Shown in pieces: positions 1-64,000 of a stretch of DNA of 64,000 nt. Every line of letters starts with the position of its first letter. Within the stretch, counting starts at the first letter, position 1. The stretch is from assembly GCA_009694195.1 (NCBI GenBank), contig SHVQ01000005.1, positions 1 to 64,000 of the forward strand, written 5' to 3'. A program made the position numbers and the translations under genes. Below the pieces are notes generated by a model. That model had not been told where the DNA came from. It searched no databases and saw only the letters and a program-made list of their open reading frames with translations. Source of the DNA: Rhodospirillales bacterium. GTDB taxonomy: Bacteria > Pseudomonadota > Alphaproteobacteria > Rhodospirillales > SHVQ01.

Positions 1-2
1 CG

Positions 3-140
<138 letters not shown>

Positions 141-143
141 GAC

Positions 144-182
144 AAGGGCCTCGGGGAGATCTCCTCGAGGCCCTTTGTTTTT
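144..182 (+). terminator. Rho-independent terminator after tRNA-Ala
   Basis: AGGGCCTCG pairs with CGAGGCCCT around an inner GGGAGATCTCC self-complementary segment, and the hairpin is followed by TTGTTTTT. It is placed to end the tRNA transcript. Confidence 0.9.
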
Positions 183-275
183 GCCGGCAATTGCACGGCA
201 GGTGAGCGGTTCGTTGTCGTTCTCAACCTACTCGATTCCTAAAACCTCACTGCTTTCGAGCCTGACTCATCCCCC

Positions 276-392
276 GCCGCTTGAAGTGACTCCGCCGCGC
301 CCACACGTTGGAGTGACCGCCCTTCAACCGGGGAATCCTCATCCATGCTCGTTGAGCACATTTGGACGGCGAACGATTACCGCAATTTCAAT
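276..392 (+). repeat. Direct repeat, upstream copy (promoter and 5' end of gloB)
   Basis: This 117-bp segment matches 1064–1180 at 115 of 117 positions; the differences are at 310/1098 and 353/1141. It contains the gloB upstream region plus the first 16 codons of gloB. The two copies are 788 bp apart and flank the DinJ/YafQ toxin–antitoxin pair. Similarity stops sharply at base 392. Confidence 0.95.
345..392 (+). pseudogene. Truncated 5' fragment of gloB
   Basis: ATG 345 begins MLVEHIWTANDYRNFN, identical at protein level to the first 16 residues of the intact glyoxalase II gene at 1133. The reading frame then enters unrelated sequence. The only change within the shared codons is synonymous (GTT instead of GTC for Val3). 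It is a duplication remnant rather than a functional gene, although its copied promoter could still drive transcription into the toxin–antitoxin pair. Confidence 0.85.
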
Positions 393-426
393 CGCGGGAC
401 CTCGTGCGATCGCGGGGTAGTCCTCG

Positions 427-455
427 TTGATACTGTTCCCCAGGTGTGCTACAAG
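427..455 (+). promoter_or_regulatory. Candidate promoter of the toxin–antitoxin pair
   Basis: TTGATA at 427–432 is followed 17 bases later by TACAAG at 450–455, a moderate match to sigma-70 spacing. A perfect GCGATCGC palindrome lies just upstream near 406–413 and could be an operator for the antitoxin. A strong ribosome-binding site, GGAGGTGATC (467–476), precedes the antitoxin start at 481. The promoter assignment is inference from consensus only. Confidence 0.35.
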
Positions 456-480
456 CGCCCGGACATCGGAGGTGATCGTT

Positions 481-738
481 ATGTCCAAGTCGGCGATGAT
501 CCGTGCCCGCATGGAGCCGCGCGTGAAGGCCGAGGCCGAGGCCGTTCTTGACCGGCTGGGGCTGTCGCCGGCCGAGGCGATCCGGCTCTTCTACAGGCAG
601 GTGAGCCTCCACCGGGGGCTGCCGTTTCCCGTCCGCATCCCGAACGCGCGCACCCGCAAGGCCATGCAGGACGCCCTTGCCGGCCGAAATCTCACGGAAT
701 GGCCCGACCTTAAGGCGCTCAAGATCGCCCGCCGCTGA
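481..738 (+). CDS. dinJ: RelB/DinJ-family antitoxin
   Basis: An 85-residue protein of the RelB/DinJ ribbon-helix-helix family. The N-terminal half (about residues 5–45, containing MIRARMEPRVKAEAE and GLSPAEAIRLFYRQV) fits the DNA-binding dimerisation domain. The middle LPFPVRIPN is the typical DinJ segment linking to the toxin-binding tail. The start was chosen because GGAGGTGATC precedes ATG 481 at ideal spacing; an in-frame upstream ATG at 427 has no such site. The stop TGA shares one base with the toxin start, so the pair is translationally coupled. Such antitoxins bind and neutralise the partner toxin and autorepress the operon. The pair lies inside a direct repeat upstream of gloB. Confidence 0.9.
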   Translation: MSKSAMIRARMEPRVKAEAEAVLDRLGLSPAEAIRLFYRQVSLHRGLPFPVRIPNARTRKAMQDALAGRNLTEWPDLKALKIARR

Positions 739-1007
739 TGCGGCGAATCCGGACAACCCGGCAGTTCGAGCGCGATCTGAAGCGCGCTCGAAAGCGCGGG
801 TGGACGCTCCGGAAGCCATGGACGCTCGTTGAGATTCTCAGCCGCGATGGACGGCTCGATCCGCGCTTTCGCCCCCATCGATTGGCCGGCCGCTGGCGCG
901 GGTTCATGGAGTGCCACGTCGAGCCGGACTGGCTCCTGGTGTGGATGGACGACGGCGACAGCCTGGTCCTCGCGCGGACGGGCACACACGCGGATTTGTT
1001 CGGCTGA
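738..1007 (+). CDS. yafQ: YafQ-family mRNA interferase toxin
   Basis: An 89-residue RelE/YafQ-type toxin, a ribosome-dependent endoribonuclease that cleaves mRNA during translation. The residues reported as functional in E. coli YafQ (His50, His63, Asp67, Trp68, Arg83, His87, Phe91) are all present here at a constant offset of three: His47, His60, Asp64, Trp65, Arg80, His84, Phe88. The catalytic site is therefore intact, and the protein is expected to be toxic unless bound by the DinJ-like antitoxin encoded immediately upstream with a one-base overlap. The second copy of the gloB promoter repeat begins 57 bases after its stop. Confidence 0.93.
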   Translation: MRRIRTTRQFERDLKRARKRGWTLRKPWTLVEILSRDGRLDPRFRPHRLAGRWRGFMECHVEPDWLLVWMDDGDSLVLARTGTHADLFG

Positions 1008-1063
1008 CGAAAGGCACCTCCGGCGTCCGCGGCACGTTGCGGCACCGTTGTCGTCGCCGCGGT

Positions 1064-1180
1064 GCCGCTTGAAGTGACTCCGCCGCGCCCACACGTTAGA
1101 GTGACCGCCCTTCAACCGGGGAATCCTCATCCATGCTCGTCGAGCACATTTGGACGGCGAACGATTACCGCAATTTCAAT
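1064..1180 (+). repeat. Direct repeat, downstream copy, leading into intact gloB
   Basis: This is the partner of 276–392, with 115 of 117 bases identical. It contains the 69 bases upstream of gloB and the first 16 gloB codons, and it continues into the intact gene. Recombination between the copies would delete the toxin–antitoxin pair and leave one normal gloB. Confidence 0.95.
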
Positions 1181-1924
1181 TACCTGATCGCGTGTGCGGA
1201 GACGGGCGAGGCGCTGGCGATCGATCCGCTCGATCACCGGAAGTGCCTGGCGCGCGCGCGCGCGCGCGGCTGGACGATCACGCAAATTCTCAACACCCAC
1301 GAGCACGGCGACCACACGGGCGGCAACGCGCCCGTCATCGAGGCGACGGGGGCGAAGCTGCTCGCGCACAAAGGCGCGAAGGACCGCATCGCCGGCATCG
1401 ACCGGGGCTTGGGCGCCGGCGACGTGATCAAGGTCGGCCGCACGGTCGATCTCGAATGCCTGGATACCCCCGGGCACACCATGAGCCACATCTGCCTGCT
1501 CTCGCGCACGGATGAGCCCGCGCTCTTCTGCGGCGACACGCTCTTCAACGCAGGCGCCGGCAACTGCCACTCGGGCGGCCACCCGGAAGCGCTCTACACG
1601 ACGTTCGCGACCCAGCTCGCGAAGCTCGCCGATTCGACGCGCGTCTACCCCGGCCACGACTACATCGCCCGCAATCTCCAGTTCACCCTCGACCGCGAGC
1701 CCGACAACCGGGAAGCCGCCAAGCTCTCGCAAAAGGCCGAGCGCCAGGACCCGGAGCACCCGATCGTCTCCACCCTCGGCCTGGAGAAGGAGATCAACAC
1801 GTTCTTCCGCCTGCAAAGCCCGAGCGTGATCAAGCGGCTCCGGGGATCGTTCCCCGACCTCCCGGACCATCCGGACGCGAAAACGGTGTTCGTCAAGCTC
1901 CGCGAGCTTAGGAACAAGTGGTAG
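1133..1924 (+). CDS. gloB: Hydroxyacylglutathione hydrolase (glyoxalase II)
   Basis: A 263-residue metallo-beta-lactamase-fold enzyme. The metal-binding motif THEHGDH is at residues 55–61, with later ligand motifs DTPGHTMSH, FCGDTLF and YPGHDY. It hydrolyses S-lactoylglutathione to lactate and glutathione, the second step of methylglyoxal detoxification in the cytoplasm. Length and C-terminal region (EKEINTFFR) are normal for the family. The first 16 codons and upstream region are duplicated at 276–392. The intact copy keeps its own upstream region, with GGGGAA about 10 bases before ATG 1133 as a possible ribosome-binding site. Confidence 0.95.
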   Translation: MLVEHIWTANDYRNFNYLIACAETGEALAIDPLDHRKCLARARARGWTITQILNTHEHGDHTGGNAPVIEATGAKLLAHKGAKDRIAGIDRGLGAGDVIKVGRTVDLECLDTPGHTMSHICLLSRTDEPALFCGDTLFNAGAGNCHSGGHPEALYTTFATQLAKLADSTRVYPGHDYIARNLQFTLDREPDNREAAKLSQKAERQDPEHPIVSTLGLEKEINTFFRLQSPSVIKRLRGSFPDLPDHPDAKTVFVKLRELRNKW

Positions 1925-2036
1925 TCATGCTTCGAGGCGCGCGCGTTGAAGGATGCGCGCACCTCAGCATGAGGCTCTCATTTGATAATCCTCGTCCTGA
2001 GGCACGCCCGCTTGGGCGCATCGAAGGACGGGACTG
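1923..2036. repeat. Palindromic intergenic repeat of the CTTCGAG/CCTCAGCATGAGG type
   Basis: The gap after gloB contains CATGCTTCGAGGCGCGCGCG, CCTCAGCATGAGG and CGTCCTGAGGCACGCCC, then TCGAAGGACGGG. Related arrangements occur at 50847–50990 and 56188–56259. These form nested hairpins and belong to the class of small dispersed palindromic repeats common between genes in alphaproteobacteria. Convergent gloB and trxA flank it, so it may also act as a weak bidirectional terminator. Confidence 0.6.
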
Positions 2037-2059
2037 TGGGTACTACAAAACCGCCATTC

Positions 2060-2377
2060 TTATAAAACCGACTGAATCCACTCGACCAGCTTGTTGCGCG
2101 GGAGCGAGCCGATCTTGGTTCCCGCCACCTCGCCGTCCTTGAACAGCATCAGCGTCGGGATGCCTCGGACGCCGTACTTGGAGGGCGTGCCGGGGTTCTC
2201 GTCCACGTTGACTTTGGCGACGGTCACCTTGCCCGCCATCTCCGTCGCCACCTGCTCGAGAACGGGCGCGATCTGCTTGCAGGGCCCGCACCATTCCGCC
2301 CAAAAATCGACAAGAACAGGGCCGCTCGCCTTCAAGACCTTCGCCTCGAAGTCCGCGTCGGTAACGTTAATCGGCAT
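2060..2377 (-). CDS. trxA: Thioredoxin
   Basis: A 105-residue thioredoxin with the redox motif WCGPC (Cys30 and Cys33) and the conserved cis-proline segment RGIPTLMLF. It reduces protein disulfides in the cytoplasm with electrons from thioredoxin reductase. GGAGGG lies about nine bases before the ATG. It follows addA on the same strand, but an apparent terminator lies between them (2452–2474), which suggests that trxA has its own promoter. Confidence 0.97.
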
Positions 2378-2451
2378 CGTATCGGTCCCTCCAACGGATG
2401 AACGGGGCAGATAAGCCCGCCGCCGGGCACCCGCAACCCTTCCCCCTAGGT

Positions 2452-2474
2452 AAAAACTGTAGGGTCGCCCCTAC
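2452..2474 (-). terminator. Rho-independent terminator between addA and trxA
   Basis: Read on the minus strand, GTAGGG–GCGA–CCCTAC forms a perfect six-pair stem with a GNRA tetraloop, followed by AGTTTTT. A second GC hairpin (CCCCCC/GGGGGG) sits just before it. It lies 48 bases after the addA stop and would end the tsaE–amgK–murU–addB–addA transcript. Confidence 0.8.
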
Positions 2475-2522
2475 CCCCCGTCAAGGCGGGGGGGAACCCC
2501 TATCCCTCGTTCGCGTCCCCGG

Positions 2523-5500
2523 TCACAAGGCGTAGGGATTGAGAACCTCGTCCGAAAGGCGCATCAGCCTTGGGCCTTCCGTCCAGAGCAGGTGGCAGCG
2601 GACGGCGCGGGTGGGGAATATCGGGCGAAGAAGCGAGCGGTAGGCCGCCATCTGGCGGAGATAGAGGACGGGGATCGCGCCTTCGTCGGCGGGCGGGGTC
2701 CGGCTCGTCTTGTAGTCCACCAGGTCGACCTCGGTCGCTCCGATCCGGAGCCGGTCCACCTGGCCGGCGACGACGTGGCCGCCGACCACGCCCGCGAGGG
2801 GGACTTCGGCCCGGCTGCCCTCCCCGAAGAGCGGCGCGAACTCCGGGTGACCGAGCACGGCCAGCGTCTCGGCCGCGATTTCGGCCTGGAGCTTCTTCGG
2901 GAGACCAAGGACGGGGCGCGCGAGCCAATCCTTGGCGGCGGCCGCGCGCCTCGTGGCCGGAACCTGGGGCAGGAGCTGCAGGAGCCGGTGAATGACCAGT
3001 CCGCGCTTGAACCTGGCCCCGCGGTCGGGCCCGAGGGGAGAGCGGACGGCGGGCTCGGCGTCCTCCGGTCTGGACGGCGTGAGCGGCCGGGGCGGGCGCG
3101 GCTCGGCGGCCGGCGGCTTTCGTGCCCACGGTGGCAAATCCTCGAGGGCATGCGGCCGGTTCTCCGTTGCTGCCGCGGCGGGGGCGGCGGTTTGCGCGGA
3201 TGCGACGCGCAGCACGGTCGCTCCGGCGGTCTCGCCTTCGGCGGCGAGGAACGGGTCCTCGGCTTTTTCCGCGATGCCTTGCAGCCCGTCGCGGACGAGG
3301 TCGTACCAGCAGCCGGCCGGCGGCGCCTTCTTGCCCTGCCAGCCGCAGATATAAAGCCGGTCCGCCGCGCGGGTCATGGCGACATAAAGGAGGCGGCGGT
3401 ATTCGGCGTCGCGGCGCTGCTTCGCCTGCTCGATCTCGGCGGTCGCGACCTCTTCGCAGCAGTCGCGGGACGGCGGCCACAGCAACACTTCGCCGCCGCC
3501 TTCCACCCCCGGCCAGAGGAGCGGCGGCGTCGCCGACGGCACCTGCAACGTGTCCGGCAGGAACACGATCGGCGCTTCCAGGCCCTTGGCGCCATGCACG
3601 GTGATCACGCGGACGGCGTCCTCGCGGCTCTCTTCCAACTCGCGCTTCACCTCGACCGCGCCCGCTTCCAGCCAGTGGAGAAATCCCTCGAGGGAGGCGG
3701 GATGGGCACGCTCGAAGGTGAGCGCGAGGTCGAGGAATTCGGCGATCGGATCCTCGGACTCGAGTCCCAGCCGCGCGAGCAGCTTCTCGCGGCCCCGGCG
3801 GGCGCCGAGCACGTGGCTGAAGAACTCGAACGGCGGGCTGTAATCGGCGCGTGCCAGCAGGTCCGATAGCTCGGCGCAGGCGCGCCCGAACGCGGGCTCG
3901 TCGGCCGCCTTCTCCCGCAACGACTGCCACAGCGTTCCGCTCCTGTTGTACGCGAGGCGGAAGAGCGCGTCCTCGTCGAGACCGATCAGCGGACCCTTGA
4001 GCACGGTCGCGAGCGTGAGATCGTCGCCCGGCAAGAGAAGAAAACGCCCGAGCGCGACCAGGTCCATGACCGCCATCTGTTCGGTGAGGACCATGCGGTC
4101 GACGCCGGCGACCGCGACGCGCTGCTCCTTGAGCGCGCGCACGAGATCCTCGACGAAGACCGTCCGGCGGCGGACGAGCACCATGATGTCGCCCGCCCGG
4201 ATCGGCCGGCCCTGGGATTCCAGGATCTCGCGCCCCTGGATCATCCGCCGGATGCGCTTGGCGATCAGGTTGGCGAGCCGCGCTTGCGGCGAGTCAGCCT
4301 CGAAGCGCTCGACCGGCGGTTTCCACGGCGGCGGCGGGTCGGTCGCCTTGGGTACGACCGGCGGCCACAGCTCGACCAGGCCGCCGGCACCCGAGCGCCA
4401 GGCCTCGTGATGGATGGGCGTGTCGTCGAAGGCGACGCCGACGGCCGCTTGGGGCTGAGCGAAGACGGCGTCGATCGCGCTGAGCACGGCCGGCACCGAG
4501 CGGTAGGACGTCGTCAGGTCGACCTCGCGCCAGGGCTGCCCGGCATCGTTCGCCCGCGCGCCGAACCGCTCCTGCATCGCGAGGAAGCCGGCGGGGTCGG
4601 CGCCCTGGAAACTGTAGATCGACTGCTTGCGGTCGCCGACGGCGAATACCGTGCGCGCACCCTCGCGGGCGCCCTGGCCGGCGAAGAACTCCGCCGCCAG
4701 CGCCTCGACGACCTGCCATTGCCCGGGTGCCGTGTCCTGCGCCTCGTCGATCAAGATGTGGTCGATGCCGCCGTCGAGCTTGAACAGCACCCACGGCGCC
4801 ACGCCCGGACGCGCCAGCAGCTCGTTCGCCTTGAGAATAAGGTCGTCGTAGTCGAGCAGCGCGCGGGCGCTCTTCTGCCGGTCGTAGGCGCCCATGAGCG
4901 CGGCCGCCAGCACGAGAAGCGCTTCCGTGGCCTCGGCCGTCACCGCCGCGCGGAATCGGAGCAACGCTTGCCGCAGCCGCTCGGCCTCGGCTTTCAGGAT
5001 CTCGGCGGCGCCGCGCGCCTGCGCGGCCGCATCTTTCGTGATCAGCACTTTCCGCACGTCGGGCGGATTGGCGGACGTGAGATAGCAGGACGCATACTTG
5101 CGGAATGTGCGGACGCGATCCTCTGCCGGGAGCTCCAGCCAGGCGGCGATGCCGAAGGCACGGTCGCCATCGGACTCGGAGCCCAGGTTCAGCGCCTGGA
5201 TGGCGAGCTTGAGGCCGAGCGCGTCGAACGCCGCATCGGCGCTCGCGTCGGCGAGGGCGTTCTCGGAGCGGTCGGCGGCGCGGAGCCCCAGCAGCTTCCG
5301 AATCGTGCGCGCCGCTCCTGCGATGTCGCCCTTGTCGAGCAGGCGCCGGAGGCGGCCCCGCGACGCCGCGAGCGAGCTCATCAGCTCGGCGAACGTCTCT
5401 TCGTGGACGTGGACCGTCACGCGCGCGAGGGCCGCCGAGAGATCGCCGTCACTGCCGCTGCCGCGCGCGCGAGAGAGCACTTCTTCACGGGCGGCACCGA

Positions 5501-5966
5501 GCATCTCCTCGGCGTCCCGTTCCTCCATCGTCGCGAAATGGGGAGCGACCCCGGCCTCCAGCGGAAAGCGGCCGAGGAGCGACTGGCAGAAGGCGTGGAT
5601 GGTTTCGATCTGCATGCCGCCCGGAAGGTCGAGCACGTCGGCGAAAAGGCGCCGCGCGCGCGTCCGGATTTCCGGCGTGGGCGCTCGCCCGAGCAGCCCT
5701 TCCAGCTTCCGCGCGAGCGCCCGGTCGCCGTCCGCGGCCCAGGTGCCGAGCGCGTCGGCGATGCGGTTTGCCATGTTGGCGGCGGCCGCGCGGGTGAACG
5801 TGAGGCAGAGGATGCGCTGCGGCGGCGTGCCCTCGACCATCAGGCGCAGCACGCGGTCGGTCAAAACCTTGGTCTTGCCGGTGCCGGCCGATGCCGCGAC
5901 CCAGACGGACGCCGCCGGCTCGAGCGCGCGGCGCTGCATGGCCTGAGGGTCGGCGAAGCGGTTCAT
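2523..5966 (-). CDS. addA: Double-strand break repair helicase-nuclease AddA
   Basis: A 1147-residue UvrD-like superfamily 1 helicase with a C-terminal RecB-type nuclease domain. Visible motifs are Walker A ASAGTGKT near residue 26, the motif II region LIDEAQDTAPGQW, the late helicase segment VITVHGAKGLEAPIVFLPDT, and the nuclease signature VDLVDYKTSRTPP near the C-terminus. With AddB it processes broken DNA ends for RecA loading, as RecBCD does in enterobacteria. The start chosen is ATG 5966, which overlaps the addB stop as ATGA and has GGGAG upstream; an earlier in-frame start at 5993 would lie inside addB. Confidence 0.95.
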   Translation of the reverse strand: MNRFADPQAMQRRALEPAASVWVAASAGTGKTKVLTDRVLRLMVEGTPPQRILCLTFTRAAAANMANRIADALGTWAADGDRALARKLEGLLGRAPTPEIRTRARRLFADVLDLPGGMQIETIHAFCQSLLGRFPLEAGVAPHFATMEERDAEEMLGAAREEVLSRARGSGSDGDLSAALARVTVHVHEETFAELMSSLAASRGRLRRLLDKGDIAGAARTIRKLLGLRAADRSENALADASADAAFDALGLKLAIQALNLGSESDGDRAFGIAAWLELPAEDRVRTFRKYASCYLTSANPPDVRKVLITKDAAAQARGAAEILKAEAERLRQALLRFRAAVTAEATEALLVLAAALMGAYDRQKSARALLDYDDLILKANELLARPGVAPWVLFKLDGGIDHILIDEAQDTAPGQWQVVEALAAEFFAGQGAREGARTVFAVGDRKQSIYSFQGADPAGFLAMQERFGARANDAGQPWREVDLTTSYRSVPAVLSAIDAVFAQPQAAVGVAFDDTPIHHEAWRSGAGGLVELWPPVVPKATDPPPPWKPPVERFEADSPQARLANLIAKRIRRMIQGREILESQGRPIRAGDIMVLVRRRTVFVEDLVRALKEQRVAVAGVDRMVLTEQMAVMDLVALGRFLLLPGDDLTLATVLKGPLIGLDEDALFRLAYNRSGTLWQSLREKAADEPAFGRACAELSDLLARADYSPPFEFFSHVLGARRGREKLLARLGLESEDPIAEFLDLALTFERAHPASLEGFLHWLEAGAVEVKRELEESREDAVRVITVHGAKGLEAPIVFLPDTLQVPSATPPLLWPGVEGGGEVLLWPPSRDCCEEVATAEIEQAKQRRDAEYRRLLYVAMTRAADRLYICGWQGKKAPPAGCWYDLVRDGLQGIAEKAEDPFLAAEGETAGATVLRVASAQTAAPAAAATENRPHALEDLPPWARKPPAAEPRPPRPLTPSRPEDAEPAVRSPLGPDRGARFKRGLVIHRLLQLLPQVPATRRAAAAKDWLARPVLGLPKKLQAEIAAETLAVLGHPEFAPLFGEGSRAEVPLAGVVGGHVVAGQVDRLRIGATEVDLVDYKTSRTPPADEGAIPVLYLRQMAAYRSLLRPIFPTRAVRCHLLWTEGPRLMRLSDEVLNPYAL

Positions 5967-8959
5967 TCGGAGGACTCCCGGCCCATCGCCCACTCTTTCA
6001 CGCGGGCCAAGTGCTCGTAGTCGCTGAAGCGCGGCGCCGCTTCGGGCCGCGGCCGCGCCTCGTAGGCCGTCTCCGGCTGATCAAACGCGGCGATCAGGCG
6101 CAGCAGGCCTGCGCGCGCTTCCTCGGTATGGCGCGCGAGATCGCCGTGAAGGGGCGACCGCTCGCCCGCCGGATCGGTGCCGCGGAGCCGCCAGTAGTCG
6201 AGCTGGGAGACGCGTGCGCGCGGCACGCCCTCGAAGCCGCCGGCCTCCGCGATCACGGCTTCGAGCGGGAGCTGCGGCGCGAAGCCCGCGGCGACTTCGG
6301 TTCGCGTCGGCGGCGCGCCGGTCTTGTAGTCGATGACGGCGAGCGTCCCGTCCTTCAAGACGTCGATCCGGTCGGCCTTCGCGTGCAGCGTGAACGGCCC
6401 CGCCGGACCCGTGAGCACGATCTTTCCCCTGACCTCGCTGAGGCTCGTCCGAAGATGTTGCCGCCGCGTCCGCTCCTCCTCGATGAACCAGCGGGCGATG
6501 CGCTCGAAGCGCGGCCACCAGAAGGCCCAGACGCCCGGACGGCTCATGGCGTGAGAAAGCGCGCCGCGCCCGTGGGCGAGCAGGCGATCAATCGCGTCAT
6601 CGGGGAGCGCGGCCGGGTTCTCGCGGACAAAGGAATCCAAAGCCGCGTGGATGAAGGCCCCGTAATCGGCGGCGCCGGGATCGGCGTCGATCGGATCGAG
6701 CGCCCGGAGTCCCAGGATGTGGCGGGCATAAACGGCATAAGGGTCCCGCATCCAGGTTTCGACCTGGGTGACCGAGAGCGCGCGCGGCCGGGCCGACACA
6801 GGCGGCTGCGGCGCCGGCCGCACCGGATCCTCCGGTTGGGCCGGCCGGTCGAGCAGACGCTGCCAGTGGAGCCACTGGTGGCCCGCGTCTTTCACGTGGG
6901 TGACGAGACTCTCCTTACCCAAGCTCTTCAGCAGCGCATGGAGGCGCATCAGCCAGCGCGACGGGACGGTCGGCGTTCCCTCGACGCGGACGGCGCGCGT
7001 GAGAATTACGTCGGCGGATGTAAATGCCTCGACGAAGTCGTGGGCGGCGAGGCCGACCTTCCGCTCGGGCGCCGCCATGCCGAAGTCGGCGAGCATGGGC
7101 CGGCTCATCCAGGGATTGGGCGGAACCTCCGGCGGCCAGGTGCCCTCGTTGAGGCCGCCGAGGATCAGCACGTCCGCGCGCTGTAGGCGCGCTTCGAGGG
7201 GGCCCCAGATATGAAGCCTGGGATGGCGGCCGTAACGCGGGCGCACGACCCGTCCCGCCATCAAGGCATCCAGCAGCGCCGGATAGGCGGCGCCGTCGAT
7301 CGGGCCCAAATCGCCGGCGGCCTCGCCGACGTCGGCGACGAACGTCGCGAGGGCCTCGCCGGCATCGCCCGCCCACAGGCGCTCGGGTCCTGTCTCGGTC
7401 TCGGTTGCGGCGAGCGCCTCGGCCGCCGCCACGTGGGCCGCGAGAAGGCGGCGAAGGGCGACACGTGTTCCGCCGATTGCGTCGGCGAACGGCTCAAGCG
7501 CCCGCGCGAGCGCGGCGAAGAGGGCGCGGAAGTCGCCGCGGGTCACCGCGCGCTTGAGACCGGCGAGGCCGGCTTCCGGGCGCGGGCCCCGGAGCGCCGC
7601 GGTCTCCAGGCGCCGGATGTCCGCCCGGAAGGCGGCCGCCGCGAATCCTCCCGCGGCGAGCGGGTGCTTGAGCGCCGCCAGCAGCGGAACCGGGGCGAAG
7701 TCGTCCGCCACCATGCGCGCGACGAGGCGGAGGAACGCGCCCGGCGGCGTCTGCGAAAGGGCCACGCCCGCCGAATCGTCGACCGCGATCCCGAACCGCT
7801 CGAGGGCGGCCGCGACCCGGCGCGCGAGCCCGCGGTCGGGCGTCACGAGGGCGGCGGTATTGCCTTCGTCGTTCAACGCCCTCCGCATGGCAAGCGCGAT
7901 CGTCTCGGCTTCTTCGAGCGGCGTCGGGCACTCGACCCAGGCGACGTGGGCGAGCGCCCGCTCGGGCGGCGGGCACCGCTCGCGCCAGCGCTCCAACACG
8001 GCCGCCGGAGCGAGCGCCCGGTTGATCAGCCCGGCGCGCGCGCGGGTCTCCGTCCCCACTTTCGCCCACGGCCAGTCGCCGACGGAGGCGCGCTCGACGC
8101 CCATCTGCTTCAGGAGCCGCGCCATGCCGTACTGCGGGTGCGACGCGCTCAAGGCCGCCCACGTGTCATCGTCGGCCTCGCGGTCGAGGCCCGGGAGAAC
8201 GACGACTCCCTGCGGGAGGTTCGCGATCACGCCGAGCAGCTCGGCGGTCGCCGGAATGCTGCCGGTGGACCCGGCCGCGACGATCGGAGTCGCCGGCGGG
8301 TGTTCGCGCCAGAGCTTCGCCTGCGCCTGCAAGAGGCGGTTGCGGCGGTCGGCCGGATCGATGGCGCCCTCTTCGGCGAGCACCTTCGGCCACGCCTCCG
8401 TCACGATCTTCAGGAAATCGAGCGTGCGCTGCCAGTGTTCGGCGAATTTCTCAGGCACCAGCGTCGCGAGCTTGGCGAAATCGAGCCCCTCCGTGTGCAC
8501 CTGGTCGACGAGGCGCGCGAGCTCGCGGGCGAGGAGGACGGCCTGGTCGGGTGTCGGCTTGTGCTCCGAGTGGGCTCCGATCAGGCGGGCGCCGATCAGG
8601 CGGGCGAGCAGGAGCTGGCGGCGCACGGGCGGGATCGCGGGCGGAATCAGCAGGCCTTCCGGACCGTCGGGCTCGCCCTCGCTCCAGCCCTCGATGAAAA
8701 GATCGTCCTCTTCGATGTCGCCGAGCGGCGTCAGGCGCGGCAGCAGCATCGGCCGGCCAAGGCCCGTGCGGAGGAACGCGTCCTGCAGGCTCCGGCAGGC
8801 CCGCTTGGTCGGCAGGAGAACGCGCACCTGGGCGAGGGACTCCGGCTCGTCGCCGATCCAGGCGCGAATGCCGCGCGCGAGCACGTCGACGAAATGCGCG
8901 CCCGAGGGAATCGCGAAGACGCTCGGGCCTTTGGGCGGCCGCCAGCGGACCGGGGTCAC
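5963..8959 (-). CDS. addB: Double-strand break repair protein AddB
   Basis: A 998-residue partner of AddA, of the alphaproteobacterial type. The N-terminus (FAIPSGAHFVD) is at the place of a helicase Walker A but lacks GKT, consistent with an inactive helicase-like fold. The C-terminal nuclease domain has LAVIDYKTGAPPTRTEV, matching the RecB-type DxK site. Start GTG 8959 overlaps the stop of the upstream nucleotidyltransferase as GTGA, so translation is coupled. AddB supplies the second nuclease and structural scaffold of the AddAB complex. Confidence 0.93.
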   Translation of the reverse strand: MTPVRWRPPKGPSVFAIPSGAHFVDVLARGIRAWIGDEPESLAQVRVLLPTKRACRSLQDAFLRTGLGRPMLLPRLTPLGDIEEDDLFIEGWSEGEPDGPEGLLIPPAIPPVRRQLLLARLIGARLIGAHSEHKPTPDQAVLLARELARLVDQVHTEGLDFAKLATLVPEKFAEHWQRTLDFLKIVTEAWPKVLAEEGAIDPADRRNRLLQAQAKLWREHPPATPIVAAGSTGSIPATAELLGVIANLPQGVVVLPGLDREADDDTWAALSASHPQYGMARLLKQMGVERASVGDWPWAKVGTETRARAGLINRALAPAAVLERWRERCPPPERALAHVAWVECPTPLEEAETIALAMRRALNDEGNTAALVTPDRGLARRVAAALERFGIAVDDSAGVALSQTPPGAFLRLVARMVADDFAPVPLLAALKHPLAAGGFAAAAFRADIRRLETAALRGPRPEAGLAGLKRAVTRGDFRALFAALARALEPFADAIGGTRVALRRLLAAHVAAAEALAATETETGPERLWAGDAGEALATFVADVGEAAGDLGPIDGAAYPALLDALMAGRVVRPRYGRHPRLHIWGPLEARLQRADVLILGGLNEGTWPPEVPPNPWMSRPMLADFGMAAPERKVGLAAHDFVEAFTSADVILTRAVRVEGTPTVPSRWLMRLHALLKSLGKESLVTHVKDAGHQWLHWQRLLDRPAQPEDPVRPAPQPPVSARPRALSVTQVETWMRDPYAVYARHILGLRALDPIDADPGAADYGAFIHAALDSFVRENPAALPDDAIDRLLAHGRGALSHAMSRPGVWAFWWPRFERIARWFIEEERTRRQHLRTSLSEVRGKIVLTGPAGPFTLHAKADRIDVLKDGTLAVIDYKTGAPPTRTEVAAGFAPQLPLEAVIAEAGGFEGVPRARVSQLDYWRLRGTDPAGERSPLHGDLARHTEEARAGLLRLIAAFDQPETAYEARPRPEAAPRFSDYEHLARVKEWAMGRESSE

Positions 8960-9687
8960 CTCCGCATTCTCCCGGCGTAGCGGACGCTGAGAAATGCCTC
9001 GGCTTCCTTGAGCCCGTCCGCGTTGCCGATGTGGAACCACTCGCCGTCGTGCACGACGCCGAAAAGCCGGCCGCGGGCGATCGCCCGGTCGTAGACGACG
9101 TTGAGCGAGAACGGTCCCTCCGGTACGTCTTCGAAAAGCTGCGGCGACAGAATCTGAACGCCGGTGAACAGGTAGGGCGTGACCTCCCGCTCCGGGCGGC
9201 GGACGAGGCGCCCCTCCGGACTACAAATGAAGTCCCCGGTTCCGCTATAGCCATAGGCGTCCACCGTCTGGTGGATCAGCAAAAGCGCGTCCATCCGCCC
9301 GGGATCCCACGCGGCCGTGAGACGACCGAGCGCGTTGGTCGGGCCGTTGAGCCAGATGGTGTCGGAATTGCAGACGAAGAACGGCTTCGGCCCGAGGAGG
9401 GACAGCGCCTTCGCGACGCCGCCGCCGGTTTCCAGGAGCACGTCCTCGCGGGAGATGCAGATTGCGGGCGTCGGCCGCTTGGCGAGATGGTCCTCGATCA
9501 TCGTGCCCAGGTGATGGACGTTGACGACGACCGTCTTGACGCCTGTTTCCTCGAGCCGGTCGATGGCGCGGTCGAGCAACGTGCGGCCAGCGACCTGGAT
9601 GATCGGCTTCGGCGTGTGCTCGGTGAGCGGGCGAAGGCGCATCCCCTTGCCCGCCGCCAGCACCATGCCCGTCTCGGGAGCCGTCAT
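8956..9687 (-). CDS. murU: N-acetylmuramate-1-phosphate uridylyltransferase (MurU-type)
   Basis: A 243-residue sugar-phosphate nucleotidyltransferase. Signature MVLAAGKGMRLRPLTEHTPK is near the N-terminus, followed by NSDTIW around the metal-binding Asp, and LLETGGGVAKA. It lies directly after an AmgK-type kinase. Together they convert N-acetylmuramate to the 1-phosphate and then to UDP-MurNAc, recycling cell-wall sugar past the fosfomycin-sensitive MurA step. Start ATG 9687 overlaps the amgK stop (ATGA). Assignment to MurU rather than a generic nucleotidyltransferase rests mainly on this pairing. Confidence 0.85.
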   Translation of the reverse strand: MTAPETGMVLAAGKGMRLRPLTEHTPKPIIQVAGRTLLDRAIDRLEETGVKTVVVNVHHLGTMIEDHLAKRPTPAICISREDVLLETGGGVAKALSLLGPKPFFVCNSDTIWLNGPTNALGRLTAAWDPGRMDALLLIHQTVDAYGYSGTGDFICSPEGRLVRRPEREVTPYLFTGVQILSPQLFEDVPEGPFSLNVVYDRAIARGRLFGVVHDGEWFHIGNADGLKEAEAFLSVRYAGRMRR

Positions 9688-10721
9688 CGGCGCCCGGGCT
9701 TGCATGGCGGAATTCCCCTCGACGCGGCCGGAACGTTGCGATCGAGCCAGGCGCGGACGGTCGCGAGCGCCGGATGATGGAGCGCCCGGTGAAGGAGGCG
9801 CCACACGCGCGGAATGTGCTGGAGATAGTCTGATTTCCCGTCGCGGACGCAGAGCCGGGTGAAGATGCCGATGACCTTGGCGTGGCGCTGGGCCGCGAGA
9901 ATCGCGAAGGCCGTTTCGAAAGCGTCCCGTTCAAGCTTCGGGAATGCGGCCATGTAGCGGGCCTTCATGGCGGCAATGAGGTCTGGCCGGATGTCGCGGC
10001 GCGCATCTTCCAGAAGCGACATAAGGTCGTAGGCCGGGTGGCCGGCGACCGCGTCCTGGAAGTCGAGGACGCCGCAGGCGGCAGCGCCTGTTCGCCCGGG
10101 GAGCCACATCAGGTTGTCCCCGTGGTAGTCGCGCAGGACGAGCACGGGCCGTGTTTGGGCGAGCGCGGCGAACAACGGCCGCCACGCGTCGGCAAAAGCA
10201 TGGCGGTCGGCTTCGCCCGTCGCGCGGCCGAGCGCCGCCGGCATGAACCAATCGGTGAGCAGATGGGCTTCGGTGAGCAGGCGGTTTTCATCGTAGGGCG
10301 GAAGACCTGAGGGAATCGCGTTCGGCTGGCGGTGCAGGTGGATGAGCACGTCGATCGCGAGGCGGTAGAGGGTTTCCTCGTCCGGCCCAAGATCAGGGTT
10401 TGCCAGCACGCGCGTGTACGTAAGGTCGCCCAAGTCCTCCAGCAGCACGAAGCCATCGGCCGGGTCCTCGGCCAGTACTTCAGGCGCGCTCAAGCCAAGC
10501 GCGCACAGGTGGCGGGCGAGCCGGACGAACGGGCGCACGTCTTCCTGCGGCGGCGGCGCGTCCATGAGCACGGCGCGCCGGCCGTTGCGGGTGATCCGCT
10601 CGTAGCGGCGGAACGACGCGTCGCCCGCGAGCGGACGGCGCTCGGCCCCGCCCCAGCCGTGCAGCGGGAGGAATCCGTCGATGCGTTCGGCTCGCGAAAT
10701 TTGTGTGCCGCTCTCAGACAA
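9684..10721 (-). CDS. amgK: Anomeric MurNAc/GlcNAc kinase (AmgK-type, aminoglycoside phosphotransferase fold)
   Basis: A 345-residue APH-fold kinase. Visible features are GDASFRRYERI near the N-terminus, VLLEDLGD, the catalytic loop LRDYHGDNLMW and the metal site GVLDFQDAVAGHPAYDL. It phosphorylates N-acetylmuramate or GlcNAc at C1 in the recycling route shared with MurU, the next gene. The only workable start appears to be TTG 10721, whose codon lies inside the tsaE end (8-base overlap), so translation is probably coupled. In some alphaproteobacteria tsaE and this kinase are fused; here they are separate. Confidence 0.88.
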   Translation of the reverse strand: MSESGTQISRAERIDGFLPLHGWGGAERRPLAGDASFRRYERITRNGRRAVLMDAPPPQEDVRPFVRLARHLCALGLSAPEVLAEDPADGFVLLEDLGDLTYTRVLANPDLGPDEETLYRLAIDVLIHLHRQPNAIPSGLPPYDENRLLTEAHLLTDWFMPAALGRATGEADRHAFADAWRPLFAALAQTRPVLVLRDYHGDNLMWLPGRTGAAACGVLDFQDAVAGHPAYDLMSLLEDARRDIRPDLIAAMKARYMAAFPKLERDAFETAFAILAAQRHAKVIGIFTRLCVRDGKSDYLQHIPRVWRLLHRALHHPALATVRAWLDRNVPAASRGIPPCKPGRR

Positions 10722-11217
10722 GGTTGATCTCTTTCAAGCGACGATGCCACGCATCGCCTCCCGCGAGGGTCGCGCGACGGGACTGCGGGCGCGTGCCCGC
10801 GGAAAGCGCGATCTCGAGACGGCGGGCAGGCAAGCGCCGCCCCAGGCGCTCCGGCCATTCGATGAGCGAGATCCCGTCGGCGAGGGCGTCGTCGATGCCG
10901 AGCTCGTGCGTCTCATCGGGTGTTTCGATGCGGAAGAGGTCGAAATGATAGACCGTGCCACCCTTGAGCTCGTATGTCTGCACGAGGGTGAACGTCGGGC
11001 TCGGGACCTCCTCGTCGCCCGGGCCGCCGTGCGCCCGGTCGCGGGCGTGGATGAAGGCCCGCGCGAACGTGGTCTTGCCGGCGCCGAGCGCGCCCCGGAG
11101 CGCCAGCACGTCGCCCGGCCGCGCAATGGCCGCGAGGGCGCGGGCGAGGGCCTCGGTCGCGGTCTCGTCGGCAAGGTCCATTCGAATGAGCGTGTCCAAT
11201 CGGGACTCGGACGCCAT
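10714..11217 (-). CDS. tsaE: tRNA t6A biosynthesis ATPase TsaE
   Basis: A 167-residue P-loop ATPase needed for threonylcarbamoyladenosine (t6A37) tRNA modification with TsaB, TsaC and TsaD. Walker A is LRGALGAGKTTFARAF; the family motifs PSPTFTLVQTYE, VYHFDLFRI and LIEWPERLG follow. ATG 11217 gives the normal family length; an earlier in-frame ATG would add 35 unconserved residues that overlap the divergent reductase promoter. It heads the minus-strand operon tsaE–amgK–murU–addB–addA. Confidence 0.93.
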   Translation of the reverse strand: MASESRLDTLIRMDLADETATEALARALAAIARPGDVLALRGALGAGKTTFARAFIHARDRAHGGPGDEEVPSPTFTLVQTYELKGGTVYHFDLFRIETPDETHELGIDDALADGISLIEWPERLGRRLPARRLEIALSAGTRPQSRRATLAGGDAWHRRLKEINLV

Positions 11218-11320
11218 CCCGTCTTTTATCCGCGCCTGGGGGACCCGACAAGGGCGGCCCGCCGAAGCCGAGCCAGACGTCGCTTGCCTCGGTCTCCCGG
11301 GCATGTTACGGGCGGCGACC

Positions 11321-12361
11321 ATGGCGGCAAGTTCGTCCCCTCACCGCACGGACGCCGTGATCGTCGGCGCCGGGCCGGTCGGCCTCTTCGCCGTGTTCGA
11401 GTTCGGCATGCTCGGCATGCGCTGCCACGTGGTCGATTCGCTTGACGAGGCGGGCGGTCAATGTGCGGCCCTCTATCCGGAGAAGCCGATCTACGACATC
11501 CCGGGCTACCCGGTGATCGCGGCGAAAGACCTGGTCTCCAGGGTCAAGGAGCAGGCGGCACCGTTTCAGCCGGTCTACCATCTCGGCCGCCACGTGGAGT
11601 CCCTCAGCGGCAGCAGCGACGGTGCTTGGATTGTCGAAAGCGACGACGGCGCGCGAATCGAAGCGCGCGCCGTCGTCATCGCGGCCGGCGTCGGCGCCTT
11701 CGGGCCCAACCGGCCGCCGATCGCAGGGATCGCGGACTACGAAAGGGACCCGGTGTTCCCGGATGTCCAATACGCGGTCAAGCGGCGCGACGACTTTCGC
11801 GGAAAGCGGGTGGTCATCGCGGGCGGCGGAGACTCGGCCGTTGACTGGGCGGTCTCCCTCGCCGAGGTGGCGGCGCACATCTTCGTCGTGCACCGGGGTG
11901 CGAAGTTCCGCGCCGCCCCGGCCGGCATCGCCGCCCTCGAACGCCTGGCGGGCGAGGGCAAGGTCGAGCTCGTGATCCCGTTTCAGTTGGATCGGCTGGA
12001 CGGCGACGGCCGGCACATCAACGCCGTGATCGTCCGCGATCTCGACGGCAACGAGCGCCGGCTCGCGGTCGATGTCCTGCTCCCGTTCTTCGGACTCGCC
12101 CAAAGCCTGGGGCCGATCTCCGGTTGGGGCCTGAACGTCGATCGCAATCTCATCGCCGTCGATCCCGCGACCTGCGCCACCAATCGTCCGGGCATCTACG
12201 CCATCGGCGACATCGCGTCGTATGCCGGCAAGCTTAAGCTGATCCTCTCTGGGTTTGCCGAAGCCGCGCTCGCGGCCCATGCCGCCTACGGAATCGTGTT
12301 CCCGGGCCAAGCCCTGCATTTCGAATATTCGACCATCAAGGGCATTCCCACCCTTCGTTGA
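11321..12361 (+). CDS. Ferredoxin/flavodoxin–NADP+ reductase, thioredoxin-reductase type
   Basis: A 346-residue two-dinucleotide-domain flavoprotein. The FAD site is DAVIVGAGPVGLFAVFE near the N-terminus, the NAD(P)H site is VVIAGGGDSAVDWAVS, and the late FAD site is GIYAIGDIASY. It lacks a CxxC redox pair, which separates it from thioredoxin reductase and places it with the TrxR-like ferredoxin-NADP reductases. It would transfer electrons between NADPH and ferredoxin or flavodoxin. The start taken is ATG 11321; ATG 11303 is an alternative. It is divergent from tsaE and is followed 32 bases later by cytochrome genes. Confidence 0.88.
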   Translation: MAASSSPHRTDAVIVGAGPVGLFAVFEFGMLGMRCHVVDSLDEAGGQCAALYPEKPIYDIPGYPVIAAKDLVSRVKEQAAPFQPVYHLGRHVESLSGSSDGAWIVESDDGARIEARAVVIAAGVGAFGPNRPPIAGIADYERDPVFPDVQYAVKRRDDFRGKRVVIAGGGDSAVDWAVSLAEVAAHIFVVHRGAKFRAAPAGIAALERLAGEGKVELVIPFQLDRLDGDGRHINAVIVRDLDGNERRLAVDVLLPFFGLAQSLGPISGWGLNVDRNLIAVDPATCATNRPGIYAIGDIASYAGKLKLILSGFAEAALAAHAAYGIVFPGQALHFEYSTIKGIPTLR

Positions 12362-12393
12362 AGCCAGGCCGCCGCTCGTGATAAGAGGTCGGT

Positions 12394-13038
12394 ATGGGAC
12401 TTGCGAGGCCGCTGGTGGTTGTCGTGTCCATGATCGTGTTGGCGCCGTCGGAGTCGACCGCGGAAGGCGACGTTGGCGCGGGCCGAGAGAAAGCCGCGCG
12501 CGAGCGTTGCACCGAGTGCCACGGCGCCGACGGGCTTGCGACGGCGCCCGACCAGCCCAATCTCGCCGGGCAGAAGCCGCGCTACCTCGCCAAGCAGCTA
12601 CACGATTTCCGTCTGTCGGCGCGGGGCCAGCGGTCCAATGCGCGACTGGGCGAGCGCCGCCACCCGACGATGAACGCGAATGCCCGGGACCTTTCCGATC
12701 AGGACCTCGTAGATGTGGCCGCCTGGTTGGCGAGCCTCCCCTGCGGAACAGGGCGCCAGGTGGCCGAGGCGCCGCGCCCGCAAAAGGCGTCGCGTTGCCA
12801 TATCTGTCACGGTCCGCAGGGCTTCAGCGAATATGCGATGGTGCCCAACATCGGCGGGCAGAACCGGACCTATCTCGAACGGCAACTGATCGTGTTCCGC
12901 GACTCCTCGCGCGGGCAAACGGAGTGGCTGGGAAACAGGCGCGAGCACCCGATGATGACGCCGCAGTCGATCCCGCTCACGGACCAAGAGGTCGCTGAGC
13001 TCGCCGATTACTTCGCGAGCCTCGGTTGCGAAGGGTAA
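12394..13038 (+). CDS. Dihaem cytochrome c4-type protein (first of a tandem pair)
   Basis: A 214-residue periplasmic protein with a short N-terminal signal sequence (hydrophobic core about residues 5–17) and two haem-binding sites, CTECH at 39–43 and CHICH at 135–139. Each half has the c4 layout: haem motif, LAGQK/IGGQN, a xxLxxF helix, and a Met-containing ligand segment (PTMNANARDL, HPMMTPQSI). Cytochromes c4 shuttle electrons to terminal oxidases or other acceptors. AAGAGG precedes the ATG. The downstream cytochrome follows after five bases, so the two are co-transcribed. Confidence 0.9.
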   Translation: MGLARPLVVVVSMIVLAPSESTAEGDVGAGREKAARERCTECHGADGLATAPDQPNLAGQKPRYLAKQLHDFRLSARGQRSNARLGERRHPTMNANARDLSDQDLVDVAAWLASLPCGTGRQVAEAPRPQKASRCHICHGPQGFSEYAMVPNIGGQNRTYLERQLIVFRDSSRGQTEWLGNRREHPMMTPQSIPLTDQEVAELADYFASLGCEG

Positions 13039-13043
13039 ACGCC

Positions 13044-13718
13044 GTGCGACATCGCGCTCGAAAAGGCGCCGGACATGCCGCCGGTATCGCCCGGTGGCCG
13101 TCGATTCTCGCGGCCCTCGCGGCCGTCTCGCTCGCGGCCGCCAACACGTCGGCGGCCGATCCCATGGCGGGGCGGGCGAAGGCGCAGGCCTGCGCCGATT
13201 GCCACGGCGCCTACGGCGTGAGCCCGCATCCGGGGATCCCCGACCTCGCCGGCCAGAAGGAGATGTATCTTCTGAAGGAGCTGATGGACTTCAAGTTCTC
13301 GGCCGGCGTCAGCAACCTCGCGCGCTTGGGCGAGCGCAATCAAACCCAGATGAGCCATCAGATGCCGTCCCTCACGGTCGACGACATGGAAAATCTGGCC
13401 GCCTGGTTCGCCAATCAACCTTGCCCCCGCGTAGAAGCGTCGGCGGATGCGCGAAAGCCCGCCAAGGTCGCGCGATGCGAGGCTTGCCATGGCGACGACG
13501 GCCGCAGCAACGTCCATTTCGTGCCGACGCTCGCGGGCCAGAAGGAGCGCTATCTTCTGACGCAGCTCACGATGTTCGAGGAAACCGGACGCGGCCTCTT
13601 TCCGACGGATCCGGGTGCGCTCCGGGAGCATCCGCTCATGGGTCCCCACGCCGCCGATCTGACGGAGCCGGAGATGCGCGCGCTCGCGAGCTGGTTCGCC
13701 GGCCGCGCCTGCCGTTAG
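13044..13718 (+). CDS. Dihaem cytochrome c4-type protein (second of a tandem pair)
   Basis: A 224-residue secreted protein: positively charged N-terminus, hydrophobic core about residues 19–33, cleavage near ANTSAAD. The haem motifs are CADCH (50–54) and CEACH (145–149), with repeated LAGQKE(M/R)YLL segments. It resembles the preceding gene in layout but differs clearly in sequence, so the duplication is old. GTG 13044 is chosen because GAAGG lies about 10 bases upstream; a TTG at 13026 inside the previous gene is possible. An aminotransferase-fold gene follows after 28 bases. Confidence 0.9.
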   Translation: MRHRARKGAGHAAGIARWPSILAALAAVSLAAANTSAADPMAGRAKAQACADCHGAYGVSPHPGIPDLAGQKEMYLLKELMDFKFSAGVSNLARLGERNQTQMSHQMPSLTVDDMENLAAWFANQPCPRVEASADARKPAKVARCEACHGDDGRSNVHFVPTLAGQKERYLLTQLTMFEETGRGLFPTDPGALREHPLMGPHAADLTEPEMRALASWFAGRACR

Positions 13719-13746
13719 TCCTCGCACCGGAAGGAACAGCCGAAGG

Positions 13747-14931
13747 ATGACGATCGACGTGAAGCGGGCGCGCGACGACACGCCCGGATGCGCCAATGTG
13801 ATCCACTTCAACAACGCAGGCGCGGCGCTGATGCCGGCGCCGGTCATCCGGGCGGTCAAGGACCACATCGATCTTGAAGCGGCCATCGGCGGCTACGAGG
13901 CGAAGGACAAGCGCCAGCAGGCGCTCGACGCCGTCTACACGAGCGCGGCCAAGCTGCTCAACTGCGGCGCGGACGAGATCGCGCTGATCGAGAACGCGAC
14001 GCGCGCCTGGGACATGGCGTTCTATGCGCTCGTGCCGACGTTCAAGCCGGGCGACCGCATCCTCACGGCCGAGGCCGAGTATGCGAGCAACTACATCGCC
14101 TTTCTGCAGGCGGCGAAGCAGCGGGGCGTCACGGTGGGCGTGATCCCGAGCGAGCCCACGGGCGAGGTGTCCGTGAAAGCCCTTGAACGAATGATCGACG
14201 GCCGCGTGAAGCTGATCGCGGTCACCCATGTTCCCACCAACGGCGGCCTCGTCAATCCGGCGGCCGCGATCGGGCGCGTGGCGAAGGCGGCCGGCATTCC
14301 CTACCTGCTGGACGCCTGCCAGTCGGTCGGCCAGCTCCCGGTCGACGTGCAAGCGATCGGCTGCGACATGCTGTCGGCCACGGGCCGGAAATACCTGCGG
14401 GGGCCGCGCGGGACGGGCTTCCTCTATGTCCGCCGCTCGCTCATCGGCACACTGGAGCCGCCGCTCCTCGATCTCCGGGCGGCCACCTGGACCGGCAAGG
14501 ACACGTTCGAGATCCGCGCCGACGCCCGCCGGTTCGAGAACTGGGAGAGCAACGTCGCCGGCAGCCTCGGCCTCGGCGTCGCAATCGATTACGCGCTCGG
14601 CCTCGGCCTTCCGGCGATCTACGCGCGCCTGGCCGCGCTCGCCGAGCGTCTCCGCCAATCGCTCTCGGCCGTCCCCGGCGCCCGCATCCACGACATCGGC
14701 CGCGAAAGGTGCGGGATCGTGAGCTTCGCCATCGAAGGCCAGACGCCGGAGAAAATTCGCGACGCCTTGCGGGCGCGCGCGATCAACACGACGGTCTCCG
14801 GCCTCTCGTCGACCTGGTTGGACATGGAGCGGCGCGGATTGCAATCCGTCGGTCGCGCGTCCGTACACTACTACAACACGGAGGACGAAGTGGACCGGGT
14901 CGCCGCTGCCGTTGCCGAATCCATGTCGTGA
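13747..14931 (+). CDS. Class V aminotransferase-fold PLP enzyme (EgtE/isopenicillin N epimerase-like)
   Basis: A 394-residue fold-type I PLP enzyme. The PLP-binding lysine is in ATGRKYLRGPRGTGFLYV (Lys215), and the cofactor aspartate is in LLDACQSVGQ (Asp189). The N-terminal HFNNAGAALMP and GGYEA segments match the NifS-like class V group that includes isopenicillin N epimerase-like proteins and EgtE C–S lyases. No reactive-loop cysteine of cysteine desulfurases is evident. The substrate is unknown. It lies 38 bases before a ureohydrolase gene in the same direction, suggesting one pathway for an amino or guanidino compound. Confidence 0.8.
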   Translation: MTIDVKRARDDTPGCANVIHFNNAGAALMPAPVIRAVKDHIDLEAAIGGYEAKDKRQQALDAVYTSAAKLLNCGADEIALIENATRAWDMAFYALVPTFKPGDRILTAEAEYASNYIAFLQAAKQRGVTVGVIPSEPTGEVSVKALERMIDGRVKLIAVTHVPTNGGLVNPAAAIGRVAKAAGIPYLLDACQSVGQLPVDVQAIGCDMLSATGRKYLRGPRGTGFLYVRRSLIGTLEPPLLDLRAATWTGKDTFEIRADARRFENWESNVAGSLGLGVAIDYALGLGLPAIYARLAALAERLRQSLSAVPGARIHDIGRERCGIVSFAIEGQTPEKIRDALRARAINTTVSGLSSTWLDMERRGLQSVGRASVHYYNTEDEVDRVAAAVAESMS

Positions 14932-14969
14932 CGAAACCGGCCTTTTAAACCCACGATCGAGGAGGATCC

Positions 14970-15917
14970 ATGAACGAGCGTTATGCGGCCAATCTGCCGT
15001 CCGTCGGGCTTGCCACATTCATGAAGTCGCCGGTCTGCGAAGACTTCGCGAAGATCGACGCCGACGTGGCGGTCCTCGGCATTCCCTACGACTGCGGCAC
15101 CGCGTTCCGGCCGGGCACCCGGTTCGGCCCGCGCGAGATCCGCAGCTACTCGACCCGCGCGTCGGCGTGGGGCGGCGGCGTGCCGGCCGGCTACTGGGAC
15201 ATCAACCAGAAAAAGCGCCGGATGAAGGGAATCCGAATCATCGACTGCGGCGACGTCGACATCACGTACTACGACTTCGAGATCAACCGCCGGAAAATCC
15301 GCGATTCCGTGAGCGCGATCCTGGATCGCAAGGCCCTGCCCGTGATGATCGGCGGCGATCATTCGGTGTCGGTGCCGGTGGTGGAAGCGTTCAGCCGCTT
15401 CGAGCCGCTCGACATCGTGCACGTGGACGCCCACCTCGACTGGATCGACAATGTGGCCGGTATCCGCTACGCCGCCGGCAGCCCGCTGCGGCGCATCCGC
15501 GAGCTGCCGTTCGTGCGCGAGATGGTGCACCTCGGCATCCGCGACGTGCGCTCGCGCGAGGGCGACTACAACGACGCCATCAAGAGCGGCTCGCAAATCT
15601 ACACCCGCGAGGACATCCGAGACCGCGGAGTCCGAAAGGTGCTCGAATCCATGCCCCGGATGGAGAACATCTACGTCACCATCGATATCGACGGGCTCGA
15701 TCCCTCGATCGCGCCCGGCACCGCGTCTCCCGTGGTGGACGGGCTCCTCTATCACGAGCTGCGCGCGTTTTTGCAGGGCGTGGCGCGGAAGGGCCGCGTC
15801 GTCGGCTTCGACGTGGTGGAGGTGAACCCTTACGTCGACGTCCACGGGCAGACGTGCATGCTCGCGGTCACCGCAATCATCGAGTTCCTCGGCGCCATCT
15901 TCCCGGACGGCAAATAA
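14970..15917 (+). CDS. Agmatinase-family ureohydrolase
   Basis: A 315-residue binuclear manganese hydrolase of the arginase/agmatinase superfamily. The metal ligands are visible: GGDHS (His131), HVDAHLD (Asp153, His155, Asp157) and TIDIDGLDPS. Such enzymes release urea, or ammonia plus formamide, from guanidino or formimino substrates. The loop that reads about HGTPFRR in agmatinases is YAAGSPLRR here, with Ala169 in place of the conserved histidine, so agmatine may not be the substrate. A very good ribosome-binding site (GAGGAGGATCC) precedes the ATG. It is convergent with the TPP enzyme 12 bases away. Confidence 0.88.
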   Translation: MNERYAANLPSVGLATFMKSPVCEDFAKIDADVAVLGIPYDCGTAFRPGTRFGPREIRSYSTRASAWGGGVPAGYWDINQKKRRMKGIRIIDCGDVDITYYDFEINRRKIRDSVSAILDRKALPVMIGGDHSVSVPVVEAFSRFEPLDIVHVDAHLDWIDNVAGIRYAAGSPLRRIRELPFVREMVHLGIRDVRSREGDYNDAIKSGSQIYTREDIRDRGVRKVLESMPRMENIYVTIDIDGLDPSIAPGTASPVVDGLLYHELRAFLQGVARKGRVVGFDVVEVNPYVDVHGQTCMLAVTAIIEFLGAIFPDGK

Positions 15918-15929
15918 GACGGGGTCCGC

Positions 15930-17621
15930 TTATGTGGAGCGCCGGTGCTTGAAGGAATCGCGGCGGAAGCTCACGATCGCTTCCGGATCGACCTTCACGT
16001 GGACGACCGCCGGGCGCTTCTTCTTGAGCGCGTCGGCGACTGCGGCCGCGACCTCGCCGGGCTTGCTCGCCGCGTAGCCTTCGGCCCCGCAGAGCTTGGC
16101 GACGCCGTCGTAGGGCGGGCTCAGGACGTCGCAGCCGATGTAGCGCCCGTTGTAGAAGTCCCGCTGATAGGCCTTCTCGGCGCCCCAGCAACCGTTGTCG
16201 AGGACGACGGCGACGGTCGCGAGCCCGTGCTGCACGGCGGTCGTGATCTCGCCCATGGTCATCGCAAAGCCGCCGTCGCCCATGAGCGTGACCACCGGGC
16301 GGTCCGGCGCCGCCGCCTTGGCGCCCAGGCCGGCCGCGTAGGAGAATCCGACGAGGCCGAAGTCGAGGGGCGAGAGAAGGGCGGGGGGCGTGAAATAGCG
16401 GAGCTGGTCCGTCGCTTGCAGGCAAAGGGTGCCGGCGTCGAGAGTCACGATGGAATTTCTCGGCAGCACGCTGCGGAGCTCGGCGAACACGCGCTCCGGC
16501 CGCATCGGCGTGCCCGTGTGGGCGCCCAGCCGCTCGCGTTCCGCCAGGAGCTGCGCGCGCTCGGCGAGGAAAGCCTCGTTGCGTGCCGACCAGGGAAGGT
16601 TTTTCGCGTCCGTGCCGGCGACGGCTTTCGCGATGGCGGCGGCGACCGCGCCCGCGTCACCCGCGATCCCGATCTCGATCGGGAAGAAACGCCCGAGCGC
16701 CGCCGGGTCCACGTCCACCTGCACGATGCGGGCGGCCTTGGCGAGGTCGTTGTGCGTATAGAACGTCGTGTTGAAACCGAGCCGGGTGCCGAAGGCGAGG
16801 ATCACGTCGGCCTCGCGGGTGAGCCGGCTCGCGGCCGGATTGCCGCGCGGGCCGACTTGGCCCGCGAACAAGGGATGATCGTTCGGCACCGCGTCCGGGT
16901 GGCCGGCCGCCGTCGCGATCGGAAGTGCCAGCGCGTCCGCGAGCCGCGTGACGGCTTCCCAGCCGCGCCCCGCCTTGACGCCGCCACCGGCAACGATGAC
17001 CGGCGATTTCGCCTGCAAGAGAAGGCGCTTGATGCGCTCGATCTGCTCCGGATCGGGGACCGCGGCCACTATGGAGTCCCTCGCATCCCAATGGGGCCGC
17101 TGGTCATCGAACGACTGGGCGAAGAGATCGCGCGGGATATTCAGCACGACGGGGCCGCGGCGGCCGACGCTCGCAAGCGTGACGGCTTCGCGGACGAACT
17201 CCGGGATGCGGTCTGCCCGCGTCACCGTCCACGTGCGCTTGGTGACGGCGGAGAAGACGGACTGCTGGTCGAACTCCTGGAAGGCGTCGCGCCCCAAGTG
17301 CTCGCTGGACGCGAGCCCGGCGATCGCGACCACGGGCGAGTAGGCGAGCTTCGCCTGGATCAGGCCGGTGAGCAAGTTGGAGGCGCCGGGTCCGGCTTGC
17401 CCGGCGAGGATGACGCCCGGCCGTCCGGAGACCCGTCCGAAGGCATCGGCCATGTGGGTTCCCGACCGCTCGTCGCGGACGCCGATATAGGTGATCGCCT
17501 TTTCGTCGTAGAGGGCGTCGTAGACCTCCATGGTCGACGAGCCGAGAATCCCGAAGATGTGCGTGACGCCCGCGGCCTTAAGCGCGGCGACCAGCGCCTC
17601 TCCGCCGTTTCGTTCGGTCAT
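15930..17621 (-). CDS. Thiamine pyrophosphate-dependent enzyme, acetolactate synthase/Xsc-like
   Basis: A 563-residue enzyme with the three acetohydroxyacid synthase-family domains. The catalytic glutamate is in GVRDERSGTHMADA (Glu51). The TPP-Mg motif runs from MGDGGFAMTMGEI to LDNGCWGAEKAYQ. The WGAEK..Q.DFYN.RY segment and the HLGRDAFQEFDQ region are closer to sulfoacetaldehyde acetyltransferase (Xsc) than to IlvB, but the protein is slightly shorter than typical Xsc and the activity is unproven. GGGAGG lies just before the ATG. It is divergent from the ABC importer and convergent with the ureohydrolase. Confidence 0.82.
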   Translation of the reverse strand: MTERNGGEALVAALKAAGVTHIFGILGSSTMEVYDALYDEKAITYIGVRDERSGTHMADAFGRVSGRPGVILAGQAGPGASNLLTGLIQAKLAYSPVVAIAGLASSEHLGRDAFQEFDQQSVFSAVTKRTWTVTRADRIPEFVREAVTLASVGRRGPVVLNIPRDLFAQSFDDQRPHWDARDSIVAAVPDPEQIERIKRLLLQAKSPVIVAGGGVKAGRGWEAVTRLADALALPIATAAGHPDAVPNDHPLFAGQVGPRGNPAASRLTREADVILAFGTRLGFNTTFYTHNDLAKAARIVQVDVDPAALGRFFPIEIGIAGDAGAVAAAIAKAVAGTDAKNLPWSARNEAFLAERAQLLAERERLGAHTGTPMRPERVFAELRSVLPRNSIVTLDAGTLCLQATDQLRYFTPPALLSPLDFGLVGFSYAAGLGAKAAAPDRPVVTLMGDGGFAMTMGEITTAVQHGLATVAVVLDNGCWGAEKAYQRDFYNGRYIGCDVLSPPYDGVAKLCGAEGYAASKPGEVAAAVADALKKKRPAVVHVKVDPEAIVSFRRDSFKHRRST

Positions 17622-17650
17622 GGTTCCTCCCTTTTGCCTTCCTTAAAAGA

Positions 17651-17664
17651 GTGGCCGTGGCCAC
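17651..17664. promoter_or_regulatory. Perfect short palindrome upstream of the TPP enzyme
   Basis: GTGGCC–GT–GGCCAC is a perfect inverted repeat in the divergent region between the TPP enzyme (start 17621) and the ABC substrate-binding protein (start 17911). Its position 30 bases before the TPP-enzyme start fits an operator or part of the mRNA leader. No regulator gene is adjacent, so the role is only suggested. Confidence 0.25.
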
Positions 17665-17910
17665 ACAAGGACCAGAGCGCCGGAATACGGCATACCAAGA
17701 GAATTGCGGACTGCGGGAGAAGCAGGTAGATTTCCGGGTGACGATGCCGGGGAGGCCGGTAAGATAGAGAGCCACTAAGCTCCAGAGTGTGGCGGTACGT
17801 CGTTGCACCGCGCGGACTCCCCTATTCGTCGTTTCTGGCGGCAATCACCCTGATCGGGCAGTTGCCGCCGGGGTCAAACCATCCCGGTAATGAGTCAGGG
17901 AGATAAAATT

Positions 17911-19401
17911 ATGCGCCGAATGCTTTGGGGACTTCTCGTTATTGCGTTGGCCGCGTTCGGTTTCGCGCCGTCGACTTTCGCAGCCGGCACGCTCACCGCG
18001 GCGGTCGGCTCGGACCTCAACACCCTCGATCCACACAAGGCCAAGATCGGTGAGGAGTACATCGTCCTCTACATGGTCTACAACGGCCTCACGGTGCTCG
18101 ACCGCCAGATGAGGGCACAGCCCGACCTCGCGGAAAAGTGGGAGAAGAGCGACGACCTGAAGACGTGGACCTTCCATCTGCGGAAGGGCGTCAAGTTCCA
18201 CGACGGCCGGGAATTGGAAGCCTCCGACGTGGTGGCGAACATGGAGCGCATCGCGGACAAGGCGACGGCCTCCGTCGCCCGGGTGAACCTCCTCGTCGTC
18301 GACAAGGTCGAAGCGGTGGACAAGTACACCGTCCGCTTCACGCTGAAGGTTCCCTATTCGACCTTCGCCGAGCTGCTCGGCGAGCGGCAGGTGAAGATCA
18401 TTCCCAAGGACAAGTTCGACACCGCCGCGAAAAATCCCATCGGCACCGGGCCGTTCACCTTCAAGTCATGGACCCCGAGCGATAAGGTCGAAGTCGTCAA
18501 GAATCCCGGTTACTTCGGCGGCGCCTCGGCCCTCGACATGGTCGTCATCAAGATCATGAAGGAAGAGGCGGCGCGGGTGGCCGCCTTGGAAGCCGGCCAG
18601 GTCGACCTCCTCTGGGCGGCGCCGCTGGAGTCGATCGAGAAACTGAAGAAGAACGCGGATATCACGGTCGATTCGGTTCCGACGTCGAGCTGGGACGCTC
18701 TCGTCATGAACGGCACCCACAAGCCGTTCGACGACATCCGCGTGCGCCAGGCCGTCGCGCTCGCCATCGACAAGGCGCAGCTCGTCGAGTTCTCGCTCTA
18801 CGGCCACGGGACGCCGACTCACTCGCCGATTCCGCCCGTGAGTCCGTACTTCAACAAGTCGATCCCGATCAAGACCGACATCCCGAAGGCGAAGAAGCTG
18901 CTGGCCGAAGCGGGTCTCCCGAACGGCTTCTCAGTGACGCTCTACGTGCCGGCCGGACGGCCGACCCGCGAGCGCTACGGCGTTGCCGCCCAGCAGATGC
19001 TGAAGGAAATCGGCGTGAAGGCCGAGATCCAGCGGGTTCCGTGGGATAAGTTCGTGGCCGACATCGAAGGCAAGGAGGCGTTCTATGTCGACGGCTTCTT
19101 CAGCCGGCCGACAATCGATACCGCGACGTATCCCTGGTACCACAGCTCCGGTTCGTGGAACACGACGCTCTGGAACTACAAGAACCCGGAGATGGACAAG
19201 GTCCTCGACGCGGCCCGCGGCGCCAAGACCGAAGCGGAACTGGCGAAGATACTCGAGCGGTTCCAGGAAATCGCCGTCAACGATTCGCCCGGCGTCGTCG
19301 GCTTCGTGTGGAACCACATCTGCGCCTACCGGAAGAAGGTCAAGGGCTTCTCATCGCATCCGATGATGTGGCTCGACGTGAGGGGCGTTACGGTCCAGTA
19401 A
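17911..19401 (+). CDS. Peptide/oligo-solute ABC transporter substrate-binding protein (family 5)
   Basis: A 496-residue periplasmic binding protein with a clear signal peptide (MRRMLWGLLVIALAAFGF..., cleavage near TFAAG). The family-5 hallmarks are NTLDPHKAK near the mature N-terminus, LAEKWEKSDDLKTWTFHLRKGVKFHDG, and VRQAVALAIDK. It captures di- or oligopeptide-like ligands for the permeases encoded downstream. CAGGGAGATA before ATG 17911 supports this start over an ATG seven codons earlier. A strong hairpin follows the stop. The neighbouring ureohydrolase and PLP enzyme suggest a nitrogen-rich ligand, but this is inference. Confidence 0.92.
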   Translation: MRRMLWGLLVIALAAFGFAPSTFAAGTLTAAVGSDLNTLDPHKAKIGEEYIVLYMVYNGLTVLDRQMRAQPDLAEKWEKSDDLKTWTFHLRKGVKFHDGRELEASDVVANMERIADKATASVARVNLLVVDKVEAVDKYTVRFTLKVPYSTFAELLGERQVKIIPKDKFDTAAKNPIGTGPFTFKSWTPSDKVEVVKNPGYFGGASALDMVVIKIMKEEAARVAALEAGQVDLLWAAPLESIEKLKKNADITVDSVPTSSWDALVMNGTHKPFDDIRVRQAVALAIDKAQLVEFSLYGHGTPTHSPIPPVSPYFNKSIPIKTDIPKAKKLLAEAGLPNGFSVTLYVPAGRPTRERYGVAAQQMLKEIGVKAEIQRVPWDKFVADIEGKEAFYVDGFFSRPTIDTATYPWYHSSGSWNTTLWNYKNPEMDKVLDAARGAKTEAELAKILERFQEIAVNDSPGVVGFVWNHICAYRKKVKGFSSHPMMWLDVRGVTVQ

Positions 19402-19414
19402 CGCGAGTTCGTGA

Positions 19415-19457
19415 CCAGAAGTGGGGGCGGGACCGGCAAGGCCCGTCCCCGTTCTGG
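19415..19457 (+). other. Intercistronic stem-loop after the substrate-binding protein gene
   Basis: CCAGAA...TTCTGG encloses a GC-rich inner stem (GGGGCGGG with CCCGTCCCC). There is no T tract, so it is probably not a full terminator. Hairpins at this position in ABC operons commonly stabilise the upstream binding-protein mRNA, allowing it to be made in excess over the permeases. Confidence 0.6.
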
Positions 19458-19549
19458 TATCCGGCCATGACTCGAGAGACACATTGCCCGTCCGGTGTGA
19501 CAGCCGGACCTGTCCGCCGGAATCCTGACGCGAGCGGTTGAACTCCGAG

Positions 19550-20506
19550 ATGGTCTTCTACATCATCAAGCGCCTGCTCTACATCGCCCTGATCCTCGTG
19601 GCGATGTCGGTGCTCATCTTCTCCATCACCCAGGCCTTGCCGGGCAACGTCGCCCATGTGATCGCCGGCCAGTTCGCCACCCCCGACGTGATCGCGGCCA
19701 TCGAGCGGAAGCTCGGGCTCCAGGATCCGCTCCCCTTGCAATACTGGCGCTGGGTTTCGGGAATTCTCGTCGGCAATCTCGGCGAATCGCTCATCATGGA
19801 GCGGCCCATCGCGCCGATTCTGGGCGAAGCGATCGGCCGCTCGGCGGTGCTGGCCGCCTTCTCGATCGTGCTGGTGACGGTGTTCGGGATCGGCCTTGGC
19901 CTCCTCGCCGCGATCCGCCACAACCGGCCGCTCGACCACGGCATCTCCGTCTTCACCTACGTCGGCATCTCGGTGCCGGAATTCTTCTGGGGGATCGTCC
20001 TCATCCTGCTGTTCGTCGGGTACTTCCAATGGCTGCCCGCGGGCGGCTATGGCGATCTCGGCAAAGGGCTCGGTGTCTGGTTGAGCCACCTGATCCTGCC
20101 GACGGCGACTCTCACCTTCACGCTGATCGCGCATGTGTCCCGGCTCACGCGCTCCAGCATGTTGGAAACGCTGGCAAGCCAGTACGTGAAGAACGCCCGC
20201 GCCAAGGGACTGCCGGAGCGGATCGTGCTGGTGCGCCACGCGCTCCGTAACGCCCTGCTGCCGACGATCACCGTGCTAGCCGTCGACGTGGGCTGGCTGT
20301 TCGGCGGCATCGTGGTGGTGGAGACCGTGTTCTCCTTTCCCGGTCTCGGGCGTCTCCTCGTGTTCGCCATCGAGCGGCGGGATTTGCCGCTCATCCAATC
20401 GAGCATCCTGATCGTCAGCGGAATTTACTGTTTCGCCAATCTGATCGCCGATCTGCTTTACGCCTACTTCAACCCGAAGATCCGCTATGGCCGCGCCCAC
20501 AGCTGA
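19550..20506 (+). CDS. dppB: Peptide ABC transporter permease (DppB-type)
   Basis: A 318-residue inner-membrane permease with about six transmembrane segments, starting MVFYIIKRLLYIALILVAMS. The EAA-type cytoplasmic loop ARAKGLPERIVLVRHALRNALLPTI contacts the ATPases. ATG 19550 is preferred; a TTG at 19538 is also in frame. It is the first membrane gene of the dppBC(DF) set and overlaps dppC by 20 bases. Confidence 0.93.
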   Translation: MVFYIIKRLLYIALILVAMSVLIFSITQALPGNVAHVIAGQFATPDVIAAIERKLGLQDPLPLQYWRWVSGILVGNLGESLIMERPIAPILGEAIGRSAVLAAFSIVLVTVFGIGLGLLAAIRHNRPLDHGISVFTYVGISVPEFFWGIVLILLFVGYFQWLPAGGYGDLGKGLGVWLSHLILPTATLTFTLIAHVSRLTRSSMLETLASQYVKNARAKGLPERIVLVRHALRNALLPTITVLAVDVGWLFGGIVVVETVFSFPGLGRLLVFAIERRDLPLIQSSILIVSGIYCFANLIADLLYAYFNPKIRYGRAHS

Positions 20507-21356
20507 CGACACTCTCGCTCCGGCAAAAATACGCCGGACGCTGCCGACGAGCCTGATTTGGGGCCTCGTCATCACCGTCATCGTCGTGCTGGCGGCGATG
20601 CTAGCACCCCTGATCGCACCCTATCCGTTCGACAAGATGCATATCCTCTCGCGCCTGAAGCCGCCGAGCGCCCAGTTCTGGCTCGGCACTGACGAATTCG
20701 GCCGTGACGTGTTCAGCCGCATGCTCATGGGCGCCCGGCTTTCCCTCTTCATGGGCTTTTCGGCGACGGCGCTCAGCCTCGCCATCGGGGTGCCGCTCGG
20801 CTTGATCGCCGGCTATTACCGCGGCCGCCTGGACGAGGCCCTGATGCGCACGATGGACGTGCTGATGTCGTTCCCGCCGATTCTCCTGGGCCTCCTGATC
20901 CTCGCGGTGACGAAGCCCTCGCTTTGGAAAGCGGCGCTCGCCGTCGGGTTCGTCTACGTGCCGATCATCGTTCGCGTCACCCGCAGCGTCACCTTGGGCC
21001 TCGTGCATGAGGAGTTCACGCTGGCGGCGCGGGCGCGAGGGGAGCACGCGACCTACATTCTCGCCGCCGAGATCCTTCCCAATGCCTGGCCGCCGATCGC
21101 GGTCGAGGGTAGCCTCCGCATCACGTTCGCGATCCTGCTGGGCGCCGCGTTGAGCTTCCTCGGCGTCGGCGCCCAGCCGCCGTCGTCCGACTGGGGCTTG
21201 ATGATCAGCGAGGCCAGGCCCTTCGTCGACTCGGCGCCGTGGATCGCGCTCGCTCCCGGGGTTGCCATGTGCGTGACCGTGATCGGCATCAATCTCCTGG
21301 GTGACGGGCTGCGCGAGCTCTTGGATCCACGGATGCTGAAGAGGGCCGCCCCGTGA
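20487..21356 (+). CDS. dppC: Peptide ABC transporter permease (DppC-type)
   Basis: A 289-residue permease with a leading transmembrane segment (about residues 22–45), then the characteristic WLGTDEFGRDVFSRMLMGARLSL segment and the EAA loop ARARGEHATYILAAEILPNAWPPI. It forms the second half of the membrane channel with DppB. Its start lies inside dppB and its stop overlaps the ATPase gene by four bases (GTGA), indicating a single coupled transcript. Confidence 0.93.
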   Translation: MAAPTADDTLAPAKIRRTLPTSLIWGLVITVIVVLAAMLAPLIAPYPFDKMHILSRLKPPSAQFWLGTDEFGRDVFSRMLMGARLSLFMGFSATALSLAIGVPLGLIAGYYRGRLDEALMRTMDVLMSFPPILLGLLILAVTKPSLWKAALAVGFVYVPIIVRVTRSVTLGLVHEEFTLAARARGEHATYILAAEILPNAWPPIAVEGSLRITFAILLGAALSFLGVGAQPPSSDWGLMISEARPFVDSAPWIALAPGVAMCVTVIGINLLGDGLRELLDPRMLKRAAP

Positions 21357-23437
21357 GCGAGCCCGTGCTGGACGTCCAGGGGCTCACCATCAGCTACGAG
21401 ACGCCCGGAGGGCGCATCCGTGCCCTCGACGATGTGGGCTTCCGCATCGGCGCCGGCGAGGCGCTCGCCATCGTGGGCGAGTCGGGCTCAGGCAAAAGCA
21501 CGGTCGCCCTCGCGGTCCTCGGCCTGCTGGCGGCCGAAGCACACGTGCATGGCGGCACCATCCGGTTCCAGGGCCGGGACTTGGACGCGCTCGCTCCCAA
21601 CGATCGCCGCGCGCTCCGCGGCAACCGCATCAGCGTCGTCTTTCAGGACCCGTTCACCTCCCTCAATCCGTCACTTCCGATCGGCCTGCAGGTGGCCGAG
21701 CCCCTCCTTCACCACAAGGGCATGGGGCGCGACGACGCGCACCAGCGCGTGCTGGCGGCCCTGGCGGAGGTGGGCCTGCCGCGCGCGGACGAGCTCGCGC
21801 GCGCCTATCCCCACCAGTTGAGCGGGGGCATGCAGCAGCGCGTGCTGATCGCGACCGCGCTCATCTGCGAGCCGGCGCTGGTGATCCTGGACGAGCCGAC
21901 GACGGCCCTCGACGTGACGATCGAGGCCCAGATCCTCGATCTTCTCGAAGAGCTGCGCCGCCGCCGCCGGCTCAGCATCCTCTTCATCTCCCACAATTTG
22001 GGCGTCGTGAGCCGGCTCAGCGATGCGATTTGCGTGCTCTATGCGGGCAAGGTGCTGGAGACGGGGCCGACGCGCGAGGTGCTGCTGAAGCCGAGCCATC
22101 CGTACACGAAGGGCCTGCTGGCTTCGCTGCCGCGGCTCTCGGCCGGCGGGCGCGTTCCGCGCCTCTCGCCGATTCCCGGCCGCTTCCCCAATCTCGCGGC
22201 GCTGCCCACGGGTTGCGTCTTCCATCCCCGGTGCCCGTACGTCGAGGACCGCTGCAAGACGGAAACCCAGACCCTTGCGGAGGCTGGCCACAACCTGCGC
22301 GCCCGGTGCTGGAAGGCCGAATCGCTCGCCGGCGCCCCATGGCCGGAGGCGATCCATGCACAGTCGACCGTCGGCGCCGCCGGCGAACGGGCGAAGACGC
22401 TCGTGCGGATCGAGGACTTGCGAAAGGAATTCCGGCTGGGCGGCATGTTCGCCGGCGTCGAGATGGGCTGGACCAAGGGCCGGGGGCCCTATGTGCGCGC
22501 CCGGCCCATGCGGGTCAAGGCGGTCGACGGCGTCACGCTCCAGATCGCGCCCGGCGAGGTGCTCGGACTCGTGGGCGAATCCGGTTCCGGCAAGTCCACG
22601 CTCGGCCGCTGCCTGATCCGGCTGCTCGAGCCCAACGGCGGGCGCATCGTATTTGCCGATCAGGACGTCACTACGGCGCCCGAGCGGAAGCTCCGCACGC
22701 TCCGCAAGGAAGCTCAGATCATTTTTCAGAACCCGGATTCATCGCTCAATCCGCGGAAGACCGTGGGCGACATTGTCGGCCGCCCGATCACGCTCTTCAA
22801 CGCCGCACCGAAGGCGGAACGGCCCCGTCGCGTGGCCGAGCTTCTGGGCAAGGTCGGGCTCTCGGTGGCCTACGCCGGACGCTATCCCCATCAGCTCTCG
22901 GGCGGCGAGAAGCAGCGCGTCGGCATTGCCCGCGCGCTCGCGACCGAGCCCCGCTTCATCGTCTGCGACGAGGCGGTCTCCTCGCTCGATGTCTCCGTGC
23001 AGGCGACGATTCTCAACCTCCTCTCCGATCTCCGCGACAATCTCGGCCTCGCCTATCTCTTCATCTCGCACGACCTTTCCGTCGTCGCGCACATCGCGAC
23101 CCGCATCGCCGTCATGTACGCGGGCGCGGTGTGCGAGGAGGGGCCGACCCAGAACCTGTTGAAGCCGCCCTATCACCCGTACACGGAAGCGCTGCTCTCG
23201 GCGATTCCGCTTCCCGACCCGAGAGCCGCGGCGCGCCAACGGATCCGGCTCCGCGGCGACGCTCCGGGGTCCGGCTCGTCGGCCCGCGGCTGCCGGTTCG
23301 CCCACCGCTGCCCGCGGAAGCTCGGCCCCATCTGCGATGAGCAGGCTCCGCCCGCGGTCGACGCGGCACCCGGGCACCGCATCGCCTGCCACATTCCCCT
23401 GGACGAGCTCCGCAAGATCCCGCCGGTGCTCGGCTAG
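21353..23437 (+). CDS. Fused peptide ABC transporter ATPase (DppD–DppF type)
   Basis: A 694-residue protein with two complete ABC ATPase modules. The first has Walker A GESGSGKST, signature LSGGMQQRV and Walker B LVILDEPTTALD; the second has GESGSGKST, LSGGEKQRVGIARAL and FIVCDEAVSSLD. Each module ends with the oligopeptide-family C-terminal region containing paired cysteines (CVFHPRCPYVEDRC and CRFAHRCPRKLGPIC). Both sites look catalytically intact. One polypeptide thus replaces the usual DppD and DppF. It ends the plus-strand importer operon and converges with a histidine kinase gene. Confidence 0.94.
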   Translation: MSEPVLDVQGLTISYETPGGRIRALDDVGFRIGAGEALAIVGESGSGKSTVALAVLGLLAAEAHVHGGTIRFQGRDLDALAPNDRRALRGNRISVVFQDPFTSLNPSLPIGLQVAEPLLHHKGMGRDDAHQRVLAALAEVGLPRADELARAYPHQLSGGMQQRVLIATALICEPALVILDEPTTALDVTIEAQILDLLEELRRRRRLSILFISHNLGVVSRLSDAICVLYAGKVLETGPTREVLLKPSHPYTKGLLASLPRLSAGGRVPRLSPIPGRFPNLAALPTGCVFHPRCPYVEDRCKTETQTLAEAGHNLRARCWKAESLAGAPWPEAIHAQSTVGAAGERAKTLVRIEDLRKEFRLGGMFAGVEMGWTKGRGPYVRARPMRVKAVDGVTLQIAPGEVLGLVGESGSGKSTLGRCLIRLLEPNGGRIVFADQDVTTAPERKLRTLRKEAQIIFQNPDSSLNPRKTVGDIVGRPITLFNAAPKAERPRRVAELLGKVGLSVAYAGRYPHQLSGGEKQRVGIARALATEPRFIVCDEAVSSLDVSVQATILNLLSDLRDNLGLAYLFISHDLSVVAHIATRIAVMYAGAVCEEGPTQNLLKPPYHPYTEALLSAIPLPDPRAAARQRIRLRGDAPGSGSSARGCRFAHRCPRKLGPICDEQAPPAVDAAPGHRIACHIPLDELRKIPPVLG

Positions 23438-23446
23438 CCCCGCGCT

Positions 23447-25765
23447 TTACGTCCGGAACGCGTCGCGGGGACCGACGCCGCCGGCGGGGAGCCGGCAGGT
23501 GACGGTGGTGCCGCGGTTGGGGGCCGACTTGATGGCGAGCGAGCCGCCGTGCAGCTCGACGAAGTTCTTCACCAGCGAGAGCCCGAGTCCGGCGCCCGCC
23601 GGGTCGTGCTCGGAATCGGCGCCGCGCTCGAACGCCTTCAGCACGCGGTCTCGGTCGGCTTCCGGGATGCCGACCCCGGTGTCGGAGACGGCGAGCAGGA
23701 CCGAATCGCTCTCGCGCGCGGCGGAAATACGGATGCCGCCCCGCTTCGGCGTGAACGTGATCGCGTTGCTGAGCAGGCGGAACATCACCTGTTTCAGGCG
23801 GCGCTCGTCGGCCGAGATCCAGCCGATATCGGGCGGGCAGTCGAACGCGAGGTGGAGCTCCTTCCGGCGCGCCCGCTCCTGCACGAGCTTGAGGACGTCG
23901 GCCAGCATGCTGTGGACCTCGACGGCGTCGGGCTCGAGCCGCATGGTGCCGGCTTCGATCGAGGCGAGATCGAGGATGTCGACCAGGAGCGACATAAGGT
24001 TGCGCGAGGATTCGAGGATGCCGCGGGCGTAGTCTCCCTGGCGCCGGTTGAGCTCGCCGAAGTAGCCCTCGTTCAGGATCTCGGCAAACCCCAGAATCGT
24101 GGTGAGGGGCGTCCGCACTTCGTGGGAGACATTGGCGATGAATTCCGATTTCAGGCGGTTGGCGTCCTGCAGCGCCTGCGTGCGCTGACGGAGCGCTTCT
24201 TCCACGCGGACGGAGTCCGTGACGTCGAGGTAGGTGAGCAGCACGGCGCCGTCGGGCAGCGGCACGTTCGCGTACTGAACGATCCGGCCGTCGCCGCGCC
24301 TGAGCCGCCCCGCCGCCATCTCGCGGCTCATCAGGCGCGCAAGGACGCGGGTCTTGCGGGCCGGCCAATCCGGCTCGTCGGCGAACGCGGGGCGCAACCG
24401 CTCGACGAAGTCGGAGACATGCAGCGCGGCGTCCAAGTCGTCGCGCGCGAATTCCCAGATTCGCGCGAACATGGGATTGGTGAGCTTGAGGCGCCCGTCG
24501 CTTCCGAACACGGCGACGCCTTCGTGGAGGTTGTCGATGGTCTCGCGCTGGACCGCGTTCAAGGTCTTGAAGGAGCGTTCGAGCTCGAGTCGGCCGGACA
24601 CGTCTTCGTAGGTGAAGATCAGGCCACCCGTCACGTGGGGCGTGACGGTGCTCCGGAAGGTGCGGCCGTCCGGCAGATGGAGAAGCTGTTGCTGCGGCTC
24701 CTCCAGCAGGTCGAAGAGCGCCACTTGCTCGGCGCGAAAGGCCCGCGCGTCCGCCACTTCCGGCAGCCGCCGGTGCTCGCGCAGGTGGTCCAGGACTTCG
24801 ACCAGGGTCGGGCCGCGACCGAGCCACGCCTCGTCCACCTGCCAGACGTCGGCGAACGCCCGGTTGAAGAAGGCGAGGCGCTTGTCGGCTCCGTATATGG
24901 CGATGGCGACGGAGAGGGTGTCGAGGACTTGCTGATGGGCGGCGGCGTGGCGCTGCAGCTCCCGCTGCTTGTCTTCGACGTCCGTGCGATCGAGGCCGTA
25001 GCCGAGCGTCATCCCGTCATCGCCGAGGGGCGTCTCCGTGACCTCGATCACGTGGCCCGGGGCCCCGACCTGCCGGCGCTGGGACAAGGGCCTGGACTCG
25101 TTGCGCGCCTCGCGGGCCAGCGGCGCCGCCGCCTCGACGACGCCCTCGGCAGCGGAGACTGCCCGGTTGGCGAAGGCGATCCCGAAGTCCGCCTTCCGCA
25201 GCCAAACCGGCATCGGCAGCGCATCCAGAACCGTCTTCAGATACGCATCGATCCGCGAGTCCTCGCCGCGCGGGAGGGCCTCGGTGCCGGCAAGCGCGGT
25301 GATATCCCGCATCCAGAGAACTTCGGTGAGCGCGCGGCCCTCGGGATTGCGGGCGAGCGTGCCGATCGCCTGAATGGTGCGGCTGCCGAGCGGAAGAATG
25401 ATGTTGAACGTTTTGCCGGCCCGCCGGAGGTCTTCGACCGCCGCCTCGAGCTCCGCCCGCACCTCGCCCACGAACCGCGCGCTCACGTCGGCGAAGCGGG
25501 ACTGGGTGCCTGCCGGTAGGCCGAGCAGAACGGCGAGCCTTCGGGAGCAGCCTTCCGAGCCGGCGGCGCTGTCCCATACGAAAATGCCGTCCGGAGAAGC
25601 GCCGACGATGCCGAGCGCGCGCTCGGCATCGGTTGCCAACGTGGCCCGCTCGGCGGCCAAGCGGGCGGCGCGGCGTTCCCGCCAGAGAAGAACGGGAACG
25701 GCGACCATCCCGAGACTGAGAGCCCCGAGGGCGAAGGCGAGAGCCGGGTGTATCCCCGTGAACAC
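23447..25765 (-). CDS. PAS-domain sensor histidine kinase
   Basis: A 772-residue sensor kinase. One hydrophobic N-terminal segment (about residues 7–27) anchors it, with no periplasmic domain of any size. Four PAS-like regions follow at about 48–160, 175–262, 276–392 and 405–520. The HisKA box SHEVRTPL gives phospho-acceptor His548. The ATPase domain has NAITFTPKRGG, DTGVGIP and GAGLGLSL. No receiver domain or cognate regulator gene is nearby. The start is GTG 25765. This kinase type next to ahcY and tsaE is a familiar alphaproteobacterial arrangement. The layout is DivL-like, but DivL has Tyr instead of the phospho-acceptor His. Confidence 0.9.
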   Translation of the reverse strand: MFTGIHPALAFALGALSLGMVAVPVLLWRERRAARLAAERATLATDAERALGIVGASPDGIFVWDSAAGSEGCSRRLAVLLGLPAGTQSRFADVSARFVGEVRAELEAAVEDLRRAGKTFNIILPLGSRTIQAIGTLARNPEGRALTEVLWMRDITALAGTEALPRGEDSRIDAYLKTVLDALPMPVWLRKADFGIAFANRAVSAAEGVVEAAAPLAREARNESRPLSQRRQVGAPGHVIEVTETPLGDDGMTLGYGLDRTDVEDKQRELQRHAAAHQQVLDTLSVAIAIYGADKRLAFFNRAFADVWQVDEAWLGRGPTLVEVLDHLREHRRLPEVADARAFRAEQVALFDLLEEPQQQLLHLPDGRTFRSTVTPHVTGGLIFTYEDVSGRLELERSFKTLNAVQRETIDNLHEGVAVFGSDGRLKLTNPMFARIWEFARDDLDAALHVSDFVERLRPAFADEPDWPARKTRVLARLMSREMAAGRLRRGDGRIVQYANVPLPDGAVLLTYLDVTDSVRVEEALRQRTQALQDANRLKSEFIANVSHEVRTPLTTILGFAEILNEGYFGELNRRQGDYARGILESSRNLMSLLVDILDLASIEAGTMRLEPDAVEVHSMLADVLKLVQERARRKELHLAFDCPPDIGWISADERRLKQVMFRLLSNAITFTPKRGGIRISAARESDSVLLAVSDTGVGIPEADRDRVLKAFERGADSEHDPAGAGLGLSLVKNFVELHGGSLAIKSAPNRGTTVTCRLPAGGVGPRDAFRT

Positions 25766-25834
25766 GGGCGGAAGCTTATGGCGGCGCCGGGCGTTTGAGA
25801 AGCCGGTGCCGGTGCCGTCCCCGAGCGGCCGGGG

Positions 25835-27235
25835 TCAGTAGCGGTACTGCTCGGGCTTGAAGGGCCCTTCGGAGCTCACGCCGATGTACTCCGCCTGCTT
25901 CGGGGAGAGCGTGGTGAGCTTGACGCCGAGCTTCTTCAAATGCAGCCGCGCGACCTTCTCGTCCAGGCGCTTCGGCAGCACGTAGACCTTCTTCTCGTAC
26001 TGCTTCCCGCGGGTCCAGAGCTCGATCTGTGCGAGCACCTGGTTGCTGAAGGAAGTGCTCATGACGAAGCTCGGGTGCCCCTGCGCGCAGCCGAGGTTCA
26101 CGAGTCTTCCCTCGGCCAGCACGATCAGCCGCTTGCCGTCCGGGAACTCGACTTCGTCGACCTGGGGCTTCACGTTATGCCACTTCAAGTTCCGGAGCGC
26201 CGCGATCTGGATCTCCGAATCGAAATGGCCGATGTTGCAGACGATGGCGCGGTCCTTCATCTGCCGCATGTGATCGAGGGTGATCACGTCCAAATTTCCG
26301 GTGGCGGTGACGAAGATGTCGCCGGCCGCGGCGGCCTCTTCCATCGTCGTGACCTGGTAGCCCTCCATCGCCGCCTGCAGCGCGCAGATCGGGTCGATCT
26401 CCGTGATCAAAACGCGGGCGCCCTGGCCGCGCAGCGAGGCGGCCGATCCCTTGCCGACGTCGCCGTAGCCGCAGACGACCGCGACCTTGCCCGCCATCAT
26501 CACGCCGGTCGCGCGCTTGATTCCGTCGACCAGGCTTTCGCGGCAGCCGTAGAGATTGTCGAACTTGGACTTGGTGACGGAATCGTTGACGTTGATGGCC
26601 GGGAACAAAAGTCGATTTTCCTTCGCCATCTGGTAGAGGCGGTGGACGCCGGTCGTCGTCTCCTCGGTAACGCCCTTCACCTCTTTCGCGAGCTTCGCGT
26701 ACCAGCCCGGCTTCTCCTTGAGGCGCTTCTTGATGGCCGCAAAGAGAACCTCTTCTTCTTCGTTGCCCGGGCGGGCGAGGACGGACGCATCCTTCTCGGC
26801 GCGCGCCCCCAGGTGCACGAGAAGGGTCGCGTCGCCGCCGTCATCCAGAATCATGTTCGCGACGCCGCCGTCCGGCCACTCGAAGATCCGGTGCGTGTAT
26901 TCCCAATAATCGACGAAGCTCTCGCCCTTGTAGGCGAACACGGGCGTCCCGGCGACGGCGATGGCCGCGGCCGCGTGGTCCTGGGTCGAGTAGATATTGC
27001 AGGACGCCCAGCGCACGTCCGCCCCCAGCGCGTTCAGCGTCTCGATCAGCACCGCCGTCTGCAACGTCATGTGCAGCGAGCCCGCGACACGGGCGCCTTT
27101 GAGCGGCTTGGAGGCGCCGAATTCCTCGCGCAACGCCATCAGGCCGGGCATTTCCGTCTCGGCGATCGTGATCTCCTTGCGGCCCCAGTCGGCAAGGCCG
27201 ATGTCGGCGACTTTGTAGTCGGTCTTGGCGGGCAT
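25835..27235 (-). CDS. ahcY: S-adenosylhomocysteinase
   Basis: A 466-residue NAD-dependent enzyme that splits S-adenosylhomocysteine into adenosine and homocysteine, clearing the product of methyltransferases. Typical features are [15 protein letters not shown], the bacterial insert around residues 150–190, [21 protein letters not shown] with the Schiff-base region, the NAD site [13 protein letters not shown], and the C-terminus PFKPEQYRY that reaches the partner subunit. GGGAGA lies about nine bases before the ATG. It lies between the PAS kinase and the PTS genes on the same strand. Confidence 0.98.
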
Positions 27236-27327
27236 CGTTCGAAATCTCCCGGCGGTTGCGGATCGGTCGAAGCGGACGGGTCTTAGCAGCCGCTCCGCAG
27301 GGCGGCAAGCCTCAACTTCCGGCCACT

Positions 27328-29097
27328 TCAGGCGAGGGCGTTGAAATCGTCGAGCAGCGTCGCGATGCGCCCGGAATCCACCTGGTCCATGATCAGCCTG
27401 GCCCGGCGATCGGCGGCGCCGAGATTCATGTCCCGGATGCGACGTTTGACTTTCGGAATGCTCATCGCGGTCATCGAGAGCTCGCGGAACCCGAGCCCCA
27501 TCAAGAGGGCCGTGTAACGGGGATCTCCCGCCATTTCGCCGCAGATGCTGACGGGGATGCGGGCGCGGAGCGCGGCTTCCGCCGAAAACTGGATCAGCCG
27601 GAGCACGGCCGGATGCAGCGGATCGAAGAGGTGTGCCACGTGCTCGTTCCCGCGGTCGATGGCGAGCGTGTACATCGTGAGGTCGTTCGACCCGATCGCG
27701 AAGAAATCGCTCGACTGTGCGAGCGCGTCGGCCGCCAGCGCCGCTCCCGGCACCTCGATCATGACACCCAGGGGGGGCAGCGTATCGGAAATCGGGATCC
27801 GGCGCCGGCGGAGCTTCGCCGCGGCCTCCTTCAGGATCTCCCGCGCGCGCCGCACCTCGGACACGGTCGAGACCATCGGGAGAAGGATGCGGACGTGTCC
27901 TTTGGCGCCCGCCCGCAGGATCGCGCGGAACTGGGCTTCCAGAAGCTCCGGGGTGGCAAGGGAGAGCCGGATGCCCCGCAGACCGAGCGCCGATGCGGCG
28001 CCTTCCTTGAGGTGCCCGAGCAGCGCCGGGGCGGGCTTTTCGCCGCCGATGTCGAGCGTCCGAATGGTCACCGTGGCGCCGTTGACGCCGTCGATGATCT
28101 CGACGAGCGCCTTGTATTGCTCGTCCTCCGGCGGCGAATCCGCCCGGTTCATGAACAGGAACTCGCTCCTGAGGAGGCCGATGCCGGCGGCTCCCACCTG
28201 CTGAACCATCTCGAGCTCGATCGGCAGCTCAACGTTCGCCTGCAGCGTCGCCTCGATGCCGTCGCGGGTGACGGCCGGCAGATCCCGCAACCGCGCAAGC
28301 TTCTGGGTTTCGCGCAGGTATTCCTCGTGCCGGCGTTCGTAGGCGGCGAGCGTCTCCTCCGTCGGATTGACCACGACGCGGCCGACGGTGCCGTCGACGA
28401 TCACCGGGTCGCCGGTTCTGATGCCGAGCTGGAGGCTGTTCACGCCGAGGACCGCGGGCAGGCCGAGCGCGCGCGCCATGATGGCCGTGTGGCTCTCGGC
28501 GCCTCCGAGCATGGCCGCCAATCCGACGATCCGCTCGGGGTCGATCTGGGCGGTGTCGGCGGGCGTGAGCTGGCCGGCAATCGCGATGCTGCCTTTGACG
28601 GCATTCGAGAACGGGCGCACAGGGGACGCCGAGAGGTTGAGGAGGAGCCGATTCGCAATCCCGCGGATGTCCTCAAGGCGAGCCGAGATATAGGCGTCCT
28701 TGAGCGTCGCGAAGGCTTGCGCGATCTCCGACATTTCCGCCTGCACGGCGGCTTCCGCATTGATCCTTTGGTCGCGGATGCGGTGATCGGTTCCGCGGAT
28801 CAGGCGCGAGTCCTTGAGCATTTGCAGATAGGCGTCGAGCAGGAGCCCGGTCTCTTCCGCCGCGGCGCCGGAGAGCGACTTCGCTTTCTGCGCGAGCCGG
28901 CCGATTTGCGCGCGCGCGCGCGCCACCGCTTCCTTCAGCCGTTGGCGCTCGCGCTCGACGTTCCGCTTTGCGATCGGGTATTCCGGAACGTCGATGGCGC
29001 CGCTTTCGCGGACGTGCGCGGGGCCGATGGCGATCCCGGGAGAGACGCCAAGGCCGTCGAAGTGGGCTTCCTTTAGTGATCGTCTCGTTTTCGGCAT
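27328..29097 (-). CDS. ptsP: Phosphoenolpyruvate–protein phosphotransferase (PTS enzyme I)
   Basis: A 589-residue enzyme I. The N-terminal HPr-binding and phospho-His domain includes [16 protein letters not shown] (active His203). The C-terminal PEP-binding barrel includes [14 protein letters not shown], the segment ICGEMAGDP with the catalytic Cys, and GFRELSMT. There is no N-terminal GAF domain, so it is the short form rather than the nitrogen PTS type. It phosphorylates the HPr encoded immediately upstream. No EIIB or EIIC genes are present, so the relay is probably regulatory. Confidence 0.95.
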
Positions 29098-29121
29098 ACC
29101 CTGCTTCCCGAGACTTCGTTC

Positions 29122-29469
29122 TCAGTCGCGCGCGCCCTCGGGGGTCCCCCCGGCGCCTTCGTCGAAGCCGTTCTCGACCAGGGCCGCGAGCGCGGCCATC
29201 GCGGCTTCGGCATCGGGACCGGTGGCCTGCAGGCGGAGCTCGCTTCCGACACCCGCGGCGAGCATCAGAAGGCTCATGATCGAGAGCCCGGAAACCGCGA
29301 CGCCGTCCTTGTCGACCGTAATTGCGGCCTTGAAGCCGCTGGCGACCTTGACGAACCGGCCGGCCGCCCGCGCGTGAAGCCCGAGCGTGTTGGGAATCCT
29401 CACGCTCCGCTCGACCGACGTCAACGCGTTGGACGGCATCGTCGAGGAATCGCCCTTGCTTCCCTTCAT
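29122..29469 (-). CDS. ptsH: HPr phosphocarrier protein
   Basis: A 115-residue HPr with short extensions at both ends. The phosphorylated histidine is in NTLGLHARAAG (His32). The regulatory serine recognised by HPr kinase is in SGLSIMSLLMLA (Ser63). The ATG overlaps the stop of the EIIA gene (ATGA). Both phosphorylation sites are present, and an HPr kinase gene lies in the same cluster, so the protein can carry both PEP-derived His phosphate and ATP-derived Ser phosphate. Confidence 0.95.
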   Translation of the reverse strand: MKGSKGDSSTMPSNALTSVERSVRIPNTLGLHARAAGRFVKVASGFKAAITVDKDGVAVSGLSIMSLLMLAAGVGSELRLQATGPDAEAAMAALAALVENGFDEGAGGTPEGARD

Positions 29470-29873
29470 TTCCCGTTCCGGTTCAAAAGCTGCGAGGCGA
29501 CGTTGATGTACTTGCGTCCGGCGTCCTGAGCGCTCGCAACCGCCGCCGCCAGCGACTCGGTCTTCCGCACGCTCGCGAGCTTGATCAGCATGGGCAGATT
29601 GACGCCCGCGATAATCTCGACGTTCGCTTTCTCCAGGATCGAGATCGCGAGATTTGAGGGCGTGCCGCCGAACATGTCCGTCAAGAGGACGACGCCCTCG
29701 CCCTCATCCAGCTTCTTCGCGTTCTCGAGGATCTCGCGGCGCCGCTGCTCCATGTCGTCGTTGGGGCCGATGCAGACGGCGGCGATATTGCGCTGCGGTC
29801 CGACCACGTGCTCGAGGGCGCCGATGAATTCTTCGCCCAGGCGACCGTGCGTAACGAGTACCAGTCCGATCAT
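29466..29873 (-). CDS. PTS EIIA component, mannose (EIIA-Man) family
   Basis: A 135-residue EIIA-Man fold protein. The phosphorylated histidine is His9 in LVLVTHGRLGEEF, and the conserved VVLLTDMFGGTPSN segment is at about residues 61–74. It accepts phosphate from HPr. No sugar-specific partners are present, so in alphaproteobacteria it is considered a regulatory output of the PTS. It lies 66 bases after rapZ. Confidence 0.93.
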   Translation of the reverse strand: MIGLVLVTHGRLGEEFIGALEHVVGPQRNIAAVCIGPNDDMEQRRREILENAKKLDEGEGVVLLTDMFGGTPSNLAISILEKANVEIIAGVNLPMLIKLASVRKTESLAAAVASAQDAGRKYINVASQLLNRNGK

Positions 29874-29939
29874 CGCTCACCCGACCGATGCAAAAACTTC
29901 GGTTCCACGGCGATCATTCGCCCGCCACACGTCCGGCCG

Positions 29940-30866
29940 CTAACCCGCCGCGACATCCAGATCCCGGTGCTGGACATGGACGTTTTCACCTTTGCCCTGC
30001 AGCCACGCACCGAGACGCTCGGCCACGAAGACGGACCGATGCCGCCCTCCCGTACACCCGATGGCGATCGTCAGGTAGCTCTTTCCTTCGGCCGCATAAC
30101 GCGGCAGCAGCGGCGTCAATAGACCGGTGAGAGTACCGAAAAACTGCCGAAAACCGGAATCCTTTTCGATGTACTCCCCAACCGCAGAATCGCGGCCCGT
30201 GAGCGGCCGGAGCTTGCCCACGTAGTGGGGATTGTCGAGGAACCGGACGTCGAACACGAGGTCGGCTTCGCGCGGGAGCCCGCGCGCGTACGAGAATGAG
30301 GTGACGAAGACCGAGAGGGCCGGCCGGGTCGCCGACCCGAACAGCGTCGCGAGCGCGCGCTTGAGGTCGGGAAGCCGCTTGTTCGTGGTGTCGAGCACGA
30401 CGGTCGCGCGCTGCTTGATGGGCAGGAGAAGCTGCCGCTCGTGCCGGAGCCCGTCGCGCACCGGCCGGTCCTGCGCGAGCGGGTGGCGTCGCCGGGTCTC
30501 CGCAAAGCGGTTGCCGAGCACCTCGTCGTCGCACTCGAGGAAGACCAGCGAGACCGCGAGATCGGCCTTCCCTTGCAGCTGATCGAACTTGGCGAGGAAG
30601 TCGGCCGCGTCGAAATCGCGGGTCCGGATATCGACTCCGATCGCGAGCGGGCGGGCGAAGCCGCCGTCGGCGAAGGCCGGCTGTTCGGTGAGCACGAGCG
30701 TGCGCAGCAACGAGAGGGGCAGGTTGTCGACCGCTTCGTAGCCGAGATCCTCGAGCGCCTTCAGGGTCGAGCTCTTGCCGGCACCCGACATCCCGGTCAC
30801 CAGCACCACGGTGGCGCGCGGGAGCGGGCGGTCCTCCTGTTTGGGCGCGGAGCTGTTGGCGATCAT
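29940..30866 (-). CDS. rapZ: RNase adapter RapZ (YvcJ-type nucleotide-binding protein)
   Basis: A 308-residue protein with N-terminal Walker A VTGMSGAGKS (residues 23–32) followed by TLKALEDLGYEAVDNLP, and the C-terminal RapZ domain with IAIGCTGGRHRSVFVAE. In enterobacteria RapZ steers RNase E to the small RNA GlmZ and controls glucosamine-6-phosphate synthase. In alphaproteobacteria the gene is regularly found here, between the HPr kinase and EIIA genes, but its target is less clear. ATG 30866 overlaps the hprK stop (ATGA); a much longer upstream frame overlaps hprK and is not used. Confidence 0.93.
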   Translation of the reverse strand: MIANSSAPKQEDRPLPRATVVLVTGMSGAGKSSTLKALEDLGYEAVDNLPLSLLRTLVLTEQPAFADGGFARPLAIGVDIRTRDFDAADFLAKFDQLQGKADLAVSLVFLECDDEVLGNRFAETRRRHPLAQDRPVRDGLRHERQLLLPIKQRATVVLDTTNKRLPDLKRALATLFGSATRPALSVFVTSFSYARGLPREADLVFDVRFLDNPHYVGKLRPLTGRDSAVGEYIEKDSGFRQFFGTLTGLLTPLLPRYAAEGKSYLTIAIGCTGGRHRSVFVAERLGAWLQGKGENVHVQHRDLDVAAG

Positions 30867-31321
30867 GGGTGCCCGATTATACCGCGCCCGAGGTTCTCCA
30901 CCGCAAGGCGCACCTTCGCCGCCGTCGAGACATCGAACGGGGCGAGCCGAAGGAGGGGGAGGGCGACGCCCAGCGCCTCGAACCCGGCGGGCTCGGGCAT
31001 GCGCTCCACCCGGCGGCGGCGCGGGACCAGATCGACGACAAGGCCGAGCGGGGCCGAGCGGATGGCCGGACAACGGACGATCCCGACGCCCCGGACTTCG
31101 ATCAGTCCCCTGATGGTCGCCGGTGCCGATGCGATCAGGCGGCGGCCTTTGCGCGCGAGGTCGCAGCGGTCGTCGGCGACGAGGCGGGCGCCCGCTTCGA
31201 TCAGGCGAAGCGCGAGGTCGGACTTGCCGCTTCCCGGCCGGCCGCGGAGGAGAACGCCGGTCCCCTTCCAGGCGATGCAGGTGCCGTGCACCTGGGTTCG
31301 GGCGGGCATCGTGGCGCTCAC
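30863..31321 (-). CDS. hprK: Short HPr kinase/phosphorylase
   Basis: A 152-residue protein matching only the C-terminal catalytic domain of Firmicute HPr kinase. The P-loop is LLRGRPGSGKSDLALRL (about residues 25–41), followed by the family segment LVADDRC. The N-terminal domain is absent, as is usual in alphaproteobacteria. It phosphorylates HPr on serine. GTG 31321 overlaps the chvG stop as GTGA; ATG 31309, four codons later, is the alternative start. Co-transcription with chvG/chvI links the PTS state to envelope and symbiosis-type signalling. Confidence 0.92.
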   Translation of the reverse strand: MSATMPARTQVHGTCIAWKGTGVLLRGRPGSGKSDLALRLIEAGARLVADDRCDLARKGRRLIASAPATIRGLIEVRGVGIVRCPAIRSAPLGLVVDLVPRRRRVERMPEPAGFEALGVALPLLRLAPFDVSTAAKVRLAVENLGRGIIGHP

Positions 31322-32961
31322 GCGGCCGGCAACCGCACGACAACGCGGGCGCCGAGCACCCGACCGTCGTCCGCTGTCCGGTTCTCGGCCTTGATCGTGC
31401 CGCCGAGAACTTCGACGATCAGCTTGGAAATGCTGAGGCCGAGGCCGGAGTGGTTTCCGTACGTTTCGCCCTGGGGACGCTCGGAATAGAAGCGCTCGAA
31501 GATAGCCTCCTCCTTGCCGGCCGGAATTCCCGGGCCTTCATCCTCGATGGCGACCACCACGACGGCGGAGCGATCCGAGCCTTCGCGAGACGCCGTCAGC
31601 CGGATCGTGCCGCCCTTCGGGCCGAAGGAGACGGCGTTCGCGATCAGGTTCCGGAACACCTGAACGAGACGGTCTTCGATCCCGTTCACGACGAGGCGCT
31701 CATGCTGCGGGGCTTCGAAGACGAGGCGGGGACCGTCGGCCGGTGCGGTCGACATATGCGTGTCGACGAGCGTTTCGAACATGGCGCGGAGGTCGACGGG
31801 CTCGGGATTCGCCCGCATCAGCTCGGCGTCAAGCCGCGAGGCGTTCGAGATGTCGGTAATCAGGCGGTCGAGACGATGGACATCATGCTCGATGATGGTG
31901 AGCAGCTTCTGCTGCTGGGCCGGGTCCTTGACCCGGCGCGCCGTCTCGACCGCGCTTTGCAGCGACGTCAACGGATTCTTGATCTCGTGCGCGACGTCCG
32001 CGGCGAACCGCTCGATGGCCTCGATGCGGTGCCAGAGCGCGTCGGTCATCTCGCGAAGCGCGCGCGCGAGGTCGCCGATTTCGTCGCGGCGGCCCTCGCC
32101 GCCCGATATGGCGTCCTCGCGCTTGTGGCTGCGGCGGACGCGTTCGGCTGAGGCGGCGAGCCTGCGAATGGGGCGCGCGATCGTGCCGGCCAAGTAGATC
32201 GAGAGCAAAATCGTGACGGCGAGCGCGACGAGAAACACTTTCAGGATGTCGACGCGTACCTTGAGGACCGCCTCGTCGATCGAGACGGAGCTGCGTGCGA
32301 GCATGAGGGAGCCCAGCACCTGCTTGTAGCGCGTCACGGGCACGGCAACGCTGAGCAACAGGCGGTCGTCACCGAAGGAGCGCACCATGCTCGCGGTTTC
32401 GCCCGCCAGCGCGTGGCGCACTTCATCGTAGTCGTGCGCCTTCTGGTCCCAGCGTTCCTCGTAGCGCGGCAAGTCCTCGCGCCGGATGAGGAACGAGACC
32501 ATCTCGTCATAGAGATCCAGGATCTCGCCCAAGGCGCGGCGCCGCGGATTGGGCGGCGGCAGCTCTTCCGTCTGGATCATGCCGCCCGGTCGCAGCAGGC
32601 GGCTGTCGGTGATTAAGGCGCTGTCCGGCGCGAACAGGCGGGCCCGCGCCTGCGTCGTCTCGACCAGCCGGCGTATGATCTGCACCGCCTGGTCCTTGGA
32701 GAGCTGATAGCCGAGGACGGGGTCCACCGAGACCGCGCCTTCGCCGATGGCGCCCGCCAGCATCTCGGCGTGGATCGTGAGCGCCTTGAGCTCGTTCTGG
32801 ATGAGACCCCGCCGGTACTCCCCGAGGTAGAGAAGGCCACCGCTCAAGATCATCAGCGCGAGGACGTTGACCGCGAGGATACGACGGGTGATCGGCGAGA
32901 TCGTCCGGTGTCGCGGCGGCTGGCCGGAGCTCGCGGCGGAGGAAGCGCCACCGGCGGTCAT
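31318..32961 (-). CDS. chvG: Sensor histidine kinase ChvG
   Basis: A 547-residue membrane sensor kinase. Transmembrane segments lie at about residues 25–47 and 238–260, enclosing a periplasmic sensor domain of roughly 190 residues. HAMP follows the second segment. The HisKA box [11 protein letters not shown] gives His325. The ATPase domain has [22 protein letters not shown] and HSGLGLSI. It pairs with ChvI (also called ExoS in rhizobia), which controls acid, envelope and host-association responses. The ATG overlaps the chvI stop (ATGA). Confidence 0.95.
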
Positions 32962-33671
32962 GGCTTCGATGAATTTGCCTCAGGGGCGCGATAGCGATAG
33001 CCGACGCCGTACAGCGTCTCGATGTCCGCGAAGTTGGAATCCAGCTCTTTGAACTTCCGCCTGAGCCGCTTGATGTGGCTGTCGATGGTGCGGTCGTCGA
33101 CGTAGATGTGCTCGCCGTAGGCGGCGTCGATCAACTGATCGCGCGTCTTCACGTGCCCGGGCCTGCGGGCAAGCACCTCCAGCAACAGAAACTCGGTGAC
33201 GGTGAGGCTCACGTCCTGGCCGCGCCATGTGCAGGAGTGGCGGGGGACGTCGAGCACGAGATCGCCGCGGCGGATGATGTCGGTCCCCGTCGACTCGGCG
33301 GCGGCCAGCTCGCGCCTGCGCAGAAGCGCGCGGATCCGCTCGATCAAGAGCCGTTGGGAAAAGGGCTTCGTGATGTAGTCGTCGGCGCCCATGCGGAGAC
33401 CCACGACCTCGTCGATTTCGTCGTCCTTCGAGGTGAGGAAAATGATCGGCACGTTGCTTTTTTCGCGCAGCTTTTTCAGCAGCTCCATGCCGTCCATGCG
33501 CGGCATCTTGATGTCCAGCACGGCGAGATCGACCGGCGCCCGCGCAAGACCCTCAAGCGCTTCCGTGCCGCCGGGGAAGGCGCGAACCTTGAATCCCTCC
33601 GCCTCGAGCGCCATGGACACCGAGGCGAGGATGTTGCGGTCGTCGTCGACGAGAGCGATGGTGGCGGGCAC
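32958..33671 (-). CDS. chvI: Response regulator ChvI
   Basis: A 237-residue OmpR/PhoB-type regulator. The receiver domain has the acidic pair in ALVDDDRN, phospho-acceptor Asp53 in [13 protein letters not shown], and lysine in FLTSKDDE. The C-terminal winged helix has [21 protein letters not shown] and [19 protein letters not shown] 33671 is preferred: GGGAG lies 11 bases upstream and the protein then begins [13 protein letters not shown] as in ChvI relatives. It heads the chvI–chvG–hprK–rapZ string. Confidence 0.95.
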
Positions 33672-33749
33672 GCGTCTGTAACTCCCACGATAGCCGGGGC
33701 GATGACAGCCCCCCATGCCGTAACGGATGGCCCGTCGCGGAAGCACCGG

Positions 33750-33779
33750 TTGACGGGCCGTTTCGAACGAAATTATAGT
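33750..33779 (+). promoter_or_regulatory. Sigma-70-type promoter for the cbtBA riboswitch transcript
   Basis: TTGACG at 33750–33755 is followed 17 bases later by TTATAG (or 18 bases later by TATAGT). This is among the best sigma-70 matches in the window and lies just before the first conserved riboswitch bases. Confidence 0.6.
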
Positions 33780-33787
33780 GTCTTCGA

Positions 33788-33983
33788 TGGTTCTCTGGTA
33801 TGGAGATTAAAAGGGAACGCGGTGGCCCCCGTCTTCGGGAGCCGGGTAAAGCCGCGGCTGCCCCCCGCAACTGTGAGCGGCGAGCCTGCGTGTCGGAATG
33901 CCACTGAGGCCCTCAAGTGTGCTCGAGGTCTCGGGAAGGCGGGCCGCAGACGTTAAGCCGCAAGCCAGGAGACCTGCCATCGG
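33788..33983 (+). ncRNA. Cobalamin (B12) riboswitch
   Basis: The leader carries the conserved cobalamin aptamer elements in order: AAAAGGGAAC, GGGTAAAGCCGCGGCTGCCCCCGCAACTGT split across paired regions, GCCACTG, GGGAAGGCGGGCCGCAGACG, and the B12 box AGCCAGGAGACCTGCC at 33963–33978. It lies directly upstream of cbtB and cbtA, cobalt transporter genes known to be under B12 riboswitch control. Adenosylcobalamin binding is expected to lower expression. Confidence 0.95.
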
Positions 33984-33994
33984 CGCCATCGCGA

Positions 33995-34023
33995 ACCCGG
34001 CGGTCGGGGCTGTCCCGCCGGGT
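33995..34023 (+). promoter_or_regulatory. Expression-platform hairpin of the cobalamin riboswitch
   Basis: ACCCGGCGG pairs perfectly with CCGCCGGGT around an 11-base loop. No T tract follows, so control is more likely at translation than by intrinsic termination. The cbtB ribosome-binding site GGAGG lies 43 bases further on (34067–34071). Confidence 0.6.
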
Positions 34024-34078
34024 CATCCGTTCGCGGTGAGATCGTCTCCTCTGCGGCAGCTATAACGGAGGCAAGACC

Positions 34079-34264
34079 ATGACGTTCCTTTCTGCGAACA
34101 CCGTCAACCACGTGGCCCAGGCCGCAACCGTCCGCATGCTGGCGGGAGCTCTCGCGATCCTGTTCGGGACCTTTCTCGTTCTCGGCGCCGGCTTTGCGCA
34201 ACCGTCGGCCGTGCACAACGCGGCCCACGACGCCCGCCACGCCTTCTCGTTTCCCTGCCACTGA
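34079..34264 (+). CDS. cbtB: Cobalt transporter small subunit CbtB
   Basis: A 61-residue protein with one transmembrane segment (about residues 20–40) and a histidine-rich C-terminus (VHNAAHDARHAFSFPCH) that fits metal binding. This layout is typical of CbtB. It is encoded directly after the cobalamin riboswitch, with GGAGG eight bases before the ATG, and 18 bases before cbtA. With CbtA it is predicted to import cobalt for B12 synthesis. Confidence 0.93.
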   Translation: MTFLSANTVNHVAQAATVRMLAGALAILFGTFLVLGAGFAQPSAVHNAAHDARHAFSFPCH

Positions 34265-34282
34265 ACGTCCCAGCGGTTTCCC

Positions 34283-34993
34283 ATGTTCCGGCAGATCGTG
34301 CTGACGGCCCTCGTCGCGGGCGGGCTCGCGGGCGCGATTGCGTTCGGCGCCCATACGCTGAAGGCCGTGCCGCTCATCGCGCAAGCCGAGGTCTACGAGA
34401 AAGCAACGCCGGCGTCGTCGCCCACGCCTCCCCACGCACATGCTCAAGCCGCCGACACGCCCGCGCACGACGCGTGGGAGCCTGAGGACGGCATCGAGCG
34501 CGCGCTGTACACACTCCTCGCCGACCTCGTCACGGGCATAGGATTTGCTTTCGTTTTGGTGGGTGCGATTCAGGTGCGCGGCCGCGCGATCGATGCGACG
34601 CAGGGATTGATGTGGGGCCTCGCGGGATTTGCGACCTTCTCCGCGGCTCCGGCGCTCGGGCTTCCGCCGGAATTGCCGGGTATGGCGGGCGACGGGCTCG
34701 TCGAGCGGCAGATATGGTGGCTCGCAACCGCCTTCGCGACGGCCGCCGGACTCGGTCTTTTCGCGTTCGCGGCGCCGTTGCCGCTCAAGGTTGCCGGCGT
34801 CGCTCTCGCGCTTTTGCCGCACGTGATCGGCGCCCCCGTCCATCCCGCGGAGGCGGGACCGCTTCCGGCTGCGCTGGCGGCCGAGTTCGCCGCCGTCTCT
34901 CTGGTCACGGCCGGGATGTTCTGGGCGGTGCTGGGCGGGCTCACGGGATACTTCCTGCCCCGCTTCGCGCGACCTCAGCCGCTCGCCGACTGA
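34283..34993 (+). CDS. cbtA: Cobalt transporter subunit CbtA
   Basis: A 236-residue membrane protein with about five hydrophobic segments. A histidine-containing loop (PTPPHAHAQAADTPAHDAWEP, about residues 47–67) follows the first. The later segments contain WGLAGFATFSAAPALGLPPELPG, the CbtA hallmark, and ALLPHVIGAPVHPAEAG. It is the main subunit of the predicted cobalt importer under riboswitch control. A HugZ-family gene follows after 22 bases and could share the transcript. Confidence 0.93.
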   Translation: MFRQIVLTALVAGGLAGAIAFGAHTLKAVPLIAQAEVYEKATPASSPTPPHAHAQAADTPAHDAWEPEDGIERALYTLLADLVTGIGFAFVLVGAIQVRGRAIDATQGLMWGLAGFATFSAAPALGLPPELPGMAGDGLVERQIWWLATAFATAAGLGLFAFAAPLPLKVAGVALALLPHVIGAPVHPAEAGPLPAALAAEFAAVSLVTAGMFWAVLGGLTGYFLPRFARPQPLAD

Positions 34994-35015
34994 CATTCGA
35001 GCCGAGCCCGCGGCG

Positions 35016-35783
35016 ATGCCCGAACCCGCGACCCAGAGCAGCGATCGGGATGCCACGGCGGCTCTCGCTCGCGCACTGGTGCGCCGCGCCCGCTCGGCCT
35101 CGCTCGCGACGCTGCTCGTCGAGGGCTCGTCCGGCGGCCCTCCGCCTTACGCCTCCCTGGTGACGGTTGCGACCGACGTCGACGGCCGCCCCGCTTTCCT
35201 ATTCTCCGGCCTCGCGGACCACACGAAGAATCTCGCGGCGGATTCACGGGCCGCGGTCTTGATCGAGGAAGCCTCCCGCCGGCGCAATCCGCAAACGGGA
35301 CCGCGTCTCACGCTCACCGGAACGATCGGCAACACCGACGAGCCGCGCATCCGGCGCCGATTCCTCGCGCGCCACCCGGACGCCGCGCTCTACGCGGGCT
35401 TCAAGGATTTCGGATTCTATCGCATGGCGGTCGAGCGCGGTCACTTCGTCGGCGGGTTCGCGCGCGCCCGGTGGCTCGGCGGCGACGATCTCACGATCAG
35501 GGACCAGGCTCTCGTCGAGGCCGTCGCCGCGATGGAGGTCGGCGTGCTTCAGCACATGAATACGGACCACCCGGATGCTTTGAACCTCTATGCGAACGTG
35601 CTCCTGAAACGGGGCGGGTCCGGCTGGACGGCCATCGGGCTTGACCCGGAAGGGCTCGATTTAAGGCGCGGCTCGGCTTTTGCCCGCCTCGACTTCCCGG
35701 CGCCGATCGGGGATGCCGCCGGGTGCCGGGAAACCCTTGTCAGGCTCGCCGAAAGCGCGCGCCGCGGTGCGACAAAATCCTGA
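35016..35783 (+). CDS. HugZ-family pyridoxamine 5'-phosphate oxidase-like protein
   Basis: A 255-residue protein. The N-terminal split-barrel domain (about residues 15–150) has LATLLVEG, PYASLVTVATD and FLFSGLADHTKNL. The C-terminal DUF2470 domain has HMNTDHPDALNLYA. This domain pair is that of HugZ, a haem-binding and haem-degrading protein in some bacteria, but many homologues have no known activity. Homologues are often encoded near pckA and chvI in alphaproteobacteria. It may be co-transcribed with cbtA. Confidence 0.85.
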   Translation: MPEPATQSSDRDATAALARALVRRARSASLATLLVEGSSGGPPPYASLVTVATDVDGRPAFLFSGLADHTKNLAADSRAAVLIEEASRRRNPQTGPRLTLTGTIGNTDEPRIRRRFLARHPDAALYAGFKDFGFYRMAVERGHFVGGFARARWLGGDDLTIRDQALVEAVAAMEVGVLQHMNTDHPDALNLYANVLLKRGGSGWTAIGLDPEGLDLRRGSAFARLDFPAPIGDAAGCRETLVRLAESARRGATKS

Positions 35784-35937
35784 CTCGTTCGTTCTGCAAA
35801 TCTGGGCGCCGCACGATTTTTTCCTTCGCGGGTGCAATAAACCGCGAATTGGGAAGGGTTGCCGTTCGTTCCGAAAGCGGGGTATCGTTCCGACCCTTCA
35901 TCCTCGCCAATCCCGCCAAAAATATGAGGAAACGATC

Positions 35938-37545
35938 GTGAATGCTTCGCGCAATCCTCAAAGCAAATTTGGTCTCGACAACCAGGGCATCCGCGATGTC
36001 AAGGCTGCCCATTGGAACCGGACGGTTCCGGAGCTCTATGAGGAGGCGATTCGGCGCGGCGAGGCGCAGCTGGCCGAGGGCGGCGCGCTGGTGGCACTGA
36101 CGGGACAGCACACGGGCCGTTCGCCGAATGACAAGTTCATCGTCGACGAGCCGTCCATCCACGAGACCATCCGGTGGGGAAAGATCAACCGCCCGATCTC
36201 GGAAGCCCAGTTCGATCGCGTCCATCAGAAGATGATCGCGCACCTGCAATCGCGCGAGATTTTCGTCCGCGACGTCTACGCCGGCGCGAGCCCCCGCTAC
36301 CGATTGAAAGCGCGCATCATCACCGAGCAGGCGTGGCACAACATGTTCGCCAACAACATGTTCATTCGGCCGCCCGCCGGGGACCTTCTCGATTTCAAGC
36401 CCGACTTCACGGTCATCCAAGCACCGAGCCTGCAGGCGGACCCGAAGACGGACGGCACCAATTCCGGCGTCTTTATCCTGATGAACCTGGCGAAGCGTCT
36501 CGTCCTCATCGGCGGAACCTCGTACGCGGGCGAGATCAAGAAATCGATTTTCTCGGTTTTGAATTATTTTCTGCCGGCCGAGGGCGTGCTGCCGATGCAC
36601 TGCTCGGCCAACATCGGACCTTCAGGCGACACGGCCATCTTCTTCGGATTGTCCGGCACCGGAAAGACCACTCTTTCGGCCGATCCGAAGCGCACGCTGA
36701 TCGGCGACGACGAGCACGGCTGGGGCCCCGACGGCGTCTTCAATTTCGAGGGCGGCTGCTACGCCAAGGTCATCAATCTCAGCGCCGCCGAAGAGCCGGA
36801 GATCCACCGCACCACCTGCATGTTCGGCACAATCCTCGAAAACGTGGTGATGGACCCGGTGACGCGCGAGCTCGATCTCCACGACAGCACGCTCACCGAG
36901 AACACGCGCGCGTCCTATGCGCTCGACCGCATCCCCAACGCATCCGAGACTGGAACCGGCGGGCACCCCAAGAACATCGTCATGCTCGCGTGCGACGCTT
37001 TCGGCGTGCTGCCGCCGATCAGCCAGCTCGAGCCCGAACAGGCGATGTACCATTTCCTTTCCGGCTATACGGCGAAAGTCGCCGGGACCGAGAAAGGCGT
37101 GAAGGAGCCGCAGGCCACGTTCTCCACCTGCTTCGGCGCCCCCTTCATGCCGCGCCATCCGGCCGTCTATGCGAAGCTGCTGGGCGAGAAGATGGCGCGC
37201 TACAAGGCGAAGTGCTGGCTGGTGAACACGGGCTGGAGCGGCGGCGGCTACGGCGTCGGCAGCCGCATGCGCATCACGTACACCCGGGCGATGATCAACG
37301 CGGCGCTCGACGGGCGCCTTGCGCAGGCCTCGTTCGCGCTCGACCCCAATTTCGGCGTGCTGGTTCCCGACCAGTGCCCGGGCGTGCCGGCGGAGGTCCT
37401 CAATCCGCGCAACACGTGGAAGGACAAGGCCGCCTACGACGAGCGGGCGCGCAACCTCACGCGCCGCTTCGCCGAGAACTTCAAGCAGTTCGAAGGCGCC
37501 GTCGATGCGAAGGTGAAAGCCGCGGCGATCCGCGCGGCGGCGTAA
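35938..37545 (+). CDS. pckA: Phosphoenolpyruvate carboxykinase (ATP)
   Basis: A 535-residue gluconeogenic enzyme converting oxaloacetate and ATP to PEP, CO2 and ADP. Features are GRSPNDKFIVDEP, the kinase loop GLSGTGKTTLS at 237–247, the metal site around LIGDDEHGWGPDGVFNFEGGCYAK, and NTGWSGGGYG. GTG 35938 is chosen because GAGGAAA lies before it and the protein then has the standard length and start; a longer frame begins inside the HugZ gene. It lies near chvI, which in agrobacteria regulates pckA. Confidence 0.97.
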   Translation: MNASRNPQSKFGLDNQGIRDVKAAHWNRTVPELYEEAIRRGEAQLAEGGALVALTGQHTGRSPNDKFIVDEPSIHETIRWGKINRPISEAQFDRVHQKMIAHLQSREIFVRDVYAGASPRYRLKARIITEQAWHNMFANNMFIRPPAGDLLDFKPDFTVIQAPSLQADPKTDGTNSGVFILMNLAKRLVLIGGTSYAGEIKKSIFSVLNYFLPAEGVLPMHCSANIGPSGDTAIFFGLSGTGKTTLSADPKRTLIGDDEHGWGPDGVFNFEGGCYAKVINLSAAEEPEIHRTTCMFGTILENVVMDPVTRELDLHDSTLTENTRASYALDRIPNASETGTGGHPKNIVMLACDAFGVLPPISQLEPEQAMYHFLSGYTAKVAGTEKGVKEPQATFSTCFGAPFMPRHPAVYAKLLGEKMARYKAKCWLVNTGWSGGGYGVGSRMRITYTRAMINAALDGRLAQASFALDPNFGVLVPDQCPGVPAEVLNPRNTWKDKAAYDERARNLTRRFAENFKQFEGAVDAKVKAAAIRAAA

Positions 37546-37565
37546 CGGCCGGCTCGGCGCCGCTC

Positions 37566-37946
37566 TCAACGGTGTCTCGCCGCGGTCCAAGCGAGCGCCG
37601 CCCAGCCGAGCATGAAGAAAAGGCCGCCGACGGGCGCGGCGCCCGCAACGAAGATTCGCCCCGTGAGCCCGAAGGCGTAGAGAGTCCCACTGAAGAGGAG
37701 GGTGCCCGCGATAAACGCGGCGCCGGCGATATGCACGGAGGCCGCGCGCCTGGTTTCCGGCCGCGATGCGAGCCAGGCGACGGCGAGAAGGGCGAGCGCG
37801 TGCACGAGATGATAGAGGACGCCCGTGCGGAACGCATCGCGGAGATGCGGGTCGCCCTGCAGACCGTGCGCCCCATACGCGCCGGCGATCACCGCGAGAA
37901 GGCCGCTCAAGGAGCCGAGGAAAAGCCAGAGACGCCAGCCGGTCAC
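37566..37946 (-). CDS. DUF423-family small membrane protein
   Basis: A 126-residue protein with four predicted transmembrane segments and the DUF423 signature: GAYGAHGLQ near the N-terminus, YHLVHALALLAVA, and GTLLFSGTLYA...APVGGLFFMLGWAAL. The function of the family is unknown. The start is GTG 37946, overlapping the upstream stop as GTGA. It converges with pckA 20 bases away. Confidence 0.9.
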   Translation of the reverse strand: MTGWRLWLFLGSLSGLLAVIAGAYGAHGLQGDPHLRDAFRTGVLYHLVHALALLAVAWLASRPETRRAASVHIAGAAFIAGTLLFSGTLYAFGLTGRIFVAGAAPVGGLFFMLGWAALAWTAARHR

Positions 37947-38830
37947 GAGCGATCCCGCCGCAATGTCTCAAGGTCGAGCTGAAGCCTGACCTTTCCCCGC
38001 AACCGGCGCAGAGCCGAATGCCGTTCCCGTTTTCGACGGGAACCGCCGGAGCCGAGCTCTTCCAGCCGGACGGGCGGCCGGTCGGGAAACTTGACGATCA
38101 ACTCCAAATCCCCGCTCATGGCCTTGAGGAAACTGCGCAGCGTCGAGATGTACATGTCGCTCCGCGTCTCCAGCTTCGGAACCGCGTCCTGCCCCACTTT
38201 CAGCCGTTTCGCGATAACGGTTTGCGTCTTGCCGATGGCCTTGCGAAGGGCCTGAAGGGACATCTCCTCGGCGATGAGCCGCCGCGCGCGCGCCTCGATC
38301 TTCCGGCGCTCGCTCGCGGGAAGTGCAGCGATGACCTCGTTCAGCGACCGTGGCGTCTTCGGCCAAATCTGACTGGCCCCGTTCAATCGCTTGAATTCGG
38401 AGACGCCGAGTTGGCCGCGCTTCCGCGCTTTAGAGCCCCGTTTAGCCAACCGCTTCGCGACAGCGGCGTAAGGCGCTTCCCACATTTCGCGCGGATCGAG
38501 TGTGGCGCTGTTAAGCAACACGAGAAGCACCACATCACATGCAGCACCCTGCTTAATGCGACCGATACGCTGACCCGGCTTCGCATCTTCGCCGTAGGCG
38601 CGGCCTTTGATCTCGATACGCTGCGATCCTTCAGGTGTCCGACGAATGGCGTCATAACCAGACGTGCGCGGCGGAGCGGGTTCAAGGTCGAGGATTTTAG
38701 CAGCGACATACTCGGCAACTTCGCCCGTGACCCCCAACGGCTTTCCGGTCAGCCGGTAATATTCGGCAGCAAGTGGCTTTACGGCCTTTAGTAACTCGCG
38801 CAAACGCTGAGCTACCGCAGTTTCGGTCAT
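37943..38830 (-). CDS. Fusion of a DUF6998-like putative PD-(D/E)xK domain with a HigA-like HTH domain
   Basis: A 295-residue protein in two parts. The N-terminal part (about residues 1–120) contains SGYDAIRRT...QRIEIKGR, an Asp followed by Glu-x-Lys as in PD-(D/E)xK nucleases, then CDVVLLVLLN and a WEAPY segment; it resembles DUF6998 proteins. The C-terminal part (about 165–260) resembles XRE/HigA-type antitoxins: MSLQALRKAIGKTQTVIAKRLKVGQ, then SDMYISTLRSFLKAMSGDLELI. GAGATGG precedes ATG 38830. The region 38360–38880 has less G/C-biased third positions than its neighbours, which suggests transfer. Its function is unknown. Confidence 0.75.
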   Translation of the reverse strand: MTETAVAQRLRELLKAVKPLAAEYYRLTGKPLGVTGEVAEYVAAKILDLEPAPPRTSGYDAIRRTPEGSQRIEIKGRAYGEDAKPGQRIGRIKQGAACDVVLLVLLNSATLDPREMWEAPYAAVAKRLAKRGSKARKRGQLGVSEFKRLNGASQIWPKTPRSLNEVIAALPASERRKIEARARRLIAEEMSLQALRKAIGKTQTVIAKRLKVGQDAVPKLETRSDMYISTLRSFLKAMSGDLELIVKFPDRPPVRLEELGSGGSRRKRERHSALRRLRGKVRLQLDLETLRRDRS

Positions 38831-38913
38831 TCGCCATCTCGTCAAATCATCGCTCGTTCGAATTCGGGGAAACTACATTCTCGTTCGGCTAAGTTGCCAC
38901 GGCCTGCAGCTCC

Positions 38914-43464
<4,551 letters not shown>

Positions 43465-43475
43465 GGCGATCTCCC

Positions 43476-44930
43476 TCAGGACGCCTTGGCGAGCCCGCGA
43501 AGCGATTGGCTGCGCGACTGCTCCTGAACGTAACGATGGATGCCGTCGGCCGCGTCGCGGCCGTCGCGGATCGCCCAGACGACGAGAGAAGCGCCGCGGA
43601 TGATGTCGCCGGCGGCGAACACGCCCGGCACGTGGGTCATCTTGGTCGTCTCGTCGACCACCAGGGTGCCGGCCTTGCTAACCGCGAGGTTCGCCTCGCC
43701 GAACAGCGCCGGCAGGTCCTCGGGATCGAATCCGAGCGCCTTGATCACCAGATTGGCCGCGAGGGTGGAGGACGAATTGGGGATCGGATGCGGCGTCTGG
43801 CGGCCCGACGAATCCGGCACGCCCAGATGGATGCGGTGCGCCCGCACGCCCGTCACGTGAGAATCGCCGAGGAACGCTTCCGGCGCCGTCAGCCAGACGA
43901 ACTCGACGCCTTCCTCTTCGGCGTGCTTCACCTCCGTCGCCGAGCCCGGCATGTTACGGCGGTCGCGGCGGTAGAGGCATTTCACCGACGCCGCCCCTTG
44001 GCGGACGGCGGTACGGACGCAGTCCATGGCGGTGTCGCCGCCGCCGATCACGATCACGTTCTTGGCCCTCGCGTCGAGCGCGCCCGAATCGAAGGCGGGG
44101 ACGGCATCGCCGAGCCCCTTCCGGTTCGACGCCGTGAGGTAGTCCATCGCCTGCACGACGTTGGCGAGCCCGGCCCCCGGGAACTTCGCATCCCGGTAGC
44201 CGTAGACGCCGGTCGCGATAAGCACCGCGTCGTGGCGGTCGTGAATTGCCTGGAAGGCGGCGGGGCGGCTGACGTCGTGGTTGAGGCGGAAGCGGACGCC
44301 GCCCTCGGTCAAGAGCGCCGTGCGGCGTTGTACGACCTCCTTGTCGAGCTTGAAGTTGGGGATGCCGTAGAGGAGAAGCCCACCGACGCGGTCATAGCGG
44401 TCGTAGACGCGCACGCGGTAGCCGAGGCGGCGGAGACGATCGGCGGCGGCGAGCCCCGCCGGCCCCGCCCCGATGATGCCGACCGACTGCTTCAACTCGC
44501 GCACCGGCTTCGGGGGCTTCACCCAGCCCTCCTTCCACGCGGTCTCCGTGATGTACTTCTCGATCGCGCCGATGGTGACGGTGTCGTGGCGCGATTGCTC
44601 GAGCACGCAACTGCCTTCGCAGAGACGGTCGTGCGGACAGATGCGCCCGCAGATCTCCGGGAACGTGTTGGTCGACTGACTCACCTGATAGGCCTCTTCG
44701 AGCCGGCCCTCGGCCGCGAGCTTCAGCCAGTCCGGGATGTTGTTCTGCAGCGGGCAGTGGATCTGGCAGAAAGGAATGCCGCACTGCTCGCAACGGGACG
44801 CTTGCGTCGACGCTTCCGCCGGCGGGAACACGGGATAGATCTCGCGCCAGTCGCGCCGCCGTTCCGCGGCGGGCCGCTTCGCCGGCATCGCGCGCTGGAT
44901 CGCCGTGTACTGCTGCATCCGATCAGCCAT
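43476..44930 (-). CDS. gltD: Glutamate synthase small subunit
   Basis: A 484-residue flavoprotein that feeds NADPH electrons to GltB. The N-terminal domain has iron–sulfur cysteines CEQCGIPFCQIHC (47–59) and CGRICPHDRLCEGSC. The FAD site is VGIIGAGPAGLAAADRLRR, the NADPH site VIVIGGGDTAMDC, and the late FAD motif GVFAAGDIIRG. ATG 44930 is preferred over an upstream frame because GGGGGAG precedes it. The gltD–gltB order is transcribed away from uppP across a 317-bp divergent region. Confidence 0.97.
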   Translation of the reverse strand: MADRMQQYTAIQRAMPAKRPAAERRRDWREIYPVFPPAEASTQASRCEQCGIPFCQIHCPLQNNIPDWLKLAAEGRLEEAYQVSQSTNTFPEICGRICPHDRLCEGSCVLEQSRHDTVTIGAIEKYITETAWKEGWVKPPKPVRELKQSVGIIGAGPAGLAAADRLRRLGYRVRVYDRYDRVGGLLLYGIPNFKLDKEVVQRRTALLTEGGVRFRLNHDVSRPAAFQAIHDRHDAVLIATGVYGYRDAKFPGAGLANVVQAMDYLTASNRKGLGDAVPAFDSGALDARAKNVIVIGGGDTAMDCVRTAVRQGAASVKCLYRRDRRNMPGSATEVKHAEEEGVEFVWLTAPEAFLGDSHVTGVRAHRIHLGVPDSSGRQTPHPIPNSSSTLAANLVIKALGFDPEDLPALFGEANLAVSKAGTLVVDETTKMTHVPGVFAAGDIIRGASLVVWAIRDGRDAADGIHRYVQEQSRSQSLRGLAKAS

Positions 44931-45247
44931 GGCTCCCCCGGTGAACGACGAGAAAAACGTTGTTTTGCTCGTGAGAACGGCGTGGCCCTGGCATGCCAAT
45001 CGCGCACGCCGCCATCCTGCATGCGGTATTGAGCCATCGGACCTATGATTGCAAGCATAAATATGGCAGTAATGCTGACATTCTTGAAGAATCGAACGGC
45101 CTCAGGACCCTCGCAGGCCGGAGAACCTCGTCCATGACTCCCTATTAGTACCGAAATAGGACTATTGAATCGGCCGTGGCGTCACTGGCACGCTCCGCTC
45201 AATTCGGTTAATGTGCGGCCAACAGCTAGATTTTGGGGATTAGCGGG
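44931..45247. other. 317-bp divergent intergenic region between gltD and uppP
   Basis: It is noticeably more A/T-rich than the surroundings, especially 45045–45180, as expected for promoters. It contains a six-pair inverted repeat CCTATT...AATAGG (45141–45160). I could not assign a definite promoter or a binding site for a known nitrogen regulator, and I see no gene. Confidence 0.5.
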
Positions 45248-46069
45248 GTGCCGCATCTACCTATCGTCGTACTCGCGGTCGTACATGGGGTCACCGAATC
45301 CTGGCCGGTCAGCCAATGGGGCCACATACGGCTTCTCGCCATTCTGACGGGGTGGAAAGACCAAGGGCTTCTCATCGATATGGCACTGGAGGTTGGGACC
45401 CTCGGTGCCGTGTGCCTTTATTTCGGACGCGACATTTGGGCCATGCTGGCCGGCCTCGGTCGGGCGATGAAAGGCCGGCGCGATCGGGGCGCAACGCTTG
45501 CAGGCTATCTGGCCGCGGCGACGATCCCGGTCTTCGTCGCCGGTTTCGTCTTCGACCACTTCTATCCGAACGCCTTTCGCGGTCTCATCGTGATCGCGTG
45601 GACGATGTTCGGGTTCGGGATCGTCCTTTACCTGGCGGACAAGTTCGGCATGACGCTCCGGCGGATCGAGCATCTGCGGGCCGCCGACGCGGTCGTCAAC
45701 GGAATCGCTCAAGTTCTCGCCCTGATCCCGGGGACCAGCCGTTCGGGCATCACCATGTCGGCCGCCCGCATTCTTGGATTCGAGCGCGCGGACTCGGCCC
45801 GTTTCTCCATGCTGCTGTGCGTCCCGTGGATCGTCCAGGCCGCGGCCGTCGATGGATATCATTTGCTCAGGAGCGGCGGGGTCGACCTCACCACCGACGC
45901 GATGATCGCGGCGGGGTGCGCGTTCGTTTCCGCCTTCATCGCCCTCGCGATGATGATGGCGTGGCTCCGGCGCGCGACGTTCGCGCCGTTCGTCTTCTAT
46001 CGGATCGTGGTGGGCGGCCTGCTGCTGATCATCGCTTACGACCTCGTGCCCCCGCCGCCCTGGTGGTAG
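45248..46069 (+). CDS. uppP: Undecaprenyl-diphosphatase (UppP/BacA family), divergent first motif
   Basis: A 273-residue membrane protein with about eight hydrophobic segments. The second active-site motif is intact: IPGTSRSGITMSAAR. The first motif reads VHGVTESWPVSQWGH instead of about VEGLTEFLPVSSTGH. Aligned to E. coli UppP, Glu21 and His30 are kept, but Glu17 is His and Ser27 is Gln. UppP recycles the lipid carrier undecaprenyl pyrophosphate for cell-wall synthesis. GTG 45248 is the chosen start; a TTG at 45233 is also in frame. Activity may be altered. Confidence 0.8.
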   Translation: MPHLPIVVLAVVHGVTESWPVSQWGHIRLLAILTGWKDQGLLIDMALEVGTLGAVCLYFGRDIWAMLAGLGRAMKGRRDRGATLAGYLAAATIPVFVAGFVFDHFYPNAFRGLIVIAWTMFGFGIVLYLADKFGMTLRRIEHLRAADAVVNGIAQVLALIPGTSRSGITMSAARILGFERADSARFSMLLCVPWIVQAAAVDGYHLLRSGGVDLTTDAMIAAGCAFVSAFIALAMMMAWLRRATFAPFVFYRIVVGGLLLIIAYDLVPPPPWW

Positions 46070-46085
46070 CGGCGCGGCCTGTCGT

Positions 46086-47018
46086 TCAGTAGCCGCGCGC
46101 GCGGTCGACGATGTTGAGCGGCGGCTTGCCGCGCATCATCCGCTTCACATTCAGCGCGATCTCCCGGCTGGCCGACTGATAGAACGTCGGCCCGGAGGAG
46201 TGCGGCGTGATCTCGATCTTCGGATGGCGCCAGAACGGATGATCGGCCGGCAGCGGCTCGACGCGGAACGCATCGAGCGCGGCGCCCGCAAGATGGCCGG
46301 AATCGAGCGCATCGATTAGGTCCTGATCCACCACGTGCGGGCCACGCGCCGCGTTCAAGAAGAAGGCGCCCTCGGGGAGCTGGGCCAGCATCCGCGCGTT
46401 CACGATGTTCTCGGTTTCCTTCGTCAGCGGCAACAGGGCGACGAGGATATGCGTCCGCTTCAGAAACGGCGCCAAGCCGTCTTTGCCCGAGAAACACTCG
46501 ATGCCGCGGATCGTCTTCGGGGTCCGCGACCATCCGGCGACATCGAACTCGAGGGCCTTCAACTTGCGCGCTGCGTCCTGGCCGAGCTCGCCCATGCCTA
46601 TTATGCCGACGCGCCGGTCGGGCGTCAGCCATGCGGGATGGCGCAGCCAAACGTTGCGGCGGCGCTGCTCGCCGTAGACGTTGAGGTCGCGGTGGAAATG
46701 TAGGACCCAATAGATCACCCATTCCGACATGCCGCGCGTCATCGCCGGATCCACGAGGCGGACGAGGGGGATGTGGGTCGGGAGCGTCGGATCGTGAATC
46801 ATGGCGTCGACACCGGCACCGAGCGCGAACATCGCCTTCAGGTTTTTGAATTTCGCCATGTCGCCCGGCTTCGGCTTCCAAACGAGTGCGTACTCGATGT
46901 CGTCGGGATTTCCCACTTGGTCCGGAAAGACGCGGAAATCCGACTTCGGCATATGCTCCAGAAACGCGTTTCGCCAGAGGTCGGGTTTGTCGAACAGATT
47001 GTAAAACAGTATCGCCAT
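46086..47018 (-). CDS. ghrA: Glyoxylate/hydroxypyruvate reductase A (2-hydroxyacid dehydrogenase)
   Basis: A 310-residue D-2-hydroxyacid dehydrogenase of the GhrA group. The nucleotide fold is VGIIGMGELGQDAARKL. The catalytic residues lie in NAARGPHVVD, DAFRVEPLP (Glu) and ITPHSSGPT (His). The N-terminal ALGAGVDAMI and RLVDPAMTRGMSEW are typical. It reduces glyoxylate and hydroxypyruvate with NADPH. It begins six bases after yejF and is therefore probably in the same transcript, although a role in peptide uptake is not obvious. Confidence 0.92.
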   Translation of the reverse strand: MAILFYNLFDKPDLWRNAFLEHMPKSDFRVFPDQVGNPDDIEYALVWKPKPGDMAKFKNLKAMFALGAGVDAMIHDPTLPTHIPLVRLVDPAMTRGMSEWVIYWVLHFHRDLNVYGEQRRRNVWLRHPAWLTPDRRVGIIGMGELGQDAARKLKALEFDVAGWSRTPKTIRGIECFSGKDGLAPFLKRTHILVALLPLTKETENIVNARMLAQLPEGAFFLNAARGPHVVDQDLIDALDSGHLAGAALDAFRVEPLPADHPFWRHPKIEITPHSSGPTFYQSASREIALNVKRMMRGKPPLNIVDRARGY

Positions 47019-47024
47019 GCTCGT

Positions 47025-48653
47025 TCACACACCCACAATGCCCGTCTCGTCGGCTTTCATCTCGAAGGCTGCAGCGAAAAGGGCTTTGGTGTAGGGCTCC
47101 TTTGGATTGTTGAGGATCGCTTCGGCGGGTCCCTGCTCGACGACCCTACCCTGGCGCATCACCAGGATCTCGTGGGCCATCGCGCGGATCACCTTGAGGT
47201 CGTGACTGATGAACAGGTACGCGAGGTCGTGACGCTTCTGCAAGTCCTTTAGGAGCTCGACGATCTGCGCCTGCACCGACATGTCGAGAGCGCTCGTGGG
47301 CTCGTCCAGCACCATAAAGCTGGGCTTTAGAACGAGCGCACGCGCGATCGCGATGCGCTGGCGCTGGCCGCCCGAAAACTCGTGCGGGTAGCGGTCCTGC
47401 ATGGCCGGCTCGAGACCGACCTCTTCGAGCGCACGGCCGATCATCCGGCGCCGCTCGCCGTCCGGCCCGCCGAGGCCGTGAATGCGAAGCCCCTCTTCGA
47501 CGATCTGGCCGACCGAGAGCCGGGGCGAGAGCGACCCGAAGGGATCCTGGAAAACGATCTGCATCTCGCGCCGGAGCGGCCGGAGCGCCTTCGCCCGGAC
47601 GCCCTGGATCGAGCGGCCCTTGAAGACGATCTCCCCTTCGCTCCGCTCGAGCCGGAGGAGCGCCCGGCCGAGCGTGCTCTTGCCCGATCCGCTTTCGCCG
47701 ACGACGCCGACCGTGTGGCCGCGCCGCACTTCCAGCGTTATACCGTCGACCGCCTTGATGTAACCGACCGTCCGCCTGAGCACGCCCTTCTTGATCGGGA
47801 ACCACACCTTGACGTTGCGCCCGGCCATGACTTCGGGGGCGCCCGCGGGCGCCGGATCGGGCAGGCGCTTCGGCTCGGCGGCGAGTAGATGTTGGGTATA
47901 GGCGTGCCGGGGATTGTTGAAGACTCCTTGCGTCTCGCCCTGCTCGACGATCTTGCCCCGGTGCATGACGCAGACGCGATCCGCCATGCGCCGGACGATC
48001 CCAAGATCGTGAGTGATGAGCAGCATGGCCATGCCGAGCTTCTGACGGAGCTCCCTCAGCAGCTTCAGGATCTGGGCCTGGATGGTGACGTCGACCGCCG
48101 TCGTCGGCTCGTCAGCGATCAGAAGGTCCGGGTTGTTGGCGAGCGCCATCGCGATCATCACGCGCTGCTGCTGGCCGCCCGAGAACTCATGCGGGAAGGA
48201 ATCGAGCCGGCTCGCCGCCTCCCTGAGGCCGACGAGCGAGAGGAGCTCGACGACGCGGCCCCGGGCCTGCGTCCGGTCCATGTGCTTATGGACGAAGAGG
48301 ACCTCGCTGATCTGCCGCTCGATCGTGTGGAGCGGGTTCAAGGAGGTGAGCGGCTCCTGGAAAATCATGGCGATCCGGTTGCCGCGGATCGTCCGCAAAA
48401 TGTCCTCGGGCGCCCCGACCAGTTCCTGGCCGTGGAAGCGGATGCTGCCGCCGGAATGCCAGGCAAGCGGATAGGGGAGGAGTTGGAGGACCGAGAGGGC
48501 GGTCACCGATTTGCCCGATCCGCTTTCGCCGACCAGGGCGAGCGTCTCGCCCTTCTCGATGGCGAAGGAAATTCCGTCGACCGCCTTCACTTCGTTCGCA
48601 CCGCGCCTGAACGACGTCCGAAGATCCTTGATGTCGAGGAGTCTCTCCGCCAT
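47025..48653 (-). CDS. yejF: Fused ABC transporter ATPase YejF
   Basis: A 542-residue protein with two ATPase modules. The first has Walker A GESGSGKSV, signature FSGGQQQRVMIAMAL and Walker B LLIADEPTTAVD; the second has GESGSGKST, FSGGQRQRIAIARAL and FMVLDEPTSALD. Both appear active. It energises the YejABE microcin C/peptide-type importer. ATG 48653 lies five bases after the yejE stop; longer open sequence upstream is within yejE. Confidence 0.94.
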   Translation of the reverse strand: MAERLLDIKDLRTSFRRGANEVKAVDGISFAIEKGETLALVGESGSGKSVTALSVLQLLPYPLAWHSGGSIRFHGQELVGAPEDILRTIRGNRIAMIFQEPLTSLNPLHTIERQISEVLFVHKHMDRTQARGRVVELLSLVGLREAASRLDSFPHEFSGGQQQRVMIAMALANNPDLLIADEPTTAVDVTIQAQILKLLRELRQKLGMAMLLITHDLGIVRRMADRVCVMHRGKIVEQGETQGVFNNPRHAYTQHLLAAEPKRLPDPAPAGAPEVMAGRNVKVWFPIKKGVLRRTVGYIKAVDGITLEVRRGHTVGVVGESGSGKSTLGRALLRLERSEGEIVFKGRSIQGVRAKALRPLRREMQIVFQDPFGSLSPRLSVGQIVEEGLRIHGLGGPDGERRRMIGRALEEVGLEPAMQDRYPHEFSGGQRQRIAIARALVLKPSFMVLDEPTSALDMSVQAQIVELLKDLQKRHDLAYLFISHDLKVIRAMAHEILVMRQGRVVEQGPAEAILNNPKEPYTKALFAAAFEMKADETGIVGV

Positions 48654-48658
48654 GGGCC

Positions 48659-49717
48659 TCACCGGAACGCCTTGCGGGGATCGAACGCGTCGCGCACGGC
48701 CTCGCCGACGAAGATGAGCAGCGTCAGCATCACCGCCAGCACGCAAAAGCCCGCGATGCCGAGCCAGGGCGCCTGCAAGTTCGCCTTGCCCTGGTTCAGG
48801 AGCTCGCCCAACGAAGGCGACCCGGGCGGCAGGCCGAAGCCGAGGAAATCAAGCGACGTGAGGACCGTGATGGAACCGTTCAGGATGAACGGCAGGAACG
48901 TGAGCGTCGCGACCACGGCGTTCGGCAGCACGTGTTTCAGCATGATCACGGTATCGCTCGCGCCCAGGGCTTTTGCCGCGCGCACGTAGTCGAAATTGCG
49001 GGCGCGCAGGAATTCGGCCCGCACCACGCCCACGAGCGACATCCAACTGAACAGAAGGAGCAGACTCAAAAGCAGCCAAAAGGTCGGCTCCACGACGCTC
49101 GCGAGAATAATGAGCATGTAGAGCTGGGGCATGCCCGACCAGATCTCGATGAATCGTTGAAAGAAAAGATCGACCTTGCCGCCGAAGTAGCCCTGCACGG
49201 CGCCCGCCGCGATCCCGATGATGGACGAAAAAATCGTCAGCGTAAAACCGAACAGAACGGAGATGCGGAAACCGTAAATCAGCCGCGCAACCACGTCGCG
49301 CGCTTGATCGTCGGTGCCGAGCCAATTTTCGCGGCTCGGCGGGGCCGGCGCCGGAACCGGGAGATTGTAGTTGATCGTATCGTAGGAATAGTGGACCGGC
49401 GGCCACAGCATCCAACCCTTGGCATTGATGCGCTCGGCGAGATAGGGATCGCGAAAATCGGCCTCGGTCGGCAGATCGCCGCCGAACACGGTCTCGTCGT
49501 AGTCGATGAGGACGGGACAATAAAAAGCGCCGTCGTAGCGAACGAGGATCGGGCGGTCGTTGGCGATCATCTCGGCGCAGAGGCTGAGACTAAAGAGGAT
49601 CAGAAAGATCCATAGCGACCAGAACCCCCGCTTGTTATTGCGGAAATTGCGGAACCGGCGCCGCATCAGCGGCGTTATCCGAAGGCCGAGAGTCCGGTTC
49701 GTCGCGGCGCCGTCCAC
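48659..49717 (-). CDS. yejE: Peptide ABC transporter permease YejE
   Basis: A 352-residue permease with the YejE-specific N-terminus: FRNNKRGFWSLWIFLILFSLSLCAE, then IANDRPILVRYDGAFYCP. A long periplasmic stretch leads to NWLGTDDQARDVVARLIYGFRIS and the EAA loop RAAKALGASDTVIMLKHVLPNAV. GTG 49717 is preferred because GGGAGGT lies about eight bases before it, just after the yejB stop; ATG 49666 is an alternative. It is the second membrane subunit with YejB. Confidence 0.93.
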   Translation of the reverse strand: MDGAATNRTLGLRITPLMRRRFRNFRNNKRGFWSLWIFLILFSLSLCAEMIANDRPILVRYDGAFYCPVLIDYDETVFGGDLPTEADFRDPYLAERINAKGWMLWPPVHYSYDTINYNLPVPAPAPPSRENWLGTDDQARDVVARLIYGFRISVLFGFTLTIFSSIIGIAAGAVQGYFGGKVDLFFQRFIEIWSGMPQLYMLIILASVVEPTFWLLLSLLLLFSWMSLVGVVRAEFLRARNFDYVRAAKALGASDTVIMLKHVLPNAVVATLTFLPFILNGSITVLTSLDFLGFGLPPGSPSLGELLNQGKANLQAPWLGIAGFCVLAVMLTLLIFVGEAVRDAFDPRKAFR

Positions 49718-49719
49718 GC

Positions 49720-50823
49720 CTAGACCTCCCGCTTCTCGAAGTCGATGCGCGGGTCGATGACGTGGTAGGCAAGATCGCCCACCAGGTTCATCACGAGGCC
49801 AAGCAGCGTGAAGACGTAGAGGGTCCCGAACATGACGGGATAGTCGCGGTTGATCGCCGCCTCGAAGCCCAAGAGCCCGAGACCGTCGAGGGAGAAGATG
49901 ATCTCGACCAGCAGCGCGCCGGTGAACAGAATCCCGATAAACGCGCCGGGGAAGCCCGCGATCACGATCAGCATGGCGTTGCGGAACACGTGCCCGTAAA
50001 GGACGCGCCGCTCGGCAAGCCCCTTCGAGCGCGCAGTCACCACGTACTGCTTGTTGATCTCTTCGAGGAAGGAATTTTTGGTCAGCATCGTGAGGCCGGC
50101 AAAGCCGCTGATCACCAGGGCGAGGATGGGAAGCGCGACGTGCCAGAAGTAATCGGCGATGCGCTGCGGCCACGAAAGCAGCTCCCAGTCGGGAGACGTG
50201 AGGCCGCGCAAGGGGAACCACTGGAAAAAACTTCCGCCCGCGAACAGAACGACCAGCAGGATGGCGAACAGGAAGCCCGGGATGGCGTAGCCGATCACGA
50301 TTGCGGCGCTTGTCCAGATGTCGAGGCGCGATCCGTCGCGCACGGCCTTGGCGATGCCGAGCGGGATCGAGATCAGATAGATGATCAGCGTCGTCCACAG
50401 GCCGAGCGAAACCGAAACCGGCATTTTCTCGATGACGAGATCGACGACGCGCCGGTCGCGGAAAAAACTGTCGCCGAAGTCGAACAGGACGTAGTTCCGC
50501 AGCATTTGGGCGAAGCGTACGTGGGCCGGCTTGTCGAAGCCGTAGAGCCGCTCGATCTCCTTGATGAGATCCGGGTCGAGGCCGCGTGCGCCGCGGTACT
50601 TGGAGACGCCTTCGGAGTCCGCGCGCGCCCGCGCGCGGGCGGTGTCGCCCTCGGCGGTTCCGGAGATGCGCTGGGTGGCATCGACGGCGGTGCCCTGGAT
50701 GCGGGCGATCATCTGATCGACGGGGCCGCCCGGGGCCACCTGCACGATGGCGAAATTGACGACCATGATCCCGAACAGCGTCGGAACGATCAGGAGCAGG
50801 CGGCGGACGATGTAGGCAAGCAT
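49720..50823 (-). CDS. yejB: Peptide ABC transporter permease YejB
   Basis: A 367-residue permease: [24 protein letters not shown] anchor, a roughly 90-residue periplasmic region ([10 protein letters not shown]... to [19 protein letters not shown]) typical of YejB, then five more membrane segments and the EAA loop [23 protein letters not shown]. The stop is two bases from the yejE start. Confidence 0.93.
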
Positions 50824-50846
50824 GGGTGCTCGGATTAGAGCGGCGC

Positions 50847-50990
50847 CCCATGCTTCGAGACGGCCGCTGATGCGGCCTCCTCAGCATGAGGCCGTGGACG
50901 GATACTAAACGACCTCATCCTGAGGAGCCCAAGAGGGAATTTTGCGGGGGATTTCCCCACAGACCCCTGGGCGTCTCGAAGGATGAGGTG
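50847..50990. repeat. Palindromic intergenic repeat cluster between yejA and yejB
   Basis: CATGCTTCGAGACGGCCGC...GCGGCCTCCTCAGCATGAGG forms a long imperfect hairpin. It is followed by CCTCATCCTGAGGAGCCC, then GCGGGGGATTTCCCCACAGACC, then CTCGAAGGATGAGG. The parts match the repeats near 1923–2036 and the 32-bp units at 56112–56332. It lies between co-directional yejA and yejB and could lower expression of the permeases relative to the binding protein. Confidence 0.7.
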
Positions 50991-50994
50991 TGGC

Positions 50995-52824
50995 CTAATT
51001 CTTCGCCTTTCGCGCGTCCAGGGCCTCGGCCTTCTTGGCGTCCACCCACCAGCAGCCGAAACAAACGCCGTACTTGGGTGTCGTCTCCGGCCGCCCGAAC
51101 TTGTCCCAGTAGGCGACCCAGGTGGCGCGGAGATGCCAGTGCGGCACCACATAGTGGCCCCATAGGAGAACGCGGTCGAGGGCGCGCGTGCGCACGATCA
51201 GGCTTTCGCGATCGGGCGCCGCGATCACGAGATCGATCAGCGTGTCGACGACCGGGTCCTTGATGCCGATGGTATTGCGGCTGCCGGGAACGTCGGCGAC
51301 CGTCGAGCCCCAGAAATCGCGCTGCTCGTTGCCGGGCGACAGCGACTGGCCGAACGCCTCGACGGTCATGTCGAAATCGAAGTCGTCGTTCCGCTTCTGA
51401 TACTGGGCGGTGTCGACCGTGCGCACGCGCGCCTCGATCCCGAGCCGCTCCAGGTTCTTGACGTAAGGGAGCGCGATGCGCTCCCAGTTCGCCTGCGAGA
51501 GGAGAATTTCAAAGGCGAAGGGCTGACCCGTTTGCTTGTTGACGAGCTTCTTGTCCTTGATCGCCCAGCCTGCCTGGCCCAAGAGCTCGAACGCCTTCCT
51601 GAGACTGTCGCGGATCGTGCCGGAGCCGTCGGTTTTCGGCGGCTGGTATTCCTGCGTGAACACCTCGTCCGGGACTTGGCCGCGGAAGGGATTGAGGATT
51701 TCCAGCTCCTCCTTCGACGGCAGGCCCGTCGCGGCCAGCTCCGAGTTGGAGAAGTAGCTGGTCGTCCGGGCATAGGACCCGTAGAAAAGATTCTTGTTCG
51801 TCCACTCGAAGTCGAAAACCAGCCCGAGCGCCTGGCGCACGCGCCGGTCCTTGAACAACGTCCGCCGCGTGTTGAAGACGAAGCCCTGCATCCCGGTCGG
51901 CCGCTCGTGCTTGATCTCCTCGCGCTTGATGAGCCCGTCGCGCACCGGCGGCGCGTCGTAGCCGGTCGCCCAATCCTTCGACGAATTCTCCTGCCGGAAG
52001 TCGAACTGGCCGGCCTTGAACGCTTCGAGCAGCACGGTTGCGTCGCGATAGTAGTCGTAACGAATGGTGTCGAAGTTGTTCATGCCCTTCAAGGCCGGCA
52101 CGTCGCGCCCCCAGTAGTTGAGGTTGCGCTCGTAGGTGATGGAGCGGCCGGCCTCGAAGGACTTGATGCGGTAGGGCCCGCTGCCGACCGGAATTTCGAG
52201 GGTCGTCTTGTCGAAGTCGCGCGCTTCCCAATAGTGCTTCGGCAGCACGGGAAGCTGGCCGGTGATCACCGGGAGCTCGCGGTTCATCCCGCCCTCGAAC
52301 GCGATCCGTACCGTTCGCTCGCCGATCTTTTCCGCTTTCTGCAGGTTGTGGAAGTAGGCGCGATAGAAGGGGTGCCCCTTGGTCTTGAGGATGTCCAGGC
52401 TGAAGATCACGTCCTCGGGCGTGATAGGCCGGCCGTCGCTCCAGCGGGCCTCCTTCCGCAGCGTGAACGCGACCCACGAGCGGTCTTCGGGAACCTGGAC
52501 GGATTCGACGATAACGCCGTATTCGGCCGAGGCTTCGTCCATGGCTCCCGTCATCAGGAGCTCGTAAACGCCGTTCAGGCCCGCCGCCGCAACGCCCTTC
52601 AGCGTGTACGGATTGAAGCTGTCGAACGTGCCGACGGTCGCGAGCCGCACGTGCCCTCCCTTCGGCGCGTCCGGGTTAACATAGGCGAAGTGCTTGAAGT
52701 CGGGCGGATACTTGACGTCGCCGTGGATGGCGATGCCGTGATGGGACGGCGCCTTCGCATCCTGAGCGAAGGCGCCGGCGACGGTCATCGCCAATGCGAA
52801 GGCAACGGCGGGAGGGAGGCGCAT
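50995..52824 (-). CDS. yejA: Extracellular peptide-binding protein YejA-type
   Basis: A 609-residue periplasmic binding protein with a signal peptide (MRLPPAVAFALAMTVAGAFA). Family features are HGIAIHGDVKYPPDFKHFAYVNPDAPKGGHVR, FDSFNPYTLKG, and VRQALGLVFDFEWTNKNLFYGSYART. Such YejA-like proteins bind peptides or microcin C-like compounds for YejBEF. ATG 52824 is chosen since AAAGG lies at good spacing; two in-frame ATGs lie up to 21 bases earlier. It is first in yejA–yejB–yejE–yejF–ghrA. Confidence 0.93.
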   Translation of the reverse strand: MRLPPAVAFALAMTVAGAFAQDAKAPSHHGIAIHGDVKYPPDFKHFAYVNPDAPKGGHVRLATVGTFDSFNPYTLKGVAAAGLNGVYELLMTGAMDEASAEYGVIVESVQVPEDRSWVAFTLRKEARWSDGRPITPEDVIFSLDILKTKGHPFYRAYFHNLQKAEKIGERTVRIAFEGGMNRELPVITGQLPVLPKHYWEARDFDKTTLEIPVGSGPYRIKSFEAGRSITYERNLNYWGRDVPALKGMNNFDTIRYDYYRDATVLLEAFKAGQFDFRQENSSKDWATGYDAPPVRDGLIKREEIKHERPTGMQGFVFNTRRTLFKDRRVRQALGLVFDFEWTNKNLFYGSYARTTSYFSNSELAATGLPSKEELEILNPFRGQVPDEVFTQEYQPPKTDGSGTIRDSLRKAFELLGQAGWAIKDKKLVNKQTGQPFAFEILLSQANWERIALPYVKNLERLGIEARVRTVDTAQYQKRNDDFDFDMTVEAFGQSLSPGNEQRDFWGSTVADVPGSRNTIGIKDPVVDTLIDLVIAAPDRESLIVRTRALDRVLLWGHYVVPHWHLRATWVAYWDKFGRPETTPKYGVCFGCWWVDAKKAEALDARKAKN

Positions 52825-52900
52825 GTGGCGGCCTTTCATGGGCATGGGACGCGATATTGGAGGTCGCCCCGCCTCATATCAAGGCCCGGACACCGGGTTC

Positions 52901-53725
52901 TCAGCCCGCCAGCACGCGCATCGCCGCCGCGTGCATGCGCGCATCGCCCGCCGCCAGCACGCGGCCGTCGGATTCCATGCCGAGCGGCCGGCCCTGCCAG
53001 TCCGTGATGACGCCGCCCGCACCGCTAACGATCGGCACCAGCGCGCAGTAGTCGTAAGGTTGCATGGTGGATTCGCAGACAAGATCGACGGTTCCGTTGG
53101 CGAGAAGGCCGTAGGCTTCGCACTCACCGCCGTACACGGCGCGCCGGCAGGAAAGGCGGAGGCGCTCGAAGGCGTCGAAATCGGCGCCGGGAAACATCTG
53201 CGGCGAGGTCGCGTAGAGCCACGCGCGCGAAAGGTCGGCGCATGCCCGCGTCGTGACCGGCTGGCCGTTGAAGGTCGTCGGCCGCCCGAGCGCGCCCACC
53301 CACCGCTCGTGCAGCGCCGGCATGTCCATCACGCCGAGAACCGGAGCGCCCTCCTTCAAAAGAGCGATCAGGGTCCCGAAAATGGGCTTTCCGGTGACGA
53401 ACGCCTGCGTCCCGTCGATGGGATCGAGCACCCACACGTACTCGGCGTCGCTTTGGTGGCTTCCGTGTTCTTCGCCGAAGATGCCGTGGGCGGGAAACGT
53501 TTTCTGGATGAGCGCGCGCATCGCGGCTTCGGCTTCCTTGTCCGCGATGGTCACCGGGCTCGAGTCGCGCTTGTTGTGGACGACGAGGTCCGAGCGAAAG
53601 TACTTCATCGCGATCGGCTGAACCGCGTTGGCAAGCTTGACGGCAAGCTTGACGAGAGAGCCCGGGATTGCGGCGCCGAGGAGGGCTTCCGAAGGGTCCG
53701 GCAGCGCCTCTTCGGGCGCTGTCAT
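52901..53725 (-). CDS. hisN: Histidinol-phosphatase, inositol monophosphatase type
   Basis: A 274-residue Mg-dependent phosphatase. Motifs are VTIADKEAEAAMR, FGEEHG, the metal site WVLDPIDGTQAFVTGKPIFG, and CESTMQPYDYCALVPIVSGAGGVITDW, which is the HisN-type C-terminal motif. It dephosphorylates histidinol phosphate in histidine synthesis. ATG 53725 overlaps the cycM stop (ATGA), so the two genes are translated from one transcript. Confidence 0.9.
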   Translation of the reverse strand: MTAPEEALPDPSEALLGAAIPGSLVKLAVKLANAVQPIAMKYFRSDLVVHNKRDSSPVTIADKEAEAAMRALIQKTFPAHGIFGEEHGSHQSDAEYVWVLDPIDGTQAFVTGKPIFGTLIALLKEGAPVLGVMDMPALHERWVGALGRPTTFNGQPVTTRACADLSRAWLYATSPQMFPGADFDAFERLRLSCRRAVYGGECEAYGLLANGTVDLVCESTMQPYDYCALVPIVSGAGGVITDWQGRPLGMESDGRVLAAGDARMHAAAMRVLAG

Positions 53726-54255
53726 GGGAGCGGCTTCGGCGAATCGCTCAAGGTGCGCAAGTAGGACAGAAGCGCCGCCCGCTCTTCCGAGGTGGGCACG
53801 CCGGCGAACGTCATCTTGTTGCCGGGGGCGAAGGCGCGCGGGTTGGAAATGAACTTGTTCATGTCCTCGTAAGTCCACTCGCCGCCGAGACCGGTGATCG
53901 CGGCGGAGTAAGAAAAGCCGGCGGCGCCGCCCTTCTTCCGCCCGACCACGTTCCACATGTTGGGCCCGATCCGGTTGGGGCCGCCCTTTTCGACCGTGTG
54001 GCAGGTCGTGCACTTCTTGAAGGCTTTCTGTCCAGCCTCCGGGCTGGCGGACGCGAGCAGCGTCATCGTTGTGTCCGGTCCCGCCGCGGCGGCCTGTGCG
54101 GGCGCCGCCTGCTCCTCGCTCGTCGCGATCCGCAGGGCGTCGATGTTGGCCCCTTTGGGGTGCACGAGTTGGTTGCCGATCATGATGCTGCCCCACACGA
54201 GCCACATGGTGAGCAGCACCGAGGCGCCAAATTTTTCCACAAACGAAAAATGCAT
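53722..54255 (-). CDS. cycM: Membrane-anchored cytochrome c (CycM-type)
   Basis: A 177-residue class I cytochrome c with an uncleaved N-terminal anchor (about residues 11–29), an Ala-rich linker, haem site CTTCH at 82–86 and axial methionine in FAPGNKMTFAGV. It carries electrons from the bc1 complex to an oxidase at the periplasmic face. GAGGGG precedes ATG 54255. Divergence from kdsB–pheA is the familiar alphaproteobacterial arrangement. Confidence 0.93.
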   Translation of the reverse strand: MHFSFVEKFGASVLLTMWLVWGSIMIGNQLVHPKGANIDALRIATSEEQAAPAQAAAAGPDTTMTLLASASPEAGQKAFKKCTTCHTVEKGGPNRIGPNMWNVVGRKKGGAAGFSYSAAITGLGGEWTYEDMNKFISNPRAFAPGNKMTFAGVPTSEERAALLSYLRTLSDSPKPLP

Positions 54256-54434
54256 GAGCTCAAGCCCCTCTTTAAACAATCCCCGTCCGGCCCCAAAGGC
54301 GACGAATCGCCTTCGGCCGCGGCACTTTAGCGGCAAGAAAAGGCGCATTCAACGGCTGGTTCGCCGAGACCCGTTTCCGGCGCCCGGCGGCGCGTGTAAG
54401 GTGGCCCCCGGGCGACCCCACAATCCTCGATCCC

Positions 54435-55181
54435 ATGGCCAAGCAACCCCGAGCGATCATCGTCATTCCGGCCCGCATGGCGTCAACCCGGCTTCCGGGC
54501 AAGCCGCTCGCCGACATCCACGGCCGGCCGATGATCGTCCACGTGATGCGCCGCGCCCTCGAGGCGGACATCGGCCCCGTCGTTGTGGCGGCGGCGGAGG
54601 AGGAGATCGCGGCCGCGGTGCGGGATGCGGGGGGGTGGGCCGTTCTCACGCGCCCCGACCATGCATCCGGGTCCGATCGCATCTTCGAGGCTCTCGGTGC
54701 GGCCGATCCCGGCGGCGACTTCGATTCGGTGATCAACGTGCAGGGGGATTTGCCGACGGTTGCGCCTGCCGCCATCCGGGCGGCGCTGCCGCCGCTCGCT
54801 CTCGACGGGGTCGACATTTCGACCCTGATCGTGCCGATCACGGATGCCGTCGACCGGGCCAATCCGAATATCGTGAAGGCGGTGGTGGCGCTCGCTCCCG
54901 GCATGCGGAGCGGCCGCGCGCTCTACTTCAGCCGCACCCCGGTGCCTTGGGGCGAGGGGCCGCTCTATCACCACATCGGTCTTTACGGCTACCGCCGGGC
55001 GGCGCTTGCCGCGTTCGTGCGGCTTCCGGCCGGCATCCTGGAGCGGCGCGAGCGCCTCGAGCAGTTGCGCGCGCTGGAAGCGGGCATGCGGATCGAGGCC
55101 GCTCTCGTTGACACCGTTCCGCTCGGTGTCGATACTCCGGCCGACCTTGAGCGCGCCCGCGCGGTGCTGGCCCCCGCTTGA
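54435..55181 (+). CDS. kdsB: 3-deoxy-manno-octulosonate cytidylyltransferase
   Basis: A 248-residue enzyme activating KDO as CMP-KDO for lipopolysaccharide core synthesis. Motifs are IIVIPARMASTRLPGKPLADI, HASGSDRIFEAL, INVQGDLP, YFSRTPVPWG, HHIGLYGYRRAAL and LEQLRALE. pheA follows after 29 bases on the same strand. Confidence 0.96.
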   Translation: MAKQPRAIIVIPARMASTRLPGKPLADIHGRPMIVHVMRRALEADIGPVVVAAAEEEIAAAVRDAGGWAVLTRPDHASGSDRIFEALGAADPGGDFDSVINVQGDLPTVAPAAIRAALPPLALDGVDISTLIVPITDAVDRANPNIVKAVVALAPGMRSGRALYFSRTPVPWGEGPLYHHIGLYGYRRAALAAFVRLPAGILERRERLEQLRALEAGMRIEAALVDTVPLGVDTPADLERARAVLAPA

Positions 55182-55210
55182 GGCCGTTCGCCAAACGGGG
55201 GAGCACGCCC

Positions 55211-56086
55211 ATGGCCGGGCGCCGAACGTCCGCCAAGAACCGGATCGCGTTCCAAGGCATGGCGGGGGCCTACTCCGACTTCGCCTGCCGGCACGCGTAT
55301 CCGAAGATGACGCCGCTTCCCTGCAGGACCTTCGACGACGCTTTCGCCGCGGTCCGCCGGGGCCGCGCCCGCCTCGCGATGATCCCGATCGAGAACTCGG
55401 TCGCCGGGCGCGTGGCGGATATCCACCATCTTCTGCCGGATTCCGGGCTCTACATCGTGGGCGAGCACTTCCAGCGGGTGAACCATCATCTGCTTGCCGT
55501 CAAAGGCGCGAAGCTCTCGGACATCAAGCACGTCCACAGCCACATCCATGCGCTGAACCAGTGCCGGAAGCTGATCAAGAAGCTCAAGCTCGATGCGGTC
55601 GTCGAGGTCGACACGGCGGGATCGGCCGCCAAGATCGCCGCGCTCGGCGACCGGGCGCGTGCCGCCATCGCGTCCTCCCTCGCGGGCCAGATCCACGGGC
55701 TTCAGTCGCTCAAGGCGAACATCGAGGACGCCGAACACAACACCACGCGCTTCATCGTCATGTCGCGCACCCCCGCGATGCCGCCCGCCCATGCGCCGCA
55801 CGTGATCACGAGCTTCGTCTTCCGGGTGCGCAACGTGCCGGCGGCGCTCTCGAAGGCGCTCGGCGGATTCGCCACCAACGGCGTCAACATGACGAAGCTC
55901 GAGAGCTATCTCCGGGGCGATTTCGTCGCCGCTCAATTCTACGCCGACGTGGAGGGGCACCCCGAACGGACGAACCTCAAGCTCGCGTTCGAGGAGCTCC
56001 GCTTCTTCTCCCGCGAGGTGACGATCCTCGGCGTCTACCCGGCGCATCCGTACCGGTGGAAAAACAAGACCCGAGTCGACGACTGA
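55211..56086 (+). CDS. pheA: Prephenate dehydratase
   Basis: A 291-residue monofunctional prephenate dehydratase making phenylpyruvate. The catalytic domain runs from IAFQGMAGAYSDFA through MIPIENSVAGRVADIHHLL to NTTRFIVMSR, which holds the Thr-Arg-Phe motif. A C-terminal ACT domain (about 200–285, FVFRVRNVPAALSKALGGFATNGVNMTKLES) provides phenylalanine feedback. ATG 55211 has GGGGGAG upstream; a TTG at 55178 overlaps kdsB and is less likely. Confidence 0.95.
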   Translation: MAGRRTSAKNRIAFQGMAGAYSDFACRHAYPKMTPLPCRTFDDAFAAVRRGRARLAMIPIENSVAGRVADIHHLLPDSGLYIVGEHFQRVNHHLLAVKGAKLSDIKHVHSHIHALNQCRKLIKKLKLDAVVEVDTAGSAAKIAALGDRARAAIASSLAGQIHGLQSLKANIEDAEHNTTRFIVMSRTPAMPPAHAPHVITSFVFRVRNVPAALSKALGGFATNGVNMTKLESYLRGDFVAAQFYADVEGHPERTNLKLAFEELRFFSREVTILGVYPAHPYRWKNKTRVDD

Positions 56087-56111
56087 CGCCTTTCGTCACC
56101 CCGGCCGAGCC

Positions 56112-56143
56112 AAGGGGCCTCTTGCGGGGATTCCCCGCAGACC
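56112..56143. repeat. 32-bp repeat with GCGGGGATTCCCCGC core, copy 1
   Basis: AAGGGGCCTCTTGCGGGGAT continuing TCCCCGCAGACC. It differs by one base from the copies at 56267 and 56301, and a looser version occurs at 50941–50966. Confidence 0.9.
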
Positions 56144-56187
56144 CTGGGCGAGAGCCGGGGTCCATACTTTGAAAGATGCGTTCCCGC

Positions 56188-56259
56188 TCCTCACCCTTCG
56201 AGGCTCGCTGCGCTCGCACCTCAGGGTGAGGTCGAATGGAGAAGACCTCATGGTGAGGT
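56188..56259. repeat. Palindromic repeat with inner CTTCGAGGCTCGCTGCGCTC hairpin
   Basis: CTCACCCTTCGAG...CCTCAGGGTGAG forms the outer stem around a GGCTCGCTGCGCTCGCAC segment. It is of the same general type as the elements near 1923 and 50847. Confidence 0.75.
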
Positions 56260-56266
56260 GGCCGCC

Positions 56267-56332
56267 AAGGGGCTTCTTGCGGGGATTCCCCGCAGACCAA
56301 AAGGGGCTTCTTGCGGGGATTCCCCGCAGACC
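56267..56332. repeat. 32-bp repeat, copies 2 and 3 in tandem
   Basis: Two identical 32-bp units (56267–56298 and 56301–56332) are separated by two bases. Each contains AAGGGGCTTCTTGC, then the palindromic GGGGATTCCCC core and GCAGACC. Confidence 0.92.
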
Positions 56333-56398
56333 CCGAGCGGCCCTCGAACCATGAGGCGCGCGAGTCGAAGGACGCGGAAATGACGATGCAGGGCTGCG

Positions 56399-57022
56399 CT
56401 ACCCGCTCTTCCTCAGAAGAAAAACGGCCTGGACGCCGAACAGGTTGGCGAGGAACCGGCTCCGGCCCATCATCCGTGGCACGCCCCAGCTATCGAGCAC
56501 GTGGCTCCGCTCGATCACGATGCCCATCTCGCGGCAGAGCTCGAGGAAGTCGAGGATGCTGCAGAAGTGGATGTTCGGCGTCTCGTACCACGTGTAGGGC
56601 AGCGTTTCGTTCCTCGGCATCCGGCCCCAGAGGAACAGGTAGAGCCGCACCCGCCAGTAGGCGAAATTGGGAAACGAGATGATCGCCCGCCGCCCGATCC
56701 GGAGCAGGTGGGTCAGCACGGCTTTCGGCGCGTACATGGCCTGGAGCGTCTGGCTCAGCACCACGTAGTCGTAGGCATCGTCGGGGTAGTCCTTGAGGTC
56801 GGTGTCCGCGTCGCCCTGGATCACCGGGAGCCCGGCGCTGATGCAGGCGTGCACGCCGTCCGGGCTGAGCTCGAGACCGCGGCCGTCCACTTGGCGGAAA
56901 TGCACGAGATAGTCGAGCAGCGTGCCGTCGCCGCAGCCGACGTCGAGCACTCGGGTGCCGGGCTCGATCATGTCGGCGACCAGTTGCAGATCGACCCGGA
57001 TGCCCTTGCGGTCGGCTGGCAT
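56399..57022 (-). CDS. metW: Methionine biosynthesis protein MetW
   Basis: A 207-residue methyltransferase-fold protein. The SAM-type site is RVLDVGCGDGTLLDYL. The MetW hallmarks are LSQTLQAMYAPKAVLTHLLRIGRRAIISFPNFAYWRVRLYL and LPYTWYETPNIHFCSILDF. MetW is required with MetX for homoserine acetylation in several proteobacteria. ATG 57022 follows the metX stop by four bases; an upstream in-frame ATG (57046) would overlap metX by 20. Confidence 0.95.
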   Translation of the reverse strand: MPADRKGIRVDLQLVADMIEPGTRVLDVGCGDGTLLDYLVHFRQVDGRGLELSPDGVHACISAGLPVIQGDADTDLKDYPDDAYDYVVLSQTLQAMYAPKAVLTHLLRIGRRAIISFPNFAYWRVRLYLFLWGRMPRNETLPYTWYETPNIHFCSILDFLELCREMGIVIERSHVLDSWGVPRMMGRSRFLANLFGVQAVFLLRKSG

Positions 57023-57026
57023 GGAC

Positions 57027-58223
57027 TTAACCCTGAGCGGCAGCATGGCCTTGGCGGCGCTCCCAGGCCCCGCTGATGAATCCCGTGAGCACGCGATGAA
57101 AATCGGGCTCGTCCAACAGGAAGGCGTCGTGGCCCTTGTCGGAGACGACCTCGGCGAAGCTCACGTTCGCGGCGACCGCGTTGAGCGCGTGCACGATCTT
57201 CTGGTTCTCCGGCGTCGGGTAGAGCCAATCGCCGGTGAACGAGACGATGCAGAAGCGGACGGGCGTGTTGCGGAACAGCTTGGTCGGCCCGCCGTGGCTC
57301 TCGACGAGATCGAAATAGTCCATGGCGCGCGTGATGTAGAGATACGAGTTGGCGTCGAAGCGGTCGACGAAAATCGAGCCCTGATAGCGGAGATAGCTTT
57401 CGACCTGGAAGTCGGCATCGAAGCCGTAGGTGAACGCTTTCCGGTCTTGCAGCTTTCGCCCGAACTTCTGGTGCAGGGCGGATTCGGAGAGATAGGTGAT
57501 GTGCGCGGCCATCCGCGCGACCGCGAGGCCGCGGAGCGGGCGCTTCCCCTGGTCGAGGTAATCGCCGCCGCACCAGTCGGGATCGGCCATGATCGCCTGG
57601 CGGCCGACCTCGTGGAAGGCGATGTTCTGCGCCGTGTGAAGGAGCGCGGTCGCAATCGGAATCGCAGTGTAGAGGCGCTGCGGGTAGCTCGCGGCCCACT
57701 CGAGCACCTGCATGCCGCCGAGCGATCCGCCGACTACCGCGAACAGCCGGTCGATGCCCAGGTGATCGATCAGCATCGCCTGCGCCCGCACCATGTCGGC
57801 GATCGTGATGACGGGGAAGCTCAACCCCCACGCTTTGCCGGTCGCAGGATTGACCTCGCGGGGCCCGATCGTGCCCATGCAACCGCCGAGGATGTTGGCG
57901 CAGATCACATAAAAACGGTCGGTGTCCAGCACCTTGCCCGCGCCGACCATCATCTCCCACCAGCCGGGCTTGCCGGTCACCGGGTGGGCGTCGGCGACGA
58001 ACTGGTCGCCCGTCAACGCGTGACAGACGAGAACGGCGTTGCTTTTGTCGGCGTTCAGCCGGCCGTAGGTCTGGTAGGCGGTCGGAAAGTCGAACAGCTC
58101 GACTCCGCAGTCGAGGCGGAGCGGCGAGTCGCACCCGAGCCGCACGTGATAGCCCGGAATCGGCCCCGTGCCGTCAAGGCTGGTCGGCGCCTGACCGGTC
58201 GATTTGCGCTCCGTCACGCCCAT
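57027..58223 (-). CDS. metX: Homoserine O-acetyltransferase
   Basis: A 398-residue alpha/beta hydrolase-fold enzyme. The nucleophile is Ser167 in [14 protein letters not shown], the Asp is in [10 protein letters not shown] and the His in DKGHDAF. The early GYHVRLGC...AYQTYGRLN and [12 protein letters not shown] segments are typical. It acylates homoserine in the first committed step of methionine synthesis. A consensus promoter lies about 40–75 bases upstream. Confidence 0.96.
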
Positions 58224-58271
58224 CCGAATTCTGCCATATGCAAGCCCGCACGCGCTGGCGGCGGGGCTCCA

Positions 58272-58300
58272 TTGCTAGGAGTCGGGCCGGAAAGTGTCAA
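58272..58300 (-). promoter_or_regulatory. Sigma-70 promoter of metX–metW
   Basis: On the minus strand TTGACA is followed by exactly 17 bases and TAGCAA. The start point would lie about 40 bases before the metX start, leaving too short a leader for a SAM riboswitch, and no SAM-II-like sequence was seen. Confidence 0.65.
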
Positions 58301-58319
58301 TGTTTTCTTTGATTTTACC

Positions 58320-58353
58320 GGGGCCTGCCATTATCACTAGGCCTCCTTTTTTT
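58320..58353 (+). terminator. Terminator-like hairpin before the chorismate mutase operon
   Basis: GGGGCCT pairs with AGGCCTC (one G•U) around a 12-base loop, then CTTTTTTT. It lies upstream of and in the same direction as the aroQ–hisC–tyrA operon, so it may act as an attenuator. A 42-codon open frame (58300–58428) beginning MFSLILPGP crosses it, has Phe-Phe codons in the T tract and ends by overlapping the aroQ start. A possible promoter within the hairpin (TTGATT–17–TATCAC) is an alternative reading. Confidence 0.45.
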
Positions 58354-58424
58354 GGCAGCGAGGGGCGTCGGGGCGACCCCCAATGGGCGTCCCCGAATAC
58401 CCGCGTCCGCAAGACGGCATCGCC

Positions 58425-59279
58425 ATGACATCCCGACGCATCTCCCTCGATTCGCTGCGTGCCGAGATCGACAAGATCGACGACACGATGCATGACCTCA
58501 TCATGCGCCGCACCGGAATCGTCGAGCACGTCCGCGACCTGAAGAAAAAGAGCCCGGTGAAAATCCGCCCGGCGCGCGAGGCCGAGATTCTCTATCGCCT
58601 GATGGCCCGCCACCGCGGGCCGTTTCCGAAGCGCGAGATCGCCCGCATCTGGCGCGAGCTGATCGTCGCCACGCTCACCTTCGAGGGGCCGTTCTCGCTC
58701 GCCGTCCTCGGCGCCGGCGACGAATCCGGCTACGTCGAGCTCGCGCGCGATCAATACGGCGCATTCACGCCGGTGATCCGCCACCGCTCGGCCAAAAGAG
58801 TCGTCGACGCCGTGCGCGCGCAGAAGGCGACGCTCGGGATTCTTCCGCTGCCGCGCACCCGCGACCCCTGGTTGCGCCACCTGATGGGGGACGCCGCCCC
58901 CAAGGTCATCGCGCGGCTTCCGTTCATCGGTCACGGCTCGAGCTCCAGGAAGGCGCTGCAGGCGCTCGTCATCTGTCCGGTCGCCCAGGAGCCGACGGGG
59001 CGCGACGTGAGCTATCTTGCGATCGAGGCAGCCGAGAAGATCGCGCCCACTCGGCTCCGCAAGGCGTTCCAAGCGGCGTGCCTTCCCGTGCGTTCTCTCG
59101 CTGCCTGGAAGGACAAATCGCCTCGCGGCTGGCTGTATTTGACGGAAGTCGGCGATTTCGTCGGCAGCGACGACGGCCGGCGGGATCTCGTTCTTCGCGC
59201 CCTGGCGCCGGCCGCGACACGGATCATCGGGCTCGGCGGCTACGCGGAGCCGTTGACCCGCAAGGAGCTTCGGTCATGA
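58425..59279 (+). CDS. Chorismate mutase with degenerate prephenate dehydratase-like C-terminal domain
   Basis: A 284-residue protein. The N-terminal AroQ helical domain (about 1–85) has SLRAEIDKIDDTMHDLIMRRTGIVEHVRDLKKK and PAREAEILYRL. The rest resembles a prephenate dehydratase-like fold but lacks the Thr-Arg-Phe catalytic motif, and a true PheA is encoded at 55211. It likely converts chorismate to prephenate only. ATG 58425 is taken; ATG 58383 in frame is possible. Its stop overlaps the hisC start (ATGA). Confidence 0.88.
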   Translation: MTSRRISLDSLRAEIDKIDDTMHDLIMRRTGIVEHVRDLKKKSPVKIRPAREAEILYRLMARHRGPFPKREIARIWRELIVATLTFEGPFSLAVLGAGDESGYVELARDQYGAFTPVIRHRSAKRVVDAVRAQKATLGILPLPRTRDPWLRHLMGDAAPKVIARLPFIGHGSSSRKALQALVICPVAQEPTGRDVSYLAIEAAEKIAPTRLRKAFQAACLPVRSLAAWKDKSPRGWLYLTEVGDFVGSDDGRRDLVLRALAPAATRIIGLGGYAEPLTRKELRS

Positions 59280-60364
59280 GCGCGCTTTCGCCCCGCCCGG
59301 GCATCCTCGAGATCGCCCCCTACGTCGGCGGCGAGTCGTCGATTCCCGGCGTCGCGAAGGCGATCAAGCTGTCCTCCAACGAGAGCGCCCTCGGGCCGAG
59401 CCCGAAGGCGACCGCCGCTTATAAGCATGTCGACTTGGGCCGCTACCCCGACGGCGGCGCCACCGAGTTGCGGAACGCGCTCGGCAAGCGTTTCGGTCTC
59501 GATCCGGAGCGCATCGTGTGCGGGGCCGGGTCCGACGACGTGATCCACCTGCTCGCCTTGGCGTACGCGGGGCCGGGCGACGAGGTGATCTACAACCAGC
59601 ACGGATTCCTCCTCTACCCGATCGCGGCGCGCTCGGTCGGCGCGGTGCCGGTCCCGACCCCTGAGCGCAACTTGACCGCCGACGTGGATGCCTTCCTCGC
59701 CGCCGTGACGCCGCGGACCAAGATCGTGTTCGTCGCCAACCCGAACAATCCGACCGGGACTTATATTCCGCGGAGCGGGATGGCGCGGCTGCGGCGCGAG
59801 CTGCCGCCCCACGTGCTGCTGGTGATCGATGCGGCCTACGCCGAATACGTGGAGCGCAACGATTATTCGCCTGGATCCGAGTTCGTGGATGCCGGCGACA
59901 ACGTCGCGATGACCCGCACCTTCTCCAAGATCTTCGGCCTTGCGGCGCTCCGTCTCGGTTGGGCCTATTGCCCGCCCGCCATGGCCGACATCCTCAACCG
60001 CATCCGCAATCCGTTCAGCGCCTCTGCCGCCGCGATTGCTGCCGGCGTCGCCGCCGTCGAAGATTGGGATCACGTCACGCGCGTGCTCCGGCACACGCAC
60101 GCCTGGAAGGCATGGACGGAGGAAAAACTCATGACGCTCGGCTACCAGGTGCTGCCGACGGTCGCCAACTTCCTTCTCGTGCGCTTTCCGGCCGAGCCGG
60201 GCCGCGATGTGGACGCCGCGGACGCGGCGCTCAAGAAGCACGGCATCATTGCCCGACGCGTCGCCAAGTACGGGCTCCCCGATTGCCTCCGCATCACGGT
60301 CGGGCGTGCGAGCGAGATGCGGGCCTTGGTCAAGGCCTTGCGCGAATTCAAGGCGAACGCATAA
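59276..60364 (+). CDS. hisC: Histidinol-phosphate/aromatic aminotransferase
   Basis: A 362-residue class II PLP aminotransferase. Features are KLSSNESALGPSPKA, FVANPNNPTGTY, LLVIDAAYAEY, and the PLP lysine in TRTFSKIFGLAALRLGW (Lys218), then LRITVGR near the end. Its place between chorismate mutase and prephenate dehydrogenase suggests that it also transaminates aromatic keto acids or prephenate. ATG 59276 overlaps the upstream stop (ATGA). Confidence 0.94.
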   Translation: MSALSPRPGILEIAPYVGGESSIPGVAKAIKLSSNESALGPSPKATAAYKHVDLGRYPDGGATELRNALGKRFGLDPERIVCGAGSDDVIHLLALAYAGPGDEVIYNQHGFLLYPIAARSVGAVPVPTPERNLTADVDAFLAAVTPRTKIVFVANPNNPTGTYIPRSGMARLRRELPPHVLLVIDAAYAEYVERNDYSPGSEFVDAGDNVAMTRTFSKIFGLAALRLGWAYCPPAMADILNRIRNPFSASAAAIAAGVAAVEDWDHVTRVLRHTHAWKAWTEEKLMTLGYQVLPTVANFLLVRFPAEPGRDVDAADAALKKHGIIARRVAKYGLPDCLRITVGRASEMRALVKALREFKANA

Positions 60365-60375
60365 AGGGGACGCTC

Positions 60376-61272
60376 ATGGGGCCCGCACAAACCAAACCTC
60401 TGTTCGAACGCGTGGCACTGATCGGGATCGGGCTGATCGGCTCGTCCCTCGCGCACGTGATCCGGCGGGACGGGCTCGCTCGCCACATCGCGGTCGCGGC
60501 GCGGACGCAAACGACGCTCGATACCGCCAAAAGGCTCGGGCTCGGCGATAGCTTCACGCTCGATGCGGCTGAAGCCGTGAAGGGCGCCGATCTCGTGGTG
60601 ATCTGCACGCCGCTCGGCGCCTACAAGGACGTGATCAAGGTGATCGCGCCCGCGCTCCGGCCGGGGACGATCCTGAGCGACGTGGGCTCGGTGAAGGAGA
60701 CCATGCGCCGGGACGTAACGCCGTTCGTGCCGACGGGCGTGCACGTGGTGCCCGGCCACCCCGTGGCGGGCACCGAGCACTCGGGCCCGGAGTCCGGTTT
60801 CGCCGAGCTGTTCCGCGGGCGGTGGTGCATCCTCACGCCCGAGCCCGGCACCGACAAGCAGGCGATCGAACGGGTCGAGGAGCTCTGGCGCAGCGCCGGC
60901 ATGCTGATCGAATTCATGGAGATTTCGCATCACGACCAGGTGCTGGCGATCACGTCCCACCTTCCGCACCTGATCGCCTACACGATCGTCGGGACGGCGA
61001 CCGATCTGGAAGAGCATCTGAAGGGTGAGGTGATCAAGTTCTCGGCCAGCGGCTTTCGTGATTTCACCCGCATCGCCGCCTCCGACCCGGTCATGTGGCG
61101 GGACATCTTTCTTGCCAACCGCGAGGCCGTGCTCGAGATCCTCGGCCGCTTCACCGAGGACCTGACCGCCATGCAACGGGCGATCCGGCGGGGCGAGGGC
61201 GACATGCTGCAAAGCGTGTTCACCCGCACGCGCGCGATCCGCAGGAGCATCATCGAGGCGAAGCAGGCGTAA
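60376..61272 (+). CDS. tyrA: Prephenate/arogenate dehydrogenase
   Basis: A 298-residue NAD(P)-dependent dehydrogenase. The nucleotide site is VALIGIGLIGSSLAHVIRR. The conserved SDVGSVKE, PGHPVAGTEHSGPESGFAELF and SHLPHLIAYTIVG segments include the catalytic and substrate-binding residues. It oxidatively decarboxylates prephenate or arogenate in tyrosine synthesis. It has no ACT domain. AAGGGG precedes the ATG by about eight bases. It is the last gene of the aroQ–hisC–tyrA operon. Confidence 0.94.
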   Translation: MGPAQTKPLFERVALIGIGLIGSSLAHVIRRDGLARHIAVAARTQTTLDTAKRLGLGDSFTLDAAEAVKGADLVVICTPLGAYKDVIKVIAPALRPGTILSDVGSVKETMRRDVTPFVPTGVHVVPGHPVAGTEHSGPESGFAELFRGRWCILTPEPGTDKQAIERVEELWRSAGMLIEFMEISHHDQVLAITSHLPHLIAYTIVGTATDLEEHLKGEVIKFSASGFRDFTRIAASDPVMWRDIFLANREAVLEILGRFTEDLTAMQRAIRRGEGDMLQSVFTRTRAIRRSIIEAKQA

Positions 61273-61278
61273 GGCCCG

Positions 61279-61905
61279 CTACAGCGGCAGCCCGGTCTTT
61301 TTCCGTGCCCGCTCCCACTTGTCGCCGTTCTGGTCGTCGAACAGCATCCCTTCGTCCGCCGGGGCCGTGAGCCAGTCGCCGCGGGCGAGCTCGCCCTCCA
61401 ACTGGCCCGGCCCCCAGCCCGCGTAGCCGAGGGCGAAGATGCTGCGGCGGGGACCGGCGCCCTCGCCGATCGCTTTCAGCACGTCCCGCTCGCCGGTCAT
61501 CGAGATCCGGCTGTTGACGACCTTGGTGTGCTCGGACTTGTAGTCCCCCGTGTGGAGGACGAAGCCTCGGCCCGGCTCCACCGGACCGCCGTAGTGAACG
61601 CGCATCTGCCCCTGGGCGGACGGCACGTCGATCCCGAACCCCTTGAGGAAGGCCGCGAGCGGCCCTTCGCCGAGCACCCGGTTGACGATCAATCCGAACG
61701 CCCCGTTGGCGTCATGGGCGATCATATAGATCACGGACTCGGCGAATCGGGGATCGCCCATCTGCGGGCCCGCGATCAGGAGCTGGCCCGTGAGGAAATT
61801 GCGCGCGCTCCCGCCCTTTGGCTCCGTTGCCTCCTTGGCGGCTGCGCCCAGGGGAAGCCATAACAGAACGGCCAGCACGATCGTGAGAAAGCGGCGCCTC
61901 GGCAT
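61279..61905 (-). CDS. YqgE/AlgH-family protein with an N-terminal signal peptide
   Basis: A 208-residue YqgE/AlgH protein: FLTGQLLIAGPQMGDPRFAESVIYMIAHDANGAFGLIVNR, then YGGPV and GYAGWGPGQLEGELARGDW. Unlike the usual cytoplasmic form it begins with a clear secretion signal, MPRRRFLTIVLAVLLWLPLGAAA, with no lipoprotein cysteine. The function of the family is uncertain. It converges with tyrA six bases away. Confidence 0.9.
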   Translation of the reverse strand: MPRRRFLTIVLAVLLWLPLGAAAKEATEPKGGSARNFLTGQLLIAGPQMGDPRFAESVIYMIAHDANGAFGLIVNRVLGEGPLAAFLKGFGIDVPSAQGQMRVHYGGPVEPGRGFVLHTGDYKSEHTKVVNSRISMTGERDVLKAIGEGAGPRRSIFALGYAGWGPGQLEGELARGDWLTAPADEGMLFDDQNGDKWERARKKTGLPL

Positions 61906-61951
61906 ATCCTGAAGACCTCGAAGGCCATGCTAGCAAATCGAGAACGGCTGT

Positions 61952-63070
61952 TCACCGCAAGGGCATTCGCTCCCAGCGGATGCGTCCGACTTGCATGAGG
62001 GGAATCGGTCCCGTGAACAGTTTTTGGTCCTGCAGCGAGATCGAGAGGTCGAGGACGGCAGCCCCGCCGCCCTCCGGCCGTCTCGCCAGCGCCCCTAGCA
62101 CGAACCGCGCCGTCGTCGCGTCCCGGCCGCGCACGACGCCGCGTTCGCGGAGCGCGTCCACGGTTTCGTAGAAACCCTCCGCCCGGCCGGAAAACGCGCC
62201 GATCGGTTGCAGGTCGCCGTCCAGCGCGAGGGTGCCGTCGATCTGGAGGCGAAGGGGCCCGTAGGCCACTCTCAAAGCCTCGATCTCGATGGTGCCGCCG
62301 TTGTCACGCCACCGCGCGATCGCCTCGGGCCACGGCTCGCGCGGAATCTCGCCCAGCACTTTGACCGTCCCGCCGGCGTGCGAAACATCGCGGCCCAATG
62401 GCAGCCCCGCCGCCTGCGGCAGCCGCAGGCCATCCAGGGCGATCTCGCCCATCACCGTGGCCGTGCGGTGGTCGCCGCCCGCGGGCACGGGCGGACGGCG
62501 GAACGTCGCGCGCGCGCTTTTGAGCGAAAGCGTCGCCGCCTCGCGCTCGGCCGAGTAGGGCTCCTCCGGATGCAGCTCCACGTCGTCGACGGCGACCGTC
62601 ACGGTTCCGAGCAGGCCGCGCGAAAGCTGCAATTCGGCCTCGATGTTCCGCGACTCGCCGGTCAGCGCCAAGGTCCCGTCGGGGGTGCCGATATCGAGCT
62701 TGTGACGGCCGATCAGCGACACCGTTGCCCGGGTGAGATCCCAAGGGCTGACGCGGACGACAACGCGTTTCCCCCGCCAGTCCCATCCGCGAAAACCATG
62801 CGGCTGACCCATCCGCGGATTGTCGACGAGCACGCGGAGGCTGAACGGAAATCCGCGCACCCGAATCCCGGTGTAGGCGACCTCGAATCCTTCCGCTCTC
62901 CGCTGGGCGATCCAGCCGACGACGCCGGCCTCCACGCTTTCGGCCACTTGCAGCCAATAGACGCCATACGCGGCGGCCGCCAGGGCGGCCGCGACCGCGA
63001 CGGCCGCCGACAGCCGCTTTCGCCGCGCCGGCCGCTCAATGGGGGGAGAGGACTCTGGCTCTGATGGCAT
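61952..63070 (-). CDS. DUF2125-family envelope protein
   Basis: A 372-residue protein with a single N-terminal membrane segment (about residues 20–42) and a long soluble part rich in beta-type alternating sequence. GFEVAYTGIRVRGFPFSLRVLVDNPRM is the DUF2125 hallmark, and RLQIDGTLALDGDLQPIGAFSGRAEGF lies further on. The family is common in alphaproteobacteria and of unknown function, with an AsmA-like look. ATG 63070 is preferred over an ATG seven codons upstream. Confidence 0.85.
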   Translation of the reverse strand: MPSEPESSPPIERPARRKRLSAAVAVAAALAAAAYGVYWLQVAESVEAGVVGWIAQRRAEGFEVAYTGIRVRGFPFSLRVLVDNPRMGQPHGFRGWDWRGKRVVVRVSPWDLTRATVSLIGRHKLDIGTPDGTLALTGESRNIEAELQLSRGLLGTVTVAVDDVELHPEEPYSAEREAATLSLKSARATFRRPPVPAGGDHRTATVMGEIALDGLRLPQAAGLPLGRDVSHAGGTVKVLGEIPREPWPEAIARWRDNGGTIEIEALRVAYGPLRLQIDGTLALDGDLQPIGAFSGRAEGFYETVDALRERGVVRGRDATTARFVLGALARRPEGGGAAVLDLSISLQDQKLFTGPIPLMQVGRIRWERMPLR

Positions 63071-63207
63071 CGTTCGGCTTATGGGAAACACACGCTCCGA
63101 CTCTCGGGCGCCCTGCGTCCTTTATAGTCGTCTCGCGGGCTTCGACGATAGGCCGTTGCGAGAGGCCAGGCGAGCCGTTAGCCTCCCCGGCCAAGACGAC
63201 CGCCCCG

Positions 63208-64000
63208 ATGACAGCTCCTTCGCAATCCTTGAGCGCGGCCAAGAGCGGCGATTCGCTTCTCATCCAGGCGATGCCGTTCGTCTTCGTGTTCCTGTGGAGC
63301 ACGGGGTTCATCGGCGCCAAGATCGTGATGCCGCACGCGGAGCCGTTCACGTTCCTAACGGTTCGCTTCGCGATCGTGGGTGCGCTGATGGCGTCCGCCG
63401 CGCTTGTCCTGGGGGCGCGTTGGCCCGGCACGTGGCGCGAGGCGGGGCATCTCGGAGTCGTCGGCCTTCTGATCCATGCCGTCTATCTCGGCGGCGTGTT
63501 CTTTTCGATCGCCCACGGCTTTCCCGCGGGGCTCGCCGCGCTCCTGGTCGCGACACAGCCGATCTTGACGGCGCTCTTCGCGGGCCCGATCGCGGGCGAA
63601 CGGCTCTCGATACAGCAGTGGGCGGGGCTCGTCCTCGGATTCGCCGGCGTCGCGCTGGTCGTGGGGCACAAGGCCGCGTTCGAGCCCGGCGGTCTGTTCG
63701 GTATCCTCGCCTGCGCCGTTGCCGTTCTCGGAATCTCGGCCGGGACTGCCTATCAAAAGCGGTTCGGCGGCGGCATGGACTTGCGCTCGGGCTCGGCCAT
63801 CCAATTTTCCGCCGCGGCGGTGCCGATGGCCCTTCTCGCGCTCGCCTTTGAGACCCGCGAGATCCAGTGGACAGCCGAGTTCCTCTGGGGCTCCGCCTAC
63901 ATGATTCTGGTGCTGTCGCTCGGTTCCGTCAGCATCTTTCTCTTCCTGCTGCGGCGCGGCGCCGTCGCCCGGGTGGTGAGCTATCTCTATCTCACGCCGC
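63208..64000 (+). CDS. EamA/DMT-family transporter (partial, runs off the window)
   Basis: The first 264 codons of a drug/metabolite-type transporter are present with no stop before the window ends. Hydrophobic segments begin at FVFVFLWSTGFIGAKIVMPH, then PFTFLTVRFAIVGALM, and alternate regularly for at least eight helices. The second half-repeat begins near GGLFGILACAVAVLGISAGTAYQKRF. The paired-repeat layout is typical of EamA exporters; the substrate cannot be inferred. It is divergent from the DUF2125 gene across about 137 bp. Confidence 0.9.
   Translation, partial: MTAPSQSLSAAKSGDSLLIQAMPFVFVFLWSTGFIGAKIVMPHAEPFTFLTVRFAIVGALMASAALVLGARWPGTWREAGHLGVVGLLIHAVYLGGVFFSIAHGFPAGLAALLVATQPILTALFAGPIAGERLSIQQWAGLVLGFAGVALVVGHKAAFEPGGLFGILACAVAVLGISAGTAYQKRFGGGMDLRSGSAIQFSAAAVPMALLALAFETREIQWTAEFLWGSAYMILVLSLGSVSIFLFLLRRGAVARVVSYLYLTP

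Follow-up and report, generated by a model that had tools for sequence, protein, structure and literature searches.

The dinJ–yafQ toxin–antitoxin (TA) operon located near the left end of the window (the whole stretch of 64,000 nucleotides that was analysed) was probably inserted at the 5' end of a gloB gene, duplicating 117 bp of its target. The features of the locus are the following:

60–135, plus strand: tRNA-Ala(GGC), found with ARAGORN
144–175, plus strand: strong terminator of the tRNA transcript, between the tRNA and the repeat (fold z −7.6 and terminator scan)
276–392, plus strand: repeat copy 1, with the truncated gloB' (repeat search, genome search and alignment)
345–551, plus strand: ORF of 68 aa made of 16 gloB codons and unrelated codons, overlapping dinJ (ORF list; no Pfam match)
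393–1063, plus strand: insert of 671 bp with a complete TA operon (from the repeat boundaries)
427–455, plus strand: putative TA promoter/operator, TTGATA-17-TACAAG over TGTTCCCCAGGTGTGC (comparison by eye with homologues)
481–738, plus strand: dinJ, antitoxin of 85 aa (RelB PF04221, 8e-13; TIGR02384 above cut-off)
738–1007, plus strand: yafQ, toxin of 89 aa with a 1-base overlap with dinJ (PF15738, 1e-29; matches solved YafQ chains)
1039–1068, plus strand: hairpin GCGGCACCG/CGGTGCCGC, with its right arm across the 1063/1064 junction (fold scan)
1064–1180, plus strand: repeat copy 2, contiguous with the intact gloB (repeat search, genome search and alignment)
1133–1924, plus strand: intact gloB, hydroxyacylglutathione hydrolase family, 263 aa (Pfam and NCBIfam)

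The two repeat copies form an ungapped direct repeat that matches at 115 of 117 positions (98.3%) with a spacing of 788 bp and a self-BLAST E value of 2.65e-52, and no further long high-identity direct repeats were found in the 64-kb window. The 117-mer has exactly two matches in the whole 2.5-Mb draft genome. Each copy comprises 69 bp of the gloB upstream region and 16 gloB codons; in copy 1 these codons (MLVEHIWTANDYRNFN) are followed by unrelated sequence, and copy 2 continues into the full-length gene. The duplication reported by the initial annotation is therefore real, gloB is present once truncated and once intact as it had stated, and the length of the repeat is not that of a usual transposon target duplication, which it had also pointed out. 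The window starts at base 1 of its contig, in a 73%-complete draft of 49 contigs, so that the left side is unreadable, and the locus occupies the first 1.2 kb; in a metagenome bin, mixed strains or a chimeric assembly where a contig ends could in principle produce such a repeat. We consider an assembly artefact of this kind very unlikely, however, because the copies differ at two positions, each of them is joined to different unique sequence (the similarity stops at 392/1180) and the same architecture is found in other, more complete assemblies.

The only genes in the insert are dinJ and yafQ. Neither a transposase nor an integrase is present and the repeat search of the window revealed no inverted repeats pairing the insert ends, in agreement with what had been read initially. 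The GC content of the insert (67.8%, against a window mean of 67.1%) gives no sign of foreign origin. The hairpin at the right junction hints at a GCCGC microhomology at 1063/1064, its 9-bp stem folding no better than shuffled sequences (z −0.86, not significant). The module itself has the characteristics of the DinJ/YafQ family of type II TA systems, that is, the gene order, the RelB and YafQ domains identified with Pfam and NCBIfam, an antitoxin gene overlapping the toxin gene and an operator-type promoter, and it is unusual in its setting only. Furthermore, YafQ shares H47, H60, D64 and H84 with two aligned solved YafQ-like toxins of H. pylori, positions that we take to have a catalytic role in this toxin family.

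It had been suggested that the repeat could provide the module with the gloB promoter. The putative dinJ promoter was recognised by comparison only, the consensus sigma-70 scan having not flagged it, and its form recurs in front of the dinJ gene at homologous loci from other genomes, L177, L183, L146 and L147 among them. On this comparison the module is predicted to have its own promoter and to be self-sufficient, and as this promoter lies inside the insert the gloB promoter would not be needed, although read-through from copy 1 into the TA module is possible. A link to the tRNA-Ala gene, regarded initially as a common integration target, is not supported either, because the tRNA ends 140 bp before the start of the repeat and outside it, its transcript has its own terminator and the insert has no integrase.

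The initial annotation had also considered a Campbell-type integration. In this scenario a 788-bp circle with dinJ–yafQ and the 117-bp stretch of gloB would have integrated by recombination into the chromosomal gene. A single crossover within the 117 bp would give the structure observed, and homologous excision would be the reverse reaction. Nevertheless, the circle must already have carried the gloB end of the same species at 98% identity, the unit contains no replication or integrase gene, the 788-bp unit was unmatched in 72,556 plasmids and the repeat was unmatched in viral contigs, all of which makes this origin quite unlikely. The accompanying reasoning, namely that recombination between the copies would remove the module and that a relative with a single copy and no TA would reveal the empty site, is sound, and clean excision is itself something that we infer.

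DNA and protein searches with gloB covered 60 relatives, 317 genomes of the same order and further genome contigs. The nearest gloB has 78% DNA identity and an unalignable upstream region, the genomes compared including none from the family of the window's genome. Among the relatives' gloB loci examined, none had dinJ–yafQ at gloB (with one weak dinJ-like match, E 0.02, in L036), none had a duplicated gloB 5' end and none had a tRNA-Ala near gloB; the same arrangement in relatives, which the initial annotation had named as speaking against its reading if it were ancestral in distant ones, was thus looked for and not seen in these loci. Because these gloB loci lack both the TA pair and the duplicated 5' end, the arrangement in the window appears to be derived. 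Relatives such as L041 present the order accD–folC–gloB–(transporter)–trxA–addA, the names having been read from ORFs and not from a family search, and a search of the incomplete source bin for folC, which lies upstream of gloB in the relatives, gave no match.

The gloB protein of the window scores 181 bits on the NCBIfam GSH_gloB model, just below its equivalog cut-off of 200.8, and its closest relatives carry Alpha-, Beta- and Gammaproteobacteria labels at 71–80% identity. Given this score below the cut-off and the spread of the relatives over three classes, it may represent a separate hydroxyacylglutathione hydrolase subfamily. A CG-alternating run (gcgcgcgcgcgcgcg, 1246–1273) within gloB is a possible slippage site.

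We also surveyed 186 TA loci (57 YafQ and 129 RelE/ParE) for direct repeats that flank the toxin on either side within 1.5 kb, and compared them with 731 control windows drawn from gloB loci and from 40 regions, each of 20 kb, in the surveyed genomes. Repeats of at least 50 bp and at least 80% identity bracketed the toxin in 9 of the 186 TA loci and 4 of the 731 controls (Fisher p = 1.6e-4), and no such repeat was present in 177 of the 186; with at least 60 bp and at least 85% the counts were 8/186 and 2/731 (Fisher p = 8e-5), and without the integron, IS and whole-gene paralogue TA cases they were 4/186 and 2/731 (p = 0.018), p values that serve as guides because windows overlap and genomes are related. 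The case classes were assigned after seeing the matches. The recurrence of target duplication around TA modules has modest statistical support. None of the control matches is a host-gene-end duplication: judged by eye from ORFs, they correspond to an IS remnant (L092), paralogues (L379), internal pentapeptide repeats (L049) and a REP-like sequence (L360). In three further TA modules (the first three below) the bracketing repeat is a duplicated segment of the host gene next to the module, namely gcvPB, thiC or a PEP-mutase-like gene:

L337: ParD/ParE behind the intact 3' end of gcvPB, with the final 169 bp of the gene repeated on the far side of the TA at 93.5%
L280: ParE module behind thiC, a 99-bp part of which recurs on the far side of the TA at 89%
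L309: ParD/ParE flanked on one side by a PEP-mutase-like gene and on the other by a piece of the end of this gene
L147: dinJ–yafQ homologue (yafQ 60% identical) in a 232-bp repeat of 94%
L335: 58-bp bracketing repeat, set aside and unclassed

In L147, 140 bp of the repeat are a dispersed palindrome and the other 90 bp, which occur at these two sites only, count as target. The palindromic repeat of about 140 bp (L147, 923–1064) is present in dozens of copies in its genome (G359) and is MITE- or REP-like. The bracketing repeats of the following loci can be explained otherwise and were set aside: L282 and L298, which are IS-linked, L176, in which the repeat consists of tandem whole-gene paralogues, and L193, which is an attC array. 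The last one bears on whether the window unit could be a gene cassette of an integron, bounded by attC-like repeats, since in L193 (G914:C1) a dinJ–yafQ pair lies within a superintegron-type array with attC-like repeats of 118–121 bp and a similar unit size. The window repeat, in contrast, is gloB coding and leader sequence without an attC-type fold or paired RYYYAAC/GTTRRRY core sites, the only GTTRRRY (351) is lost from copy 2, and we give this explanation practically no weight.

The analogue in L309 (G266), which belongs to the same order as the window's genome, has an empty site. Five congeners (G271, G272, G282, G291 and G292) contain one copy of the sequence and no TA, with collinear flanks, and the left flank with copy 1 and the right flank with copy 2 map onto one segment (for example, 1003–1568 and 1501–2756 of L387). 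In the alignment the empty genomes have one full-length copy, and in G266 copy 2 is full and copy 1 lacks about 48 bp internally. If an insertion duplicated about 160 bp of its target, this is the pattern to be expected. Two other congeners, G270 and G046 (L392 and L395), carry a 78% similar ParDE next to this PEP-mutase-like gene and have no recognisable second copy, so the history of this locus exceeds one event.

The empty site also has a bearing on the order of events at gloB. If the TA pair had already been upstream of gloB and the 117-bp piece of the gloB 5' end had later been copied beyond it, by an ectopic event or a template switch, the product would be identical, and as the left flank is unalignable in the relatives it does not reveal which event came first. 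Nevertheless, this scenario would require two independent events, the insertion of a TA and a short duplication that landed precisely on its far side, none of the relatives examined has a TA next to gloB, and the L309 analogue has the single-copy empty site that the insertion model predicts. For these reasons we regard a later copying of the gloB piece as unlikely.

We therefore infer that the window locus originated by insertion, and the steps could have been as follows. A self-contained 671-bp TA operon with its own promoter would have entered gloB at its 5' end with duplication of 117 bp of the target, so that an intact gloB was kept together with the upstream region closest to it. The joining could have involved a break or a template switch with a long overlap, perhaps at the GCCGC microhomology. 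Cells that lose a TA module are punished by the surviving toxin, the principle known as addiction. Recombination between the copies would delete the antitoxin gene and expose the cell to the toxin that survives, and we propose that both copies persist because cells in which the module has recombined out are punished in this way (post-segregational killing).

A second TA module adjoins gloB sequence in the same genome. In L113 (G000:C46) a HigBA module adjoins a gloB 3' fragment (2858–3642, minus strand, and 3681–3891, plus strand). The fragment has about 69 codons with 65% aa and 72% DNA identity to the window gloB, and its best match is to L034 (75% aa). The pair is bracketed by a 34-bp direct repeat of 82% that occurs nowhere else in the bin, and one possibility is that this TA was transferred together with part of a donor's gloB.

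A footprint together with an empty site in congeners offers a concrete explanation, for one locus at least, of how lone TA pairs come to be in chromosomes without a mobile element, and it links TA mobility to that of restriction–modification (RM) systems. As a tentative generalisation, which we hold with less than even confidence, ordinary type II TA modules might, like RM systems, move by themselves into or beside conserved genes through insertion with long target duplication; the repeats, normally lost fast, might survive because of punishment by the toxin. If this is true, target duplications around addiction genes are a signature of survivorship and not the mark of a special recombinase; moreover, such footprints make the addiction idea testable.

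Several known systems can be compared with this locus. The elements that target tRNA genes have a tRNA 3' end in the repeat and an integrase, both of which are absent here. The TA cassettes of superintegrons resemble it in having a TA unit of similar size between repeats of about 120 bp, as in L193, but those repeats are attC-like integron sites and the ones in the window are host-gene sequence. The ccdO157 system, described in PMC2654758 as a chromosomal TA that is a genomic islet by itself, is likewise a lone chromosomal TA operon without a mobile element; the passages on it in that paper mention no flanking target duplication, which is the main feature in the window. For TA systems in general, the same passages state mobility and not long target duplication, and no prior example of a TA insertion with long target duplication was found in open-licence papers, although examples may exist elsewhere. 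The closest likeness is to RM systems, which, according to three papers that come from the Kobayashi group or cite it, insert with long and variable target duplications of the order of 100 bp and are unlinked to any known mobile element (PMC3874152; PMC3031569; PMC1643837), the original descriptions being Nobusato et al. 2000 and Furuta et al. 2010 as cited in PMC3874152 and PMC3031569. The differences lie in the cargo and the host, RM systems in H. pylori and a type II TA (DinJ/YafQ) in an alphaproteobacterium, so that the window locus is a TA variant of the long-target-duplication insertion and not an RM member. The two have in common an addiction-type gene pair without a transposase, an insert bracketed by a direct repeat of the target of the order of 100 bp and an intact copy of the target; an empty site in relatives is shared by the L309 analogue, and in this respect the window itself differs, its empty site not having been seen among the genomes compared.
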